This document shows, one piece after another, positions 1 through 64,000 of a DNA stretch of 64,000 nucleotides. A program made the translations under genes and the position numbers. Each line of letters starts with the position of its first letter. Position 1 is the stretch's first letter. Source of the DNA: Lachnospiraceae bacterium (GTDB lineage: Bacteria > Bacillota > Clostridia > Lachnospirales > Lachnospiraceae); the NCBI GenBank assembly GCA_017460885.1, contig JAFUAB010000002.1:1-64000 (forward strand), given 5' to 3'. Below the pieces are notes generated by a model. That model worked only from the letters and a program-made list of their open reading frames with translations. It was not told where the DNA came from and ran no database searches.

Positions 1-1
1 G

Positions 2-52
2 GCGGTTGAAAGCAGAGCTTACCACTCTTCGAGGTATGGTATATACAAGTAA
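2..52 (+). CDS. C-terminal end of an upstream gene, cut by the window edge
   Basis: The frame starting at base 2 is open to a TAA at 50-52 and gives AVESRAYHSSRYGIYK. It lies about 100 bp upstream of the DUF4956 gene and on the same strand. In Clostridia a VTC-domain polyphosphate-polymerase-like gene commonly precedes a DUF4956 gene, so this could be the tail of such a protein. Sixteen residues are too few to confirm that, and the identity is inference only. Confidence 0.35.
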   Translation, partial: AVESRAYHSSRYGIYK

Positions 53-64
53 TAAATCTACATC

Positions 65-119
65 GGGTACATGTACCCCATGTAAGGAAAGTAGTAATTC
101 TGGGGGCTGAAGCCCCCAG
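65..119 (+). promoter_or_regulatory. Palindrome and GC-rich hairpin ahead of the DUF4956 gene
   Basis: Bases 65-78 form the perfect palindrome GGGTACATGTACCC. Bases 100-119 form an 8-bp G/C stem (CTGGGGGC / GCCCCCAG) with a TGAA loop. No T-run follows, so this is more likely an RNA processing or stability structure between two genes of one operon than a true terminator. The ribosome site TAGGAGGAG follows at about 136-144. Confidence 0.4.
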
Positions 120-149
120 ACCACGAGTTTTAAATAGGAGGAGAAAATT

Positions 150-821
150 ATGACATTCAACGACATTTTTAAATCAAGCTTTTTGGAGAACGTAACAAGT
201 GTGAGTGCCCTGGACATGATAGTGGTCATGGCGCTGTCCTTTGCACTCGGAGTATTTATCTTTTATGTCTATAAAAAGACTTATCAGGGAGTGATGTACT
301 CGTCCAGCTTCGGAGTGACGCTCATAGCCCTCACGATGATAACCGCATTCGTGATCACAGCCGTAACCAGTAACGTAGTGTTGTCGTTAGGTATGGTCGG
401 TGCCCTTTCCATCGTAAGATTCAGAACAGCCATCAAGGAACCGCTGGATATAGCATTCCTGTTTTGGGCTATCGCAGCCGGTATCGTACTTGCGGCAGGA
501 CTTATACCTCTCGCAGTATTCGGAAGCATTCTGATCGGTATAATCCTTATACTCTTTGTAAACCGCAAGACACACATTACACCTTATATCGTAGTGCTGG
601 ACTGCAGCGATCATGACTCGGAAATGAGAGCAATGGAATACCTGAAGACACGCACCGAACGTGCGGTTGTTAAGAGCAAGAGCGCACAGAAGGGCAGACT
701 GGAGCTCAATATCGAGATCCGGCTTAAAGACGACAATACGGATTTCATCAACGAACTGGCCGACTTACCCGGCATCAACAGCGCTGTAATGGTTAGCTAT
801 AATGGAGAGTATATGGGCTGA
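150..821 (+). CDS. DUF4956 family membrane protein
   Basis: A 223-residue protein with about four hydrophobic segments between residues 20 and 140, followed by a soluble alpha/beta domain (about 145-223) with the look of a small ferredoxin-like or ACT-like fold. The core VVLSLGMVGALSIVRFRTAI, with conserved Arg residues just after a membrane helix, matches the DUF4956 family. DUF4956 genes usually lie beside VTC-domain and CotH or Cthe_2159-type surface genes, as here. Biochemical function is unknown. The start is well supported by GGAGGAG 7-8 bp upstream of ATG 150. Confidence 0.85.
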   Translation: MTFNDIFKSSFLENVTSVSALDMIVVMALSFALGVFIFYVYKKTYQGVMYSSSFGVTLIALTMITAFVITAVTSNVVLSLGMVGALSIVRFRTAIKEPLDIAFLFWAIAAGIVLAAGLIPLAVFGSILIGIILILFVNRKTHITPYIVVLDCSDHDSEMRAMEYLKTRTERAVVKSKSAQKGRLELNIEIRLKDDNTDFINELADLPGINSAVMVSYNGEYMG

Positions 822-840
822 CGGCTGCGAATGCAGTCGT

Positions 841-882
841 GCAGATTTACCGACAGGTAAATCTGCGGCTCCGTCAGGAGCC
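841..882 (+). repeat. Two tandem hairpins after the DUF4956 gene
   Basis: Bases 841-866 form a perfect 11-bp stem (GCAGATTTACC / GGTAAATCTGC) with loop GACA. Bases 867-882 form a 6-bp stem (GGCTCC / GGAGCC) with loop GTCA. The second arm is stacked directly on the first. There is no poly-T tail, so partial termination or mRNA protection between the two cistrons is the likely role. Confidence 0.55.
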
Positions 883-893
883 AGGCGCATAAC

Positions 894-972
894 GAGCAAC
901 AAGCGAAGCGGTTGCGAGTGATGGTTAAAAAACGACAGCGAGAGCAACAAGCGAAGCGGTTGCGAGTGATGG
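894..972 (+). repeat. Duplicated 31-bp intercistronic repeat
   Basis: A 31-bp unit beginning GAGCAACAAGCGAAGCGG occurs at 894-924 and again, identically, at 942-972. The last GG of the second copy merges into GGGGGAT (971-977), the probable ribosome site of the surface-protein gene starting at 982, so the repeat supplies part of that translation signal. Confidence 0.75.
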
Positions 973-981
973 GGGATATAT

Positions 982-3096
982 ATGGTTTCTCATAAGAATA
1001 TAGATAAAATCTGCATATTTATAATTATCATAGCCCTGATCGGTACCATCCTTTTTATGAATGCCGACAAGTTTGGTGTACAGAGCATTGTGGATGAGGA
1101 TGCCGAGAGCTATGCCGGTACAGAGCATTTTACAGCCAATGATCTTGACGGTGAATGGAGTACTGACAGCGCCACGATCATTACATGTTCGGGAAGTGAC
1201 ATCACGATCTCCGGCAACGGCGCATATGCTTATGACGGAAGCGTATACATTTCAAACGGCGGCTATTATGTGATAAGCGGCACCCTGGACGACGGCTTTA
1301 TAGATGTTGATGCCTATTCGTCATCCAAGATATGGATCATGCTGGATAATCTGGATATCACATGCTCGGATAATGCATGCTTCAGAGTAGATCAGGCAGA
1401 TAAGGTGTTCCTGACCCTGGCCGGGGGCAGCGTGAATACTTTTACGGATTCCGATTCGATATCCGAGGAGGCAGAGAACGATGGCACCAACGGTACGATC
1501 TATGCTCATGATGATCTGACGATAAACGGAAGCGGCACCCTGAATATTAACGGTAATTATTATCACGGCATCAAGGCCAAGGATGACCTGACCATTACCG
1601 GAGGGACGATCAATATCTCCGCTGCCCAGGATGGCATTCATGTAAATAATGATTTTGCAACAGCAAATGCTGTGATCGGTATCACCTCCGGAGATGACGG
1701 GATCCATGCCGATGACAGCGTATATATAGAGAGCGGCACGCTGACAATTAATGAATGCTATGAGGGCATAGAAGCCTCGACCATAGAGGTAGCAGGCGGC
1801 GATATCACCGTATATCCCAGTGATGACGGCTTCAATGCAAACGGTATAGATTCGTCCATGGGCATGGGCGGCGGTGGCTTCGGCGGCGGACGCGGCGGAT
1901 TTGCCGGAATGAATGAATCCGGAAATACATCCGATCCGGATGCGTCGGCTGAGGCATCGGATTCCGGTAAAGCATCAGGACGGCCTGAAATGGAAGCATC
2001 AGCTGATATGCCTGAAGAGGCGGAGAATTCTACAGCGTCTGCAGGGGACGGCACGAAGGGGCGTGCGGAATTCAGTGCGGCCGGTACGGAGAATGGCTCG
2101 GAGCATGGTGCGGGCTTCAATCCGGCTGATATGCAGAGTGATACGGAGGATTCTACGGATTCCGAAGAGGATGAATGTTATATCCTGATAAGCGGCGGTA
2201 ATGTAACTATCATAAACGAAAACGGAAATGACGCTGACGGGCTGGATTCCAACAAGGATATTTATATCACGGGTGGAAATATCTATATCAGCCTGAACGG
2301 AAACGGCTCCAACAATGCGATCGATTTTGGCAGTGAAAACGGTGGCGTGGCCGAGATAAGCGGCGGTACGATAGTGGCAGCAGGCGGATACAATATGGCG
2401 GAGGCATTTGACTCAACATCTGCACAGGCATCAATCTTCTATGTATATTCGAACGGAGCCGAAGCCGGTACAAGGGTAACTCTGGAGGATTCGGCCGGCA
2501 ACGCACTTATAGATAAAGAAGTCGATGCGTCATTTACGGCTTTGACCATCAGCTGTCCGGAAATGCAGGTTGGAGAGAGTTATATACTCTATATAGGAGA
2601 TGAAGCCGAAGAGATCACACTTGAAGAGATGTCCGCTTCATACGGAGACGCCCAGAGTTCGGGCTTCGGAGGTACTATGAACTGGGGCGGCATGCAGTCA
2701 GGTGAGAACTTCGGAGGCCGGGGCGGACACGGAGGAATGGGTGGCCGCGGCGGTAAGATGGGCAGATTCGGAGAAAACAGTTCTGATGGTACGGAATCCG
2801 GTGAGACCGTAACCGATGGAACCGAATCGGGTGAACGACCTGAATTACCCGAGGAGTTCAGTGTTGGGGACGGAGAAAGACCGGAGCTCGAAGCCCAATC
2901 AGGTGAAACGCAGATGAACCATATGCATGGTCAGGGCGGAGGCTTCGACAGATCACAGATGAACGAGTTTGAGGATACAGCTGACACGACGACTTCTACT
3001 AAAAAGGAAGTGACGGCGGAAGAGTGGCTTTGGATCGGAATCAGCCTGATAGCTGCGATCGGAGCTATCATATTTGCAAAAATATACAGACGATAA
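982..3096 (+). CDS. Cthe_2159-like carbohydrate-binding surface protein
   Basis: A 704-residue protein with an N-terminal membrane segment (about 10-28) and a C-terminal anchor (about 682-702). Residues 50-290 and 400-545 are short repeated strands rich in SGG, TINGSGTL and DDLTI motifs, as in the right-handed parallel beta-helix Cthe_2159 family (DUF4353 type), whose founder binds acidic polysaccharide. The helix is interrupted by a Gly-rich, Ser/Glu-rich low-complexity insertion (about 290-400). A second Gly/Met-rich stretch (about 560-680) precedes the anchor. The family and its position next to DUF4956 suggest an extracellular role in binding an anionic polymer, but the ligand is unknown. 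The ATG at 982 follows GGGGGAT with normal spacing. Confidence 0.8.
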   Translation: MVSHKNIDKICIFIIIIALIGTILFMNADKFGVQSIVDEDAESYAGTEHFTANDLDGEWSTDSATIITCSGSDITISGNGAYAYDGSVYISNGGYYVISGTLDDGFIDVDAYSSSKIWIMLDNLDITCSDNACFRVDQADKVFLTLAGGSVNTFTDSDSISEEAENDGTNGTIYAHDDLTINGSGTLNINGNYYHGIKAKDDLTITGGTINISAAQDGIHVNNDFATANAVIGITSGDDGIHADDSVYIESGTLTINECYEGIEASTIEVAGGDITVYPSDDGFNANGIDSSMGMGGGGFGGGRGGFAGMNESGNTSDPDASAEASDSGKASGRPEMEASADMPEEAENSTASAGDGTKGRAEFSAAGTENGSEHGAGFNPADMQSDTEDSTDSEEDECYILISGGNVTIINENGNDADGLDSNKDIYITGGNIYISLNGNGSNNAIDFGSENGGVAEISGGTIVAAGGYNMAEAFDSTSAQASIFYVYSNGAEAGTRVTLEDSAGNALIDKEVDASFTALTISCPEMQVGESYILYIGDEAEEITLEEMSASYGDAQSSGFGGTMNWGGMQSGENFGGRGGHGGMGGRGGKMGRFGENSSDGTESGETVTDGTESGERPELPEEFSVGDGERPELEAQSGETQMNHMHGQGGGFDRSQMNEFEDTADTTTSTKKEVTAEEWLWIGISLIAAIGAIIFAKIYRR

Positions 3097-3101
3097 AGTA
3101 A

Positions 3102-3142
3102 AGAGGTTGATGCATAGAACCGTCCCCGGTGCATTAACCTCT
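3102..3142 (+). terminator. Probable terminator after the surface-protein gene
   Basis: Inverted arms AGAGGTTGATGCA (3102-3114) and TGCATTAACCTCT (3130-3142) form a 13-bp stem with one mismatch, starting 6 bp after the stop codon. The loop carries GAACCGTCCCCGG, the core of a repeat family seen elsewhere in the window. The tail is only weakly T-rich. Confidence 0.5.
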
Positions 3143-3303
3143 CTTGCTTGCGTCGCAAAGTTGTCATATGCTAATATGATATAAGGAACTGTTGCAAAAT
3201 AACTTGATCATCTGCCTTGGCTAAATATTCATCTGCTTCTTCAGAAAGCCTCGGCGTAGTAAGATAGTTTGATGGATGTTGCCATCTGGTTTGATTTTGG
3301 GGA

Positions 3304-4440
3304 ATGAAGTATATGGAAGCAAATAAACACTTTGATGAAATGCACGGCAAATTCGGTTTCGGTCTGATGAGACTGCCTATGAAAGGATACGAGATCGATA
3401 TACCTCAGGTATGTGAAATGGTGGATGCTTTTATCGGTGCAGGTCTCAATTATTTTGATACCGCACACGGATACCATAACGGTATGAGCGAGACCGCTTT
3501 CAGGGAAAGTGTTGCTAAAAGGTATTCCAGGGACAGGTTTCTGATCACCGATAAACTCACGGATCCCTACTTCCGATCGGGAGCCGATATCCGCCCTTTT
3601 TTTGAAAAGCAGCTGGAATGGTGCGGAGTTGATTATTTTGACTTTTATCTGATGCACGCTCAGGGTGCGATCAATTACGATAAATTCAAAAGATGTCGTG
3701 CATATGAGACTGCTTTTGATCTCAAAAAGGAAGGAAAGATCAGGCATGTGGGCATTTCGTTCCATGATACGGCCGAGGTACTGGAGCGTATACTTAAAGA
3801 TTATCCCGAGATCGAGATCGTTCAGATCCAGCTTAATTATCTGGATTACGAGGATCCGGCGGTGCAGAGCAGGAAGCTTCTTGAAATATGTGAGAAATAC
3901 TCTAAACCTGTAGTCGTCATGGAACCGGTAAAGGGCGGCAGTCTTGTGAGGATCCCGCCGGATGCAGCTAGGGTTTTTGATGAGATGGGAGGAGCGTCAT
4001 ACGCCAGTTACGCACTCAGATTTGCTGCCGGATTCGATCAGGTGGCAATGGTTATCTCCGGTATGTCCGATACCGGGCAGATGAATGACAATATCAGCTT
4101 TATGGCTGATTTTAAGCCACTGGACGAGAAGGAAAAGGGGGCTGTTGCCCGGGCATGCAGTGTGATCAAAGGACTTAATGCAATCCCCTGTACGGCATGC
4201 AGGTATTGTATCGAGGAAAACCATTGTCCAAAGGATATTTCCATACCGGATCTTTTTGCCTGCCGTAATACCAAGTTGATCTTTAATGACTGGAATCAGA
4301 ATTATTATTATGATGAGGTATATACGGTTGGACATGGAAAGGCTTCGGATTGTATAGAATGCGGTATGTGTGAACGCATCTGCCCTCAGCATCTGCCGAT
4401 CAGAGAGCATCTGAAGGAAGTTGCGGCTGTGTTTGAATAA
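3304..4440 (+). CDS. Aldo/keto reductase with C-terminal 4Fe-4S ferredoxin domain
   Basis: A 378-residue NAD(P)-linked oxidoreductase. Residues 1-285 form the aldo/keto reductase barrel with the catalytic tetrad visible: Asp and Tyr in YFDTAHGYHNG, Lys in ITDKL and His in FYLMHAQG. Residues 295-365 carry two Cys clusters (CTACRYCIEENHCP and CIECGMCERICP) typical of the clostridial 4Fe-4S-fused AKR subfamily. The substrate cannot be read from sequence. It stands alone between a terminator and a large palindrome whose left arm overlaps the TAA. Start choice is soft because ATG 3313 is also possible. Confidence 0.85.
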   Translation: MKYMEANKHFDEMHGKFGFGLMRLPMKGYEIDIPQVCEMVDAFIGAGLNYFDTAHGYHNGMSETAFRESVAKRYSRDRFLITDKLTDPYFRSGADIRPFFEKQLEWCGVDYFDFYLMHAQGAINYDKFKRCRAYETAFDLKKEGKIRHVGISFHDTAEVLERILKDYPEIEIVQIQLNYLDYEDPAVQSRKLLEICEKYSKPVVVMEPVKGGSLVRIPPDAARVFDEMGGASYASYALRFAAGFDQVAMVISGMSDTGQMNDNISFMADFKPLDEKEKGAVARACSVIKGLNAIPCTACRYCIEENHCPKDISIPDLFACRNTKLIFNDWNQNYYYDEVYTVGHGKASDCIECGMCERICPQHLPIREHLKEVAAVFE

Positions 4441-4505
4441 TGACCCTCGGGGACGGAGTCACAGTGTCAAAAAATGACACCGCGACTCCGTCCCCGAGGG
4501 TCATT
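4439..4505. repeat. Large palindrome, left flank of the GntR-ABC module
   Basis: Arms 4439-4469 and 4475-4505 are 31 bp each, match at 29 of 31 positions and are separated by AAAAA. The core is CGGGGACGGAGTC. The left arm shares two bases with the stop codon of the reductase. A nearly identical element lies at 8191-8255 on the other side of the next three genes. It could act as a bidirectional terminator. The sequence resembles the dispersed GGGACGG-type repeats common in Firmicutes. Confidence 0.85.
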
Positions 4506-4511
4506 TTGTAC

Positions 4512-4540
4512 TTGACAGGGTCGGATTATTGCGGTATAAC
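4512..4540 (+). promoter_or_regulatory. Sigma-A type promoter of the GntR-ABC operon
   Basis: The -35 box TTGACA (4512-4517) is a perfect consensus. The spacer is 17 bp and the -10 box is TATAAC (4535-4540). It sits 146 bp upstream of the regulator start and is the clearest promoter in the window. Confidence 0.8.
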
Positions 4541-4564
4541 TGTACCATCACCAATAGTACAGTT
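4538..4564. promoter_or_regulatory. Operator-like inverted repeat overlapping the -10 box
   Basis: Perfect 8-bp arms AACTGTAC (4538-4545) and GTACAGTT (4557-4564) are separated by 11 bp. The left arm covers the end of the -10 box and the right arm lies at the likely transcript start. This placement suits autorepression by the GntR-family protein encoded just downstream. YtrA-type regulators are known to repress their own operons through such sites. Confidence 0.65.
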
Positions 4565-4595
4565 CATACTGAAGATGAAAGATGCTTTTTTAAAT

Positions 4596-4654
4596 GTGTC
4601 GGCAGAACCGTCCCGCTGACACAAAATGTGTCGACAGAACCATCCCGCTGACAC
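4596..4654. repeat. Two tandem 27-bp hairpin repeats in the gntR leader
   Basis: GTGTCGGCAGAACCGTCCCG begins a 27-bp unit at 4596-4622. A copy with two changes lies at 4628-4654, giving a 32-bp period. Each unit can close through GTGTC/GACAC ends. The central ACCGTCCC links it to the palindromes at 4439 and 8191. Confidence 0.7.
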
Positions 4655-4685
4655 GCAGGCGGTACAAAATGAAACGGAGTTGATT

Positions 4686-5090
4686 ATGGGAGTTATCAAT
4701 TACAGGGATTCCCGACCAATCTATGAACAGATAGCGGAACACTACAGGCAGCTGATACTGTCCGGAGTTATGGAGGCAGACGAGCAGATGCCCTCAGTTC
4801 GTAATCTGGCAATGGAATTGTCAACTAATCCCAATACCATCCAGAAAGCCTATGCTGAGCTGATCCGTGACGGATATATTTACACGGTAAAGGGACTGGG
4901 CAATTTTGTTTCGGGCAATTCCGGACTTCTGGAACAAAAGAAGGAAGAGATGAGAGCAAGACTTGAGGAACTGCGGAATGAGGGTCTGAAACTAGGACTT
5001 GACATGGATTTGATCTGGAGAGAGATTTCGGAGACAAAAAGGGGTTCTGAAACGATAAGCAGAGACTGGACCGGAAAGGATAGATCATGA
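4686..5090 (+). CDS. GntR family regulator, YtrA subfamily
   Basis: A 134-residue protein with an N-terminal winged helix-turn-helix (about 8-75). Features include RPIYEQIAEHYRQLILSG, the recognition region PSVRNLAMELSTNPNTIQKA and the wing GYIYTVKGLGNFV. A short helical dimerisation tail follows, without a large effector domain, as in YtrA-type regulators. ATG 4686 is chosen over an upstream in-frame ATG at 4626 because GGAGTTG precedes it and homology starts there; the upstream stretch is repeat DNA. The stop overlaps the next start (ATGA). It probably represses its own ABC operon through the inverted repeat at 4538-4564. Confidence 0.88.
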   Translation: MGVINYRDSRPIYEQIAEHYRQLILSGVMEADEQMPSVRNLAMELSTNPNTIQKAYAELIRDGYIYTVKGLGNFVSGNSGLLEQKKEEMRARLEELRNEGLKLGLDMDLIWREISETKRGSETISRDWTGKDRS

Positions 5091-5992
5091 TAGAGATTGT
5101 TGATGTCAGTAAATACTTTGAAAAATATCCGGCGGTCAAAAATCTGACCCTGACCATGAACGAGCGGGAAGTTTTCGGCATGGTTGGGACCAACGGAGCC
5201 GGTAAGACCACGTTGCTGCGAATGATCGCCGGCATACTTGACTGCGATGGGGGAAAGATCCTGATAGACGGAGAGAATGTCAGGAATAATCCGGCGGCCA
5301 AGGGCAGGCTCTTTTTCATAACCGATGATGCATATTATTTTATGAATGCGACTCCGGAGGATATGAAAACTTATTACAGCAGGATGTATCCCGGATTTGA
5401 CGAACAGAGATATATTCATCTGGCGGATTCCTTCGGCCTTGACAGAAACAGGCGGATATCCGGATTTTCCAAGGGTATGCGCAAGCAACTGTCTGTGATC
5501 CTCGGGATTTGCAGCAATGCCAAATATCTATTGTGCGATGAGACCTTTGATGGACTGGATCCTGTTATGAGGCAGGCGACCAAATCTCTTTTTGCAAAGG
5601 ATATGGAGGACAGAGGGCTTACTCCGATACTGACCTCTCACAACCTGCGTGAGCTGGAGGATATCTGCGATCATGTGGGACTTCTTCACGAGGGAGGCAT
5701 TCTCCTTTCGAGGGACATCAATGATATGAAGCTGAATATCAATAAGCTGCAGGTGGTTTTTGAGACGGATGAGGATCGGGCGAAGCTTGAGCAGCTGCTT
5801 GAGATCGTGATTCATAAGGAACAGGGCCGGCTGCATACATACACCGTTCGAAATACCCGGGAACAGGTGTCCGGCGCACTTGCACAGATCGGCACGGTTT
5901 TTGAGGAGCTCTTGCCGCTGACATTGGAGGAGATATTTATCAGTGAAACGGAGGTGGTCGGATATGACATCAAAAATATCATCCTGGCCTGA
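5087..5992 (+). CDS. ABC transporter ATP-binding protein
   Basis: A 301-residue ATPase subunit. The Walker A motif is GTNGAGKTTLL (about residue 35-45), the signature-type motif is FSKGMRKQLS, Walker B is LLCDETFDGLD and the H-loop is LTSHNLRELED. Residues 220-301 form an accessory C-terminal domain. It is translationally coupled to the regulator (ATGA overlap) and overlaps the permease start by 29 bp. GntR (YtrA)-ABC modules in Firmicutes typically respond to cell-envelope stress or antimicrobial peptides; here that is inference from the arrangement. Confidence 0.9.
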   Translation: MIEIVDVSKYFEKYPAVKNLTLTMNEREVFGMVGTNGAGKTTLLRMIAGILDCDGGKILIDGENVRNNPAAKGRLFFITDDAYYFMNATPEDMKTYYSRMYPGFDEQRYIHLADSFGLDRNRRISGFSKGMRKQLSVILGICSNAKYLLCDETFDGLDPVMRQATKSLFAKDMEDRGLTPILTSHNLRELEDICDHVGLLHEGGILLSRDINDMKLNINKLQVVFETDEDRAKLEQLLEIVIHKEQGRLHTYTVRNTREQVSGALAQIGTVFEELLPLTLEEIFISETEVVGYDIKNIILA

Positions 5993-8183
5993 GATAAAGA
6001 CAAGGGATATTCAGACGGAACTGACAAAAAGGCGTATGTGGGTAACCGCACTGGTTATCCTGGTCTGCGTATGCTATTTCGTGCTTGGAACCATACTGAG
6101 CCTTGCGCATGCCAGGGATGTTTTTTCGTGGGATTATGAACCGGGTGCCCAACTTAGCCTGCATGAATTTTTGATTTCAAATACAGCTGCGTGGCTGGGT
6201 ATCAGCTCATGGACGCTCATGCTCACGATCCCGGCAGCCATGATCGCGGCTTTCGCTTCATTCACATTTTTGTATAAGTCACAGGCGGTTGACTTTTACT
6301 TCAGTCAGGCGATCACACGGACCAGACAGTTTGTAAATATCTATCTGAACAGCTTTGTGACATATGCGGTGCTTTCGCTTATCTTTACTGTCATAGGAGT
6401 GTTGATCTCGGGAGTTATGGGAGGCTTCGCGGTATATCTTATTCCTGAGGTGATCATAAACTGGCTGAGAAACCAGCTGCTGTATTTTACACTGTACAAC
6501 ACAGTGATCCTTGCAATACTTTTATGCAAAAATATGCTCACATCCGTTATTGTGACCGGGATCTTTCTGTTTGGCGATATGCTGATCTATGCCCTTTACA
6601 ATCAGATGAAGGAGATGTTCTTTACTACCTATTATGATGTGGACTGGGTCTTTGATCCGGTCAAAACCCGAACCCCGCGTTTCCTGTCACCGATCCTGAA
6701 TCATGTCTATGGCAAATCTGTGTATGATGCTATCCAGATGCAGCTTACAGACAGCGTTCGGCAGTGGGAGAAATACAGGCTGGAGGGGCTGGCAGCAATG
6801 CTTAAGTTTGATGTGGTCACATTGCTTTTTGGCGTTATCGTGGGCGCATCTGCCTTATATGTATATAATCATCGCAGGGCCGAAGACATAGGCCCGGGAC
6901 TGATAAGTCCTGTAATAAAGAACATATTGAAGTTTATAGTTGCGATACCCACGGCGATACTCGGTGCGATGATGGTGGATTCGATTCTGAATACAAATGC
7001 GAGGCGGTTTGAGGTTATGCCCGTGGTCATCCTGATCTTTGTTGCCGCGGTAGCGTGCATCGTGACTGAGATGATCTGCTCGGGGAGGCTGAAGCAGGGC
7101 TTCAGATCACTGTGGCATATTGGCGTGGTCTCCGGCTGCGCGTTGGTAATACTCGCTGTATTTAAACTGGATCTTGTCGGATATGATTCATTTTTGCCGG
7201 ATCCCGAAAAGGTGCAGGATTGTGCTCTTTTCAGCATGTACATAGACAGAGATATCAGGGATGAAAACGGGAATTATGTGAATTCAACACGATATTATGC
7301 CGAAAACATGCATCTTACGGATATAACGGATGTGATACGCATTGCGGATATCGGCCAGAAAACGGCAAGGCATAACGGAACTCTGGAGCAGAATGATCAC
7401 GCCATAAACGGATATAACACCCTTGTGGTCTACCATATGAAAAACGGAAAGAATGTCATGCGAAGTCTCCTTATTCCGTATGATACAGACAAGGCACTGA
7501 TGGATCCGGTTATCGGTTCTCCGGAATATACCGATGCGATCTACGGACTGGATTCAGTGACGGAACGACAGAAAAAGGACCGGATTTCCGGCTATTTACG
7601 TTTTGTGACAGGATATACCCAAAAAGAGATAAAGGTAGATCCGGAGACGTTTGAGGAATTTGCGGAGCATTATCGGAACGACCTGACAAAATTTGATTTT
7701 ACACTTGCCTCAGGCAGTTATCCCATCGGAACGGTATTTTACAGGGAAAGCGCGGGTGAATATCGGCAGTACAGCTATGAGGTATATGATGTGTATGATG
7801 AAACCATGGATTTTCTTAAGGAAAGGGGCATTTATACCGATCCAGGGCTTCCTGTTGACAGGATCATCAGCGCCGATATCGATATGACGGAGTATGATGA
7901 GAACGGCAGGTCAATGTATGATTATAGTGCCGAGATCACGGATCCGGATCAGCTTAAGGAGTTGGCGGAGCTTGTGGCGTATCCGCATTTTAATGAATGG
8001 AACGTTGATTTTTATGGAAATTCCATAACCTTTACACTGGACTTTGTGGATGAATCCGAATCCGATTATCCGACTACCGGTGGAATATATTCGGGATATT
8101 TTGTCCCCAATGGCCGGATGCCCGAGGATGTGCTGGAGATTCTTAGGGAAAATGTGGAATATGATTACACTCAGGGTATGTAA
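5964..8183 (+). CDS. ABC transporter permease with large C-terminal extracytoplasmic domain
   Basis: About 739 residues. The first 410 hold roughly ten membrane segments in two groups. The rest is a polar region of about 330 residues rich in Asp, Tyr and Gly, with no further strong helix, probably exposed outside the cell. The layout resembles Lachnospiraceae permeases carrying a DUF6449-type C-terminal domain, though I cannot verify that family. ATG 5964 is preferred over an upstream GTG at 5943 because GGAGGTGG lies just ahead of it. It is the last gene of the GntR-ABC operon and is followed 8 bp later by the right-hand palindrome. Confidence 0.8.
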   Translation: MTSKISSWPEIKTRDIQTELTKRRMWVTALVILVCVCYFVLGTILSLAHARDVFSWDYEPGAQLSLHEFLISNTAAWLGISSWTLMLTIPAAMIAAFASFTFLYKSQAVDFYFSQAITRTRQFVNIYLNSFVTYAVLSLIFTVIGVLISGVMGGFAVYLIPEVIINWLRNQLLYFTLYNTVILAILLCKNMLTSVIVTGIFLFGDMLIYALYNQMKEMFFTTYYDVDWVFDPVKTRTPRFLSPILNHVYGKSVYDAIQMQLTDSVRQWEKYRLEGLAAMLKFDVVTLLFGVIVGASALYVYNHRRAEDIGPGLISPVIKNILKFIVAIPTAILGAMMVDSILNTNARRFEVMPVVILIFVAAVACIVTEMICSGRLKQGFRSLWHIGVVSGCALVILAVFKLDLVGYDSFLPDPEKVQDCALFSMYIDRDIRDENGNYVNSTRYYAENMHLTDITDVIRIADIGQKTARHNGTLEQNDHAINGYNTLVVYHMKNGKNVMRSLLIPYDTDKALMDPVIGSPEYTDAIYGLDSVTERQKKDRISGYLRFVTGYTQKEIKVDPETFEEFAEHYRNDLTKFDFTLASGSYPIGTVFYRESAGEYRQYSYEVYDVYDETMDFLKERGIYTDPGLPVDRIISADIDMTEYDENGRSMYDYSAEITDPDQLKELAELVAYPHFNEWNVDFYGNSITFTLDFVDESESDYPTTGGIYSGYFVPNGRMPEDVLEILRENVEYDYTQGM

Positions 8184-8190
8184 GTGAAGG

Positions 8191-8255
8191 ATGACCCTCG
8201 GGGACGGAGTCACGGTGTCATTTTTTGACACCGTGACTCCGTCCCCGAGGGTCAT
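8191..8255. repeat. Perfect 30-bp palindrome, right flank of the GntR-ABC module
   Basis: Arms 8191-8220 and 8226-8255 are exact reverse complements around TTTTT. The arm sequence is the same as the palindrome at 4439-4505 apart from one or two bases. It follows the permease stop codon by 7 bp and can act as a terminator for that operon. Confidence 0.9.
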
Positions 8256-8290
8256 TTGCCTCCGATCGCGGTATCGGTTATACTTGAGAT

Positions 8291-9841
8291 ATGCGAATCC
8301 GTAACTCAATGAAAAACATGATAGTCATATATTCGTGCACACTGCTGATCGCGATAATGAACTTTGTGGTGCGCAAGGTTTTTCTGGATATACTGACCAT
8401 AGACTATCTTGGGTATGACGGACTGTTTACTTCGATATTCAGCTATCTGAATCTGTCTGAGATGGGAATCGCGTCCATCATCACATATCATATGTATGCG
8501 GAGATCGCATCGGAAAACACCGGGCAGATCCGTAAACTGCTTAGCATTTATAAGATAATATACAGGATTGTCGGCGTTTTTGTTCTGACGGCAGGTATAG
8601 TTGCCGGCCTTTTTTTGCCGCTGATCCTGCGTAAACACCAGCTGAACGACAGCTGGCAGTTTATTTATACTATCTACTTTTTACAGCTTCTGGCTACTCT
8701 TTGCACATATTTTCTGGCATACAGACGCATTCTTTTTGTTACGCACCAGAGAATATATGTATGCACTGCGGTGGATACGGTGATCAATATCATCAGCATA
8801 TCCCTCAGAATGTTTATATTGCTCAGATTCCGGAGCTATATTGGGTACCTGATAGTTGCAATTATATCAAATGTTGCTTCGAATCTGATCATAAGTGCAT
8901 TGTCACGTCGCGATTATCCTGAGATAACACGCACGGACGTGACCCGTGAAGACATTCGGAAACTTAATCTCGGGCATGAAGTAAAAAATATGATGGCGAC
9001 TAAGATCGCAGGTACAATATACGGGGCTTCGGACGATATTATCATAGTCGCTGTTCTGGGAGTAGGCGTTAACGGAATCGTGAGCAATTACAGGATGATC
9101 TCGTCCAAGCTGCAGGAATTGATAATCTCCGCGTTCAGTTCGATACAGGCAAGTATCGGCAACCTTGTTTATGATAAGGAAACGGACCGCGGGATCCCGT
9201 TTTTCCATACTCTCGATCTGGCAGGATTCGGACTGGCTCTGGTTTCCGCAGCGGGGGTGATCAGCGTCAGCCAGGAATTTATACTTATGTGGCTCAAAAA
9301 GCCGGATCTGTTGCTTCCCTATTCGTTTGTGGTACTTATGGGGTTGAATCTTTTTATAGCGATCCAGAATAACCCGATGAACTACTTCCGCAATTCACTG
9401 GGACATTTTGAGACAGACAGAAACTATATGATAGCAGCTGCGGCAGTGAACGTAGTTCTTTCGATAGTATTGAGCATGATGATGGGCATCACCGGTATCA
9501 TGGCAGGAACGGTTGCCGGACATCTGCTGATATTTATGGGAAGGACCGTGGTTGTTTACTCTTATTATATTAAAGAAAAACCGATACGTTATTACCTCAT
9601 GTTCGGCGTGAGGGTAGTTTTGCTCCTGATCAATGTAGCGTTGACAGTCCTGATCGGAAATCTGATCAGGCCGCATATAAGCAGTGAAATTCTTTTTTTT
9701 CTGATAAAGGGAATGGTCAGCGTGATCGTTTCGATCCTGATCTTTCTGATCGTATACGGAAGAAGCGGCTCTTTTAAATTACTAAAAGAATACGCGGTCA
9801 GATCGCTGGAAGTGATAGGAAGGAAAAAGAAGAATGCATGA
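8291..9841 (+). CDS. Oligosaccharide flippase / polysaccharide biosynthesis membrane protein
   Basis: A 516-residue protein with about 12-14 membrane helices. The N-terminal block (VVRKVFLDILTIDYLGYDGLF, then LNLSEMGIASIITYHMY) is characteristic of Wzx-like members of the MOP superfamily that move lipid-linked sugar chains across the membrane. It opens a region of surface-polymer genes, and a fucosyltransferase-like gene converges on it from the other strand 25 bp away. No clear ribosome site precedes ATG 8291, and ATG 8309 is an alternative. Confidence 0.82.
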   Translation: MRIRNSMKNMIVIYSCTLLIAIMNFVVRKVFLDILTIDYLGYDGLFTSIFSYLNLSEMGIASIITYHMYAEIASENTGQIRKLLSIYKIIYRIVGVFVLTAGIVAGLFLPLILRKHQLNDSWQFIYTIYFLQLLATLCTYFLAYRRILFVTHQRIYVCTAVDTVINIISISLRMFILLRFRSYIGYLIVAIISNVASNLIISALSRRDYPEITRTDVTREDIRKLNLGHEVKNMMATKIAGTIYGASDDIIIVAVLGVGVNGIVSNYRMISSKLQELIISAFSSIQASIGNLVYDKETDRGIPFFHTLDLAGFGLALVSAAGVISVSQEFILMWLKKPDLLLPYSFVVLMGLNLFIAIQNNPMNYFRNSLGHFETDRNYMIAAAAVNVVLSIVLSMMMGITGIMAGTVAGHLLIFMGRTVVVYSYYIKEKPIRYYLMFGVRVVLLLINVALTVLIGNLIRPHISSEILFFLIKGMVSVIVSILIFLIVYGRSGSFKLLKEYAVRSLEVIGRKKKNA

Positions 9842-9866
9842 TCCATGCCTGCAATGCACGACAGGC

Positions 9867-10838
9867 TTATTTTGAAATGTAATTGGTATAAATGAAATCC
9901 CAGGGATTTTTGAACTGCTTTACCCGCTCGTAGTTATTCATTATGGCGGGTATTTTTTCTGCATATGCTTCCACGGTACATGACTCCAACAGTTCATCGA
10001 TATGATCGAGATCCGATTCTGATATCCTGATGATCCCGTCCTGATCAAAGAAGTCTCCGATCCTGCGTGCTCCCAGATAGATGGGAACGGTCTGTGAGAT
10101 AAAACAGTTGGTTACCTTTTCCGTAAAATAGTAATCCGAGACATCGTTCTCAATAATGATCGAGAATCTGTAGTCTTTAAGCGTGTCGTCAATGGAATCA
10201 ATGTAAGCTCCTCCGTCAAAGGTACCGAAAGTATCGGCAAGACCGTTTTGCCTGCATCTGACTGCCAGCTTCTTACGTACCGTGTGCATATGGCATAATT
10301 CTTTCCCGGATGCAAGTATCGATACGTTTTTGGTTTTGTATGTATAAAGATCGTCACGTATATTCGACGGATCGGAATCTCCATACCAGTAGTATGCACT
10401 GAAAGGGGCGAATACAGCATTTGAAAAGCGATCCATTATACGATCGTCATAAGTAAATATAAATTTAAATTCCGAACAGAGTGCCGGATTTGAGGCAATC
10501 TTATCATAATCCTGCGGTATGATGGTGCGTGATTCCGTGAGAGCGCCGTATTTGATATCCGGATTGCCTACAGGTTTAAGCATATTTGAGCAGGTGTATA
10601 TATGTTTCTTTAACCCCCAGTTGTAACGGTCAAAATACATATATCTGCTGGGTACATATGGATCATGTGCCCTGTAGGTATCACTTATAAAAAAGGGATC
10701 AAGCTTTTCACCGTATCGGTTATAGTAATCGGGTTCCGCGAATTTATCGCGAAAGCATGCCGAATTGTAAGCAGGTGTATATCCGAGATATCTGCCGATC
10801 CTTGTTTCCACATAATACGGCCCGAGTTTGATACGCAT
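9867..10838 (-). CDS. GT10 fucosyltransferase-like glycosyltransferase
   Basis: A 323-residue protein with the C-terminal GT10 signature: YRFSIIIENDVSDYYFTEKV followed by TNCFISQTVPIYLGA (about residues 225-262). The first part carries the conserved Glu-Asn of the GDP-fucose-binding region and TEK; the second has the turn found in alpha-1,3-fucosyltransferases. The N-terminal half is acceptor-specific and unrecognised. Reading on the minus strand, GAGGGGATCAAA precedes the ATG at 10838. It probably decorates a surface glycan; donor and acceptor are inferred only from family. Confidence 0.82.
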   Translation of the reverse strand: MRIKLGPYYVETRIGRYLGYTPAYNSACFRDKFAEPDYYNRYGEKLDPFFISDTYRAHDPYVPSRYMYFDRYNWGLKKHIYTCSNMLKPVGNPDIKYGALTESRTIIPQDYDKIASNPALCSEFKFIFTYDDRIMDRFSNAVFAPFSAYYWYGDSDPSNIRDDLYTYKTKNVSILASGKELCHMHTVRKKLAVRCRQNGLADTFGTFDGGAYIDSIDDTLKDYRFSIIIENDVSDYYFTEKVTNCFISQTVPIYLGARRIGDFFDQDGIIRISESDLDHIDELLESCTVEAYAEKIPAIMNNYERVKQFKNPWDFIYTNYISK

Positions 10839-10872
10839 TTTGATCCCCTCTTTTTGATGAACTATACATATT

Positions 10873-10986
10873 GTACCATGGATGGGACAGGCCGTGTTTA
10901 GAAATACATGGATGTATTTCTACGGCCAAGTACCATGGATGGGACAGGCCGTGTTTAGAAATACATGGATGTATTTCTACGGCCAA
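10873..10986. repeat. Perfect 57-bp tandem duplication with internal hairpin
   Basis: Unit 1 (10873-10929) and unit 2 (10930-10986) are identical. Each contains nested arms: GGCCGT/ACGGCC outside and AGAAATACAT / ATGTATTTCT inside around GG. It lies between the divergent fucosyltransferase-like and YczE-like genes, in their shared promoter space. A length divisible by three with no stop keeps the forward frame open, which makes a false N-terminal extension of the next gene. Confidence 0.9.
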
Positions 10987-11022
10987 TTGACTTTATCCAC
11001 ACGAAATTGTAAAATTTCCCTT

Positions 11023-11694
11023 ATGAGAAAAATGATTCTGGAATTCGTGTTTAAAATGGATACAATGGATAAACACAGGTTTATCAAAAGCACGATCATC
11101 AGTTTTGCCGGCATCTTCGGAATGGGGTTCTTCCTGTCCTTGCTGATCATGGCTGATTATGGCACGGATCCATATACTTTTATGAACCGTGCCATAGCCT
11201 CCACACTCGGTATGACTCTCGGAAACTGGCAGCTGCTGATAAATATCGTATTTCTGCTGATAGTTATAATCTTTGATCGTAAGCTGATCGGACCGGGTAC
11301 AATTTTTAATATGGTGCTGATCGGGTACTACGCGGATTTCTTTGTCTGGCTCTGGAAGAAGCTTCTTCCTCCCGGGCTTTTTGTCGAACAGCCGTCAAGA
11401 GCACTGGTATTTGCCGTAGCGATTGCTGCCTTCGTGGTTTGTGCGGCTGTATATATGAATGCCGATGCGGGACTTTCACCATATGACGGATCCTGTAAGA
11501 TCTTTACTGAAGCGGTAAGGCGTAAATGGAAAGGGATCCCGTTCTTTATACTACGTATAGTCTGTGATACAGCAGTTATACTGACAGGAATGGCTGCAGG
11601 CGGGCGTCCTACGATTGGGATAATCATTATCGCATTAACGCTCGGGCCTGCGATCAGTATAGTGGGAAAGCTTATGAAAGGCGCTGATAAATAA
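11023..11694 (+). CDS. YczE/YitT-like integral membrane protein
   Basis: About 223 residues with five or six membrane helices. MGFFLSLLIMADYGTDPYTF near the N-terminus and the later NADAGLSPYDG repeat the same G-x-(D/S)-P-(Y/F) turn, as in the YczE/YyaS family of two-fold repeated membrane proteins of unknown transport role. ATG 11023 is the first start outside the tandem repeat; 11032 and 11056 are alternatives, and none has a convincing ribosome site. The FRG-domain gene follows after 4 bp. Confidence 0.7.
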   Translation: MRKMILEFVFKMDTMDKHRFIKSTIISFAGIFGMGFFLSLLIMADYGTDPYTFMNRAIASTLGMTLGNWQLLINIVFLLIVIIFDRKLIGPGTIFNMVLIGYYADFFVWLWKKLLPPGLFVEQPSRALVFAVAIAAFVVCAAVYMNADAGLSPYDGSCKIFTEAVRRKWKGIPFFILRIVCDTAVILTGMAAGGRPTIGIIIIALTLGPAISIVGKLMKGADK

Positions 11695-11698
11695 AATC

Positions 11699-12499
11699 AT
11701 GATTAAAGAAATAATTATTTCCGATCTGAACGAACTGATGCAGATTATCGCGGAACAGGAATACCGTGAGGATCTGGATCGCAACAGAAGCTCTTATCTG
11801 TACAGAGGAATGCCGAATTCCTCGTTCAAAATGGAAACAAGCCTGCACCGCAACTGTAAACAGCTGCAGAAGGAACTGGAACCCGCAATTTTGGAAAATT
11901 TTGCCAAGTATGCGGTACTCGGAGACCCTACTATAGCCGAGTCGGTATGGCGGCAGATGATCCTCGGTCAGCACTACGGACTGCCTACCAGACTGCTGGA
12001 CTGGACGCACTCCGCTCTCATAGGGCTGCATTTTGCAACTGCAGAGGATAATCTTGCACTGATGGAACAGCATGATTGCATGGTGTGGCGGATCGATATG
12101 AGCGAGATGCTGTCGCTTCTGCCGGAAAGGTATCAGCAGATAGTGAATAGAAAGCAGTCAACCGTCTTTTCCGTGGATATGCTGCTGGAGGCGGCGGATT
12201 CACTTTCCGAATACGATTCAGATATGGGGGATAACTCCATGATCATCATAGAGCCTCCTTCGATCAATCAGAGGATAGTCAATCAGTATTCCTTCTTCTC
12301 TCTGGTTCCGATGGAAATGACGGATATCGAAAAATTTCTTGATGAGAGGACGGAGAAGACGATCAAGTATGTGATCAGGGCAGATCTGAGATGGAGGGTC
12401 AGGGATATGCTCGATCAGACAAACATCAGTGAACGGATCGTTTATCCCGGATTGGACGGCCTCTCCAAATGGATCGCCAGACATTATTATGTGAAATAA
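11699..12499 (+). CDS. FRG domain-containing protein
   Basis: A 266-residue protein. The name-giving FRG motif region is visible at about residues 35-50 (YRGMPNSSFKMETSLHR). It is followed by the second conserved block GQHYGLPTRLLDWTHSALIG (about 90-109). FRG proteins are found alone or fused to other modules and have been noted near toxin and defence genes, but their activity is not established. No second domain or membrane segment is seen. It lies between the YczE-like gene and the murL-murD2 pair, so a link to cell-wall synthesis is possible but unproven. Confidence 0.82.
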   Translation: MIKEIIISDLNELMQIIAEQEYREDLDRNRSSYLYRGMPNSSFKMETSLHRNCKQLQKELEPAILENFAKYAVLGDPTIAESVWRQMILGQHYGLPTRLLDWTHSALIGLHFATAEDNLALMEQHDCMVWRIDMSEMLSLLPERYQQIVNRKQSTVFSVDMLLEAADSLSEYDSDMGDNSMIIIEPPSINQRIVNQYSFFSLVPMEMTDIEKFLDERTEKTIKYVIRADLRWRVRDMLDQTNISERIVYPGLDGLSKWIARHYYVK

Positions 12500-12533
12500 G
12501 CCGAACCGAATTAATTAAAGCAGGATGTAATAA

Positions 12534-13994
12534 ATGTATACGTTTGGTGAACTGAGAAACAAATATAGAACATTTGAATTCACGGGATTTGAGTCAGAGT
12601 TTACAGATGACATGCTTGAAGTAAGATACTTTTACAATATCCCGGGTCTGAGAGAATTCCGCACAAGGTGGGTGTTTCCGGCGCAGAGGAAGGTTATGAC
12701 GAACGTGCTTCATGAGCTTCTGTTTTCGTTAGGGATGGCAGAGGCCATAAGCTATTATAAGTGTGTCTGTCCCAAAACGGTTATAGTCAGCTGCGGTATA
12801 CTGGACGCGGATCAGATACACTGGTGGGAGAAGCTGTTTTATAAGGGACTTGGAGAATTTCAATATCGTAACGGTATAGATGTTACTCAGGAGGAGCTTC
12901 TTCATATCGAATGTACTCATGGAGATGAGCTTATTTCCGGCAGTGGTGAATTATACGGAGTGAAAGGATCTCATGATGCGGACATCGAGTTATCCACAGG
13001 TTCATATACTCTGCCACTGCATGATGATAACGCATATGACGGTATCATGGTTCCCATAGGCGGAGGCAAGGATTCCGTGGTTTCGCTTGAACTTCTGCGG
13101 GACAGAGCTGTCTATACCTACAGCATTAACGAAAGTGATACAATAAGGAATGTTATTGGGTGCTGTGACCATGTAAAACAGGATTTAACCGCGAGGAGAA
13201 TTCTTGATAAGGGTATCCTCGAAATGAATAACATGGGATATCTGAACGGACATATACCGTTTTCTTCTGTGGTTGCGTTTTCCACTGTGATTACATCATA
13301 CTTAAACGGTATAAAATATATCGTTCTGTCCAATGAAGCCAGCGCAAACGAGTCTACCGTGGCAGGTTCTTTCGTGAATCATCAGTATTCCAAGAGCTTT
13401 GAGTTCGAATCCGATTTTGATTCTTATATAAAGAAACTCACCGATTCGGATATTCATTATTTCAGTCTGCTCAGGCCGTATGCCGAGATAAGGATAGCCG
13501 CTCTTTTTGCACGTATGCCCCGGTATCATTCGGCCTTCAGAAGTTGTAACGCCGGCAGTAAACAGGGGATCTGGTGCTGCAGCTGCCCCAAATGTCTGTT
13601 TGTTTATATCATATTGAGTCCTTTTCTGACAGAGGATGAACTGATAGAAATATTTGGAGAGAAGCTGACGGACAAGGACAGTCTTGATAAGGATTTCAGG
13701 GAACTGACCGGTATAGATGAAAACAAACCCTTTGAATGCGTGGGCACCAGAAGTGAGGTCTGTGCGGCTGTCAAAAGGTTCGTAAAGGGCGGCCGGCCTT
13801 TCTCCGGGACAGGAATGCTTCCGCCCCGCAGATCGCTGTTGACTGACAGATATTCCGATTATATCGATGGCCTGCGGGATGACCTGGATGAACTGATCGG
13901 AGAGATATCTGAGGAACATAATATACCGGATGAGCTGCTTTATACCATAGAGAGATCGTCGGAGATTATCGGAGGAAAGGATCCGCGGGCCTGA
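12534..13994 (+). CDS. murL: UDP-MurNAc-L-Ala-L-Glu epimerase, MurL-like
   Basis: A 486-residue protein. The region PIGGGKDSVVSLELL (about 173-187) is an ATP-pyrophosphatase-like loop. SNEASANEST follows about 90 residues later, and the Cys-rich CNAGSKQGIWCCSCPKC lies near 340-356. These are hallmarks of MurL, which uses ATP to epimerise the terminal L-Glu of UDP-MurNAc-L-Ala-L-Glu to D-Glu. The adjacent downstream MurD-type ligase is the expected partner MurD2, which adds L-Glu. Together they replace the usual MurI plus MurD route. CAGGATG precedes the ATG at 12534. Identification rests on motifs plus the pairing. Confidence 0.83.
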   Translation: MYTFGELRNKYRTFEFTGFESEFTDDMLEVRYFYNIPGLREFRTRWVFPAQRKVMTNVLHELLFSLGMAEAISYYKCVCPKTVIVSCGILDADQIHWWEKLFYKGLGEFQYRNGIDVTQEELLHIECTHGDELISGSGELYGVKGSHDADIELSTGSYTLPLHDDNAYDGIMVPIGGGKDSVVSLELLRDRAVYTYSINESDTIRNVIGCCDHVKQDLTARRILDKGILEMNNMGYLNGHIPFSSVVAFSTVITSYLNGIKYIVLSNEASANESTVAGSFVNHQYSKSFEFESDFDSYIKKLTDSDIHYFSLLRPYAEIRIAALFARMPRYHSAFRSCNAGSKQGIWCCSCPKCLFVYIILSPFLTEDELIEIFGEKLTDKDSLDKDFRELTGIDENKPFECVGTRSEVCAAVKRFVKGGRPFSGTGMLPPRRSLLTDRYSDYIDGLRDDLDELIGEISEEHNIPDELLYTIERSSEIIGGKDPRA

Positions 13995-14022
13995 CCACCG
14001 TTGAGGGATCCGAAAGGTTGTT

Positions 14023-15210
14023 ATGGGAGTTATAGAAAGACTTAACGGAAAAAAAATACTTATTTGGGGATATGGCCGGGAAGGACAGTCCACCAGGCTT
14101 TTTTTGAAAAGATGTTGTACTCCCGGAAGCGTGGAAGTGTTTGAGGGTAAAAGGGAAGAAATTGATGAGGATAAATATGATCTCATAATCAAGAGCCCCG
14201 GAATCCCCATGGAGGACGATGATCCCAGGTATACTTCCCAGACCGAGCTGTTCCTGGAAGAATACCGGGATCAGATCATCGGAGTCACCGGGACCAAGGG
14301 AAAAAGCACTACATCCTCTATGCTAAATCATGTTTTAACACGTGTAAAAAGGGGGAAAACCATCCTTTTGGGCAATATCGGCGAGCCCTGCCTTAACTTC
14401 TTTGATGAGGTGGATAAGGACACTACAGTGGTGTTTGAGATGTCATGTCATCAGCTTGCTCACAACCGTGTATCGCCCCATATTGCTGTATTTTTGAATC
14501 TTTTTGAGGAACATCTTGATTATTACGGAACCTTCGAAAAGTATTTCCGGGCAAAACAGAATATTACTTTATACCAGACAGAAGAAGATTACCTTGTGGT
14601 GGGGGATCAGATTCCTCCGATCGCAACAAAAGCACATGTTATCCACATGCCTTATGACACGACAGGAGACTATGATCTCAAGATCCTCGGGAAGCATAAC
14701 GTGAGCAATGCCAACTTTTGTATACGCATTGCGACAGAACTTTTGGGATGCGACAGAGATGAAGTGATAAAGGCATTGGCCGATTTTGAGGGACTGCCTC
14801 ACAGACTTAAATATATCGGTGAGAAGAACGGCATCAGATACTATGATGATTCCATCTCAACCATACCCGACGCGGCGATCCGAGCGCTGGAAGCCGTGCC
14901 GGAAGCATATACTATACTGTTGGGAGGCATGGACAGAGGGATAGACTATTCGGAGCTGACAGATTATATTTTTGCGCACCCCGAGTACAGATATATTTGT
15001 TCATATGACTCCGGGAAACGCATTTATGAAGCCGTAGGGGATCTGGATTATACGTATTATATTGAAACGCTCGAAGCGGCGGTAAGATACGCGGAGGAGA
15101 TCACTCCGGCGGGCAGGGCCGTACTTCTCAGCCCGGCGTCGGCGTCATACGGTTACTTCAAGAACTTTGAGCAGCGTGGGGAAATGTTTAAAACCTATGT
15201 CTTCGGCTGA
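14023..15210 (+). CDS. murD2: MurD2-like UDP-MurNAc-L-alanine:L-glutamate ligase
   Basis: A 395-residue Mur ligase, shorter than the usual 440-450 residues of MurD. The N-terminal UDP-binding region has LIWGYGREGQST. The ATP loop is GVTGTKGKSTTSS (about 91-103). The central motifs are EMSCHQLAHNRVSPHIAVFLN and HLDYY, where MurD usually has ELSSFQL. The C-terminal domain shows DDSISTIPDAAIRAL, LLGGMDRGIDYS and LLSPASASYGYFKNFEQRG. It lies 28 bp after the MurL-like gene, which marks it as the L-Glu-adding MurD2 variant rather than a housekeeping D-Glu-adding MurD; this assignment is contextual. Confidence 0.82.
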   Translation: MGVIERLNGKKILIWGYGREGQSTRLFLKRCCTPGSVEVFEGKREEIDEDKYDLIIKSPGIPMEDDDPRYTSQTELFLEEYRDQIIGVTGTKGKSTTSSMLNHVLTRVKRGKTILLGNIGEPCLNFFDEVDKDTTVVFEMSCHQLAHNRVSPHIAVFLNLFEEHLDYYGTFEKYFRAKQNITLYQTEEDYLVVGDQIPPIATKAHVIHMPYDTTGDYDLKILGKHNVSNANFCIRIATELLGCDRDEVIKALADFEGLPHRLKYIGEKNGIRYYDDSISTIPDAAIRALEAVPEAYTILLGGMDRGIDYSELTDYIFAHPEYRYICSYDSGKRIYEAVGDLDYTYYIETLEAAVRYAEEITPAGRAVLLSPASASYGYFKNFEQRGEMFKTYVFG

Positions 15211-15247
15211 GAAAAGATCAGCGGATGTGTGAGATCGGGATAAGTAA

Positions 15248-16393
15248 ATGAAGATACTTTTTCTTTCCTGGGAAAATTTTTGTACCGGGGGAATGGCAGC
15301 TGCCTTCAGAGAACTGGAACATGAAGTGATATTTCTTGACACGAATCAGGAGGAGCTGCTCTGTCCCCGGATAGGTGAACGCCTTGGTAGGGCGGCGGCG
15401 GAGGCGGGAGCTGATCTTGTCTTCGGATTTAACTATTTCCCCGAAGTGGCAAAAAAAGCGGCTGATATCGGGCTGGATTATTATTCATGGGTGTATGATA
15501 ACCCTTGCGTGCAGCTGTACTCGCATACTGTTCTCCTTCCGACCAATCATATCTTTGTTTTCGATTCGGATACGTATTTCAGATTTCATTCTCAGGGCAT
15601 TGAAAATATACGGTTTCTGCCTATGGCGGCATCTCCGGTTTCGGATGCAGGATGTCTTGCAACCGGTCGTTTTCATAACGATATCGCTTTTATCGGTACG
15701 CTGTATTCGGAATCTCATAACTTTTATGAGCGTATGATGAAAAAAGGTATCCCGGACAGAACCTCAGGATACATAAGGGGCGTTATGGAATCCCAGAAAA
15801 TCCTGTATGGAACTAATCTTACAGAGGATCTGTTGACCGATCGGGTCATAGACGAAATGCATAAAGCACTTCCGCTTGAACCGGGTGCGGACAGCGTGAT
15901 CACCAAAAGGACGCTTTTTGCGGAGTATGTGATCAACCGGCAGATCACTGCCGAGGAGAGACGCGATCTGTTGACGATACTGGGCGACAGATTCGGTAAT
16001 ATAGCATTGTATACGGCGGATCGGAATGTCAGGATTCCCGGTATCATCAATAAAGGCAAGGCTGATCCATATAAAGAAGCGCCCGCTATTTATAATTCCA
16101 CACGCATCAATCTGAATATTTCACTGCGCAGCATCGTTAACGGGATACCGCTCAGATGCTTTGAGATCATGGGATCCGCGGGATTTTTGCTGTCTTCCTA
16201 TGCAGGGGATTTCAGCGCCTTTTTTGTTGATGGGCAGGATTACGTTTCTTTTGACAGTCCGGAAGCTCTGGCGGACAGATGCGCATATTTTCTTTTGCAT
16301 GAGGACGAGCGCAATGAGATCGCCGGGAATGGCTGGAAAAAAATAAAAAGCGCTCATACTTTCGTACATCGCGCCGCGGAAATGCTGGCCTGA
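15248..16393 (+). CDS. CgeB-like glycosyltransferase (DUF3880 type)
   Basis: A 381-residue protein. The N-terminal part (GADLVFGFNYFPEVAKKAAD, YYSWVYDNP) is DUF3880-like. The motif FIGTLYSESHNFYERM (about 157-172) and the C-terminal half (STRINLNISLRSIVNGIPLRCFEIMG, then FLLSSYAGDF) form the nucleotide-sugar-binding lobe of CgeB and related GT1-type enzymes. CgeB-like enzymes glycosylate surface structures such as spore coat or flagellin. A paralogue faces it on the other strand with only about 30 bp between the stop codons. Confidence 0.82.
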   Translation: MKILFLSWENFCTGGMAAAFRELEHEVIFLDTNQEELLCPRIGERLGRAAAEAGADLVFGFNYFPEVAKKAADIGLDYYSWVYDNPCVQLYSHTVLLPTNHIFVFDSDTYFRFHSQGIENIRFLPMAASPVSDAGCLATGRFHNDIAFIGTLYSESHNFYERMMKKGIPDRTSGYIRGVMESQKILYGTNLTEDLLTDRVIDEMHKALPLEPGADSVITKRTLFAEYVINRQITAEERRDLLTILGDRFGNIALYTADRNVRIPGIINKGKADPYKEAPAIYNSTRINLNISLRSIVNGIPLRCFEIMGSAGFLLSSYAGDFSAFFVDGQDYVSFDSPEALADRCAYFLLHEDERNEIAGNGWKKIKSAHTFVHRAAEMLA

Positions 16394-16395
16394 TT

Positions 16396-16437
16396 CAGGG
16401 AAACGCTGATTAATCCGTCTTTTCTCAGGTGTTTCCG
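16396..16437. repeat. CAGGGAAACGCTGATTAA repeat between two convergent genes
   Basis: The unit beginning CAGGGAAACGCTGATTAA starts at 16396. An imperfect inverted arm TCAGGTGTTTCC (16425-16436) closes a hairpin and contains the stop codon of the minus-strand gene. Related units occur at 37469, 55328 and 58290. It probably acts as a shared terminator between the convergent genes. Confidence 0.6.
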
Positions 16438-17660
16438 ATCGTATCGAGTATCCGGCCGATCATTGACGATACTCTGTTCAATATCAGGTGTCTGCTTTTG
16501 ACTTCTTCATAGCCGGCTCTGGCTATTTCAAGTCGTTCCTCCTCGTGAGAAAGATAATATGCGGCTTTTTCGCAGGCCTCATCGGGTGATTCGAATGCTT
16601 CGAGGTGTTTTCCTACAGTCAGATAATCCGGGATCTCGCTCTGGTAATTGGTCAGAAGAAAGCCTCCGACCCCCAGAATATCCCAGATCCTCTGCGGCAG
16701 TCCTTCACGTATTGGCCGCATTGTAGTGTTTAGGTTGATCCTGCTTGAACGAAAGACCTCAGGCATACCGGTCAGGGTGGATACGCCTCCGTGCATGATG
16801 ATATCGGGTGCTATCGATCGGAGAAGAGATACGTCACTTCTGGTAAAAAGGTGTACCTTTGCCTGTTCCTTCAGGGTTTCGGACATAGTAGCCAGAAGCA
16901 TCAGCCGGTCTCTGACCGTCAGTTCAAATCCGAAACATCCGTTCAACGTCCAGAATTCCGTCATATCTGTGATATAGTCATCGGATCCGGCAAGCTCATC
17001 CGGAAGAAGCCGGGCGGTCTCCGATAAGATCTCATCCGCTATATTGTTTTTGCCTGTTGCGGGTCCGCGTTCCGAAAAAACCGTTTCAAGGAGTCCCGTT
17101 CCTCCCAGAAGCTCCTGGGCTCCGATCAGGCCCTCACACAGTCCCTGTACTCTGGGAGACAGCTTGTCAAAGATTTCTGCGTAGTGGTTTTTTTCGTTAT
17201 AGAGAGAACCTATAAAGGATATGTCGTATTTGAAATCGCCGGGTTCATGTAATTCATCATCCCCGTAAAGCACGCTCAGGGGAAGATGAAAGATCCCGGA
17301 CGGGTTTTCTTTAACTGTTTCCAGGTATTGCGAACGGTCAAAGAGAAAGATACGGTTGCAACTGTTACGGATTGAAACCGACATCAGCTCTGCAACCGGA
17401 CAGTCAACACTCACGCAAACATAGAGGACCTTCAGCCTTTCGCATATTTCCGAGATATACGGAAAAAAATTAATGCTGAACACAAACATCGGTCTGTGGG
17501 TAAGTATCAGTTCGGCCAGAGTTCCGACACGTTCGCTGCCGGAAATGGCTTTGTTCGTCATTTCGTCGGTATCTTCTATAACGTCGATCCCCAAAGCCCT
17601 GAATGCATCGATATAGCCGGGCTCGCATATGCTGTTGTATCTGTGTATCACTATCTTCAT
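16425..17660 (-). CDS. CgeB-like glycosyltransferase, paralogue of the 15248 gene
   Basis: A 411-residue protein with the same plan as its neighbour: an N-terminal DUF3880-like domain (FVFSINFFPYISEICERLKV, VYVCVSVDCPVAE region), FIGSLYNEKNHYAEIFDKL in the middle, and SSRINLNTTMRPIREGLPQ, WDILGVGGFLLTNYQSE in the C-terminal lobe. Both proteins end with a helical block after HEEERLEIARAGYEEVKSRH. The gene is transcribed alone on the minus strand. GGAG lies about 9 bp before ATG 17660. It likely adds sugar to a surface protein or glycan; substrate unknown. Confidence 0.8.
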   Translation of the reverse strand: MKIVIHRYNSICEPGYIDAFRALGIDVIEDTDEMTNKAISGSERVGTLAELILTHRPMFVFSINFFPYISEICERLKVLYVCVSVDCPVAELMSVSIRNSCNRIFLFDRSQYLETVKENPSGIFHLPLSVLYGDDELHEPGDFKYDISFIGSLYNEKNHYAEIFDKLSPRVQGLCEGLIGAQELLGGTGLLETVFSERGPATGKNNIADEILSETARLLPDELAGSDDYITDMTEFWTLNGCFGFELTVRDRLMLLATMSETLKEQAKVHLFTRSDVSLLRSIAPDIIMHGGVSTLTGMPEVFRSSRINLNTTMRPIREGLPQRIWDILGVGGFLLTNYQSEIPDYLTVGKHLEAFESPDEACEKAAYYLSHEEERLEIARAGYEEVKSRHLILNRVSSMIGRILDTIGNT

Positions 17661-17736
17661 CTAAACCCGACTCCGAGTGTATCAACCGTTACCCTTGTCC
17701 GGGATTGTACCAATTTTTCGGGTATTTATCAATATT

Positions 17737-17765
17737 TTGTGATAAATATGTATTTTACGTCTAAA
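17737..17765 (+). promoter_or_regulatory. Possible promoter of the sugar-transferase operon
   Basis: TTGTGA (17737-17742), a 17-bp spacer and TCTAAA (17760-17765) lie in a markedly AT-rich stretch 40 bp ahead of the sugar-transferase gene. Both boxes match consensus at four of six positions. Confidence 0.35.
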
Positions 17766-17804
17766 TCTTGTGATTTGTTGTAATTAGGAGTAATATAAAA
17801 TAGT

Positions 17805-19205
17805 ATGATTAAAAATAATCAGAAATACTTTAATCAATTACATCTGATATTGGACGGCATAGTCGTGGCAGGCTCGTATCTGCTGGCGTGGTATTTCAAG
17901 TTCGGTGCTCCATGGGTTGAGGAGGTGCCCGGTCTTACCACGGAACAGTATATGATGGCTCTTTGGTTCATTGTGCCCGGTTATGTCCTGCTATATTATA
18001 TGATGAATCTCTACACTCCCAAGCGTGCAACCCTGCGCAGATACGAGATCATCAATATCATACAGGCCAATATCGTCGGGATGATCGGATTTGTTGTTAT
18101 CCTGTATATCATCAAGATGATCCATTTCTCCCGAATGCTGATCCTGATCTTTTTTGGGATCAATGTAGTACTTACCACCATATCGAGGAGCCTGCTGAGA
18201 AGTGTTCTGGAGTACTTCCGCAGAAAGGGATACAACATAAAGTATATTCTGATGGTAGGCTATTCGCGTGCCGGCGAGGAGTACATCAACCGCGTCAGCA
18301 ACAATCCTCAGTGGGGATATGTGATCAGGGGTATCCTGGACGATCATGTACCGGCCGGAACTCTTTATCGCGGGATCAAGGTGCTGGGAACCATAGACAA
18401 TCTTGAGATCATACTTCCCGAGAATAAGCTGGATGAGATAGATATCTCACTGGCGCTCGGCGATTACGACAAGCTGGAAAAGATAGTTTCCATGTGTGAA
18501 AAATCCGGTGTGCATACCAAATTTATCCCGGATTACAATTCTCTTTTCCCGGCCAATCCCTATACCGAGGATGTTTTGGGATTAAGCGTTGTGAATATCA
18601 GGAACGTGCCTCTTGCAGATCCGTTCAATAAAGGGGTAAAAAGGCTGTTTGACCTGCTCTTTTCTATAATCGCGATTATATTGACTTCTCCGGTCATGCT
18701 TGTTACTGCGCTCGCTGTAAAGTTTACATCACCCGGACCGGTCATGTTTAAACAGGAGAGAGTGGGCCTTCATAACAAGCCGTTTATGATGTATAAGTTC
18801 CGTTCGATGGTGGTACAGAAGAAGGAAAATGAGTCCAAGGGCTGGACTACCAGAGATGACCCGAGAGTAACCAAGGTGGGACATTTTATCAGGAAATACA
18901 GTATCGATGAACTCCCTCAGTTTTTTAACATACTGAAGGGCGACATGAGCGTTGTGGGGCCGAGACCGGAGAGGCCGCAGTTTGTTGAGAAGTTTAAGGA
19001 AGAAATACCGAGATACATGGTCAAGCATCAGGTCAGACCCGGCCTGACGGGATGGGCTCAGATCAATGGGTACAGGGGGGATACCTCGATAAAGCGCCGT
19101 GTCGAACATGACATATATTATATTGAAAACTGGAACCTCTGGTTCGATATAAAGATAATATTATTGACAGTATTCAGGGTGTTCATAGACAAGAATGCAT
19201 ATTGA
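17805..19205 (+). CDS. Polyprenyl-phosphate sugar-1-phosphate transferase (initiating enzyme)
   Basis: A 466-residue enzyme that starts surface polysaccharide synthesis by moving a sugar-1-phosphate onto undecaprenyl phosphate. The first 115 residues hold four membrane helices. Residues 130-260 form a CoA-binding-like Rossmann domain. A fifth helix (about 275-297) leads into the bacterial sugar transferase core: FKQERVGLHNKPFMMYKFRS, DELPQFFNILKGDMSVVGPR and PGLTGWAQINGYRG. This is the WbaP/EPS polyprenyl-glycosylphosphotransferase architecture. TAGGAG lies 14 bp upstream of the ATG. An LCP gene follows on the same strand. Confidence 0.92.
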   Translation: MIKNNQKYFNQLHLILDGIVVAGSYLLAWYFKFGAPWVEEVPGLTTEQYMMALWFIVPGYVLLYYMMNLYTPKRATLRRYEIINIIQANIVGMIGFVVILYIIKMIHFSRMLILIFFGINVVLTTISRSLLRSVLEYFRRKGYNIKYILMVGYSRAGEEYINRVSNNPQWGYVIRGILDDHVPAGTLYRGIKVLGTIDNLEIILPENKLDEIDISLALGDYDKLEKIVSMCEKSGVHTKFIPDYNSLFPANPYTEDVLGLSVVNIRNVPLADPFNKGVKRLFDLLFSIIAIILTSPVMLVTALAVKFTSPGPVMFKQERVGLHNKPFMMYKFRSMVVQKKENESKGWTTRDDPRVTKVGHFIRKYSIDELPQFFNILKGDMSVVGPRPERPQFVEKFKEEIPRYMVKHQVRPGLTGWAQINGYRGDTSIKRRVEHDIYYIENWNLWFDIKIILLTVFRVFIDKNAY

Positions 19206-19238
19206 TCAAAACAAAGAACATCCGGGGAGGACAAACTA

Positions 19239-20327
19239 ATGGCAGCAAAGAAAAGAAAGAAGAAAAAAGGCTTAAGTACCGTTGCGAAGGTGATAATCTT
19301 CATAATGGAACTGCTGATCCTCGGTGCAGCCGGGCTGGTACTGTATTTTACCACCAAGACGACCGAGACAGGCAAGGTTGAGATCAAGGAAGAAGAGATC
19401 GTCATCAACGATGCCGTTAAGGAAGCGGAGGAGACGACCATGAAGGGGTATTGGAACATAGCTCTTTTCGGAGTTGATTCCAGAGCCAGTCAGCTGACCA
19501 AGAATACCCGAAGCGATACGATAATGATCGCCAGCATCGATCAGGATACCGGAGAGATACGACTGGTCAGTGTTTACCGTGACACATATCTTAACCTGGG
19601 TAATGATTCATACAATAAGGCAAATGCCGCATATGCCAAGGGCGGACCTGAACAGGCTATCAATATGCTGAACATGAATCTGGATATGAATATCTCGGAT
19701 TTCGTAACGATTGGTTTTGAAGGCCTGATAGACGTTGTGGATGCTCTGGGAGGAGTTCCCATCAATGTTGAGAGTGCCGAGATTGAACATTTGAACAATT
19801 ACCAGCGAAGCATGTTCCTGGATGAGAACGGTAAGGGCGGACTTAATGAGAACATCGTACCCGTGACCGCAACCGGACTGCAGACATTGAGCGGACTTCA
19901 GGCTACGGCATACTGCCGTATCAGATATACCGCAGGCGATGACTTCAGACGAGCCGAGAGACAGCGTACCGTTCTGCTGGCATGCATGGAAAAGGCAAAA
20001 ACAGCAAATGTATCCCAGCTTACGCAGATAGCAAACAATATCTTCAGCGAGGTTTATACGTCTCTTGATCTGAATGATATAATCGCACTGCTCGGGGATA
20101 TATCCAAATACAGAGTAGTGGGACAGGACGGATTCCCCAACGAAAGTCTCAGAGCTACGGGTTCCATCGGCTCCAAGGGCTCATGCGTCGTACCGATCAC
20201 TTTATCGGACAATGTAAAGTGGCTTCACTGGTTCCTGTTCAATGATGAGGGATATACACCGTCTGCTACGGTTGAAACCTGTTCTCAGAAGGTGTATTCC
20301 GATACACACAGCTATGTGGGTAACTGA
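19239..20327 (+). CDS. LytR-CpsA-Psr (LCP) family cell-wall polymer ligase
   Basis: A 362-residue type II membrane protein. A lysine-rich cytoplasmic head (KKRKKKKG) and one helix (about 17-40) precede an extracellular LCP domain beginning at NIALFGVDSR, with NTRSDTIMI, VSVYRDTYL and, later, YCRIRYTAGDDFRRAERQR. The Arg and Asp residues of these motifs bind the polyprenyl pyrophosphate in known LCP enzymes, which attach teichoic acid or capsule to peptidoglycan. Placement right after the initiating sugar transferase suggests it attaches that polymer. GGGGAGG precedes ATG 19239. The TGA overlaps the next ATG by one base. Confidence 0.92.
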   Translation: MAAKKRKKKKGLSTVAKVIIFIMELLILGAAGLVLYFTTKTTETGKVEIKEEEIVINDAVKEAEETTMKGYWNIALFGVDSRASQLTKNTRSDTIMIASIDQDTGEIRLVSVYRDTYLNLGNDSYNKANAAYAKGGPEQAINMLNMNLDMNISDFVTIGFEGLIDVVDALGGVPINVESAEIEHLNNYQRSMFLDENGKGGLNENIVPVTATGLQTLSGLQATAYCRIRYTAGDDFRRAERQRTVLLACMEKAKTANVSQLTQIANNIFSEVYTSLDLNDIIALLGDISKYRVVGQDGFPNESLRATGSIGSKGSCVVPITLSDNVKWLHWFLFNDEGYTPSATVETCSQKVYSDTHSYVGN

Positions 20328-21265
20328 TGATGTCAGTAACTGTTGATATAATAATACCGACTTATAAACCCGATGAGAGATTCTTAAGATGCCTTGAGCT
20401 TCTCGGATCTCAGACTGTCAGGCCATCGAGGATCCTTATCGTAAATACCGAAGAAGTGTATTATGATAAGCTGCTAAATAACCGCAGTATTCCGTGGAAT
20501 GTACGCGATATTACGGATGTTATCCATGTGCATAAGGAAGACTTCGATCATGGCGGGACCCGACGTATGGCTGTGTCACGCACCGAAGCCGATTATTTCG
20601 TGATGATGACGCAGGATGCGATACCTTATGACGACAAACTCATCGAAAATCTGCTGGCGCCCTTGCAATTGGACAGACAGATAGCGGTGTCATATGCAAG
20701 ACAACTTGCAGCGCCGGGAGCTCGTGAAACCGAAAAATATACACGTAAATTTAACTATCCGGCCCAGCCGAGGGTGAAATCCGCCCAGGATCTGGCCACT
20801 CTCGGAATAAAAACGTACTTTTGTTCCAATGTATGTGCCCTTTATAACAGAAAATATTATGATGAAGCCGGCGGTTTTATAGAACATACGATATTTAATG
20901 AAGACATGATCATGGCAGCCGGCCTGGTCAAACTGGGATATTCCGTTGCCTATACTCCGGCTGCACAGGTTTATCATTCACATAATTACACATGTCTGCA
21001 GCAATTCAGACGTAATTTTGATCTGGCTGTATCCCAGACCCAGCATCCCGAGGTCTTTCGAGGGATATCTTCGGAAAAAGAAGGGGCACGCCTGGTTAAC
21101 GGATGCATAGCTTATCTGAAGGATATTCATAAGAGATATCTGATACCGGGCTTCATATTAAACTGCGGAGCCAGATTTCTGGGGTACAGAGCGGGACGCA
21201 GATACAGGCTGTTTCCCAAAGCGCTGCGACGCAGGATGTCAGCGAATCCCGGTTATTGGAAGTGA
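20327..21265 (+). CDS. Family 2 glycosyltransferase
   Basis: A 312-residue GT-A enzyme. The donor-binding N-terminus is VDIIIPTYKPDERFLRCLEL, and a DXD-like acidic motif lies at MTQDAIPYDD. FNEDMIMAAGLVKLGYSVAY (about 189-208) supplies the probable base and the acceptor region, as in rhamnosyltransferase-like GT2 proteins. It shares one base with the upstream LCP stop codon, so the two are coupled, and an acyltransferase follows 3 bp later. Likely a chain-elongating enzyme of the same polymer; sugar unknown. Confidence 0.85.
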   Translation: MMSVTVDIIIPTYKPDERFLRCLELLGSQTVRPSRILIVNTEEVYYDKLLNNRSIPWNVRDITDVIHVHKEDFDHGGTRRMAVSRTEADYFVMMTQDAIPYDDKLIENLLAPLQLDRQIAVSYARQLAAPGARETEKYTRKFNYPAQPRVKSAQDLATLGIKTYFCSNVCALYNRKYYDEAGGFIEHTIFNEDMIMAAGLVKLGYSVAYTPAAQVYHSHNYTCLQQFRRNFDLAVSQTQHPEVFRGISSEKEGARLVNGCIAYLKDIHKRYLIPGFILNCGARFLGYRAGRRYRLFPKALRRRMSANPGYWK

Positions 21266-21268
21266 CGG

Positions 21269-22324
21269 ATGAGTAAAAAGTCTCATGAATACTATATCGA
21301 TATAGCACGTGTTTTTTCGATGACGTCTGTCATTATGATCCATGTGGGCGCGATGAGCTGGTATGATGCTCCGTTTTCGATCTATCCGTGGGGGGTCATG
21401 AATCTGTTTGATCTCCTTTCCAGGTATTGTGTTCCGGTTTTTCTGATGATAAGCGGATATCTGTTTCTTGATCCCGAGCGTGATATTCCCGTTAAGAAGA
21501 TATACACCCGATATTTACCGAGACTTTTGGCTGCTTTTTTCTTCTGGTCGTTCCTTTACGCATTGATAACTTCGGGCTTCGCGACTCAGAGGACGCTTGA
21601 AAACGGAGTCGGGTTTAAGATCATACAGGATACGTTCTGGGGACATTACCACATGTGGTATATGTACATAATCGTAGGCCTCTATATAATTACTCCGGCT
21701 CTGCGTCCAATAGCTGCCGACAGAAAAGCTTCCCGATACTTTCTGATCGTTTCTTATCTGCTGAGTTATGTTATGCCGATGATACAGATGATACCGTTCA
21801 TATACGAGCATACGGCTAAGTATACCAACAGACTGGAGTTGAAGTTTATTACCGGATATGTATTTTATTATCTCGCAGGATACTATTTCGGATCGGCCGA
21901 ATTGACGGCCAGACAGCAAAAACTTGCATACATTATCGGAACCTGCGCATTTATCTTTTCGGTAACTGTCGTTACCGCATATGTTCTGATCATGCAGTTC
22001 CCTAATTCCGAGCTTCATGAGTACTATACGGCCGGAGTTCCGGTGTACAGTATCGCCGCCTTTTTGTTCTTTAAATATAAATTTAATAAATTTGACCTTA
22101 ATACAAAGCCCGGAAGGGTCATACTGTGGATGTCAAAACTGAGCTTTGGTGTATACATGGCGCATGATTTCGGGCTTATAGTGTTTAAGAAGGCCGGAAT
22201 TACGCCTATGATCGCAAGTCCGTTCATATCCATGCCGTTAATGACATTGACTGATCTGGTCATATCACTGCTGATCGCCTGGATAGTCAGTCTGATACCG
22301 GGTCTGCGAAAATGGGTCATATAG
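21269..22324 (+). CDS. Acyltransferase family 3 membrane protein
   Basis: A 351-residue protein with about ten membrane helices. The N-terminal motif YYIDIARVFSMTSVIMIHVG places the conserved Arg in the first helix and a His in the helix end (IMIHVG), as in the acyltransferase 3 / OafA family that O-acetylates surface polysaccharides. FLMISGYLFL and the basic RYLPRLL after it are also typical. Last gene of the sugar transferase-LCP-GT2 run; it probably acetylates that polymer. Confidence 0.85.
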   Translation: MSKKSHEYYIDIARVFSMTSVIMIHVGAMSWYDAPFSIYPWGVMNLFDLLSRYCVPVFLMISGYLFLDPERDIPVKKIYTRYLPRLLAAFFFWSFLYALITSGFATQRTLENGVGFKIIQDTFWGHYHMWYMYIIVGLYIITPALRPIAADRKASRYFLIVSYLLSYVMPMIQMIPFIYEHTAKYTNRLELKFITGYVFYYLAGYYFGSAELTARQQKLAYIIGTCAFIFSVTVVTAYVLIMQFPNSELHEYYTAGVPVYSIAAFLFFKYKFNKFDLNTKPGRVILWMSKLSFGVYMAHDFGLIVFKKAGITPMIASPFISMPLMTLTDLVISLLIAWIVSLIPGLRKWVI

Positions 22325-22393
22325 CGAATGTGATCCCCCCCGGCGGGCTTTTTCCAAAAGAGCTAAAAATTTAAATATCTCTGACAAATACAT

Positions 22394-22421
22394 TTGATAT
22401 TGGAGTCATACCAAGTATAAT
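22394..22421 (+). promoter_or_regulatory. Promoter ahead of the phenylacetate-CoA ligase gene
   Basis: TTGATA (22394-22399), a 16-bp spacer and a perfect TATAAT (22416-22421) lie 125 bp upstream of the start codon. The untranslated leader contains GGAAATGCTGAT and ATCAGCCCTTCC, arms related to the CAGGGAAACGCTGATT repeat family. Confidence 0.6.
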
Positions 22422-22545
22422 ATTTATGGAAATGCTGATTTTTGCGTATTCTGACGGAGACCGCCGGGAACAGGCTAAATTAATCAGCCCTTCCAAAATA
22501 ATTTATGTGGAAGTATATGATGAGATGAGAGGAGGATTATAAATA

Positions 22546-23847
22546 ATGGAGAGATACTATCAGGAGGAAATCGAGTGCGCCTCGCCGGAGAGGATACGCG
22601 AGATCCAGTCAGAGAAGCTTGTCGAGCAGGTTCGGCATGTATGGGAAAATGTTCCCTATTATAGGAAGAAAATGGAAGTGGCAGGAGTTACGCCCGATGA
22701 TGTTAAGTCAGTGGACGACCTGCATAAGCTGCCATTCCTGTCCAAGGCCGACCTGAGAGAGGCATATCCCTATGGATTGGTTGGAGTTCCGCTTAAGGAT
22801 TGTGTGCGGATACAGTCTACTTCGGGAACCACCGGCAAGAGAGTCGTGGCTTTCTACACCCAGGGCGATATCGATCTCTGGGAGGAGTGTTGTGCAAGAG
22901 CGATAACTGCGGCTGGAGGCACTGACGAGGATGTATGTCAGGTTTCCTATGGATACGGATTATTTACGGGTGGCCCCGGATTAAACGGTGGATCCCACAA
23001 GGTCGGGTGTCTGACGATCCCGACCAGTTCGGGAAACACGGATCGTCAGATCATGTTCATTATGGATCTGCAGGCTACGATCATATGCTGTACACCAAGC
23101 TATGCTGCTTTTCTGGGTGAGCGGATGAAGGAAATGGGATACGGTCCCGATGATATTCCGCTGAAGGCAGGCATTTTTGGCGCTGAGGCATGGTCAGAGG
23201 AAATGCGTCGCGATATAGAGAAGACTCTCGGTATCAAGGCATATGACATATACGGACTTACTGAGCTATCCGGGCCCGGAGTTGCCTTTGAGTGCTCGGC
23301 TCAGCAGGGCATGCATATCAACGAAGATCATTTTATCGCCGAGATCATCGATCCGGATACCGAAGAGGTTCTCCCCGACGGCACCCAGGGTGAGCTGGTA
23401 TTTACGGCAGTGGACAAGAAGGCATTCCCGATGATCAGATACCGTACCCGTGATATCTGTACGCTGACCCGTGAAAAATGCTCCTGCGGACGTACCCATG
23501 TACGTATGGCCAAGCCTAAGGGCAGGTCCGACGATATGCTGATCATCCGCGGTGTAAACGTATTCCCGAGTCAGATCGAGACGGTGCTCCTGAATCACGG
23601 TTATGGAGCTAACTATCAGATACTGGTTGACCGCGTCAACAACACCGATACCTTTGAGGTCAAGGTGGAGATGACGCCCGAGATGTTCACGGATAATCTG
23701 GGCGAGGTTGAAAGCAGGCAGAAGGAGCTTTCCGACGGCCTTAAGTCGATGCTGGGCATCAAGGCCAAGGTTACCCTCGTTGCGCCCAAGACTATTGCCA
23801 GGAGCGAGGGCAAGGCGGTGCGCGTGATCGATAACCGCAAGATCTGA
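22546..23847 (+). CDS. paaK: Phenylacetate-CoA ligase
   Basis: A 433-residue AMP-forming ligase that activates phenylacetate (or related aryl acids) with ATP and CoA. The ATP loop is QSTSGTTGKRVV (about residue 90-101), with YGLTELSGPG near 240 and the C-terminal hinge GRSDDMLIIRGVNVFPSQIE near 328. Length and motifs fit the PaaK family. GAGAGGAGG precedes ATG 22546. The small ACT-domain gene 85 bp downstream is a frequent partner in anaerobes, where the pair often accompanies indolepyruvate or 2-ketoacid oxidoreductase genes; those are not in the window. Confidence 0.92.
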   Translation: MERYYQEEIECASPERIREIQSEKLVEQVRHVWENVPYYRKKMEVAGVTPDDVKSVDDLHKLPFLSKADLREAYPYGLVGVPLKDCVRIQSTSGTTGKRVVAFYTQGDIDLWEECCARAITAAGGTDEDVCQVSYGYGLFTGGPGLNGGSHKVGCLTIPTSSGNTDRQIMFIMDLQATIICCTPSYAAFLGERMKEMGYGPDDIPLKAGIFGAEAWSEEMRRDIEKTLGIKAYDIYGLTELSGPGVAFECSAQQGMHINEDHFIAEIIDPDTEEVLPDGTQGELVFTAVDKKAFPMIRYRTRDICTLTREKCSCGRTHVRMAKPKGRSDDMLIIRGVNVFPSQIETVLLNHGYGANYQILVDRVNNTDTFEVKVEMTPEMFTDNLGEVESRQKELSDGLKSMLGIKAKVTLVAPKTIARSEGKAVRVIDNRKI

Positions 23848-23932
23848 CCGGTTCACCGCGCATAGATACAGGGGTAAATGAAGTTTTAATTTATTTGCAG
23901 AGTCGGATTTGATTTTATTGGAGGAAATAGAT

Positions 23933-24367
23933 ATGAGCATAAAACAGATATCCGTTTTTCTTGAGAATAAACCCGGAACTTTGAGCCGGATGACCAAGGT
24001 GCTGGCTGATCATAAGATAGACTTAAGAGCCCTTTCACTGGCCGAGACCAAGGATTTCGGCATCGCCCGCATGATCGTTGATGACGTGCTGGCTGCCACC
24101 AGCGTGCTGAAGGATGCTGATTTCATCGCGTCATTGACTCCCGTCCTGGCATATGAGATACCGGACGAGACCGGCGGACTGAACAAGCTGTTGCAGGCGT
24201 TTAATGAATGCAACGTCAACGTGGAGTACATGTATTCCTTCCTGGGGGGCAAAAAGGCGAAGAGTGCGTATATGATCTTCCGCGTAGCTGACACCGAGGC
24301 TGCCGAGGCCGCACTGACGGGCAAGGGACTAAGGCCTCTGACGCAGGAACAGGTTGGAGAGATATGA
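23933..24367 (+). CDS. Tandem ACT domain protein
   Basis: About 144 residues with two ACT domains. The first opens with IKQISVFLENKPGTLSRMTK and the second covers about 70-140, with GGLNKLLQAFNECNVNVEYMYS. Such proteins bind amino acids and are regularly encoded beside paaK in Clostridia, probably sensing aromatic amino acids. ATG 23933 is chosen because GGAGGAAAT lies directly upstream and ACT homology starts at once; an upstream ATG at 23909 precedes that site. Confidence 0.88.
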   Translation: MSIKQISVFLENKPGTLSRMTKVLADHKIDLRALSLAETKDFGIARMIVDDVLAATSVLKDADFIASLTPVLAYEIPDETGGLNKLLQAFNECNVNVEYMYSFLGGKKAKSAYMIFRVADTEAAEAALTGKGLRPLTQEQVGEI

Positions 24368-24400
24368 TCGGCATTTGCTTAAATGGTCGGTAACAGAATA

Positions 24401-24501
24401 TATAGTGACGAATTTAGTAATTGCCGTATGGCGAGCCATAATGCTTGAATTTATGGCAGTTATGGCTCGGCAAAGTGCAATTACTTAATTCTTTTACTAT
24501 A
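24401..24501. mobile_element. MITE-like element, copy 1 (upstream of clpX)
   Basis: A 101-bp imperfect palindrome with TATAGT...ACTATA ends and inner arms TTAGTAATTGC / GCAATTACTTAA and GCGAGCCATAATGC / GTTATGGCTCGGC. The reverse complement of this sequence recurs at 43112-43213 with few changes. It codes for nothing. The terminal TA suggests movement by a Tc1/mariner or IS630-type transposase, which is inference. It ends only 16 bp before the clpX start codon. Confidence 0.75.
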
Positions 24502-24517
24502 AGTTTTAAATGAAATT

Positions 24518-26032
24518 ATGATGGATAACAACAACACAACAAATAACACCAACGAAACGGAAGAAAAATATAATGACGAGCAGAGGGTAGAACAGAAGGA
24601 AGGACAGAACGAAGGTCAGAACGAGGGTCAGAACGAGGGACAGGATAGAGTTATGTCAACCAATTTCGAAAGTTCAGATAATGCCGACAATAACGATAAT
24701 ACCGGCGATTCCGACCGTGAGGATGTCTGTTTCATCTGCCGCCGGCCCGAAAGCAAGGCCGGCAAGATGTTCAAACTCATGCAGGGCATATGCGTGTGCC
24801 CGGACTGCATGAACAAGACCATGACCACGGTCTCAACCAATTTTGACTATCAGGGACTGCTGAATAATCCAAACGTCAGCATCTTTAATATGTCCGATCT
24901 GCAGGGAGACGGCGCGATACCGAACAAGCAGAAGATCAAAAAGCGTAAAAAGGACGAGAAGCCCGAGCCCATCATTAATCTGAAGGATATCCCTGCTCCG
25001 CACAAGATCAAGGCTTCGCTTGATGAGTATGTGGTTGGCCAGGAATATGCCAAAAAGGTCATGAGCGTAGCCGTCTACAACCATTACAAGCGCGTTGCGA
25101 CCGATACGATGGACGACATCGAGATCGAGAAATCCAACATGCTGATGATTGGCCCCACAGGATGCGGCAAGACATATCTGGTCAAGACCCTGGCTAAGCT
25201 GCTCAACGTACCGCTGGCCATAGCGGATGCGACCTCACTGACGGAAGCCGGCTACATCGGCGACGACATCGAGAGCGTGATCAGCAAGCTGCTGGTAGCT
25301 GCCGACAATGACGTGGACAGGGCCGAACAGGGCATCGTCTTTATCGATGAGATAGACAAGATCGCCAAGAAGGCAGAGACCAGATCCCGAGATGTGAGCG
25401 GAGAGTCCGTACAGCAGGGTATGCTTAAGCTTCTGGAGGGCGCTGAGGTGGAGGTTCCCGTGGGATCCAACTCCAAAAATGCCATGGTCCCGCTGGCTAC
25501 GGTCAATACGAGAAACATCCTTTTTATCTGCGGCGGTGCCTTTCCGGATCTGGATGAGATCATCCGCAAACGCTTAAGCAAGTCCGCAGGCATCGGCTAC
25601 GGCGCGATGATAAAGGATTCGGAGAAGGACGTATCGGAGATACTTAAGCAGGTCAAGACAGAGGATCTGCGTGAGTTCGGCATGATCCCCGAGTTCATAG
25701 GCCGTCTGCCTATGGTCTTCACACTGTCCGCGCTGGATAAGGATATGCTGGTGAAGATACTTAAGGAACCCAAGAACGCGATACTTAAGCAGTATCAAAA
25801 ATTGCTTGAGCTCGATGAGGTCAAACTGGATTTCACTGACGACGCACTCGAGGCAATCGCTGAAAAAGCACTCGAACGAGACACCGGAGCCAGGGCACTT
25901 CGTTCCATTATAGAAGAATTCATGCTCGACATCATGTATGAGATCCCGAAGGATGACAACATCGGACACGTCACGATAACAGGTGATTACATCAAAGGCA
26001 CCGGAGGTCCGGTGATCGAACTCAGAGGATAA
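24518..26032 (+). CDS. clpX: ATP-dependent Clp protease ATP-binding subunit ClpX
   Basis: A 504-residue AAA+ unfoldase that feeds substrates to ClpP. The zinc-binding N-domain Cys residues are at about 71-99 (CFICRR and CVCPDCM). Walker A is [12 protein letters not shown] (about 209), Walker B is [10 protein letters not shown] and the sensor-2 region is [14 protein letters not shown]. Residues 1-60 form an unusual Asn/Gln/Glu-rich extension with four EGQN repeats. ATG 24653 after a GAGGGACAGG stretch would give a more normal N-terminus, so the true start is uncertain. clpP is not adjacent. The MITE-like element immediately upstream may have altered the expression signals. Confidence 0.93.
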
Positions 26033-26109
26033 ATCGAGCGGGTCGGATGAGTATAGACTAATAACGGACTTAGCAAAATTTAATAATTTAGACACAATAT
26101 TTGGATTGC

Positions 26110-26150
26110 AAACAGGCGCACTTTTCGATACAATGAAAGTGCGCTTGTTT
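26110..26150 (+). terminator. Terminator after clpX
   Basis: Arms 26110-26124 and 26136-26150 form a 15-bp stem with one G-T pair around an 11-base loop. The right arm runs into TTGTTTTGTG. It lies 77 bp after the clpX stop. Confidence 0.7.
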
Positions 26151-26201
26151 TGTGTAAAGTGCATATAATTTAAGGGACAAAAGTCCCGGAATGGAGGCAA
26201 A

Positions 26202-27677
26202 ATGCTATATATCGGTGTCGATCTGGGTACCAGTGCAGTCAAGCTTCTGCTTATGGAGGGGAACGGCGAGATCAAAAAGATCGTAAGTCGCGAATATCCT
26301 CTTTCTTTTCCGCATCCCGGCTGGAGTGAGCAGAAACCGGAGGATTGGTTTGCCCAGACCATGGATGGATTGAAGGAATTGCTGGATGGTGCCGATAAGT
26401 CTCAGGTGGCAGGCATCAGCTTCGGCGGTCAGATGCATGGACTTGTCATCCTTGACAAGGACGACAACGTGATCCGCCCCGCCATACTTTGGAATGACGG
26501 TCGTACCACCGAGGAGACGGACTATTTAAACAATGAGATCGGCAAGGACAAGCTTAGCCAATATACGGCGAACATAGCATTTGCCGGATTTACCGCACCC
26601 AAGATCCTGTGGGTCAGGAATAAGGAACCCGAAAATTTCGCAAAGATCGCGAAGATCATGCTTCCCAAGGACTATATCGCATACAAGCTGAGCGGTGTGC
26701 ATTGCACGGATGTGTCCGATGCTTCGGGTATGCTCCTTCTGGATGTAGAGAACCGCAAGTGGTCTGAGGAAATGCTTAAGATCTGTGATGTTAAGGAAGA
26801 GCAGCTGCCTAAGCTGTTCGAATCCTATGAGGCGGTTGGCAATATCCTGCCTGAAATAGCTGCCGAGCTCGGAGTGCCGGAGAATGTCAGGATCGTAGCC
26901 GGCGCAGGCGACAATGCCGCTGCTGCTGTCGGAACCGGCACGGTAGGCGACGGAGCCTGCAACATATCACTCGGAACCAGCGGAACCGTGTTCATCTCAT
27001 CGAGCAAGTTCGGCGTGGATGACAACAATGCGCTGCATTCATTTGATCATGCCGACGGCTCCTTCCATCTGATGGGCTGCATGCTTTCGGCTGCCAGCTG
27101 CAATAAGTGGTGGGAAGAGGAGATCATCGGTACCGATGATTTCGTGGCTGAGCAGAAGGCCATCACCGATGACAAGCTTGGCCGCAATCACGTATATTTC
27201 CTGCCCTATCTCATGGGCGAGAGATCACCTCACAATGATCCGCTGGCCAGGGGAACCTTCATCGGCATGACCATGGACACCAGCAGGGCCGACATGACTC
27301 AGGCAGTTCTCGAAGGCGTTGCTTTTGCGCTTCGTGACAGCCTTGAAGTCGCCAGGAGCTTAGGCATCAACCTTGAGAGATCCAAGATATGCGGCGGCGG
27401 TGCCAAGTCTCCCCTGTGGAAAAAGATGATCGCCAATATCTGCAATATCAAGGTGGACGTTATCGAGAGCGAGCAGGGTCCCGGAATGGGCGGAGCAATG
27501 CTTGCGGCTGTTGCCTGCGGCGAGTATAAATCGGTTCAGGAGGCTGCCGATTCCATAGTAAAGGTGGTCGATACCGTCGACCCCGATCCTGAGCTGGTTA
27601 AGCTCTATGAGGAGAGATATCTGCAGTTCAAGAAGATTTATCCTACCGTGAAGGCCCTGTTTCCGCAGATACAGTAA
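26202..27677 (+). CDS. xylB: Xylulokinase
   Basis: A 491-residue FGGY-family sugar kinase that makes D-xylulose 5-phosphate. The N-terminal phosphate loop is IGVDLGTSAVKLLL. ISFGGQMHGLVILD and ILWNDGRTTEE form the substrate-binding region. GAGDNAAAAVGTG holds the catalytic Asp, and GGGAKSPLWKKMIANI is the second FGGY signature. TGGAGGC precedes the ATG. A TATAAT at 26164-26169 may be the -10 box. The isomerase gene 100 bp downstream makes this a pentose or deoxysugar catabolic pair. Confidence 0.92.
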   Translation: MLYIGVDLGTSAVKLLLMEGNGEIKKIVSREYPLSFPHPGWSEQKPEDWFAQTMDGLKELLDGADKSQVAGISFGGQMHGLVILDKDDNVIRPAILWNDGRTTEETDYLNNEIGKDKLSQYTANIAFAGFTAPKILWVRNKEPENFAKIAKIMLPKDYIAYKLSGVHCTDVSDASGMLLLDVENRKWSEEMLKICDVKEEQLPKLFESYEAVGNILPEIAAELGVPENVRIVAGAGDNAAAAVGTGTVGDGACNISLGTSGTVFISSSKFGVDDNNALHSFDHADGSFHLMGCMLSAASCNKWWEEEIIGTDDFVAEQKAITDDKLGRNHVYFLPYLMGERSPHNDPLARGTFIGMTMDTSRADMTQAVLEGVAFALRDSLEVARSLGINLERSKICGGGAKSPLWKKMIANICNIKVDVIESEQGPGMGGAMLAAVACGEYKSVQEAADSIVKVVDTVDPDPELVKLYEERYLQFKKIYPTVKALFPQIQ

Positions 27678-27776
27678 GAAACGCTGAGAATTGACGTTTT
27701 ACGGCGATTCGGCAGGATTGAATACCATGTAGTAAAAATTTGCAAATACTGCAATGAAATAAAAGGAGGTTTAATC

Positions 27777-29264
27777 ATGAACAATTTACCCAAAGTGAAG
27801 ATCGGCATCGTGGGCGTGAGCCGTGACTGCTTCCCCGCAGATCTGACTATCAGAAGAAGAAAGGCATTGGTTGACGCTTATGCTAAGAAGTATGACGCAG
27901 CCGATATCTATGAATGTCCCGTGACGATCATCGAGAGCGAGATCGATATGAAGAACGCTCTTAAGGACATCAACGAAAAGGGATGCAATGCCTTGTGCGT
28001 ATATCTGGGCAACTTTGGTCCCGAGATCTCTGAGACCATGCTTGCACAGCAGTATGATGGTCCTGTGATGTTCTGCGCCGCAGCAGAAGAGGATTATGAA
28101 TCGGTTACCACGGCAGGTCGTGGCGATGCTTACTGCGGAATGCTGAATGCATCCTATAATCTCGCCCTTCGTAACCTTCGCGCGTACATCCCCGAGTATC
28201 CCGTAGGAGATGCTGAGGACTGTGCAGATATGATCCACGACTTCGTGCCGATCGCACGTGCACTTGCAGGCCTTAAGAACCTCAAGATCATATCCTTCGG
28301 TCCCAGACCGCTCAACTTCTTTGCATGTAATGCTCCAATCAAGCAGCTTTACAACATCGGCGTTGAGATCGAGGAGAACTCCGAGCTGGATCTGTTCGAA
28401 GCATTCAACAAGCATGCCGACGATCCCCGCATTCCTGACGTGGTTAAGGACATGGAGGCAGAGCTTGGCAGCGGCAACAACAAGCCTCAGGTTCTTCCCA
28501 AGCTTGCTCAGTATGAGCTGACCTTGCTTGACTGGATCGAGGAGCACAAGGGTTCCAAGGAATACGTTGCCATCGCCGGCAAGTGCTGGCCCGCATTCCA
28601 GACTCAGTTTGGCTTCGTTCCCTGCTATGTGAATTCACGTCTTACCGGACGCGGAATCCCCGTATCCTGCGAGGTTGATATCTATGGATGTCTTTCCGAG
28701 TATATAGGAACAGCCGTATCGGACGATATCGTTACCCTGCTTGATATCAATAACTCCGTACCGAAGATCATGTACGAGGAGTCGATCAAGGACAAGTTCG
28801 ATTATACACTTACCGATACGTTCATGGGCTTCCACTGCGGCAATACCTGCTCCAAGAAGCTGGCAAGCTGCTCCATGCAGCATCAGGCGATCATGGCTCG
28901 TTCACTGCCCATCGAGGTTACCAACGGAACACTCGAAGGCGACATCGCACCCGGACCGATCACCTTCTATCGTCTGCAGTCGACTGCTGACAACATTCTC
29001 CGTGCATACGTTGCTCAGGGCGAGGTTCTTCCGGTTGCTACCAGATCTTTCGGAGGCATCGGTGTATTCGCTATTCCCGAGATGGGACGTTTCTATCGTC
29101 ATGTACTGATAGAGAAGAACTTCCCTCATCACGGAGCAGTTGCATTCGGACACTACGGAAAGGCACTCTTCGAGGTATTCAAGTATCTTGGAGTTGAGCT
29201 TGACGAGATTGGCTACAACCAGCCTGCATCTCTGCCTTATCCGTCAGAGAATCCGTTCGCATAA
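27777..29264 (+). CDS. L-fucose/L-arabinose isomerase family protein
   Basis: A 495-residue ketol isomerase-family enzyme. Visible are an N-terminal Rossmann-like region (VKIGIVGVSRDCFPADL), the central IAGKCWPAFQTQFGFVPC and SCEVDIYGCLSEYIG with acidic metal ligands, and FHCGNTCSKKL and HHGAVAFGHYGKALFE with His ligands near the C-terminus. It is a diverged member and not a canonical FucI of about 590 residues. Beside xylulokinase it could isomerise xylose, arabinose or a deoxy sugar to a ketose, but the substrate cannot be fixed. AAAGGAGGTTT gives a very strong ribosome site. Confidence 0.82.
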   Translation: MNNLPKVKIGIVGVSRDCFPADLTIRRRKALVDAYAKKYDAADIYECPVTIIESEIDMKNALKDINEKGCNALCVYLGNFGPEISETMLAQQYDGPVMFCAAAEEDYESVTTAGRGDAYCGMLNASYNLALRNLRAYIPEYPVGDAEDCADMIHDFVPIARALAGLKNLKIISFGPRPLNFFACNAPIKQLYNIGVEIEENSELDLFEAFNKHADDPRIPDVVKDMEAELGSGNNKPQVLPKLAQYELTLLDWIEEHKGSKEYVAIAGKCWPAFQTQFGFVPCYVNSRLTGRGIPVSCEVDIYGCLSEYIGTAVSDDIVTLLDINNSVPKIMYEESIKDKFDYTLTDTFMGFHCGNTCSKKLASCSMQHQAIMARSLPIEVTNGTLEGDIAPGPITFYRLQSTADNILRAYVAQGEVLPVATRSFGGIGVFAIPEMGRFYRHVLIEKNFPHHGAVAFGHYGKALFEVFKYLGVELDEIGYNQPASLPYPSENPFA

Positions 29265-29294
29265 GACAGGTTTTAGAGAAGGGGTTACATATAG

Positions 29295-29331
29295 GGGACG
29301 GTCCTCCAACGGAGGACCGTCCCTGTTTGTT
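29295..29331 (+). terminator. Terminator after the isomerase gene
   Basis: A perfect 13-bp stem (29295-29307 with 29311-29323) around AAC is followed by TGTTTGTTT. The arm contains GGGACGGTCC, which links it to the dispersed GGGACGG repeat family. Confidence 0.75.
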
Positions 29332-29409
29332 TACATATCGTTGATATCCAGCAGTATAAGATCGGGGATGGTGTGTGACAGGACAGTCAGACAAAAATAG
29401 TTGACCGTA

Positions 29410-29439
29410 TTGCAAAACATACTTGTGAGACATTATACT
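29410..29439 (+). promoter_or_regulatory. Possible promoter of the MATE-larC operon
   Basis: TTGCAA (29410-29415), an 18-bp spacer and TATACT (29434-29439) lie 77 bp upstream of the MATE start. An alternative -10 (TATAAA) lies a few bases downstream. Confidence 0.35.
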
Positions 29440-29515
29440 TTTGATATAAACTTGCATTGAATGTAAATGTGATTGGATACATCGGCAGGAGTGATTACTC
29501 CGGGGTACAACATAG

Positions 29516-30883
29516 ATGAAAAAAGGTTCTGCTGTCAGGGATCTTACTGAAGGAAGTCCCGCAAAGCTGATATTGGGTTTCTCCATACCTGTGTTTATGG
29601 GCAACCTGTTTCAGCAGTTCTATACCATAGTCGATACGCTGATAGTCGGGCGGGTGCTGGGGGCGGATGCCCTGGCTGCCGTAGGATGTACGGGTTCGGT
29701 CAATTTCCTGGTAGTAGGTTTCTGTATTGGGCTGTGTACCGGATTTGCGATCCCGGTTGCACAGAAATTCGGAGCAAAGGACTATCAGGGGATGAGGCGC
29801 TGTGTGGCCAACTGTCTGTGGACGGGAATAGTTTTTGCAGCCTTTATCACATTTATCGTCAGCCTTAACACCATGAACATACTCAGGCTGATGAAGACTC
29901 CCTCCAATGTTATCGATATGTCATATGAATACATACTCGTGATCTTTCTCGGAATACCTATGACCATGTTGTATAATATCGTTTCCGGGCTGATCAGGGC
30001 ACTGGGAGATTCCAAAACTCCGCTTTTCTTTCTGATCTTTTCTTCGTTCCTTAACATAGGACTTGACGTATTCTTTATGGTAAGTCTGGGGATGGGAGTT
30101 TTCGGCGCGGCACTGGCCACGATACTCAGTCAGGCTGTGGCAGGTATCATATGTCTGTTCTATATGATCGGCAGATTTCCGCTGCTCAGGGTTCAAAAGG
30201 GAGAATGGTCGGCTGACCGTCAGATAATCGGTAATCTCTGCAATATGGGAGTACCTATGGGATTACAGTATTCTATTACGGCCATCGGTTCCGTTATACT
30301 GCAGTCCTCCGTCAATACCCTGGGCTCGAATGTAGTGGCCGCCAATACGGCAGCAGGCAGGATCAGCATGTTCTTTGCCTGCGGATTCGATTCACTGGGT
30401 GCCACCATGACAACCTACGGAGGTCAGAATCTGGGTGCAAAGAAGTTAGACCGTATATCAGAGGGACTCAGGGACTGTCTGATCATAGGCTTTTCCTATG
30501 CGATCCTTTCGTTTGGTATACTGTATCTCTGGGGAGGCAGACTGACCGGATTGTTTGTTACAGCTCCTACCCGGGAAATGCTGGAGACATCCAGGATCTT
30601 TCTGCTGTATAATTCAGCGGCATATATTCTGCTTGCGATGGTCAATATCTTCCGTTTCCTGATACAGGGACTCGGATTTTCACGGCTTGCCATACTGGCA
30701 GGTGTTGCCGAGATGATAGCCCGTACTCTTGCCGGTATGATACTGGTACCCTGGCTCGGTGTCCGGGGAGCGGCTCTGGCCAGTCCTCTGGCATGGGTGT
30801 TTGCGGATGCGTTTCTGATACCGGCTTATATACATGTTATGAAGAAACTCAGGAGAATGTTTGAAAGATCGGAGGGGCATTGA
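29516..30883 (+). CDS. MATE family efflux transporter
   Basis: A 455-residue protein with 12 predicted membrane helices in two six-helix halves, the usual MATE size. The opening GSPAKLILGFSIPVFMGNLFQQFYTIVDT and VGRVLGADALAAVGCTGS are the family hallmark. QYSITAIGSVILQSSVNTLG starts the second half. It exports organic cations or other small molecules using Na+ or H+; the substrate is unknown. The stop codon abuts the larC start directly (TGA then ATG), so they are co-transcribed. Confidence 0.92.
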   Translation: MKKGSAVRDLTEGSPAKLILGFSIPVFMGNLFQQFYTIVDTLIVGRVLGADALAAVGCTGSVNFLVVGFCIGLCTGFAIPVAQKFGAKDYQGMRRCVANCLWTGIVFAAFITFIVSLNTMNILRLMKTPSNVIDMSYEYILVIFLGIPMTMLYNIVSGLIRALGDSKTPLFFLIFSSFLNIGLDVFFMVSLGMGVFGAALATILSQAVAGIICLFYMIGRFPLLRVQKGEWSADRQIIGNLCNMGVPMGLQYSITAIGSVILQSSVNTLGSNVVAANTAAGRISMFFACGFDSLGATMTTYGGQNLGAKKLDRISEGLRDCLIIGFSYAILSFGILYLWGGRLTGLFVTAPTREMLETSRIFLLYNSAAYILLAMVNIFRFLIQGLGFSRLAILAGVAEMIARTLAGMILVPWLGVRGAALASPLAWVFADAFLIPAYIHVMKKLRRMFERSEGH

Positions 30884-32083
30884 ATGTCTACATTGTATTT
30901 GGATTGCGGAATGGGTGCTGCGGGAGATATGCTGACGGCCGCGCTGTTTGATCTGCTAGATGCAAGAAGTCAACAGATGTTTCTGAAGGAGATCAACGCT
31001 TCGGGCGTTGAGGGAGTGACTGTTGAAGCTGAAACGGCAGTTAAGGCCGGTATACAGGGCACTCACATCAGGGTTCTCATTGACGGTGCCGAGGAGATGG
31101 AACACGGGCATCATCACCATCATACGTCTCCCCGGAACATAAATGAGATCATCAGATCGACGTCCTTTTCAAATAAGGTCAGGAATGATGCCATAGCCGT
31201 ATACGGACTGATCGCCGGAGCGGAATCCAGGGTGCATGGCAAAACAGTGGACGAGATACATTTCCATGAGGTCGGAACAAAGGATGCGATAATTGATGTA
31301 CTCAGTGTCTGCAGACTGATTGAAATGCTCGGCCCCGATGAGATACTTGCATCTCCGGTCTGTACGGGATACGGTGAAGTCAGGTGCGCACACGGGATCA
31401 TGCCGGTTCCGGCGCCCGCTACGGCTGTTCTCCTGGAGGGTATTCCGATGTATGCCGGCGATATACGCAGTGAATTGTGTACTCCCACAGGGGCGGCACT
31501 TCTTAAGTTTTTCGTCAGAGAATTCACCAATATGCCCATGATGAAGATAAGCTGTACAGGATACGGATGCGGCATGAAGGACTTTCCAAGGGCAAACTGT
31601 GTAAGAGCTATGATAGGAGAAAGGGTTGATACGGAAAGCCCGGGGCGCGAGAAGGGTATTTCCAGATCCGGAGTGGTCGAGCTGTCAACCAACATTGACG
31701 ATATGACAGGAGAGGCATTGGGACATGCTGCCGAGATCCTGAGGAAAGCCGGGGCTCTTGAGGTATATATCACTCCGGTATATATGAAAAAGAACCGTCC
31801 CGGAAATGTTCTCACGGTGCTTTGCAGGGCGGAGGATGAAGAGGCACTCAGTGCGCTTTTCTTTAAGCATACAACCACCTGGGGGATCAGAAGGCGTAAT
31901 GTTGAACGCAGATATATGGATACCATGATCGAAAGTGTGGATACGGAATTCGGGTCGGTCCGTTTTAAGGTCGGTACGGGATACGGAGTTACCAAGTCGA
32001 AGCCCGAATATGAGGATGTGGCCAGGATAGCCGAATTGAGGAAGATCAGCATTGCAGAGATACTTGGCAGGATTTCTTTTTAA
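30884..32083 (+). CDS. larC: Nickel pincer cofactor biosynthesis protein LarC
   Basis: A 399-residue protein (DUF111 family) that inserts Ni into the pyridinium pincer cofactor of lactate racemase-type enzymes. Hallmarks are the start YLDCGMGAAGDMLTAALFDL, the His-rich HGHHHHH (about 75-80), the motif VDEIHFHEVGTKDAIIDV (about 119-136) and CAHGIMPVPAPATA. The gene is in one frame, whereas some species split it into larC1 and larC2 joined by a programmed frameshift. larB, larE and larA are not in the window. The last 32 bp overlap the next gene. Confidence 0.92.
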   Translation: MSTLYLDCGMGAAGDMLTAALFDLLDARSQQMFLKEINASGVEGVTVEAETAVKAGIQGTHIRVLIDGAEEMEHGHHHHHTSPRNINEIIRSTSFSNKVRNDAIAVYGLIAGAESRVHGKTVDEIHFHEVGTKDAIIDVLSVCRLIEMLGPDEILASPVCTGYGEVRCAHGIMPVPAPATAVLLEGIPMYAGDIRSELCTPTGAALLKFFVREFTNMPMMKISCTGYGCGMKDFPRANCVRAMIGERVDTESPGREKGISRSGVVELSTNIDDMTGEALGHAAEILRKAGALEVYITPVYMKKNRPGNVLTVLCRAEDEEALSALFFKHTTTWGIRRRNVERRYMDTMIESVDTEFGSVRFKVGTGYGVTKSKPEYEDVARIAELRKISIAEILGRISF

Positions 32084-33101
32084 TTTAACAGGACTGATAC
32101 TGACAGCGGTTCTGCTGACCGGTTGCGGAAGTAGTAATTCGGAGCCGACTCATATAGAAGCTGACTGGAGTGCGGAGGGGTTATCCACAGCAGAAGAAGC
32201 CGGGGATATGACCGTGATCGACGGTGATGATGAGTCGTCCGCTGAACCGGTGCATAATCCTTCGACTGCACTCAGTGTTCCTACGCAGATAACCAGGATC
32301 GGGGACTTTTATTTTATTGTGGACTGCTATAATGATCAGGTGATCTACAGTCCGACTCTGGATGCCCCGCTTAACGAATGGTATGTGATGACAGGGGACA
32401 TCAATAAAGGGCATACCGTTGCTTCCGACGGAGAGGTTTATCTGACTGACGATACGGAGAGACACAGGATCCTGGCGTTTGTATATGACGGAAACAGATT
32501 CGTAAATACCCAGATATTTGAGAATATCGGAAGCAGACCCCATTTTATCGTATATAACGAGGCAGACAAAAGCTTTTATGTATGGAGCTCCATGACCGGA
32601 CAGATGTATGTGTTCGAACGGGACCCCGGAACATTGGCGGTTCACATCAGCCGCATCATGACTCTGGACGAATTGAACGGTGTATATGTGAGGAGCTTTA
32701 CGATCGAGGGCAACAGCATATATCTGGTCAGCGGCAATAGTCAGGTGATCGAAGCGGGGCTGACGGATTTCAGGATCAAAAAAAGATTTGCTGTTCCGGA
32801 CGAGCTTGCCGGGATGATACAGATCATGCCTGTTCCGGGAGGCTATTATATTACCGTTTCTACGGATGTACACGGGAACCAGGATTTTGCGACGATCATC
32901 TACACCGAGGAGCTTTCCGACCTGGAAAAGGGAGCTTATACGGATATATATTCTTTTTTTGTCGGAGGAGGTACGCCGTATTATATGGGAAGCATAGACG
33001 GCAGATACTATCTGACGGAGCATCGTCTTCCGGGGCATTCCATATGGGCTTTTGACATAGGTGAGGATCATATGCCGGTAAATGTGGAGGCTGTATATTG
33101 A
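32052..33101 (+). CDS. Lipoprotein with beta-propeller-like repeats
   Basis: About 349 residues. A short N-terminus with one Arg, a hydrophobic stretch and LLTGC (Cys at about residue 25) form a lipoprotein signal. The body has repeated strands (IGDFYFIVDCYNDQVIYSP, SDGEVYLTDDTERHRILAF, GNSIYLVSGNSQVI) that look like a six- or seven-bladed propeller. The start is TTG, either 32052 or 32064; the first is preferred because it keeps the positive charge. It overlaps larC by 32 bp. Coupled to a downstream acyltransferase. Function unknown. Confidence 0.72.
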   Translation: MQRYLAGFLFNLTGLILTAVLLTGCGSSNSEPTHIEADWSAEGLSTAEEAGDMTVIDGDDESSAEPVHNPSTALSVPTQITRIGDFYFIVDCYNDQVIYSPTLDAPLNEWYVMTGDINKGHTVASDGEVYLTDDTERHRILAFVYDGNRFVNTQIFENIGSRPHFIVYNEADKSFYVWSSMTGQMYVFERDPGTLAVHISRIMTLDELNGVYVRSFTIEGNSIYLVSGNSQVIEAGLTDFRIKKRFAVPDELAGMIQIMPVPGGYYITVSTDVHGNQDFATIIYTEELSDLEKGAYTDIYSFFVGGGTPYYMGSIDGRYYLTEHRLPGHSIWAFDIGEDHMPVNVEAVY

Positions 33102-34243
33102 GCAGAGACAGGCGCATGGGCGCACTTACGGGAATAGCGATCATCCTTGTTGTTCTCGGGCATCTGGATATGAATGAACTGTCTGTTTTCGGACTGTTTC
33201 CTTATTACAGCTTTCATGTACAGATATTCCTGTTCGTATCCGGCTATTTCTATAATGAGGATGATGAGGATAGTATCGGAAGATACTTTCTCAGGAAAGC
33301 CCGCAGACTCTTACTGCCATATTATATCTGTAATCTTGCCTACGGGATCCTGTCTACGATCCTGGCTGGGCACGGTTTTACCTATTGCCAACCGATAACC
33401 CTTTTTAATTTTATAATAGAACCATGGCTTGGAGGTCATCAGTACGGATTGAATTTTGCGGCATGGTTTGTCCCGGCACTTTTTCTGGTGGAGATGATTA
33501 ATATCCTGGCCAGAAAGCTGTGGAATTCCATTGCAGGCCTGTTATGTAAACCCGGAGACGCAGAGAATACAGATCTTAAACGTAAAAGGACAACCTTATT
33601 GAATGTGCTGGCTTTTTCGGCAGCGCTGATCTGCGGTGTTGTGACAGTGGTTCTGGCACAGACGGGACATGTATGGGGATATTACAAAACTCCCGGGCGG
33701 ATACTAATCATGCTGCCGATGTATGAATTCGGGATCTTGTACAGAACTGTTCTTGAGAATTATGAGAAGAGGCTTCCGGATGCAGCGGCTCTCCTGGCAG
33801 CGGGAGGGATCCAGTTTATTGCATATATCGCTGCGTACGGGAGTTTGAATTACAGCATCGTATGGTGCACTTCCTTTGCGGGTATGCCGATGATTCCTTT
33901 TGTGACCGCCATATGCGGTACATGGTTCTGGCTCAGGATCGCCGGCTTGCTAAGCGACAGCAGGATCGGTTCTTTTCTTGATAATACCGGCAGGCACAGC
34001 TTCCGTATAATGATGCATCATATAGCGGTGTTTTGGGTGATCAACCTTGTGACTATGCTCATCTGCAACGCGGTGCAGCCTGAGATGGTATTCGACGCAG
34101 ATGCGTTTAAGACGAATATAAATTATGTGTATCAGGTACGAGGACTGTATGCATGGAGGCTTGTGTATCTTTGTGTTACGTGGGCGTTTTTGACACTCGG
34201 GACGGAGTCAAAGTGTCATTCCCGGTGCATGATCAAAGTGTAG
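33098..34243 (+). CDS. Acyltransferase family 3 membrane protein, TTG start
   Basis: A 381-residue protein with about ten helices. Family motifs include GIAIILVVLGHLDMN (His at the end of helix 1), FHVQIFLFVSGYFY and FLRKARRLLLPYYI. GGAGG at 33086-33090 lies 7 bp before TTG 33098, which overlaps the upstream TGA by three bases. The last 20 codons run through a GGGACGG-type repeat (34191-34218), giving a non-family tail LTLGTESKCHSRC. The gene overlaps the convergent hslO stop by 11 bp. Confidence 0.82.
   Translation: MSRDRRMGALTGIAIILVVLGHLDMNELSVFGLFPYYSFHVQIFLFVSGYFYNEDDEDSIGRYFLRKARRLLLPYYICNLAYGILSTILAGHGFTYCQPITLFNFIIEPWLGGHQYGLNFAAWFVPALFLVEMINILARKLWNSIAGLLCKPGDAENTDLKRKRTTLLNVLAFSAALICGVVTVVLAQTGHVWGYYKTPGRILIMLPMYEFGILYRTVLENYEKRLPDAAALLAAGGIQFIAYIAAYGSLNYSIVWCTSFAGMPMIPFVTAICGTWFWLRIAGLLSDSRIGSFLDNTGRHSFRIMMHHIAVFWVINLVTMLICNAVQPEMVFDADAFKTNINYVYQVRGLYAWRLVYLCVTWAFLTLGTESKCHSRCMIKV
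34191..34218. repeat. Half-size GGGACGG repeat inside the 3' end of a gene
   Basis: TGACACT and AGTGTCA arms enclose CGGGACGGAGTCA, which matches the core of the palindromes at 4439 and 8191. It lies within the coding end of the acyltransferase. Confidence 0.6.
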
Positions 34244-35108
34244 TCAGTAGTTCCCGTATCTCGCGGGGTGTAAAGGAATAAGCCGTATTACAGAACTGGC
34301 ATTTCATCTCTATTGGCTCTGTATCTGACGTAAGCTCCTCAAGCTGTGACCGCCCCAGACTGATCAGAGCCTTTTCGACACGGTTTCTGGAGCAGTTGCA
34401 TCTGAATGACACGGGACTTCTGCCCGTGATCTCAACATCCACATCATGCAGGATCGTTCTGAGCATTTCCTCGGGATCGATACCGGTATCGAGCAGAGCG
34501 GTTACGGAAGTTATATGAGAGAGTGCCTCCTCGAGACGGGATACACATTCGTCCGAAGCGAAGGGCATAAGCTGGATCATGAATCCTCCGGCGACTTTGA
34601 CCGTGTTGTCCCTGTTCATCAGCACTCCGAGGCCCACTCCCGAAGGTACCTGCTCGGAAACCGCGAAATACTGAGCCAGATCATCACCGATCTCTCCCGA
34701 GACCAGTTCGATCCGTGAATTATACGGTTCGGCATTGCCGGTATCTCTGATCACTGTCAGATATCCCGGTCCTACTATACGTCCTACATCAAGCTTGCCC
34801 GCGGAACTTGCTGGACATATCGCCTGAGGGTTCCTGGCATAGCCCTTTACATGACCATGGGCATCTGCAGTGACTACGAGTCCTCCGACATCGCCCTCCC
34901 CGTCTATCTGGAGTGTGAGAAGACCTTCCGGGGTATCCTCCATCATACTTGCCATCATTGCGGCACCGCTCATCAGACGCCCCAGAGCCGCGGTCACTAC
35001 AGGGGATGTATTATGGGCTTTGCGTGCTGCTTCAGTCATTTCCGTGGTTTTGACCGCAAAGCATCTCAGTTGTGCGTTGTCAGCTATAGCTCTTACCAAT
35101 CCGTCCAT
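34233..35108 (-). CDS. hslO: Redox-regulated chaperone Hsp33
   Basis: A 291-residue holdase chaperone activated by oxidation. The C-terminal zinc/redox switch is visible as CNCSR (about 234-238) and CQFCNTAY (about 268-275). The N-terminal domain shows TAALGRLMSGAAMMASMM and GEGDVGGLVVTADAHGHVKGY. It is the last gene of a minus-strand run and begins 2 bp after the methyltransferase stop codon. Confidence 0.94.
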   Translation of the reverse strand: MDGLVRAIADNAQLRCFAVKTTEMTEAARKAHNTSPVVTAALGRLMSGAAMMASMMEDTPEGLLTLQIDGEGDVGGLVVTADAHGHVKGYARNPQAICPASSAGKLDVGRIVGPGYLTVIRDTGNAEPYNSRIELVSGEIGDDLAQYFAVSEQVPSGVGLGVLMNRDNTVKVAGGFMIQLMPFASDECVSRLEEALSHITSVTALLDTGIDPEEMLRTILHDVDVEITGRSPVSFRCNCSRNRVEKALISLGRSQLEELTSDTEPIEMKCQFCNTAYSFTPREIRELLTTL

Positions 35109-35110
35109 TT

Positions 35111-35848
35111 TTAAGCCTTTCTGGTTGTTATTCTGATCCTGCCGGTATTTTCATCCGGTTCTGAGTCCGTATCGGTGTCGCTGTATTCCAGGATCTCAAA
35201 TCCTGCGTCCAATAAAGCCTCAGTCATTTCCTCCAGGCTGTATCCGCGCTGTACATGAGTTTCCTCGGAACGCGTATACCTGCCGTCTTCATCCAGTATA
35301 TACAGGGTCAGGTCATATTCGTTGATGTGAGTGTCGGGATTGTAGTAGTTCTCCCAGATGAAGCTACCCGCATCCCTGTTTTCCGCGATGACAGATTCGC
35401 CGATAGCGGCGTAGTATCCGACAGTGTGAAAGTCAAAGATAAAGAGCCCGCCGGGCTCCAGATATTCAAATACTCTTTGAAAGCACGAAAGGATATCCTC
35501 ATTGGCTGTCAGATAATTGATGCTGTCATAAGCACTTATCATACAGTCGAAGGTATAGGGCAGCTCCAACTCACACATGTCCTGATTGATGTAGAGGATA
35601 TCGTCATCATAGGAAGCGGCGACAGCAAGCATGTCGGGAGAAAGATCAAGACCTGTCATGTTATATCCCCGGTCTCTGAGCAATCTTGTCATAACACCGG
35701 TACCGCATCCCAGGTCGAGTATGCTCTGACAGTCCGGGGTATATTTCGAGATCAGTCCGTTTATCCTGTCTGCCCATGTGTCGTATGGTTCATCGGACAT
35801 AAAAACATCATATATATATGCAAATCTATTATAACTGGTATCACTCAT
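35111..35848 (-). CDS. Class I SAM-dependent methyltransferase
   Basis: About 245 residues. Motif I is ILDLGCGTGVMTRLL (about 41-55), followed by the acidic LDLSPDML, ISAYDSINYL and PGGLFIFDFHT. It resembles small methyltransferases of unknown substrate that are common in Firmicutes. The start at 35848 (MSDTSYNRFAYIYD) is where homology begins; the open frame extends further upstream only because it runs through the neighbouring gene. It sits 5 bp after the COG2426 gene and 2 bp before hslO. Confidence 0.85.
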   Translation of the reverse strand: MSDTSYNRFAYIYDVFMSDEPYDTWADRINGLISKYTPDCQSILDLGCGTGVMTRLLRDRGYNMTGLDLSPDMLAVAASYDDDILYINQDMCELELPYTFDCMISAYDSINYLTANEDILSCFQRVFEYLEPGGLFIFDFHTVGYYAAIGESVIAENRDAGSFIWENYYNPDTHINEYDLTLYILDEDGRYTRSEETHVQRGYSLEEMTEALLDAGFEILEYSDTDTDSEPDENTGRIRITTRKA

Positions 35849-35853
35849 ATCGA

Positions 35854-36354
35854 TCAGCCGGTTATTCCGAGCCAGGCACCGAAGCCGAGAGTACAGATCA
35901 GTCCGACTATGATCCCGGCAAGTGCAACTCCGCAGATCACCGCTATGATGCTGTCCTTGAATTTCATATCCAGGATCGAAGCAGCCAGAGTACCTGTCCA
36001 TGCACCCGTGCCCGGAAGAGGGATCCCGACAAAAAGCATGAGCGCCACAAAAAGTCCGCGCCCTGCCTTGGCCTGCAGCTTCTCGCCTCCCTTGTGTCCC
36101 TTTTCCAGACAAAACCTGAAAAATCTGCCGATCACCGGTTTATCGGCGCCCCATTCAAGAACCTTTCTGGCAAAGAAAAAGATGATCGGAACGGGGATCA
36201 TATTTCCAACGGCGATCAGGATATATCCGAGAAGAAGATTAAACTCGGGATTAGCGGCCTTGAAGCCATATGCAAAAGGGATAGCTCCCCTGAGTTCGAT
36301 AAGAGGTACCATGGAAATAAAAAATACCGTGATATACTGTTGGATCGTAGACAT
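35854..36354 (-). CDS. COG2426 small membrane protein (putative small multidrug export family)
   Basis: A 166-residue protein with four or five membrane helices. ELRGAIPFAYG near residue 20 and GIPLPGTGAWTGTLAA near 115 are the two signature re-entrant-like loops of the family, which is named for multidrug export but poorly characterised. AGAAGGAATAAT precedes ATG 36354. It lies 38 bp downstream of hisC on the minus strand. Confidence 0.82.
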   Translation of the reverse strand: MSTIQQYITVFFISMVPLIELRGAIPFAYGFKAANPEFNLLLGYILIAVGNMIPVPIIFFFARKVLEWGADKPVIGRFFRFCLEKGHKGGEKLQAKAGRGLFVALMLFVGIPLPGTGAWTGTLAASILDMKFKDSIIAVICGVALAGIIVGLICTLGFGAWLGITG

Positions 36355-36392
36355 ATTATTCCTTCTTTCTTGCTTTGTGATGTGTTTTGACG

Positions 36393-37451
36393 TTATTTCG
36401 TGATATCGGACAGTGCGGAGTACAGTTTTTCCATTTCCTCGGGGGTTCCGACGGTAATCCTGAGATAATTGTCTATCCTGTCCTGTGCAAAATACCTGAC
36501 AAAGATATTTCGTGCTCTCAGGGCCTCGAATATTTCCTTTGCCGGCAGTCTGTCGTGTGTGACAAAGAGAAAGTTCGCCGCGCTTTCCGGACAACTGAAA
36601 CCAAAGCTCTTAAGTCTGTCTGCCGCAGCGTTCCTTGTGTTGATGATACGCAGGACCGTTTCACTGAAATATTCCCCGTCTGACAATGAGGCAGCACCTG
36701 TTCGCTGAACATCCTGACTCATTGTATATGAGTTGAACGAAAACTTTACATCCTTTAGACAGGAGATCAGCTCAGGCTGTCCGAAAGCCATTCCGATACG
36801 CGCCCCCGCCATCGACCGGGATTTGGAAAATGTCTGCACGATAAGCAGGTTATCGTATTTATTTACAAAAGGAAGCATGGAACTTCCGCCGAAATCTATG
36901 TATGCCTCGTCCACGATAACCACAGACTCCGGATTAGAGCGGATTATGGTTTCGATGGAGGCTGTATCGAGGGCGATTGAGGTGGGGGCGTTGGGATTCG
37001 CAATGACGATGCCGCCGTTTGGGATACAAAAGCGCTCCGGATCGATGCGGAAGTCGTCATTCAGCGGAATGAGACTGTAGGGGATCCGGAAAAGCTCGCA
37101 CCATACCCTGTAGAAGGAATATGTGATATCCGGGAACAGAACGGGCTTACCGGAATCAAAGAATGTCTGAAATGCCATAGCCAGCACGTCGTCGCTTCCC
37201 ACACCGACAAAAATCCTGTCCGGATCAACATCATAATAGTCTGCGAGCGCATTCGTCAGCAGACCCGAATCCGGATCCGGGTATTTACGCAGGATCTCAT
37301 AACCGTCAGCAATATCCCTTAGGGCTTCTGCCACTGCAGGAGCCGGAGGATATGGGTTCTCATTGGTATTCAGTTTGACAACATCGGTGTTTTTGGGCTG
37401 CTCTCCCGGTGTATAGGGAGTTACACGCCTGACATTTTCTTTCCAGCTCAT
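36393..37451 (-). CDS. hisC: Histidinol-phosphate aminotransferase
   Basis: A 352-residue PLP enzyme of histidine synthesis. LNTNENPYPPAPAV is the N-terminal substrate loop. IANPNAPTS and VDEAYIDFGG carry the Asn, Asp and Tyr that hold the cofactor. TFSKSRSMAGARIGMA contains the Schiff-base Lys. TAGGAGACTG precedes ATG 37451. hisA is 17 kb away on the other strand, so the his genes are scattered. Confidence 0.92.
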   Translation of the reverse strand: MSWKENVRRVTPYTPGEQPKNTDVVKLNTNENPYPPAPAVAEALRDIADGYEILRKYPDPDSGLLTNALADYYDVDPDRIFVGVGSDDVLAMAFQTFFDSGKPVLFPDITYSFYRVWCELFRIPYSLIPLNDDFRIDPERFCIPNGGIVIANPNAPTSIALDTASIETIIRSNPESVVIVDEAYIDFGGSSMLPFVNKYDNLLIVQTFSKSRSMAGARIGMAFGQPELISCLKDVKFSFNSYTMSQDVQRTGAASLSDGEYFSETVLRIINTRNAAADRLKSFGFSCPESAANFLFVTHDRLPAKEIFEALRARNIFVRYFAQDRIDNYLRITVGTPEEMEKLYSALSDITK

Positions 37452-37468
37452 TTATCACAGTCTCCTAA

Positions 37469-37495
37469 GGAAAGACTGATTAAATCAGTCGTTCC
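37469..37495. repeat. Palindrome overlapping a stop codon between GT2 and hisC
   Basis: GGAAAGACTGAT and ATCAGTCGTTCC pair with one mismatch around TAA. The palindrome contains the TGA of the minus-strand glycosyltransferase (37485-37487) and belongs to the CAGGGAAACGCTGATT repeat group. Confidence 0.65.
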
Positions 37496-38516
37496 CTGAT
37501 TGTATCTCAACGGGTTCCATGGCCCTGGCGCGATACCCTGCAGCCATTTCGTCCATTCCGAGGGCGTCATAAACCCGGGCAAGTCCATTCAAAGGGACAT
37601 CGCTTCCTGCGTGTATACTGAGGATCGGAGCGGTTTCGTGTGCAGCGTTATAGTACCAGATCGCCGCATTGTCATAATCCTCTTTGTTCAGATAATAGTG
37701 TCCGAGCTCGGTGCATATCTCTGAATTGTTTTCTGTGGCGGCGACCTTGAGACAATAGTCAAACATCCGCAGATAGTCGCCACATATTCTGTAATATCTG
37801 GTCAGGAGAGTACATATCTCCAGGATCTCGTCCTGTGTACGTTCCGGATCGTTTGCGGCAGAGACCAGATACGGCGCAAATCGCTCGAGAGAATCCTGGT
37901 CTTCACAGAGATAAAGCTCCCTGTCCAGAAACCTCTGCAACCGGGAACTGAGAGATTTTCCGTCTTCGATCATCCTTGCAAATACACCCAGATCCCTGCC
38001 TGTATGGAGCGAGGTGGGCCTATGGGTGATCACGATATCGGTATCGATCACCTTCATGTCCAGATCCAGAGTCTCGTGGATCGGATCCATAAACCTGATC
38101 GGCCGGATCCTCTTAAATAGCTTTGGACGAAGCTCTTTGTCAAAATTATATACGGTTCCGTTGTCCAGCTGATTGCCGTAATACATCTGCACAACATCCA
38201 CGGAATCGTCCAGACAGGCCTTGAGAGCCAGGAATCGCTCATAATTCTCGCCCTCCAGGATCTCATCCGCATCGGCGGTATATATATATTCGCAAGACGC
38301 AAAGGAAAGCGCGTAGTTACGGGCAGCGGAAAAATCGCCGGTCCATTCGTGATCGTATACGCTGTCGGTATATCTTCCGGCTATTTCCTTTGTATTATCC
38401 GTTGAACCGGTGTCTATGATGATCAGTTCATCCCAGATGCCGCGGAGCGAATCCAGGCACCTGGCAAGTATGTCACTTTCGTTCTTGACTATCATGCATA
38501 CGGAAATCGTGATCAT
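37485..38516 (-). CDS. Family 2 glycosyltransferase with C-terminal TPR-like helices
   Basis: About 343 residues. The N-terminal GT-A domain has ISVCMIVKNESDILARCLDS, DELIIIDTGSTDNT and the DXD-like TADADEIL. The remaining helical part (about 200-340) contains TPR-like repeats (EICTELGHYYLNKEDYDNAA and following), as in the SunS/Glycosyltransferase-with-TPR group that acts on peptides or surface proteins. ATG 38516 is chosen over GTG 38528 because GGAGG sits between them at proper distance. First gene of the minus-strand run. Confidence 0.87.
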   Translation of the reverse strand: MITISVCMIVKNESDILARCLDSLRGIWDELIIIDTGSTDNTKEIAGRYTDSVYDHEWTGDFSAARNYALSFASCEYIYTADADEILEGENYERFLALKACLDDSVDVVQMYYGNQLDNGTVYNFDKELRPKLFKRIRPIRFMDPIHETLDLDMKVIDTDIVITHRPTSLHTGRDLGVFARMIEDGKSLSSRLQRFLDRELYLCEDQDSLERFAPYLVSAANDPERTQDEILEICTLLTRYYRICGDYLRMFDYCLKVAATENNSEICTELGHYYLNKEDYDNAAIWYYNAAHETAPILSIHAGSDVPLNGLARVYDALGMDEMAAGYRARAMEPVEIQSGND

Positions 38517-38591
38517 CCCGTCCTCCACTAGAAAAAACTATTAATGCATAACAAACATATAGATTTTACTATATAAAGCAAAATTTGGCTA

Positions 38592-38620
38592 TAGACAGCC
38601 GGACGATATTGTGCTATTCT
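38592..38620 (+). promoter_or_regulatory. Probable promoter of the giant surface-protein gene
   Basis: TAGACA (38592-38597), a 17-bp spacer and TATTCT (38615-38620) lie 80 bp upstream of the start codon, in the divergent intergenic region. Confidence 0.45.
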
Positions 38621-38699
38621 AATCCCACCTGTTGTAAAAAAGAGGTATGTGTGCGGATACATTTGTACTGCATGTCTATTTTTTACGGGAGGTTTTTTT

Positions 38700-41600
38700 A
38701 TGTCTAAATTTCTATCGGGAGCAGGAGCCCGTAAGTTTGTTCTTGCTCTTTCGCTGGGCCTAGTGCTCAATGCAACGTTTGTCTATGCTTATCCTTTTGT
38801 GGCATATGCGGATTCTACTGATGTGACAACGGAATCGGGAGAGCCCGGCACGGATTCCGGGTATACTGCAACGGAGCCGGGAGAGCCCGGCACGGATTCC
38901 GGGGATACGACAACAGAATCGGGAGAACCCGGCTCGGATTCCGGAGATACGACAACGGAGCCGGGAGAGCCCGGCACGGATCCCGGAGATACGACAACGG
39001 AACCGGGAGAGCCCGGAGCGGATTCCGGGGATACGACAACGGAGCCGGGAGAGCCCGGTACGGATCCCGGAGATACGACAACGGAGCCGGGAGAGCCCGG
39101 TACGGATCCCGGAGATACGACAACGGAGCCGGGAGAACCCGGCACGGATCCCGGGGATACTGCAACGGAACCGGGAGAGCCCGGCACGGATTCCGGGGAT
39201 ACGACAACGGAACCGGGAGAGCCCGGCACGGATTCCGGGTATACTGCAACGGAGCCGGGAGAGCCCGGCACGGATTCCGGGGATACGACAACGGAGCCGG
39301 GAGAGCCCGGCACGGATCCCGGGGATACGACAACGGAGCCGGGAGAACCCGGTACGGATTCCGGGGATACGACAACGGAATCGGGAGAACCGACAACCGA
39401 TCCCGGAGATCCGTCAACAGAACCCGGAGAACCGATACCTGATCCGGAATATGATTCGAAATCCATAACAATCTCACATATACACAGCGGAAACAGTATT
39501 GAGGGCGGCGGCTGCTACATCATCGGGGTTCTCCATGTTCATGACGGAGACGGCGAAAACGGCGGCGCATGTTATGAAACTCCGGTTTATCATGTACATG
39601 ATGGATCCTGTAATGATGAATGTGAGATCACAGTGACGACCCGGACGGCCGGGGCCGGTATAGAACTGTGTCTGAACGCCGATCATTTTGAATTCACCAA
39701 TATCGGAAAGATCGAGGCTGTGATCCATCATTCATCCTGCGGCCTGGAGGATGAAACAGTAACCTTTAACAGGGTATGCTATAAATGTTATTCCGATGAC
39801 CATAACCAGCGCACATTTGAGAACTATGTCAGGGAACAGCTGGAGCTGGGGTATACACATGAAACCTGTGTTTGCGGAATGACGGAAGAAACTGTTATCG
39901 GATATGAACTGTCCTGTGAAAAGGAAGATGGTCATATTGACAGTTATGAGCTTGGATGCGGACTTGAGGAGCGAGATTATGGTACCGTAATACTTACCAA
40001 TACCTCATACGGATGGACAGGCGGAGAGGTAATACTGGCAGGGACTGTTGATGATCCGATGAACGTGATCACGGGCGGAGGATACGGAGGACTGACTTAC
40101 TATAATGAAGCCGGAGAGGAAATAGGATCTGCGGATGAGGGCATCAGCGTCTCGGCCAACGGGATATATTCCGTAAAAATCTCTCTTGATCCCGCAGTAT
40201 TTGGAACATCTGAGGCTGAGGTGTTCATTGATGTTTCCAATATAGATACCACAGCGCCGCAAATAAGGGGGATCGAATATGATACGTCCGATGTGTGGTC
40301 ATTGAGCAATGAGATCACGGTTGAGGCTTTGGATATTCAGCCCGACGGGAGCCCGGGATCAGGTCTTGCGGACGAACCGTATTCCTTTGATGGGGGCGTC
40401 ACCTGGCAGGCTTCAAATACATATACAGTATCCTCATCAGGCACTTACGAAATATGCGTAATGGACGGGTGCGGCAATATCAGCAGACAGCAGATCGAGA
40501 TTGTAAATGTCGATGATAAAGGTCCGGAGATTACCTGGTGGACATCAAATGACGAATGGTACGAAGAGGATGGCCCGAGGAGTATTACGATCGGTGCGGC
40601 CGACGGCGGTATAGGATTGTCGGTCAATGCGTATTCGTATGACGGAGGCGAGACGTGGACGAACAGCAATACGATCACCGTCGATGAACCCGGGGATATC
40701 ACGGTACTGGTCCGTGACAGTCTCGGCAATATTACGGAAATAGTGATACATAACGAATATACCGAGAAGCCCGAGGATCCCGAGCAGGGAAATGAGACCG
40801 GTGAAGGAGGAGAAAGCGGAGGCACGGGAGGAACCTCCGGAGAAGGCGGAGAAAGCGGAGGCACGGGCGGAACCTCCGGAGAAAGCGGAGATAACGGAGG
40901 CACGGGCGGAACCTCCGGAGAAAGCGGAGATAACGGAGGAACGGGCGGAATCTCCGGTGGAAGCGGAGAGGCCGGAGGAACACCGGGGGGATCCGGCGAT
41001 CCGGGAAGCGGAAGCGAAGATCCGGGAAGCGGAACAGACGACCCCGGAAGCGGAAGCGAAGATCCCGGAAGCGGAAGCGAAGATCCCGGAAGCGGAAGCG
41101 ACGATCCGGGAAGCGGGACGGACGACTCCGGAAGCGGAACAGATGATCCGGGAAGCGTAACAGACGATCCCGGAAGCGGAACAGACGGACCGGGAGAGGG
41201 AGAAGACGGGAACCTGCAGGAAGAAACAGGCGATACAGAAGGTACAGACGGCGATACTGCCGGGGATGGAAATAAGACGAAAACCGGTAGAAAGGGAGGA
41301 TCATCGTCCTCGTCCGGATCGAACGGAGATTCAGGTTCGGGCAGTGATACAGTCAATATAGAAGACAACGGGCAGGGACAGGATAATGCCGGCGGCAATA
41401 CAGAAAGTACGATAACAGTTACGGAACCGGTGATAGTTCCCGTTACGACGATCACCGAGCCGCGAGGAGATGACAGCCTGATCGTGGCTAAGTTAAATGA
41501 CGAGGAGATGGCAGATGATCCCGGATCGATCAAAAAGAAAAAAACTAACAGAAAGTCATCCCTTTCCACAGGAAAACAATCCGGGGCTGATGATGAGGAC

Positions 41601-42206
41601 CTGTATGAAAGCGACGGGAGAGAGGGTTCCGGATATGATGAAGATCCGGGAGCATATTATTACCGGTACGGGGATAATGACAGCAGAATCATGAATGAGG
41701 TGACTTCGGAGGCACCCACAGTCGAAAGCTATTCTGCGGATATTTCCTCCGTGACTGCTTCCGATCGTGTGGACATGGATTATGCCGCCTCGGATAATAA
41801 GCAGATCGCGATATCTGAACAGGAAAATGAGGAAAGTGCAAAGAGCGTTCCCTTTTACAGGACCAAAGCCTTTAAGGTAACCGCGTCGGTCGGCGGAGGG
41901 ACACTGGGAGCAGCGATCCCGCTGGCTGTTTTTGTGATGATGTATTCGGGAGTCCTGGTATTCAGCTATGACAGCACAAAATACAGATTCATGGGAGTAA
42001 AAATGATACACAGGTCGGAGAGAGGCCGTTACATACGATTGAATCCCGAGTTTACCGAAAGGTCATATTCAAGCAAATATAAGCTTGTTTTCGGCGGGAT
42101 ATACACAAGGATGCATAAGGATGAACTGCTGCATATCAATGCCGACAACGACTGGCTGACGGTACCCGTTCAGAAGCGAAGTTATGTTTCACTCAGGCGA
42201 AGATGA
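38700..42206 (+). CDS. Very large repeat-rich, membrane-anchored surface protein
   Basis: A 1168-residue protein. Residues 1-37 are a signal peptide (cut likely after VAYA). Residues 42-251 hold 15 copies of a 14-residue Thr/Glu/Pro/Gly/Asp unit. About 265-425 is a Cys- and His-rich region with HVHDG and CYETPVYHVHDG motifs found in other Lachnospiraceae surface proteins. About 500-690 has two Ig-like modules marked by YSFDGGVTW and YSYDGGETW. About 700-840 is Gly/Ser/Asp-rich stalk. A membrane helix (about 1065-1090) and an 80-residue basic tail follow. ATG 38700 follows GGGAGG; an upstream GTG frame is ignored. It probably acts as an adhesin or cell-surface sensor. There is no LPXTG. Confidence 0.8.
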   Translation: MSKFLSGAGARKFVLALSLGLVLNATFVYAYPFVAYADSTDVTTESGEPGTDSGYTATEPGEPGTDSGDTTTESGEPGSDSGDTTTEPGEPGTDPGDTTTEPGEPGADSGDTTTEPGEPGTDPGDTTTEPGEPGTDPGDTTTEPGEPGTDPGDTATEPGEPGTDSGDTTTEPGEPGTDSGYTATEPGEPGTDSGDTTTEPGEPGTDPGDTTTEPGEPGTDSGDTTTESGEPTTDPGDPSTEPGEPIPDPEYDSKSITISHIHSGNSIEGGGCYIIGVLHVHDGDGENGGACYETPVYHVHDGSCNDECEITVTTRTAGAGIELCLNADHFEFTNIGKIEAVIHHSSCGLEDETVTFNRVCYKCYSDDHNQRTFENYVREQLELGYTHETCVCGMTEETVIGYELSCEKEDGHIDSYELGCGLEERDYGTVILTNTSYGWTGGEVILAGTVDDPMNVITGGGYGGLTYYNEAGEEIGSADEGISVSANGIYSVKISLDPAVFGTSEAEVFIDVSNIDTTAPQIRGIEYDTSDVWSLSNEITVEALDIQPDGSPGSGLADEPYSFDGGVTWQASNTYTVSSSGTYEICVMDGCGNISRQQIEIVNVDDKGPEITWWTSNDEWYEEDGPRSITIGAADGGIGLSVNAYSYDGGETWTNSNTITVDEPGDITVLVRDSLGNITEIVIHNEYTEKPEDPEQGNETGEGGESGGTGGTSGEGGESGGTGGTSGESGDNGGTGGTSGESGDNGGTGGISGGSGEAGGTPGGSGDPGSGSEDPGSGTDDPGSGSEDPGSGSEDPGSGSDDPGSGTDDSGSGTDDPGSVTDDPGSGTDGPGEGEDGNLQEETGDTEGTDGDTAGDGNKTKTGRKGGSSSSSGSNGDSGSGSDTVNIEDNGQGQDNAGGNTESTITVTEPVIVPVTTITEPRGDDSLIVAKLNDEEMADDPGSIKKKKTNRKSSLSTGKQSGADDEDLYESDGREGSGYDEDPGAYYYRYGDNDSRIMNEVTSEAPTVESYSADISSVTASDRVDMDYAASDNKQIAISEQENEESAKSVPFYRTKAFKVTASVGGGTLGAAIPLAVFVMMYSGVLVFSYDSTKYRFMGVKMIHRSERGRYIRLNPEFTERSYSSKYKLVFGGIYTRMHKDELLHINADNDWLTVPVQKRSYVSLRRR
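38823..39452 (+). repeat. 15 tandem copies of a 42-bp coding repeat
   Basis: Each 42-bp unit encodes a variant of TTTEPGEPGTDPGD. Copies differ mainly by P/S at two positions and D/Y at the last, and copies 6, 7 and 8 are identical in protein. Such arrays expand and contract by slippage. The first and last units are the most diverged. Confidence 0.92.
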
Positions 42207-42274
42207 ACAGGATTTAAAGAAGATGAACAGGATTTTAAATTGATTAATTTTTCTTAAAGTATCGGATGGTGCGG

Positions 42275-42303
42275 TTGAGAAAAGGATAATGCTGTGATAA
42301 AAT
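42275..42303 (+). promoter_or_regulatory. Strong promoter of the helical protein gene
   Basis: TTGAGA (42275-42280), a 17-bp spacer and TAAAAT (42298-42303) lie 65 bp before the start codon. Both boxes match consensus at five of six positions. Confidence 0.6.
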
Positions 42304-42367
42304 AAATTCCTGAGCAGAAGCCGAATGAACGGCTGACGATAAGTCATACATAACAGGAGGGTTTATC

Positions 42368-42943
42368 ATGACAATATCTGAGTATTTCACGAATATCGTT
42401 AATACTGTTTTTGGTACAGGCAAGCAGGTCGGAGACGTAATTTCCGAGAAGACCAGGGAGGCTCGCGATTATGCCAAGGACGCTACCGAGATAGCAGGAC
42501 TGAAGAAGCAGATCTCATCCAACAAGCGTACGCTCAAGGACAGCTACGCTGCACTCGGAGAGTTTTATTACAGCAAATACAAGGATGATCCCGCTGCCGA
42601 GGTTGTAGAGAATATCAAATCAATTGAGAGTCTTGAACAGGCTATCAAGGATCTCGAGGACAAGATCACAGAGATAAAAGATGCCCAGACCGAGCTTAAG
42701 GCAGCCAGGGAAGCAGCTAAGGAAGCCGCAAAGCAGGCAGCTGAGGAAGCAAAAGCCGCAACAGACGGCGCTGTTGATGATGAGCTTGCCAAAGTAAAGG
42801 AAGCAGCCGGGGAAACCGCAGAGGATATCAAGGATGCGGCAGCTGATGTTAAGGAAGAGATCAAGGATGCGGCAGCCGACGCTAAGGAAGAGATCAAGGA
42901 TGCGGTATCGGATGCTGCAGATGAGATAGTTAACAAGGACTGA
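42368..42943 (+). CDS. Alanine/lysine-rich helical (LEA-like) protein
   Basis: A 191-residue protein, almost entirely helical, with no signal peptide or membrane segment. Residues 35-115 form a coiled-coil-like region (ISSNKRTLKDSYAALGEFYYSKY is conserved-looking). From about 118 on it is Ala/Lys/Glu-rich, with an 11-residue repeat of the type KDAAADVKEEI occurring two to three times. Such 11-mers recall LEA and stress-related proteins. It has its own strong promoter, ribosome site AGGAGGG and terminator, so it is likely abundant. Function not recognised. Confidence 0.75.
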   Translation: MTISEYFTNIVNTVFGTGKQVGDVISEKTREARDYAKDATEIAGLKKQISSNKRTLKDSYAALGEFYYSKYKDDPAAEVVENIKSIESLEQAIKDLEDKITEIKDAQTELKAAREAAKEAAKQAAEEAKAATDGAVDDELAKVKEAAGETAEDIKDAAADVKEEIKDAAADAKEEIKDAVSDAADEIVNKD

Positions 42944-42953
42944 TCGATGTTTA

Positions 42954-42996
42954 AGGAGCTGTAGAGGAATAACATGGTCATTTCACTACAGTTCCT
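42954..42996. repeat. AGGAACTGTAG-type palindrome
   Basis: Left arm AGGAGCTGTAGAGGAAT and right arm ATTTCACTACAGTTCCT are complementary at 15 of 17 positions. A related, weaker element is at 60573-60615, and a fragment (AAGGAACTGTTGC) lies near 3183. It directly follows the helical protein gene. Confidence 0.65.
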
Positions 42997-43008
42997 GAAC
43001 CTTTAGGG

Positions 43009-43046
43009 AGCCGGTGCGGAGATTCCGCTCCGGCTTCTTGATTGTT
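43009..43046 (+). terminator. Terminator of the helical protein gene
   Basis: A 12-bp G/C-rich stem with one mismatch (43009-43020 with 43024-43035, loop GAT) is followed by TCTTGATTGTTTT. Confidence 0.7.
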
Positions 43047-43111
43047 TTGAACATATGATAACAGATTTACTTGATTCGTTTGCCTTCGTGGTGTATTATC
43101 TTTCGGAGATT

Positions 43112-43213
43112 TATAGTAAACGAATTAAGTAATTGCACTTTGCCGAGCCATAACTGCCATAAATTCAAGCATTATGGCTCGCCATACGGCAATTACTAAA
43201 TCCGTTGACTATA
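43112..43213. mobile_element. MITE-like element, copy 2 (upstream of typA)
   Basis: A 102-bp element that is nearly the exact reverse complement of copy 1 at 24401-24501, with the same TATAGT/ACTATA ends. The right end extends into the 18-bp palindrome TTGACTATATATAGTCAA. It ends 29 bp before the typA start. Confidence 0.75.
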
Positions 43214-43242
43214 TATAGTCAAAGACGGCGTGGAGGAATAAG

Positions 43243-45075
43243 ATGAAACAGACCAGAAACGATATAAGAAACGTTGCGATAATCGCCCATGTAGATCACG
43301 GCAAGACTACCCTGGTAGATGAACTGCTTAAGCAGAGCGGCGTTTTCAGAGCCAATCAGGAAGTTACCGAGCGTGTTATGGACTCGGGAGACATCGAGCG
43401 TGAAAGGGGTATAACGATCCTTTCCAAAAATACGGCTGTGACATATAAGGATACAAAGATCAATATAGTCGACACTCCGGGACATGCCGACTTCGGCGGT
43501 GAGGTTGAGCGTGTTCTCAAGATGGTCAACGGTGTTATCCTGGTGGTTGACGCTTTTGAGGGACCGATGCCTCAGACGAAATTCGTTCTTAAAAAGGCTC
43601 TTGAGCTTGATCTTTCCGTGATAGTCTGCATCAATAAGATCGACCGGCCGGAGGCAAGACCGGAGGAGGTAGAGGAGGAGGTTCTCGAACTCTTTATGGA
43701 TCTGGATGCCAATGATAAGCAGCTGGATTCGCCTTTTGTATATGCTTCCGCAAAGAACGGCTCGGCGACCACGAATCTGACTGTCAAAAACAAGGATATG
43801 ACCCCGCTTTTTGAGACTATTCTTGAGCATATACCTGCTCCCGAGGGTGATCCGGATGCCGGTACGCAGGTTCTGATCAGTACAATAGATTATAACGAAT
43901 ATGTGGGAAGGATCGGAGTAGGAAAGGTCGATAACGGATCGGTCAGGGTGAATCAGGAGGTTGTTATCGTCAATCACCACGATCCCAGCGTCCAGAAGAA
44001 GGTAAAGATCAGCAAGCTTTATGAATTTGACGGATTGAGCAAGGTTGAGGTCAGGGAGGCCGGGATAGGCTCCATAGTAGCCATTTCGGGTATCAGTGAT
44101 ATCAGTATAGGAGATACGCTCTGCTCACCCGATAATCCTGTACCGATCCCGTTTCAGAAGATATCCGAGCCCACGATTTCCATGGATTTTATAGTTAACG
44201 ATTCTCCTCTTGCGGGTCAGGAGGGCAAGTATGTCACATCCAGACATATCAGGGACAGACTTATGAGAGAGCTCAATACAGATGTATCCCTGAGAGTGGA
44301 GGAGACCGATACTACCGAGGCATATAAGGTTTCCGGACGCGGCGAGCTTCACCTGTCGGTTCTCATCGAGAATATGCGCAGGGAGGGATATGAATTTGCG
44401 GTCAGCAAAGCCGAAGTCATTTATAAAAATGATGAGGACGGCAAGCTCTTAGAGCCCATGGAGGATGTATATGTGGATGTACCCGATGAGTACTCGGGGG
44501 TAGTTATAGAAAAACTGAGCATACGTAAGGCCGAACTGAGGGCGATGAACCCGATAGCCGGAGGGTATACCAGGCTTGAATTCAGTATGCCTTCGCGCGG
44601 ACTTATAGGTTATCGCGGAGATTTCATGACCGATACCAAGGGTAACGGCATAATGAATACGCAGTTCGCGGGGTATGCACCGTTTAAGGGAGAGATATCC
44701 TTCCGTAAGCAGGGAAGCCTGATCGCGTTTGAAGCGGGTGAGGCTATCACATACGGTCTGTTCAATGCTCAGGAGAGGGGAACGCTATTCATCGGCCCCG
44801 GAGAAAAGGTATATCCGGGGATGGTCGTAGGCCAGTCCGGCAAACCCGAGGATATAGAGGTTAATGTATGCAAGACCAAGCATCTGACCAACACACGAAG
44901 CTCAAGCGCCGATGAGGCTCTCAGACTTACCCCCAAGAAGATCATGAGTCTGGAGCAGTGCCTCGACTTTATAGATACTGACGAGCTGCTTGAGGTTACT
45001 CCGGAAAATCTGCGTATACGCAAGAAGATACTTGACTCCACATTGCGCAAGCGCGCCTCTTTTGCTAAAAAATAG
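43243..45075 (+). CDS. typA: Ribosome-associated GTPase TypA/BipA
   Basis: A 610-residue translational GTPase that helps ribosome assembly and stress adaptation. G1 is [15 protein letters not shown] (about 14-28), G2 is [11 protein letters not shown]3 is DTPGHADF, G4 is [12 protein letters not shown] and G5 is YASAKNG. The C-terminal part has [18 protein letters not shown], specific to TypA. GTGGAGG precedes ATG 43243. Confidence 0.96.
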
Positions 45076-45142
45076 ACCTTATCGCAAAAATATGATATGA
45101 TTAATTATCTTTGGGTTTATACTCATACAATACAGGTGAGTT

Positions 45143-47884
45143 ATGGATTTCAGCAGCAGAGGAATAGCTAAAAAAAAGCACGAGCTCAAAGCTATAGGTC
45201 CTAAGCTATCCAGAAAACTGGGAATTTTTGCGGTTGAGCTGATAATAATGGCCATACTTGCGGTCGCTATATGGGGCGCAAGCGGAGGAATAGGCGTATT
45301 TAAGGGTATCATTGCCACGGCACCCGAGATAGGCAATATTGATGTTACCCCTACGGGTTATTCCACTTTCGTATACGATATAGAAGGAAATCAGATAGCA
45401 AAACTGGTTTCGACGGATTCAAACCGAATCCCGGTGACCATGGATCAGGTACCTGAGGATCTCGCTCATGCCTTTGTTGCAGTCGAGGATTCCAGATTCT
45501 ATGAGCACAACGGTATCGATGTCAAGGGTATCATCCGTGCCGGTATCACCGCCGTGGTACACAGAGATTTCTCCCAGGGAGCTTCCACGATCACACAGCA
45601 GCTGCTCAAGAACAACGTCTTTACGGATTGGACCAGCGAATCCTCCCTGCTCGATAAATTCAAACGTAAATTTCAGGAACAGTATCTTGCTCTGGAACTT
45701 GAAAAGGTCATGAGCAAGGACGATATCCTGATCAACTATATGAACACGATCAATCTCGGACAGAATACTCTGGGTGTGCAGGCTGCTTCGCTCAGATATT
45801 TCGGAAAGGATGTCTCGACCCTTACGCTGTCCGAAAGTGCCGTTATCGCCGGCATCACCCAGAATCCCTCCAAATACAACCCCATATCACATCCTGACAA
45901 AAACGCCGAAAGACGTGAGAAGGTACTGAGGGATATGAGGGATCAGGGATATATCACCTCGGCCGAATATGATGATGCAATGGCCGATGACGTGTACTCC
46001 AGGATCCAACTCATAGATGCCGAGACCACGGATGATACGATCAATTCGTATTTTGTGGATGCTCTTACGGACGACGTTCTGGATGATCTTATTGAAGCCG
46101 GATATACCGATACTCAGGCTTATACACTGCTTTACAGCGGCGGCCTCAAGATTTATTCAACCCAGGATCCCGGGATCCAGGGCATATGCGATGAGGTTTT
46201 CTCAAACGACGAGAATTTCCCGGCCGATACAAAATGGTATCTGAATTATCAAATGACAGTTCAGCAGGCTAACGGCGATATGTACAACACCAGTACCGAA
46301 ATGTTCAGATCATATTATCGTCAGACCAATTCATCCTATAATCTGATCTACAGCAGCCAGGAGGATGCCTATGCCGATATCGAGAGCTACAAGGAGGCGA
46401 TCCTTGAACCCGGCGATGAGGTCTTTGATGAAAAGATATCTCTGACACCCCAGCCTCAGGTATCAATTACAGTAGAGGATCAGACCACCGGTCAGGTGGC
46501 GGCAATGGTCGGAGGACGCGGCAGCAAGACGGCCAGCCGTACCCTTAACAGGGCCACCGACACCATGCGTCAGCCCGGATCGACATTTAAGATCGTTTCT
46601 ACCTACGCTCCTGCCTTTGACAGTGCCGGTCTGACACTTGCATATATACAGAATGACGCTCCGTTCAATTATCAGGGAGGAACACCGGTACGTAACTGGT
46701 ACGGAGAGACCTACCGCGGTCTGACTTCCCTGAGAGAAGGTATCAGGGAATCCATGAACATAGTGGCGGTCAAGACCCTGACCCAGATCACGCCCCAGCT
46801 TGGATTTGATTATCTGCTGAATTTCGGGTTTACGACTCTGGTAGACAGCAGAGAGGTCAATACGTCCGAGGGTGTTAAGATTTATTCGGATATTACCCAG
46901 TCTCTGGCACTGGGCGGGATCACGGACGGCGTGACCAATGAGGAACTCAACGCCGCATATGCCACTATTGCCAACGGCGGCCTGTATATCAAACCGAAGC
47001 TCTATACCAAGGTCGTAGACCATGACGGTAATGTGGTATTGGATAATTCCGAACTTAACGCTCATCGTGTTATCAAGGAAACCACGGCATACCTGCTGAC
47101 GGATGCGATGGAGGATGTTGTGACCAGCGGAACAGGAGGATCTGTCAATTTCGGAGGCACGGCCATCGCCGGCAAGACCGGTACGACGTCGGATTACAAT
47201 GATGTGTGGTTTGCCGGATATACGACATATTATACAGCTACCACATGGGCAGGATTTGATAATAACGTCAAACTCAGATCCACGGATGAGAAGAATCTGG
47301 CCAAGAAACTCTGGAGACAGGTAATGTCACGCATACATGAGGATCTCGACGGCACATCATTTGCTGTTCCCAGCGGGATCATCACGGCTACGGTATGCTC
47401 ACGTTCCGGCAAGCTTCCCATAGCCGGGTTGTGTGACGGAACCGTTCGGACGGAGTATTTTGCCGAAGGAACAGTGCCTACCGATTCGTGTGATGTGCAC
47501 TATGAGGGTGAGATCTGCGCATATGACAACTGTCCTGCAGCGGAGGGATGTCCGTTTGCATACCACGGCATCGTGGAAAGACTTCCTGCCGAAGATCCTT
47601 CACTTCTGTCCGGATCATCAACAACCGTGACCACGGTGGATGAAAACGGTAATGAGGTAAGGGTTACGCAGGGTACACAGACGGTTTGTCAGCATACTCC
47701 CGAATTTTTTGCAAATCCCGAAGCAGAGGGTATCATCGGCGCACAGCGTGCCGAGCTTGAACAGAGAAACGCGGCAGCGGCGGCTGCGGCAGCTGCAGCG
47801 GCAGCGGCAGCCGGAGAAGCTCCGGCGGCCGAACCCGCTCCCGCTCCTGAGCCCGCCCCCGAGCAGCCGGCCAATCCCGAATGA
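45143..47884 (+). CDS. Class A penicillin-binding protein (bifunctional)
   Basis: A 913-residue peptidoglycan synthase. A cytoplasmic head and one membrane helix (about 28-50) lead to the GT51 glycosyltransferase domain: EDSRFYEHNGID with the catalytic Glu, QGASTITQQLLKN (about 145) and the later KVMSKDDILINYMN. The transpeptidase domain has PGSTFK (SxxK, about 480), SMN (about 536) and KTGTTSD (about 678). The C-terminus has Cys pairs, an Ala run of 13 and a Pro/Ala/Glu tail. The stop overlaps the next ATG. It is a PBP1a-like elongation enzyme. Confidence 0.94.
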   Translation: MDFSSRGIAKKKHELKAIGPKLSRKLGIFAVELIIMAILAVAIWGASGGIGVFKGIIATAPEIGNIDVTPTGYSTFVYDIEGNQIAKLVSTDSNRIPVTMDQVPEDLAHAFVAVEDSRFYEHNGIDVKGIIRAGITAVVHRDFSQGASTITQQLLKNNVFTDWTSESSLLDKFKRKFQEQYLALELEKVMSKDDILINYMNTINLGQNTLGVQAASLRYFGKDVSTLTLSESAVIAGITQNPSKYNPISHPDKNAERREKVLRDMRDQGYITSAEYDDAMADDVYSRIQLIDAETTDDTINSYFVDALTDDVLDDLIEAGYTDTQAYTLLYSGGLKIYSTQDPGIQGICDEVFSNDENFPADTKWYLNYQMTVQQANGDMYNTSTEMFRSYYRQTNSSYNLIYSSQEDAYADIESYKEAILEPGDEVFDEKISLTPQPQVSITVEDQTTGQVAAMVGGRGSKTASRTLNRATDTMRQPGSTFKIVSTYAPAFDSAGLTLAYIQNDAPFNYQGGTPVRNWYGETYRGLTSLREGIRESMNIVAVKTLTQITPQLGFDYLLNFGFTTLVDSREVNTSEGVKIYSDITQSLALGGITDGVTNEELNAAYATIANGGLYIKPKLYTKVVDHDGNVVLDNSELNAHRVIKETTAYLLTDAMEDVVTSGTGGSVNFGGTAIAGKTGTTSDYNDVWFAGYTTYYTATTWAGFDNNVKLRSTDEKNLAKKLWRQVMSRIHEDLDGTSFAVPSGIITATVCSRSGKLPIAGLCDGTVRTEYFAEGTVPTDSCDVHYEGEICAYDNCPAAEGCPFAYHGIVERLPAEDPSLLSGSSTTVTTVDENGNEVRVTQGTQTVCQHTPEFFANPEAEGIIGAQRAELEQRNAAAAAAAAAAAAAAGEAPAAEPAPAPEPAPEQPANPE

Positions 47885-48513
47885 TGGATGATTATTATGT
47901 GATACATTCTCCCGGTGAGGGAGAATACATAGACCGTAAATCAAGGTTTATAGGACATGTGATGCCTGTCGGCAGCGAAAGCGAGGCTATCGCCCTGATA
48001 GATCAGGTCAGACGCAAGTACTGGGATGCCAGACATAACTGCTATGGTTTTATAGTGGGAGATAACGGAGAGATCGCCAGATTTTCGGATGACGGAGAGC
48101 CCGGAGGAACTGCGGGCAGACCGATACTTGATGTGCTTAACGGTTTAAGACTGCGCAATGTTCTGGTGGTAGTGACAAGATATTTCGGTGGCACGCTTCT
48201 CGGCACCGGAGGCCTGGTAAGGGCTTATACCCAGGCTACCAGAGAGGCGTTGGACAATGCCAATATCAGACACCTGATAAAGGCCGTGAGGATAAAGATA
48301 GTTACAGATTATAATCTTGCCGGCAAGCTTAAGTATTATTTTGAAACAGATCATATCACCTTAGACGATACGATATACACCGATAAGGTTGAGAACCGTA
48401 TAACTGTTGCGGAAACCGCGGTTTCGGAGGTAATGAACCGTATTACCGAGATAACCGGAGGAAGCGCTGAAGCTTCCGTGATCGAAAACGGGTACTTTGA
48501 AGTGCTTGAGTAG
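47881..48513 (+). CDS. yigZ: YigZ family protein (UPF0029/IMPACT)
   Basis: A 210-residue protein. KSRFIGHVMPV, WDARHNCYGFIVG, FSDDGEPGGTAGRPI and VVVTRYFGGTLLGTGGLVRAY are the conserved blocks of the IMPACT fold. A small ferredoxin-like domain (DUF1949) follows from about 135. The cellular role in bacteria is unclear, with proposed links to translation. It overlaps the PBP stop codon by four bases (ATGA). Confidence 0.92.
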   Translation: MMDDYYVIHSPGEGEYIDRKSRFIGHVMPVGSESEAIALIDQVRRKYWDARHNCYGFIVGDNGEIARFSDDGEPGGTAGRPILDVLNGLRLRNVLVVVTRYFGGTLLGTGGLVRAYTQATREALDNANIRHLIKAVRIKIVTDYNLAGKLKYYFETDHITLDDTIYTDKVENRITVAETAVSEVMNRITEITGGSAEASVIENGYFEVLE

Positions 48514-48534
48514 CTGCTTCATGAGGGTGACGAT

Positions 48535-49893
48535 ATGGATGAAAAAGAAGAACTGGAACTGAATAAAGAGATCAGAGAACTCCTTGAATCCAAACAGTAC
48601 ACCCGTCTGAGACAGAAAGCGGCAGAACTTAACGAAGCCGATATCGCAGCTGTTATGGAGGAACTGGAGGATGCGGAGCAGTTTAAGATGTTCCGTATAC
48701 TGCCGAAGAGTATGGCTGCAGATGTTTTTGCGCATCTTGAGACAGATACCCAGCAGTATATCATCACATCACTGTCCGAAAGGGATGCGGGTAATATCAT
48801 CGATAACCTGATGGCCGATGATGCCGCCGATCTGTTGGAGGAGATGCCTGCCAACGTCGTAAAGAAGCTGCTGGCATCGGCCTCACCCGAGACCCGCAGG
48901 GATGTAAACCATCTGCTGCAGTATCCCGAGGATTCGGCCGGAAGTATCATGACGGTCGAGTATGTCGACCTCAAGGAGAATCTGACGGTCTCGGAGGCTA
49001 TCGAACGTATCCGCAAGCTGGGAGTGGATTCGGAGACCATCAATATCTGCTATGTTCTTGACAATAAACGTACGCTGATCGGTACGGTTGCTTTAAGATA
49101 CCTGCTGTTGTCGGATCCCGATGCCGTCATTTCCGACATAATGCACGAAAATGTCATATCCTTAAACACCCTGATGGATCAGGAGGAGGTTGCCAGACAG
49201 TTCCAGAAGTATGACTTCACGGCAATGCCCGTTGTGGACAACGAAAGCCGCCTCGTCGGTATCATCACCGTCGATGATGTAGTCGACATCATGGAAGAAG
49301 AGGCTACCGAGGATATGGAGAAGATGGCGGCTATCGTTCCTTCGGATAAGCCGTATATGAGGACCGGGATAATCGAAACCTGGAAAAAGCGTATTCCATG
49401 GCTCCTGCTCCTGATGGTATCTGCCACCTTTACCGGCAGTATCATCACCTCGTTTGAGGATGCGCTGAGCGCATGTGTGATACTTACCGCATATATTCCG
49501 ATGATCATGGATACCGGAGGAAATGCCGGTGGACAGGCTTCGGTCACGATAATCCGCGGACTCAGTCTGAATGAGATAGAATTTGCGGATATCTGGCGAT
49601 GTATATGGAAGGAGCTCAGGGTTGCTCTGCTGTGCGGTCTTACTCTGGCCGGAGCAAACTTTCTGAAGCTTTTGCTGCTTGATAAGCTGACGGTCACGGT
49701 GGCACTGGTCGTATGTCTGACGTTGCTTTGTGCGGTCATTATGGCTAAGCTGGTCGGATGCACGCTGCCTCTGGTTGCCAAAAAGATGGGTTTTGACCCC
49801 GCTGTTATGGCTTCACCGTTTATTACTACCATTGTAGATGCTTTATCGCTGCTGGTGTATTTCAGGATAGCAACGATGGTTTTGAAGATATAG
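48535..49893 (+). CDS. mgtE: Magnesium transporter MgtE
   Basis: A 452-residue Mg2+ channel. Residues 1-130 form the helical N-domain, which ends with SAGSIMTVEYVDL. Two CBS domains (about 140-255) sense cytosolic Mg2+. Five membrane helices follow from about 285, with the pore-forming MDTGGNAGGQASVTIIRGL. GAGGGTGACG precedes the ATG. No magnesium riboswitch is visible, as the gene is 21 bp behind yigZ. Confidence 0.95.
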   Translation: MDEKEELELNKEIRELLESKQYTRLRQKAAELNEADIAAVMEELEDAEQFKMFRILPKSMAADVFAHLETDTQQYIITSLSERDAGNIIDNLMADDAADLLEEMPANVVKKLLASASPETRRDVNHLLQYPEDSAGSIMTVEYVDLKENLTVSEAIERIRKLGVDSETINICYVLDNKRTLIGTVALRYLLLSDPDAVISDIMHENVISLNTLMDQEEVARQFQKYDFTAMPVVDNESRLVGIITVDDVVDIMEEEATEDMEKMAAIVPSDKPYMRTGIIETWKKRIPWLLLLMVSATFTGSIITSFEDALSACVILTAYIPMIMDTGGNAGGQASVTIIRGLSLNEIEFADIWRCIWKELRVALLCGLTLAGANFLKLLLLDKLTVTVALVVCLTLLCAVIMAKLVGCTLPLVAKKMGFDPAVMASPFITTIVDALSLLVYFRIATMVLKI

Positions 49894-49908
49894 GAATCAG
49901 GAGGTAAT

Positions 49909-50397
49909 ATGGCGGAAGGAATAATAAGGATTTACGGAGGAAGCGGACGAGGCAAATCGCCTGCGGCGCTGGGAAGAGCGGTTCAGACCGCCAGCCGCGG
50001 AGGCAGGGTTGTCATCATCCAGTTTTTGAAGGGAAGAGGTTTGTCTGAATCTGAATTTCTACGGAGACTTGAGCCGGATATCAAGGTTTTCAGATTCGAG
50101 AAATCCGAGGAGGGATATGATGCTCTCTCTCCCTCGGAAAGGGAAGATGAGATCGCAAATATCCGTAACGGCATGGGTTTTGCCAGAAAGGTGTTAAATA
50201 CCGGCGAATGTGATATGCTGGTGCTTGACGAGGTTCTCGGGCTGGTGGAAAATAAGATAATCACCAGAGATGAACTTAAAGGTTTGCTCGCTCTTAAGGG
50301 CGATGACATCGATGTTATAATGACCGGAAATGTAGTTTCGGATGAGTGGTATGACCTGGCAGATGAGGTTACTACCATCACGACAGAGAAGAAGTGA
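49909..50397 (+). CDS. Corrinoid adenosyltransferase-like (CobO/BtuR family) protein
   Basis: A 162-residue P-loop protein. The loop GGSGRGKSPAALG (about 10-22) replaces the usual GNGKGKTTAALG, and MLVLDEVLGLVENKII is the Walker B-like segment of BtuR/CobO, which adenosylates cob(I)alamin. It is shorter than typical CobO (about 190), lacking part of the N- and C-terminal arms. AGGAGG precedes ATG 49909. No other cobalamin gene is close; dapA follows 18 bp later. The adenosyltransferase role is therefore likely but not certain. Confidence 0.75.
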   Translation: MAEGIIRIYGGSGRGKSPAALGRAVQTASRGGRVVIIQFLKGRGLSESEFLRRLEPDIKVFRFEKSEEGYDALSPSEREDEIANIRNGMGFARKVLNTGECDMLVLDEVLGLVENKIITRDELKGLLALKGDDIDVIMTGNVVSDEWYDLADEVTTITTEKK

Positions 50398-50415
50398 TAC
50401 ACAGGAGGAAGAAAA

Positions 50416-51300
50416 ATGGCTGTATTTAAAGGAGCAGGTGTAGCTATCGTAACACCCTTTCATGAGGACGGAAGTGTTAATTACGAGAAGTTTGCTGAAA
50501 GCATCGAGGAACAGATAGCAGGAGGAACCGATGCCATAATCGTATGCGGTACTACCGGCGAGTCGGCGTGCCTGAGCGAAAAAGAACACACTGAGGTTAT
50601 CCGTTTCTGTATCAAACAGGTAAACAAGCGTATCCCTGTAGTAGCCGGAACCGGATCCAACTGTACCGAGACGGCCATATATCTTTCACAGGAAGCGGAA
50701 AAGGACGGTGCCGACGGCATACTTACCGTTTCCCCGTACTATAACAAGGCCACTCAGAACGGACTCTATGCTCATTACAAAAAGATAGCGGAAAGCGTTA
50801 AGATTCCGATGATCTTATATAACGTTCCCTCGAGAACCGGCTGCAATATAGCTCCCGAGACCGTTGTAAGACTGTGCAGGGATGTTCCCAATATCGTCGG
50901 TGTCAAGGAAGCCAGCGGCAATATCTCTCAGGTTGCCAGGCTGATGAGTCTCGCTGACGGATGTGTGGATCTTTATTCCGGAAATGATGATCAGATCATT
51001 CCTCTGATGAGTCTGGGCGGGATCGGGGTTATCTCGGTACTCAGCAATGTTGCACCCCGTCAGACACATGATATCTGCCAGAAGTTCTTTGACGGTGATA
51101 TTGCAGGTGCCGCAAAGGCTCAGCTTGATGCCATCGAACTGATCGATGCCCTGTTCTGCGAGGTCAATCCGATACCCGTCAAGACTGCGCTCAATCTGAT
51201 GGGCAAGGAGGCAGGTCCTCTGCGTATGCCACTTTCTCCGATGGAGGATAAGAATAAGGAGAAGTTGGCTGCGGCAATGAAAAACTACGGAATACTGTGA
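50416..51300 (+). CDS. dapA: 4-hydroxy-tetrahydrodipicolinate synthase
   Basis: A 294-residue enzyme condensing pyruvate with aspartate semialdehyde in lysine and meso-DAP synthesis. GTTGESACLSEKEH (about 43-56) binds pyruvate. YYNKATQNGLYAHY and YNVPSRTGCN carry the catalytic Tyr residues, and GVKEASGNISQ the Schiff-base Lys (about 162). CAGGAGGAAG precedes the ATG. dapB follows after 30 bp. Confidence 0.96.
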   Translation: MAVFKGAGVAIVTPFHEDGSVNYEKFAESIEEQIAGGTDAIIVCGTTGESACLSEKEHTEVIRFCIKQVNKRIPVVAGTGSNCTETAIYLSQEAEKDGADGILTVSPYYNKATQNGLYAHYKKIAESVKIPMILYNVPSRTGCNIAPETVVRLCRDVPNIVGVKEASGNISQVARLMSLADGCVDLYSGNDDQIIPLMSLGGIGVISVLSNVAPRQTHDICQKFFDGDIAGAAKAQLDAIELIDALFCEVNPIPVKTALNLMGKEAGPLRMPLSPMEDKNKEKLAAAMKNYGIL

Positions 51301-51330
51301 TCCGTCAATGAGGTATATGGGAGAAGTATC

Positions 51331-52086
51331 ATGATAAATGTAATAATGCACGGCTGTAACGGCCGTATCGGACAGACCATAACATCTTTACTTGCGGATG
51401 ATCCGGCAATGAAGATCGCAGCAGGTATAGATAAGATCGACTTTGGAAAGAATGATTATCCTGTATTTGAAAAGATACAGGACTGTGATGTGAAGGCCGA
51501 TGTCATAATAGATTTTTCGGTTGCCGGTGCAGTGAACGGACTGATAGAGTATGCCAGGGAGCAGCATCTGCCCATTGTTCTGTGTACTACCGGTCTCAGT
51601 GAAGAACAGCTTAAGCTGGTTGATGAGGCCGCGCACAGTATTCCGATCCTCAGGTCCGCGAATATGAGTCTCGGAGTAAACCTTCTGCTTAAGCTTGTAT
51701 CCGAGGCGGCTGCAGCGCTTCAGCCCGCCGGGTTTGATATTGAGATTGTGGAAAAGCATCATAAGCATAAGCTCGATGCCCCCAGCGGTACCGCTCTTGC
51801 GCTTGCGGATGCAGCCAATTCCGCGCTTGACGGCGATTATGAGTATGTATTTGACAGGAGCGGACGCAGAATGGAACGCCCCAAAGCGGAGATCGGGATC
51901 TCAGCGGTCAGAGGAGGCTCGATCGTCGGAGATCATGATGTGATCTTTGCCGGGACGGATGAGGTTATCACGCTTTCTCATACCGCATATTCAAGAACCG
52001 TGTTTGCAAAGGGGGCAATAGAGGCAGCGAGATTTCTGTCCGCCTGCGAACCGGGTATGTACAGCATGAGTGACGTGATAGGATAA
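51331..52086 (+). CDS. dapB: 4-hydroxy-tetrahydrodipicolinate reductase
   Basis: A 251-residue NAD(P)H-dependent reductase, next step after DapA. The nucleotide-binding start is VIMHGCNGRIGQTI, VLCTTGLSEEQ lies in the middle, and EKHHKHKLDAPSGTALALAD (about 146-165) is the catalytic signature. Coupled to dapA upstream and to fbp 5 bp downstream. Confidence 0.96.
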   Translation: MINVIMHGCNGRIGQTITSLLADDPAMKIAAGIDKIDFGKNDYPVFEKIQDCDVKADVIIDFSVAGAVNGLIEYAREQHLPIVLCTTGLSEEQLKLVDEAAHSIPILRSANMSLGVNLLLKLVSEAAAALQPAGFDIEIVEKHHKHKLDAPSGTALALADAANSALDGDYEYVFDRSGRRMERPKAEIGISAVRGGSIVGDHDVIFAGTDEVITLSHTAYSRTVFAKGAIEAARFLSACEPGMYSMSDVIG

Positions 52087-52091
52087 GGCAT

Positions 52092-54044
52092 ATGGATGAT
52101 ATTGAACTTACTTTTTTGAAGAGCCTGGCCAAACAGTATCCCAATACTGCCGCGGCCTCTACCGAGATCATAAATCTGCAGGCCATTCTGAACCTGCCGA
52201 AATCCACAGAGCATTTTTTGACAGATATACACGGAGAATACGAGTCGTTCAATCATGTACTGAAGAACGGCTCCGGTTCCGTGCGCCGCAAGATCGATGA
52301 AGAATTCGGGCTTAACCTGTCCGATAAGGATAAGCGGAGTCTGGCGACACTGATTTACTACCCCAGGGAAAAGCTGGACATAGTTCAGGAGACCGAGGAG
52401 AACATCGATGACTGGTACCGGATCACCCTGCACAGACTCGTGCAGGTGACGAAGCGGGTGTCTTCCAAATATACGAGATCCAAGGTGCGCAGGGCGCTGC
52501 CCGGGGAATTTGCTTATGTGATCGAGGAGCTTATTACCGAAAAGGCCGAGATACAAAACAAGGAGGCCTATTACAACGAGATCATCCACTCCATAATACG
52601 GGTAGGTGTGGCACCGGATTTCATTGTCGCACTCTGCAATCTGATCCAGCGCATGGTCATAGACCATCTGCATATAGTCGGAGATATCTTTGACAGGGGT
52701 CCCGGACCGGATATCATTATGGATACCCTGATGGCATATCATTCCGTGGATGTTCAATGGGGAAATCACGATATGGTATGGATGGGGGCTGCGGCGGGAT
52801 GCGATGCCTGCATCGCCAATGTCATCAGATTTTCGGCCAGATACGGTAATCTGAGTCTCCTGGAGGAAAGCTACGGCATCAATCTGATACCGCTGGCTAC
52901 TTTTGCGATGGCTGTATACGGCAATTCGGATACAGGAGTTTTCAAGGTTAAATATGATGAGAAATACGACAAGAGCAATCTCGAACTGGATGAAAAGATG
53001 CATAAGGCGATCTCGATCATTCAATTTAAGCTTGAGGGGGCTCTTATCAAAAAAAATCCCGAGTTTCATATGGATGACAGACTGCTTCTGGACAGGATCG
53101 ATCATGAAAACGGACGGATAGAGCTGTACGGTAAATGGTATGAGCTGAGGGATAAGTTCCTGCCGACGATAGATCCGGCGGATCCGTATGCGCTCAGTCC
53201 CGAGGAAGAGGATGTGGTAAAAAAACTGAGACAAGCCTTTGTCAGATGCGATAAGCTGCAGAAGCATGTGAGATTCCTCTTTTCAAAGGGCAGCCTGTAT
53301 AAGATCCACAATTCAAATCTGCTCTATCACGGCTGCGTACCGCTTGATGATGAGGGACAGTTCAAAAAGGTTACCCTCAAGGGAAAGGAATACTACGGGA
53401 GAGCCCTTTATGACAAGCTGGAATACTATGCCAGAAAGGGATATTATTCGGATGATCCCGATGAGCGTGAATACGGACGCAACATCATGTGGTATATCTG
53501 GACAGGCCCCAACTCGCCGGTGTTCGGTAAGGACAAGATGACCACCTTCGAGAGATATTTCATCGAAGATAAGGAGACTCATACCGAAAAAAAGTGCAGC
53601 TATTACAGACTTCTGGATGATGATACCGTGGTTGACAGGATCCTCGTGGAATTCGGACTTCAGCCCGGATACGCCAGGATCGTCAACGGTCATGTGCCCG
53701 TGGAGGTCAAAAAGGGGGCGAGCCCTATCAGATGCGGAGGCAAGGTTCTGGTAATAGACGGAGGATTCTCAAAAGCATATCAGGCCAAAACCGGTATCGC
53801 GGGATATACACTTGTCAGCAACTCTCACGGTATGCGGCTGGTCGCGCATAAGCCGTTTCAGTCTGCGGAGAACGCGGTGACTACCGAAGCGGATATGTTT
53901 TCGGATGAGATCACCGTGGAGGTATATCCGATGAGACACAGGGTTGCCGATACGGACATAGGTGCTGATATCAGGGATCAGATCAGTCAGCTCGAGGAAC
54001 TCCTCAAGGCGTTCCGTGAGGGCCTGATACCCGAGAAGGATTGA
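52092..54044 (+). CDS. fbp: Fructose-1,6-bisphosphatase, class III
   Basis: A 650-residue gluconeogenic phosphatase of the Firmicutes-type class III. The metallophosphoesterase motifs are DIHGEYESF (about 45-53), GDIFDRGPGPD and WGNHDMVWMG, with metal-binding His further on (VNGHVPVEVKKGA). Length agrees with the family. It starts 5 bp after dapB and ends 3 bp before hisA, so carbon and amino-acid synthesis genes share one transcript. Confidence 0.95.
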   Translation: MDDIELTFLKSLAKQYPNTAAASTEIINLQAILNLPKSTEHFLTDIHGEYESFNHVLKNGSGSVRRKIDEEFGLNLSDKDKRSLATLIYYPREKLDIVQETEENIDDWYRITLHRLVQVTKRVSSKYTRSKVRRALPGEFAYVIEELITEKAEIQNKEAYYNEIIHSIIRVGVAPDFIVALCNLIQRMVIDHLHIVGDIFDRGPGPDIIMDTLMAYHSVDVQWGNHDMVWMGAAAGCDACIANVIRFSARYGNLSLLEESYGINLIPLATFAMAVYGNSDTGVFKVKYDEKYDKSNLELDEKMHKAISIIQFKLEGALIKKNPEFHMDDRLLLDRIDHENGRIELYGKWYELRDKFLPTIDPADPYALSPEEEDVVKKLRQAFVRCDKLQKHVRFLFSKGSLYKIHNSNLLYHGCVPLDDEGQFKKVTLKGKEYYGRALYDKLEYYARKGYYSDDPDEREYGRNIMWYIWTGPNSPVFGKDKMTTFERYFIEDKETHTEKKCSYYRLLDDDTVVDRILVEFGLQPGYARIVNGHVPVEVKKGASPIRCGGKVLVIDGGFSKAYQAKTGIAGYTLVSNSHGMRLVAHKPFQSAENAVTTEADMFSDEITVEVYPMRHRVADTDIGADIRDQISQLEELLKAFREGLIPEKD

Positions 54045-54047
54045 AAA

Positions 54048-54830
54048 ATGGAATTCAGACCATGTATAGATATACATGACGGCAAGGTCAAACAGATAGT
54101 CGGCGGCGCACTTGATGAGAGCACGGCAGGTGTGACCGAGAATTATGTGTCCGAAAAGGACAGTACATATTATGCGCTTTTATATAAGGAAAAAGGATTA
54201 AAGGGCGGCCATGTGATCGTGCTTAACAATCCGTCACAGCCCCTGTATGAAGCATCCGTGGAACAGGCGGTCAGGGCGCTTGGGGCTTATCCCGGTGGTC
54301 TCCAGATAGGCGGAGGAGTTAATCCGCAAAATGCGATTAAGTATCTTGACGCAGGGGCCAGCCATGTTATAGTCACTTCGTATGTGTTCAGGGACGGACG
54401 CATAGACCGTGAAGCCCTGGATCGTATGGTCAGCACGGTTGGCGCAGACAGACTTGTGCTTGACCTCTCTGTCAGACGCAGAGGTGACAGTTACATTATC
54501 GTTACGGACAGATGGCAGAAATACACTGAGGTGGAGCTTAATATCGATACTTTGAACGATCTCTCCGGATCCTGTGATGAGTTTCTGGTACACGGAGTCG
54601 ATGTTGAGGGCAGATCGAACGGTATCGAGGCAGAACTGGTGGGAATACTCGGCTCCTGGAATAAAAAAACCATTACCTATGCGGGCGGCATACACAGCTA
54701 TGACGACATATATCTGATCAATGCACTTGGCTCGGGAAGGGTTAATGTGACGGTCGGGTCGTCCCTGGATATATTCGGCGGATCGCTGGACATGGAGCAG
54801 GTCATTGAATATTGCTCGCAGACTATCTGA
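54048..54830 (+). CDS. hisA: HisA of the eukaryotic (HIS6) type
   Basis: A 260-residue (beta/alpha)8 isomerase of histidine synthesis. It matches the fungal/plant HIS6 form rather than the common bacterial HisA: RPCIDIHDGKVKQIVGGALD at the start, YYALLYKEKGLKGGHVI, LQIGGGVNP, DRLVLDLSVRR (catalytic Asp), WQKYTEVELN, LVHGVDVEGRSNGI and VGSSLDIFGGSL. Two catalytic Asp residues (about 8 and 132) are present. Last gene of the long plus-strand run; a terminator follows. Confidence 0.9.
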   Translation: MEFRPCIDIHDGKVKQIVGGALDESTAGVTENYVSEKDSTYYALLYKEKGLKGGHVIVLNNPSQPLYEASVEQAVRALGAYPGGLQIGGGVNPQNAIKYLDAGASHVIVTSYVFRDGRIDREALDRMVSTVGADRLVLDLSVRRRGDSYIIVTDRWQKYTEVELNIDTLNDLSGSCDEFLVHGVDVEGRSNGIEAELVGILGSWNKKTITYAGGIHSYDDIYLINALGSGRVNVTVGSSLDIFGGSLDMEQVIEYCSQTI

Positions 54831-54870
54831 CCGGTTCCCGGAAACAGACAGCGGCTGCGTACAGACAATA

Positions 54871-54898
54871 AAAATCCCATCCGTCAGGATGGGATTTT
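54871..54898. terminator. Bidirectional terminator between hisA and cspA
   Basis: A perfect 12-bp stem, AAAATCCCATCC (54871-54882) and GGATGGGATTTT (54887-54898), with loop GTCA. It has an A-rich side and a T-rich side, so it can stop transcription from both convergent genes. Confidence 0.85.
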
Positions 54899-54935
54899 GG
54901 ATTGTCATAACTATTAATGGAAAATGGATTAATAT

Positions 54936-55136
54936 TTATAACTTGGTTACGTTTACAGCCTGAGGGCCTTTTTCTCCGTCAACTACCTCGTACTCAACTG
55001 CCTGGCCTTCGTCAAGAGACTTGAAGCCCTCCATGTTCAGTCCGGAGTAGTGAACGAATACATCGTTTCCCTGCTCATCAGAGATGAAACCATAACCCTT
55101 TTGGTTGTTGAACCACTTAACTGTACCCTTGTTCAT
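54936..55136 (-). CDS. cspA: Cold shock protein, CspA family
   Basis: A 66-residue single-strand nucleic-acid-binding protein. [20 protein letters not shown] carries RNP1, VFVHYSGL carries RNP2, and [21 protein letters not shown] closes the barrel. Two adjacent ATG codons are possible (55139 and 55136); the second is better spaced from GGAGG. The leader is about 55-60 nt. Confidence 0.95.
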
Positions 55137-55201
55137 CATGTACCTCCAAGTAAAACAAAATGCAACTATGAACGGAAACTCTTTTCACATTCATAAAGTG
55201 T

Positions 55202-55230
55202 AGCTTATCACAGAAATTTTTTAATGTAAA
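55202..55230 (-). promoter_or_regulatory. cspA promoter
   Basis: On the minus strand TTTACA (55230-55225), a 17-bp spacer and TAAGCT (55207-55202) lie about 65 bp upstream of the start codon. Confidence 0.55.
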
Positions 55231-55327
55231 GGGATAGAACGGAAATTTGCATATATAAAATTAGTGTGATAGAATTGTTACGACTTTGTTACGTTGTGAC
55301 TTTGAAACTGTAATGGAGGCTTTCCTC

Positions 55328-55353
55328 AGGGAAACGATGATTAAGGCGTTTCC
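55328..55353. repeat. CAGGGAAACGATGATTAA repeat
   Basis: Arms AGGGAAACG and CGTTTCCT close a short hairpin around ATGATTAAGG. This is the same family as 16396, 37469 and 58290. It lies in the leader of the M23-like gene. Confidence 0.6.
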
Positions 55354-55418
55354 TGCGCCGGGTCTTCGATGCGAAGCATCAATTACCTCATACAGCGGTT
55401 TTACGGAAGGATACGACT

Positions 55419-56132
55419 GTGGCTGAAGAAAAGAAAAAAAACAGGCGTGGATATCACCTGATGCTTTTTACGGACAAAAAGGTCGGCGGTGTTAACCAGT
55501 TGGGCATAGGCAGTACCTTTATCAATACGCTCGGTATTTTGATCGTGCTTGTACTGATCACGACCGTAACAGGATGGAAGATCAGCTCGGATACATGCAG
55601 AAAACTTGAAACCGAAAAGGAAGAGCTCTCGGCACAGGTCACGGTTCTTGAGGACGAAGTGGCCCGGATCACGGCAAGCAATAACGAGCTTTCAAATAAG
55701 GTAACGATCCTGAGCAATACGGTCAATACCAAGGTTGAGGAACAGAACGCCATCCGGGAGGAATCGGACGCCGCGCATTTTCCGGAAGGCTTTCCGTTAT
55801 CATCATCGGCTTCGATGTCGCCGGATGAAAACGATCCCAATACGGTGATCTTTGTCAGCAACGCCGGCACCAGCGTTATCGCATCCGGAGCCGGACAGGT
55901 TACTGAGGTGATCCCCGATCCCGACTACGGATACTGTATCAAGATCGACCATCAGAACGGGTATGTGACAGAGTATTATCTTTCATCCACACCTCTGATC
56001 AAAGAGGGCGATGAGGTTTTGCAGGGCGCCATTCTGAGCCTGGTGGAATCCAATAAGTCTAAAATTGCCTATAAGGTATATCTGGACGGAGAACAGATCG
56101 ATCCTATGGATATTATCAAGATTGACGGTTAG
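55419..56132 (+). CDS. M23-like (LytM fold) membrane protein lacking zinc ligands
   Basis: A 237-residue protein: a basic cytoplasmic head, one membrane helix (about 33-52), a coiled coil (about 58-110) and a C-terminal LytM-type domain (about 140-237). The domain keeps the fold outline (VIASGAGQVTEV, YGYCIKIDHQNGYVTEYY, IKEGDEVLQGAILSLV) but lacks the HxxxD and HxH zinc ligands; Tyr and Ser occupy the usual YAHLS position. It may therefore be a scaffold or activator of another hydrolase, as known for EnvC-like and SpoIIQ-like proteins. GTG start, with GGAAGG 8 bp upstream. Confidence 0.75.
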   Translation: MAEEKKKNRRGYHLMLFTDKKVGGVNQLGIGSTFINTLGILIVLVLITTVTGWKISSDTCRKLETEKEELSAQVTVLEDEVARITASNNELSNKVTILSNTVNTKVEEQNAIREESDAAHFPEGFPLSSSASMSPDENDPNTVIFVSNAGTSVIASGAGQVTEVIPDPDYGYCIKIDHQNGYVTEYYLSSTPLIKEGDEVLQGAILSLVESNKSKIAYKVYLDGEQIDPMDIIKIDG

Positions 56133-56199
56133 TCATTGATTTTATTTGTGTTTTGAGTTATGATATCAAACGTTGCATCAATAATGTAAGGAGATTCAA

Positions 56200-57333
56200 A
56201 TGAAGAAAAAAATACTGCTTGGATTAATGATCGTGACCATGGGCGCTACTCTTATGATGGGGTGCGGAAGCAAGGAAGAAGTTGCGGAGGAACCCGAGGT
56301 TACGATAAATGTTGAACCGATACCCGATGAACCTGCTCAGGCACCGGTTGAAGAAGAGGTTGTAGAGGTTGAAGAGGAGGTATCGGATGATCTGCCTGAG
56401 GGTTATGTCAGATCCGAACTCACAAACCTTCCAATCCCTGAGGCTATCGCAAATCAGCGACCTATTGCCGCAATGGTCGATAACGAGTCGCTTGCGCTTC
56501 CCCACTATGGTATTGCCGAGGCCGATATCGTATATGAGCTGATGAATTCCACGCTTAACGGACGTATAACCAGACTGATGGTTATGGTCAAGGACTGGGG
56601 CAACATCGAGCAGCTCGGTTCCATCAGATCCGCGCGTCCCACCAACTTTTTCCTGACAGCTGAGTGGAATGCCTGCCTGGTACATGACGGAGGACCCTAC
56701 TATATTGACCAGTATGTAGCCAGAGATTACTGCTGTCACTTCTCGGGAGGTTTCTCCAGAGTAAATAACGGCAAGGCTACCGAGTATACCGAGTATGTCA
56801 TGAAGGGTGACCTGGAGAAGAAATTTGCCGATTCCAATTACTCTACCGAATATGATAAGTACAATCCCGGCACACATTATACATTCGCGCTTCCCAGCAA
56901 GCCAAACGTGCTGTCGGAAACATATTCCGGATATACCAAGCCCGCAACATATATTGATTTTCCTTTCCCTCATAACGGAAGCGAGCTTTCCTATAATGCA
57001 GAGACCGGTCTGTATGAGTACTCCGAGTACGGTTCAGAGCACAGGGATGCAGAGGACAACGAGATACTTGCGTTTACCAACGTGATCATTCAGAAGTGTA
57101 CATTTGCACAGCTTGATGAGAACGGATATCTGATCTTCAATATCCTGGCCGAGAATATGCCCGGCTACTATATCACGGGAGGAGAAGCAGTCGATATCAC
57201 ATGGAGTAAGCTGGCTGAGACCGATATAACCCGCTACTATGACGGTACGGGAGAGCAGATCACGCTTAACACAGGTAAGACATATATTGCGATCGTGCCT
57301 GATGATACGTGGGATGAACTGGTTGTAAAGTAA
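56200..57333 (+). CDS. DUF3048 (YerB-type) lipoprotein
   Basis: A 377-residue lipoprotein. The signal MKKKILLGLMIVTMGATLMMGC places the Cys at 22. An acidic Glu/Pro/Val linker (about 25-68) follows. The DUF3048 domain shows NQRPIAAMVDNE, GIAEADIVYELMNST, GRITRLMVM and LGSIRSARP. The final 70 residues form the second YerB-like domain. Function is unknown; the family occurs at the surface of Firmicutes. TAAGGAG precedes the ATG. Confidence 0.88.
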   Translation: MKKKILLGLMIVTMGATLMMGCGSKEEVAEEPEVTINVEPIPDEPAQAPVEEEVVEVEEEVSDDLPEGYVRSELTNLPIPEAIANQRPIAAMVDNESLALPHYGIAEADIVYELMNSTLNGRITRLMVMVKDWGNIEQLGSIRSARPTNFFLTAEWNACLVHDGGPYYIDQYVARDYCCHFSGGFSRVNNGKATEYTEYVMKGDLEKKFADSNYSTEYDKYNPGTHYTFALPSKPNVLSETYSGYTKPATYIDFPFPHNGSELSYNAETGLYEYSEYGSEHRDAEDNEILAFTNVIIQKCTFAQLDENGYLIFNILAENMPGYYITGGEAVDITWSKLAETDITRYYDGTGEQITLNTGKTYIAIVPDDTWDELVVK

Positions 57334-57346
57334 GAGATCAAATGAG

Positions 57347-57374
57347 AGCCCTCGGGGAGCCGGGGGCTTTTGTT
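57347..57374 (+). terminator. Terminator after the DUF3048 gene
   Basis: AGCCCTCGG (57347-57355) pairs with CCGGGGGCT (57360-57368), followed by TTTGTTGTTTG. It lies just upstream of the next gene's start, so its transcription may depend on read-through or a weak promoter. Confidence 0.7.
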
Positions 57375-57383
57375 GTTTGTTGT

Positions 57384-58274
57384 ATGTCGGAATATATAGA
57401 AATACAGGGAATTAAAATTGCATATAAGGTTTCGGGGGCAGAGAGTGATGTGCCCGTGGCCGTGATCCTGCAGGGGTGGGGAACCGATTACAGTCTCTAT
57501 GATCCCATCGCCGATCTGATAGGTGACAGATACAGGGTCGTACAGTTCGATCTGCCCGGGTTCGGCGCCAGCGGGGAACCGAAGGAGCCGTGGAACGTTG
57601 AGAACTATGCGGACTTTTTTGTGGAGTTTCTGCGGGCACTTAAGATAAATGAATGTATGCTGATCGGGCATTCATACGGCGGACGGATCATACTTAAGCT
57701 TACCGGAGATCCGAAGTATAGGAACAGGGTAGCTGCGACAGATGCAGGTGATACAGGTGATGGGAGTTTTCAGAAGACTGATGTGAATGATCCGGGAAAG
57801 GCTGATCCGGCAGATAGCAGGGATCCCATAACCGTTGACCGGCTGATACTGATAGATGCGGCGGGTATTCTTCCTGTCAGGACAGCGGCGCAGAAGCGCA
57901 GACAGCTGTCATATAAGATCCTTAAGAAGGTGTTTGCCAATAAACTGATCTACTGGCTTTTCCCGGAGATAATCGACGACTGGCGCAGCCGTCAGGGTTC
58001 CGAGGACTATCGGAGAGCTTCGGATATCATGAAGGGGACGTTGGTGAAGTCGGTTAATGAAGACCTGACGTACTGTCTGTCGAATATTAAGCAGGATACC
58101 TTGCTCATATGGGGTGAGAACGATACCGCCACACCTGTGAGAGACGCTCACATCATGGATGAAAAGATCCCGAACAGCGGTCTGGCGGTGATACCGGGAA
58201 CAGGACATTTCTCGTATGCCGGGAATCCGGAACTGTTCGGGCAGATCGTGAATGCATATTTGAATGATCGATGA
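57384..58274 (+). CDS. Alpha/beta hydrolase
   Basis: About 296 residues. The nucleophile elbow is GHSYGGRII (Ser at about 97), the acid is in WGENDTATPV, and the His is in PGTGHFSYAG. VILQGWGTDYSLYDPI and FDLPGFGASGEP are the oxyanion and cap-proximal motifs. Between the elbow strand and the cap there is a low-complexity Asp/Gly insertion (about 117-150: TDAGDTGDG and on) not usual in the fold. ATG 57384 is preferred because an earlier in-frame ATG at 57342 would translate the terminator. A MurF-like ligase follows. Confidence 0.85.
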   Translation: MSEYIEIQGIKIAYKVSGAESDVPVAVILQGWGTDYSLYDPIADLIGDRYRVVQFDLPGFGASGEPKEPWNVENYADFFVEFLRALKINECMLIGHSYGGRIILKLTGDPKYRNRVAATDAGDTGDGSFQKTDVNDPGKADPADSRDPITVDRLILIDAAGILPVRTAAQKRRQLSYKILKKVFANKLIYWLFPEIIDDWRSRQGSEDYRRASDIMKGTLVKSVNEDLTYCLSNIKQDTLLIWGENDTATPVRDAHIMDEKIPNSGLAVIPGTGHFSYAGNPELFGQIVNAYLNDR

Positions 58275-58289
58275 ATATGCGTTTGATTA

Positions 58290-58312
58290 TTCAGGGAAAC
58301 GCTGATTAAAGC
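58290..58312. repeat. CAGGGAAACGCTGATTAA repeat
   Basis: The full CAGGGAAACGCTGATTAA core occurs here, between the hydrolase and the MurF-like gene. A short hairpin GAAACGC/GCGTATTT can form. Same family as 16396. Confidence 0.55.
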
Positions 58313-58349
58313 GTATTTGCATAAAAAGAAGATCAGAGGAACGGTATAA

Positions 58350-60128
58350 ATGATCAGGGTTGTATTGATCAGCATCAGAATAATAATCTCACTTATCCTG
58401 GCGGTCATCGCATATCGATATGCACTGTTTTATAACCTGCATATGTTTCAGTTGAACGGCTACAAGAACGGGGAGCATTTTGTATGGATCCGGAAGTTCA
58501 TCCGCAGACAGTGGGTGCTGATCGCGGGAGTTGTCATAGGCATTGCGACTGTTATCTTTCCCGGAGCGGTAACAGATTGGGTTACGTTGCTGTGGTTTCT
58601 GCTCATCATCGCGGTGTATCAGGCGCTGTGCGGTATGTCTCAGAAGAAGCCGCTTGTATATACGGCGCGTGTAAAGAGACTGACAGCAACAGTGATCGTG
58701 CTCGATGTGATACTTCTGTGTGCCGGTATACTGGCGTGGGACAAGGCGGAGGGACTTTTTATCGCCGGTGCTGCAGGCAGCAGAGTATTTGCCAGAGTTC
58801 TGGGCTTTAAGCTTTTTTACGGCGGATACGGGACGCTGGCGAGACTCGATGGCATATTGATGATAACCGTGGGACTTAAGATCCTGTCATGTATTATAGC
58901 CAATATCGTAAATAAGCCGATAGAGAGAGCCGTAAGCGATCATTTTATCAATGATGCAAAAAGGATCCTGCGGGAAGCGAAAGATATGACGATCATCGGC
59001 GTGACGGGAAGCTACGGCAAGACAAGCGTCAAGTACTATCTCGGAGAGCTGCTGAGTGCGAAATACAATGTCCTGATCACACCGGAGAGCTACAATACCC
59101 CCATGGGAGTGGTAAGGACGCTCAGAGAGAGAATGAAGCCCGGCACGGAGATCTTTGTCTGTGAGATGGGAGCCAGACATGTGGGTGATATTAAGGAGCT
59201 CTGTGATCTGGTCCATCCTCATCATGGTATTATCACTTCGATCGGTCCTCAGCATCTGGAGACCTTCTTTAATATGGAAAATATCGTGTCTACCAAGTAC
59301 GAGCTTGCGGATGCGCTTCCGAAGGATGGAATGCTCTTTTTGAACTGGGATAATGAGTACGTTCGCGGAAACGCCGGCAAATACAGCAATGTGATCGGGT
59401 ATTCGGGTACCGAACGGGAACAGGTTCATGATCCTGACGCCGCGGATAAACAGCAGGATAACGTGGTTTCATCCGGCATATCTCAGAGTACGGAAGCCCA
59501 TATGCCCGGAGAAACAAAGACACAGCCCCGGTACTCTGCGCATAATATAATACTTACGCCTCAGGGAACAACGTTCGAAGTGTCGGCGCCGGATGGTGAA
59601 AGCGAAACATACACTACATCACTCATCGGTGCACATAATATAGTGAACATCACCGGTGCGATAGCCGTTGCACACTCAATGGGGATAGCCTTAAAGGATC
59701 TGAGGATCCCGGTAAGGAGACTCAGAAGCGTGCCTCACAGGCTGGAACTCAAACGGAACAGTAAAATAAACATTATTGATGACGCCTATAATTCCAATCC
59801 GGTCGGAAGCAAAGCCGCTCTCGACACGCTGGCCCTCTTTGACGGTATGAAGATCATGATCACTCCCGGTATGGTTGAACTGGGTGACAAGGAGGAGGAA
59901 TATAACTATGAATTCGGCCGTCATGCCGCTGAAGTATGCGATCATCTGCTGCTCGTAGGACACGGCAGAACGGATGCGATACGCAGGGGTGCAGAGGATT
60001 GCATTGACCGGATAAGTCAGATCCGTACCTTTGATCACTTTGAGGATGCTTTCGCCTACGCATCACAGATCCCTTGTGATACGGAGAAGTATATTTTGCT
60101 TGAAAACGATCTGCCGGATAATTATTAG
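58350..60128 (+). CDS. Membrane-fused MurF-like ligase
   Basis: A 592-residue protein. Residues 1-185 contain five or six membrane helices. From about 205 the Mur ligase catalytic domain has GVTGSYGKTSVKYYL (ATP loop), TPESYNTPMGVVRT and EMGARHVGDIKEL. The C-terminal domain has the substrate-binding IDDAYNSNPVGSKAALD (about 473-489) and ITPGMVELGDKEEEYN. These are MurF motifs, so it probably adds D-Ala-D-Ala or a related dipeptide to a UDP-MurNAc-peptide. A 40-residue acidic low-complexity insertion lies at about 355-395. A membrane-anchored form is unusual, and a canonical murF may lie elsewhere. Confidence 0.82.
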   Translation: MIRVVLISIRIIISLILAVIAYRYALFYNLHMFQLNGYKNGEHFVWIRKFIRRQWVLIAGVVIGIATVIFPGAVTDWVTLLWFLLIIAVYQALCGMSQKKPLVYTARVKRLTATVIVLDVILLCAGILAWDKAEGLFIAGAAGSRVFARVLGFKLFYGGYGTLARLDGILMITVGLKILSCIIANIVNKPIERAVSDHFINDAKRILREAKDMTIIGVTGSYGKTSVKYYLGELLSAKYNVLITPESYNTPMGVVRTLRERMKPGTEIFVCEMGARHVGDIKELCDLVHPHHGIITSIGPQHLETFFNMENIVSTKYELADALPKDGMLFLNWDNEYVRGNAGKYSNVIGYSGTEREQVHDPDAADKQQDNVVSSGISQSTEAHMPGETKTQPRYSAHNIILTPQGTTFEVSAPDGESETYTTSLIGAHNIVNITGAIAVAHSMGIALKDLRIPVRRLRSVPHRLELKRNSKINIIDDAYNSNPVGSKAALDTLALFDGMKIMITPGMVELGDKEEEYNYEFGRHAAEVCDHLLLVGHGRTDAIRRGAEDCIDRISQIRTFDHFEDAFAYASQIPCDTEKYILLENDLPDNY

Positions 60129-60131
60129 GGC

Positions 60132-60160
60132 TTGCAGTGATAACCAAAAAATGATAAAGT
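60132..60160 (+). promoter_or_regulatory. Probable promoter of the structured leader RNA
   Basis: TTGCAG (60132-60137), a 17-bp spacer and TAAAGT (60155-60160) start 4 bp after the MurF-like stop codon. The expected transcript start (about 60167) falls just ahead of the first paired base of the structure at 60171. Confidence 0.5.
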
Positions 60161-60166
60161 AGTAAA

Positions 60167-60451
60167 GAAAAAGCATAGTGGCTGTGCGGCGCCGTCAACA
60201 CCGCACAGCCGTGAAGAGTGCTTTAGGGAGCACTTTCACATGACCGAGGTCACACTACGCTTGTCATCATTATAGTCGATAGGTTCAGTGTTTTCAAGCA
60301 ATGCAGACCATATCGGTCTTTGGGGATTTCAATTATACTTGTCTCTGTATATGTTTAATTGATCTGTTCCCGCTGTGACGTGCGTATTGTTAAATTGCCT
60401 TTTTTATACAGGCAGGATGTGAAGTGTAAACTTTAGCATCCTGCTTTTTTT
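60167..60451 (+). ncRNA. Structured leader RNA with a compact four-way junction
   Basis: The 500-bp gap 60129-60628 holds no convincing gene. Bases 60171-60262 fold into a closed cloverleaf: P1 60171-60180 with 60253-60262 (one mismatch), P2 60181-60189 with 60201-60209 (perfect 9 bp), P3 60211-60222 with 60229-60239 (11 bp, one bulge), P4 60241-60244 with 60249-60252 (loop CGAG). Almost no base is left unpaired at the junction. A small hairpin (60305-60319) and then the terminator at 60412-60451 follow. No match to tRNA, tmRNA, RNase P, SRP or common riboswitch motifs was recognised. It could be a free small RNA or an antitermination leader of the CpsB operon; strand and limits are inferred. 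Confidence 0.5.
60412..60451 (+). terminator. Strong intrinsic terminator upstream of the cpsB operon
   Basis: GCAGGATG (60412-60419) pairs with CATCCTGC (60437-60444), with an inner AAGT/ACTT extension around GTAA, followed by seven T residues. It separates the structured leader from the exopolysaccharide genes. Confidence 0.85.
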
Positions 60452-60572
60452 GTGGCAACAGACGGATTCGATCCCGACGGCAGACAGTCCCGGAATTATT
60501 CATTTCAACCCTACGGACTTCTGCCAGTACGGGGTCGTGTTTGTGGTGGTCACGTAATTGTTGTCAGGGATA

Positions 60573-60615
60573 AGGAACTGTAGCGAAATGATTAAGTAAT
60601 TCTGCTTCAGTTCCT
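60573..60615. repeat. AGGAACTGTAG-type palindrome ahead of cpsB
   Basis: AGGAACTG (60573-60580) and CAGTTCCT (60608-60615) are exact inverted arms; the inner part pairs imperfectly. It is related to the element at 42954. It occupies the space just before the cpsB start codon, where no clear AGGAGG is seen. Confidence 0.55.
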
Positions 60616-60628
60616 AAAAGAAAGTACC

Positions 60629-61357
60629 ATGCTGAAAATCGTTGATATACATTGTCATATGATGCCCGGCGTAGACGACGGATCAGCAAATATGGCAATG
60701 ACCGGCAGGATGCTCCAGACAGCCAGCAATGAGGGTATAGATTCCATCATACTGACTCCACATTATAAGCCGGGACACAGACATGTCACTCCCGGGGAGA
60801 TAGGGGAATTTGCGGATACCCTGACCCATATTTCCGATCTGCGGGGATGGGATATGCGATTCTATCCCGGAAACGAGATCATGTATCACAATGATTGTGT
60901 CGCGAAGGTTGAGTCAGGCAGGATCTGCACCCTGGCAAACACGGATTACGTACTTGTTGAATTTGAGCCATGGAGTGAATTCGACCGTATATACAACGGG
61001 CTGCGGGAGTTCATGTATGCGGGTTACAGACCCGTACTTGCTCATATAGAGAGGTATTCCTGCATCATTGATAAGCCTGGGAGGGCAGAGGAAATACACA
61101 ATATGGGATGTTTTATCCAGGTTAATGCGTCCGCTGTTATGGGAGAGGAGGGGCGCGTCGTCCGGGTATTTACAAACAGGATACTTGGAGAACGCTTTGC
61201 GGACTTTGTGGCCACAGACTCGCATTCGGATACAACCCGGGCACCGCACATAAAGAAATGCGCCGATTATGTAGAAAGAAAATATGGCGCAGATTATGCG
61301 GCAAGGATATTTGAAGGCAATGCCAGCAAGCTTATCGAAGGAGACGAGATCCGTTGA
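60629..61357 (+). CDS. cpsB: CpsB/YwqE-type tyrosine-protein phosphatase (PHP domain)
   Basis: A 242-residue manganese-dependent phosphatase. PHP metal motifs: VDIHCHMMPGVDDGS (about 5-19), ILTPHYKPGH, GNEIMYH, RPVLAHIERY and DFVATDSHSD. CpsB dephosphorylates the bacterial tyrosine kinase CpsD and so sets capsule or exopolysaccharide output. It is the first gene of the operon whose next members are its expected partners CpsC and CpsD. Confidence 0.92.
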   Translation: MLKIVDIHCHMMPGVDDGSANMAMTGRMLQTASNEGIDSIILTPHYKPGHRHVTPGEIGEFADTLTHISDLRGWDMRFYPGNEIMYHNDCVAKVESGRICTLANTDYVLVEFEPWSEFDRIYNGLREFMYAGYRPVLAHIERYSCIIDKPGRAEEIHNMGCFIQVNASAVMGEEGRVVRVFTNRILGERFADFVATDSHSDTTRAPHIKKCADYVERKYGADYAARIFEGNASKLIEGDEIR

Positions 61358-61418
61358 GCCGGGAATTCATCCGACGCACAGCCCGGGATAAAGGGATTTC
61401 TATCAACCATTACATAAG

Positions 61419-62177
61419 ATGAACAGAAGAGACGGAAAAAACGACGTAATAGAAATAGATCTGCTTGAGATCGTTATGCTGCTGTGGCATCATGCGGTTC
61501 TGATCATAGGGGTGGGTATGATGTTTGCGATAGCGGCTTATGCGCTGGCTACGTATGTGATCCCGCCGTACTACCAGTCCACGACGAAGATCTACATATT
61601 AAACAAGACCGAAACCGCTGCAGTCACATATTCCGACACGCAGCTGGCGACACAGCTGACGAAGGATTACTCCGAACTGATCACCAGCCGGTATGTTATC
61701 GAACAGGTGATACAGGAGCATAATCTCGAGGTTGACTATGATGACATGTTGGAGAAGATCAGTGTAAATACCCCTACCGATACCAGAATAGTGGAGATCA
61801 CGGTGGAGGACAATGATCCTGTTGTGGCCATGAACATATGCAACTCCATCAGGGAGGTGGCCAGTGAACACATTCAGAACGTGATGGACATCGATGCCGT
61901 CAATGTTGTGGAGACGGCTAATATGCCGGAGGAAAAAGCCGGTCCCAGCGGGTTTAAGAGCGCACTGATAGCGGGAATGGCAGGCTGTGTGCTTGTGGCA
62001 GCAGGAATTTTCATCAGATATATGCTTAATGACTCCATCAGGTCATCCGACGACATAGAACGATATCTGGAGCTCAGTACTCTGGCACTCATTCCTATCG
62101 ACGAGAGTGAGTTGGAGGAGGAATCAACCAAAAAGAAAAGAAAAAAGAGATCAAGAAATGCAGGAAGTAATACTTAA
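61419..62177 (+). CDS. cpsC: CpsC/Wzz-type chain-length and kinase-activating membrane protein
   Basis: A 252-residue Wzz-domain protein with helices at about 25-47 and 185-207. Between them is an extracellular domain including PPYYQSTTKIYILNK, QLTKDYSELITSRYVIEQV and the Pro/Gly motif EKAGPSGFKSALIAG before the second helix. In Gram-positives this protein is separate from the kinase and activates it through its short cytoplasmic tail (here Lys-rich KKKRKKRSR). It overlaps cpsD by 20 bp. Confidence 0.92.
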   Translation: MNRRDGKNDVIEIDLLEIVMLLWHHAVLIIGVGMMFAIAAYALATYVIPPYYQSTTKIYILNKTETAAVTYSDTQLATQLTKDYSELITSRYVIEQVIQEHNLEVDYDDMLEKISVNTPTDTRIVEITVEDNDPVVAMNICNSIREVASEHIQNVMDIDAVNVVETANMPEEKAGPSGFKSALIAGMAGCVLVAAGIFIRYMLNDSIRSSDDIERYLELSTLALIPIDESELEEESTKKKRKKRSRNAGSNT

Positions 62178-63045
62178 GACAAAAGGATCGTCCTTCAGGA
62201 TCAAAGAAGCTTATAAATCACTCAGAACGAACGTGGAATTCTGCGGGGAGGACGTTAAGGTCATAGCAATCACCAGCTGTACTCCGAATGAAGGAAAATC
62301 CAGTGTATCCATGGGGCTTGCCCAGGCATTTGCAGAAGCCGGCAAGAAGACTCTTCTGGTGGATGCGGATCTGCGCAAGAGCGTGCTGGTGTCCAGATAC
62401 AGAACCGGACAGATCAGGTATGGTCTGGTGCATTTTCTGGTTGGGCAGAGAAAGGCAGAGGAGGTGTTCTGCAAGACTGATTTTCCCTCGCTTTTTGTTG
62501 TGTTTGCCGGCCCTGTACCACCTAACCCGAGTGAATTGATGGGAGGGAGTAAGTTTACCAGATTCCTGGAGGATGCCAGAAAGATCTTTGACTTCATTAT
62601 CGTGGATACTCCACCGCTCGGAAGTGTGATCGATGCCGCTGTAATAGCCACGAAATGTGACGGAACGGTGATGGTCATAGAGAATAACGCCGTGAGCTAC
62701 CGGTTTGCACAGAATGTAAAGGAGCAGCTTGACAGATCGGGCTGTCGGATACTTGGAGCGGTACTCAATAAGGTGGATATGTCGTCCGGAGGTCATTACG
62801 GTACCTACGGAAGATATTATGGAAGGTATTATGGCAGATATTACGGCAAATACTACGGTAATTACGGAGAATATGGTAATCTGCCGGACTCCTCTCTGGA
62901 TAAAAATACGAATTCTGACGTCAAAGATCGAACAGACACCAAAAAGAAGTCCGGGAAAGCCGGAAAAAATGTCAAAGCATCGGCTGCTTCGAATATGAAT
63001 GATCATCCGGAAGTGGAAATGATCGATCTGAACAAAGATGAATAA
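62158..63045 (+). CDS. cpsD: CpsD/CapB-type tyrosine kinase
   Basis: About 295 residues. The BY-kinase motifs are Walker A SCTPNEGKSSVS (about 41-52), Walker A' LLVDADLRKS and Walker B FIIVDTPPLGS. A Tyr-rich cluster of 12 Tyr in GRYYGRYYG-type repeats (about 213-240) is the autophosphorylation tail. Unlike most family members, about 50 further charged residues follow the cluster. ATG 62158 is preferred to an upstream ATG at 62107, since homology (EAYKSLRTNVEF) starts right after it. It overlaps the next gene by 8 bp. Confidence 0.92.
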   Translation: MQEVILKTKGSSFRIKEAYKSLRTNVEFCGEDVKVIAITSCTPNEGKSSVSMGLAQAFAEAGKKTLLVDADLRKSVLVSRYRTGQIRYGLVHFLVGQRKAEEVFCKTDFPSLFVVFAGPVPPNPSELMGGSKFTRFLEDARKIFDFIIVDTPPLGSVIDAAVIATKCDGTVMVIENNAVSYRFAQNVKEQLDRSGCRILGAVLNKVDMSSGGHYGTYGRYYGRYYGRYYGKYYGNYGEYGNLPDSSLDKNTNSDVKDRTDTKKKSGKAGKNVKASAASNMNDHPEVEMIDLNKDE

Positions 63046-64000
63046 CAGGAAATGGCCTATAGTTACAATCGGAATCATAAATGTTTTGCTGATCGTATCG
63101 GTCGCGGTCGTCAGATTTCTGGGCGATAGTAAGCCTCCGGTCATATCATTCAGCAGCAATGATATTGTTTATGAACGGGATATGGATGAAGGCCTGCTGT
63201 ATGAAGGGGTCACCGCCATGGATTCCGGCGATGGAGACGTGACGGACAGGATCCTTGTGGAAAAGATCGTCGAGGACAGGGATGGATCCAGAGCGATAGT
63301 AACCTATGCCGTCAGCGACAAGTCCGGAAACGTGGCGAAGCAGTCAAGAGTCTTTGCGGCGGATTTCAGTGAGCCGGAATCCGTGACCGTGCCTGAGTCC
63401 GTACCCGTACCTGAGGGTGAAAGCGGGGAACTGAACGCTGATTCGGATCCGGGCGAAGTGATGATGGCGGATGAAACCGGAGCGAGTGTATCGGATGACT
63501 CCGATCAGGAGGAAGTACCTCAGGATGAAGATCCGGACACAGACGAAAACCCGGCAGGGGATGAAGGGGAAACTGACAATGACGGTACGGAGCAACCGGT
63601 CAGTCTGGATGATCTGAGCAGGGACGACCTGAAGCGTCTGAAGGATGAGATCAGGTCCGAAATTCTGGAGGAAACCCGGAGAGCGGCGGAGGCGGAGGCA
63701 GCCAGAGCCGCGAATCAGGCGAGAGAGGCCGAAATCGCCGCGGCAGCAGCAGCGGAAGCCGGTGCCAGACCTGCCATAGCACTCAAAAGCAGTTCAATAT
63801 CAACCACCGTCGGAACCTATCCCGCATGGGTAAATGTCATCGGGACATTAAGCGATGATAAGGATAATTACATGACGCTGTTTCCGACATTGAAATATAC
63901 CAGATTTGACGTAAATACAAAGGGTACTTATCGCGTTGGGCTGACTGTGACGGATTCGGACGGTAATGTGTCCAATACTGCTTATGTCAATGTGACCGTT
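63038..64000 (+). CDS. Membrane-anchored Ig-like surface protein (partial, runs off the window)
   Basis: The frame from ATG 63038 stays open for 321 codons to the last base. It has one membrane helix (about 8-26) and a DUF5011-like module (about 33-110: PPVISFSSNDIVYERDMDE, TYAVSDKSGNVAKQS). An acidic linker (about 112-180), an Ala/Glu/Arg-rich helix (about 188-240) and the start of a second Ig-like domain (ending GLTVTDSDGNVSNTAYVNV) follow. It overlaps cpsD, so it belongs to the polysaccharide operon, perhaps as a surface organiser or polymer anchor. Confidence 0.8.
   Translation, partial: MNNRKWPIVTIGIINVLLIVSVAVVRFLGDSKPPVISFSSNDIVYERDMDEGLLYEGVTAMDSGDGDVTDRILVEKIVEDRDGSRAIVTYAVSDKSGNVAKQSRVFAADFSEPESVTVPESVPVPEGESGELNADSDPGEVMMADETGASVSDDSDQEEVPQDEDPDTDENPAGDEGETDNDGTEQPVSLDDLSRDDLKRLKDEIRSEILEETRRAAEAEAARAANQAREAEIAAAAAAEAGARPAIALKSSSISTTVGTYPAWVNVIGTLSDDKDNYMTLFPTLKYTRFDVNTKGTYRVGLTVTDSDGNVSNTAYVNVTV

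Follow-up and report, generated by a model that had tools for sequence, protein, structure and literature searches.

A predicted minus-strand cloverleaf small RNA before a Lachnospiraceae cpsBCD operon and its possible role in antisense-driven transcription attenuation

We propose that the gap in front of the cpsB-cpsC-cpsD operon of a Lachnospiraceae bacterium holds an antisense-RNA-driven transcription attenuator, a function read from sequence that we favour with modest confidence. The window, that is, the whole 64,000-nucleotide stretch of DNA analysed here, very probably encodes a cloverleaf small RNA on its minus strand. This RNA would most likely switch the downstream genes off through an early stop of transcription. 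A common layout, namely a rightward promoter, a convergent antisense RNA gene, a terminator and then a coding gene (cpsBCD in the window), is seen in 13/13 copies of the element.

Results

Layout of the leader

The intergenic gap extends from the stop of a murF-like gene at 60128 to the start of cpsB at 60629. Stems and a terminator followed by cpsB, cpsC and cpsD are found as the first-pass annotation of this DNA had described them, and Pfam and NCBIfam back the identities of the three genes. The features are as follows.

60132..60160, plus strand: weak leader promoter, TTGCAG-17-TAAAGT (7/12 consensus letters, by eye)
60164..60172, minus strand: 3' U-run of the small RNA, by sequence; a plus-strand A-run before P1, kept in an alignment of 12 relatives
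60171..60262, minus strand: predicted cloverleaf small RNA; P1 closes the four-way junction, and the order on minus is P4, P3, P2
60228..60241, plus strand: leader stretch X' (plus-strand 3' arm of P3), able to pair with T5' and complementary to the small RNA
60269..60297, minus strand: small RNA promoter TTGAAA-17-TATAAT (11/12 consensus letters; TTGAAA 60297-60292, TATAAT 60274-60269)
60412..60451, plus strand: intrinsic terminator before cpsB (hairpin 60412-60444, T-run 60445-60451), whose 5' arm is T5'
60629..61357, plus strand: cpsB, the first gene past the leader (PF19567 CpsB_CapC, E 1.4e-88, Pfam)
61419..62177, plus strand: cpsC-like (Wzz) chain-length gene (PF02706, E 1.3e-17)
62158..63045, plus strand: cpsD-like tyrosine autokinase gene (TIGR01007, 225 bits against a cut-off of 108)

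The terminator is strong, as first judged (segment 60400-60452, -21.1 kcal/mol, z -6.1), and a scan for rightward promoters found none between it and cpsB, in line with the same annotation. A second strong plus-strand hairpin lies between terminator and cpsB at 60450-60565 (-47 kcal/mol, z -3.8) and is not seen in the aligned relatives. The palindrome at 60571-60617 was rejected as a part of the leader: it is part of a dispersed repeat and has 13 other matches across the genome. Together with 42950-42996 it belongs to short-repeat pieces with inverted ends (GGAACTGTAGC...) that resemble MITEs. The same repeat may explain why 24398-24500 matches the end of contig C33 over 104 bp. C33 and C50, the contig of the window, are identical over window positions 43113-64000 (20,888 bp) and 99.99% identical over C50 60000-76129; the overlap is at least 33 kb (C33 was compared from 50000 on, so it may be longer) and reflects either assembly redundancy or a recent duplication. 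Because of this near-identity (99.99-100%), the exact second copy of the element on C33 was rejected as an independent copy.

The cloverleaf folds on the minus strand

The structured RNA had been placed on the plus strand, and our data do not bear this out: fold energies, a held-out model and G.U cells all favour minus. On that strand, the cloverleaf of 60262-60171 closes around a four-way junction (-54.5 kcal/mol, z -9.0); the same segment reaches -43.6 kcal/mol on plus (z -4.8), and a repeat fold of the 92-mer by script gave -52.4 (minus) versus -43.6 (plus) kcal/mol. Since 81 of 1500 92-mers taken at random from the window also show a minus-plus gap of at least 10.9 kcal/mol, the strand argument rests on recurrence across copies. 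The minus fold is the more stable one in all 15 copies that were each folded alone, with a margin of just 1.2 kcal/mol in L120. Model R3, made for the minus strand with the window copy held out, matches the window with 85.3 bits on minus, compared with 26.8 bits on plus.

The base pairs were compared in two ways. Among the 32 pairs common to the consensus of both strands, G.U on minus accounts for 14 cells (9 pairs) and A.C on minus for 3 cells (3 pairs). The alignment of 13 copies fitted to the plus strand contains 10 plus-strand A.C cells versus 12 G.U cells; 10 of these 12 sit in one loop-closing column, which favours plus, and the ratio without that column is 10 to 2. This loop-closing pair, G.U on plus in 10 of the 13 copies, counts against the minus reading.

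The four stems first seen at 60171-60262 are present and exceed chance, as no shuffle out of 200 folds as well on either strand. Their description as fully closed does not hold on plus, where P1 contains an A.C pair (60175/60258) and P3 a bulged G. On minus the A.C pair becomes G.U and the P3 bulge stays (one extra base). The case shows that folding by eye can put a structured RNA on the wrong strand.

Relatives and covariation

A model built from the window copy alone matched three further genomes among 397 of the family, besides its own; G001 and G003, which belong to the genus of the window, gave no match in this search. Scanning a collection of 84,980 genomes for the P3 pattern returned 11 loci, ten of them matching the model; the remaining one, L099, was not accepted. 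A search of the ten copy-bearing genomes added two paralogues, L118 and L120. With the window copy included, there are 13 distinct copies in 10 genomes, L101 being the copy in Lachnoclostridium sp. An14. The spread of the element is patchy, as judged with searches that used stricter filters, and lost weak matches, whenever more than 40 genomes were covered. Several candidates were not accepted: weak model matches in G257 and G249 (aligned loci L133 and L134), class-search matches in G241 and G746, and 18 of 22 genomes from the order search, where the eight inspected resembled a promoter plus plain terminator or a tRNA, or seemed to lack a cloverleaf.

The check for compensatory changes proposed in the first-pass annotation turned out positive, with strong covariation across copies. 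With 11 copies aligned by MAFFT, both sides had changed in 12 of 29 pairs, and shuffles scored as high in 0/500 cases on four of five measures and in 61/500 on the fifth. When 12 copies were aligned on minus, two-sided changes appeared in 15 of 35 pairs and 38 cells, a level reached by 0/500 shuffles on all five measures. The letters of P2 differ between the two group A copies in each of the three genomes that have two.

Pfam searches of downstream proteins detected choline-binding repeats at L101 and, below cut-off, at L104, a transglutaminase core at L106 and an M26 N-terminal region at L118; there was no hit for 6 of 10 proteins, nor for 3 of 5 in a second set. Signal-peptide-like starts are frequent in the first or second gene past the element (by eye). 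Given these mixed Pfam results, surface proteins downstream are a tendency, not a rule.

Convergent promoters flank the cloverleaf

The small RNA promoter boxes lie to the right of the cloverleaf and read on minus, placing the predicted start close to P1. Its TATAAT is exact in 13/13 copies, with TTG at a spacing of 17 or 18 (the -35 of L105 by eye). The rightward promoter-like sequence noted earlier is also present; in the window it is weak and below the threshold of the automated scan, and the leftward promoter is the better one. Across copies, the scan places a rightward promoter of the type TTGAAT-17-TAAAAT at a fixed site left of the cloverleaf in 10/13, and in the window copy, L100 and L118 it was assigned by eye. 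The rightward promoter of the window lies 12 nt from P1 rather than 19 nt, which counts against the attenuation reading. Transcription from the other strand only had been named as an outcome that would speak against the first annotation, and half of this is seen: the structured RNA reads from that strand, and conserved signals lie on both.

In the stretch that separates the terminator from the small RNA promoter, L097, L098, L101-L103, L105-L107 and L118 carry a conserved plus-strand block like GGAGTTTATTTGTTGTAC, which is absent from the window copy and L100. A leader peptide in this block was rejected (by eye), as start and frame are not kept and L097 has a stop.

Potential pairing of the leader with the terminator

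The arrangement of an attenuator is found in these loci. The antisense RNA gene lies inside the leader, convergent with the target promoter (weak and seen by eye in the window), and an intrinsic terminator stands between the antisense target and the coding gene in 13/13 copies; in L100 an earlier terminator precedes and the farther of the two was used. A leader stretch able to pair with T5' and to be covered by the antisense RNA is suggested by sequence pairing; predicted folds agree only in part, and that of the window copy does not.

The 5' arm of P3 in the small RNA resembles T5'. For the window copy, the X':T5' duplex energy was -13.0 and -13.7 in two computations (kcal/mol for this and the following pairings). 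Across copies, matched X' and T5' reach -11.7 versus -10.3 when mismatched (21 of 20000 permutations and 0 of 300 shuffles as good), and the leader 5' end with the terminator tail reaches -16.2 versus -10.1 (0 of 20000 permutations); the copies are related, and these permutation tests overstate significance. Exceptions occur. X' of L100 and of L104 pairs better with the T5' of other copies than with its own, L100 is also contrary for the second pairing, and the window copy, whose leader start is shortened, is weak there (-10.1).

When the small RNA footprint is blocked, the terminator forms in all 13 predicted leaders (8 of 9 pairs in that of the window). In minimum-energy folds of the free leader, the terminator is lost in three (L102, L103 and L106), partly open in five and already formed in five, that of the window included. 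Blocking the 3' arm of the terminator leads T5' to pair near X' in 5 of 13 folds. Even without such blocking, the terminator is present in the predicted leader of the window, whose copy of the element is divergent.

Sequence-unlike copies

R3 finds copies unlike in sequence, seven in G494, one in G574 and one in G647. Model R2 detected one copy each in G130 and G428 at E 0.01-0.04; with R3 their scores on the small-RNA strand rise to 44.9 and 40.6 bits. This strand folds better in 9/9 sequence-unlike copies. For six G494 copies, T5' repeats the P3 arm CGCAGGUGAUG, exactly in three and with a single change in three. Over 23 copies in five groups, X':T5' pairing reaches -16.1 kcal/mol when matched, -13.5 with others of the same group and -10.6 with other groups; the T5' windows of groups B to E were chosen by eye, and L136, where T5' was not found, was omitted. 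No permutation out of 20000 was as good and, among 120 group assignments, the true one ranks first, figures to be read with about three independent groups remaining, as the X' core CATCACCT is common to groups B, C and D. For L142, the contig stops shortly after T5'. These groups may be homologous or may have converged.

The seven G494 loci are L136 and L158-L163. HTH-like ORFs stand behind several of them by eye, confirmed with Pfam at L158 only, where an HTH_3 gene is followed by a secreted protein with a cellulose-binding domain.

Discussion

The mechanism that we favour would operate as follows. Rightward transcription would make the leader RNA, and X' paired with T5' would keep the terminator from forming, so that cpsBCD is transcribed. 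The small RNA, with its T5'-like P3 arm, would pair with X' and the nascent leader 5' end and set T5' free. The freed T5' would then allow the terminator to form, halting transcription before cpsB. Because A.C on plus replaces some G.U pairs of the small RNA, the leader is expected to be folded more loosely than the small RNA. We speculate, without giving the idea much weight, that the small RNAs of paralogous loci (seven in G494, two each in three other genomes) have terminator-mimicking arms in common, differ in P2 and might each also silence sister leaders in trans, forming an RNA-only circuit that chooses among surface proteins or polysaccharides.

Alternatively, the small RNA could stand alone, with a protein or other mRNAs as its trans targets, and the next gene would simply have the rightward promoter and terminator as ordinary parts. 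In favour of this, the window has preserved the promoter and fold of the small RNA better than the rightward promoter, and seven copies in G494 would fit a trans regulator. Against it, the rightward promoter keeps a fixed distance in 10/13 copies, every copy has a terminator, and within each copy the arms of the small RNA are matched by T5' and the tail. We regard this explanation as unlikely, though it is the strongest of the rivals. The first-pass annotation offered two options, and the better of these is a free small RNA belonging to a new family. The structured RNA, with compensatory changes in relatives and set in a leader that ends in a terminator, fits no Rfam 15 family: nothing in the window matches at gathering score, the relatives likewise match none, and searching the gap to E 10 gave only three sub-threshold matches (E 2.5 to 5.1).

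The other option, that polymerase passes the terminator with the help of a structured leader on the plus strand (a LoaP recruitment site, or a leader like EAR or a riboswitch), is improbable. The plus fold does beat shuffles, and its P4 loop at 60245, which we take to be of the YNMG type, would suit this idea. A loaP gene is present as well, as the suggested check for a NusG paralogue showed (C50:67273-67788, NF033641, 136.7 bits against a cut-off of 125; nearest solved sequence 8f5g). It belongs to the same cluster, about 6.6 kb downstream of cpsB and outside the window. Also in this part of C50 (L014:4011-7792) are an LCP-family gene, a class B sortase-like gene and, upstream of loaP, a gene for a small secreted-looking protein that matches no family. 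The strand evidence favours minus, however. Rfam scans gave no EAR match, and no UNCG hairpin with a stem of at least 3 pairs occurs on either strand of 60129-60628, so that the plus-strand readings (EAR, LoaP hairpin, riboswitch) were all rejected. LoaP linkage was not seen elsewhere either. Searching 12 other element genomes (G574 and G647 were left out) gave LoaP-family matches in 11, over the cut-off in four, and on 0 of 21 element contigs, many of them short enough for linkage to be missed; conversely, the element occurs in none of 40 LoaP loci of other genomes, taken from the best matches among 397. Tetraloops common to these 40 loci and the present one gave no clear signal. Lachnospiraceae LoaP proteins might bind another type of hairpin, and LoaP may still act on the cps operon as a second layer.

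Convergent promoters by themselves could lower expression through polymerase collision, with the fold merely stabilising or ending the antisense transcript. Both promoters are conserved, and transcriptional interference is reported in the accessible text on pIP501 (PMC4981023) and on RnaG/icsA (PMC5394118). Collision needs neither compensatory changes in four stems nor X':T5' matching, and we consider it very unlikely as the whole explanation. An invertible or mobile DNA element with end repeats flanking the cloverleaf is the least credible reading: left and right ends do match better within a copy (13.2 versus 11.4 of 17 letters, 0/20000 permutations), but 15/15 inspected copies have one orientation to the downstream gene, the rightward promoter is conserved though outside the repeat, and several of the mismatches between the ends become G.U in the leader RNA (by eye). 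Blastn searches of phage and plasmid records gave no match for the element of one copy, and the viral contigs scanned lack the P3 pattern.

The antisense-driven attenuation that we favour can be compared with known systems. Antisense-RNA transcription attenuation is known mainly from plasmids (pT181, pIP501) and from RnaG/icsA, and if our reading is true, a dispersed, sometimes multi-copy Clostridia family would extend it to chromosomal cell-surface genes. The family would also provide a natural set of related yet distinguishable RNA attenuators. None of the open-licence papers that our searches returned names the cloverleaf element in its title or abstract opening.

LoaP leaders of Bacillus velezensis (dfn, mln) likewise combine an RNA element and a terminator before a long biosynthetic operon, and our locus has a LoaP-family gene in its cluster. 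According to the accessible text of PMC12691694, B. velezensis LoaP binds a UNCG hairpin, after which polymerase passes a NusA-dependent terminator. The present locus differs in having no such hairpin, its structured RNA on the other strand and no LoaP linkage on the other element contigs; a LoaP-controlled leader, as first considered, is not supported. RnaG/icsA of Shigella flexneri is described as antisense attenuation with convergent promoters 120 nt apart and a leader antiterminator (PMC5394118, in part). Convergent promoters and an antisense RNA are shared with our locus, and the RnaG target is a surface-protein gene. RnaG itself is carried on a virulence plasmid, is 450 nt long and reads from within icsA; the likeness is one of arrangement, with no relation in sequence or structure seen. 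Further counterparts are RNAIII/repR of pIP501 (Inc18) and pT181, which PMC5415839 treats as a pair. An antisense RNA of 136 nt, made from a convergent promoter, works by attenuation within the long leader of pIP501 (329 bp), causing premature stops at a terminator that precedes the gene (PMC4981023, in part). There the antisense RNA lies before a replication gene and sets plasmid copy number, whereas here the element is dispersed in genomes before cps and other genes, with a four-way cloverleaf RNA and up to seven copies per genome.
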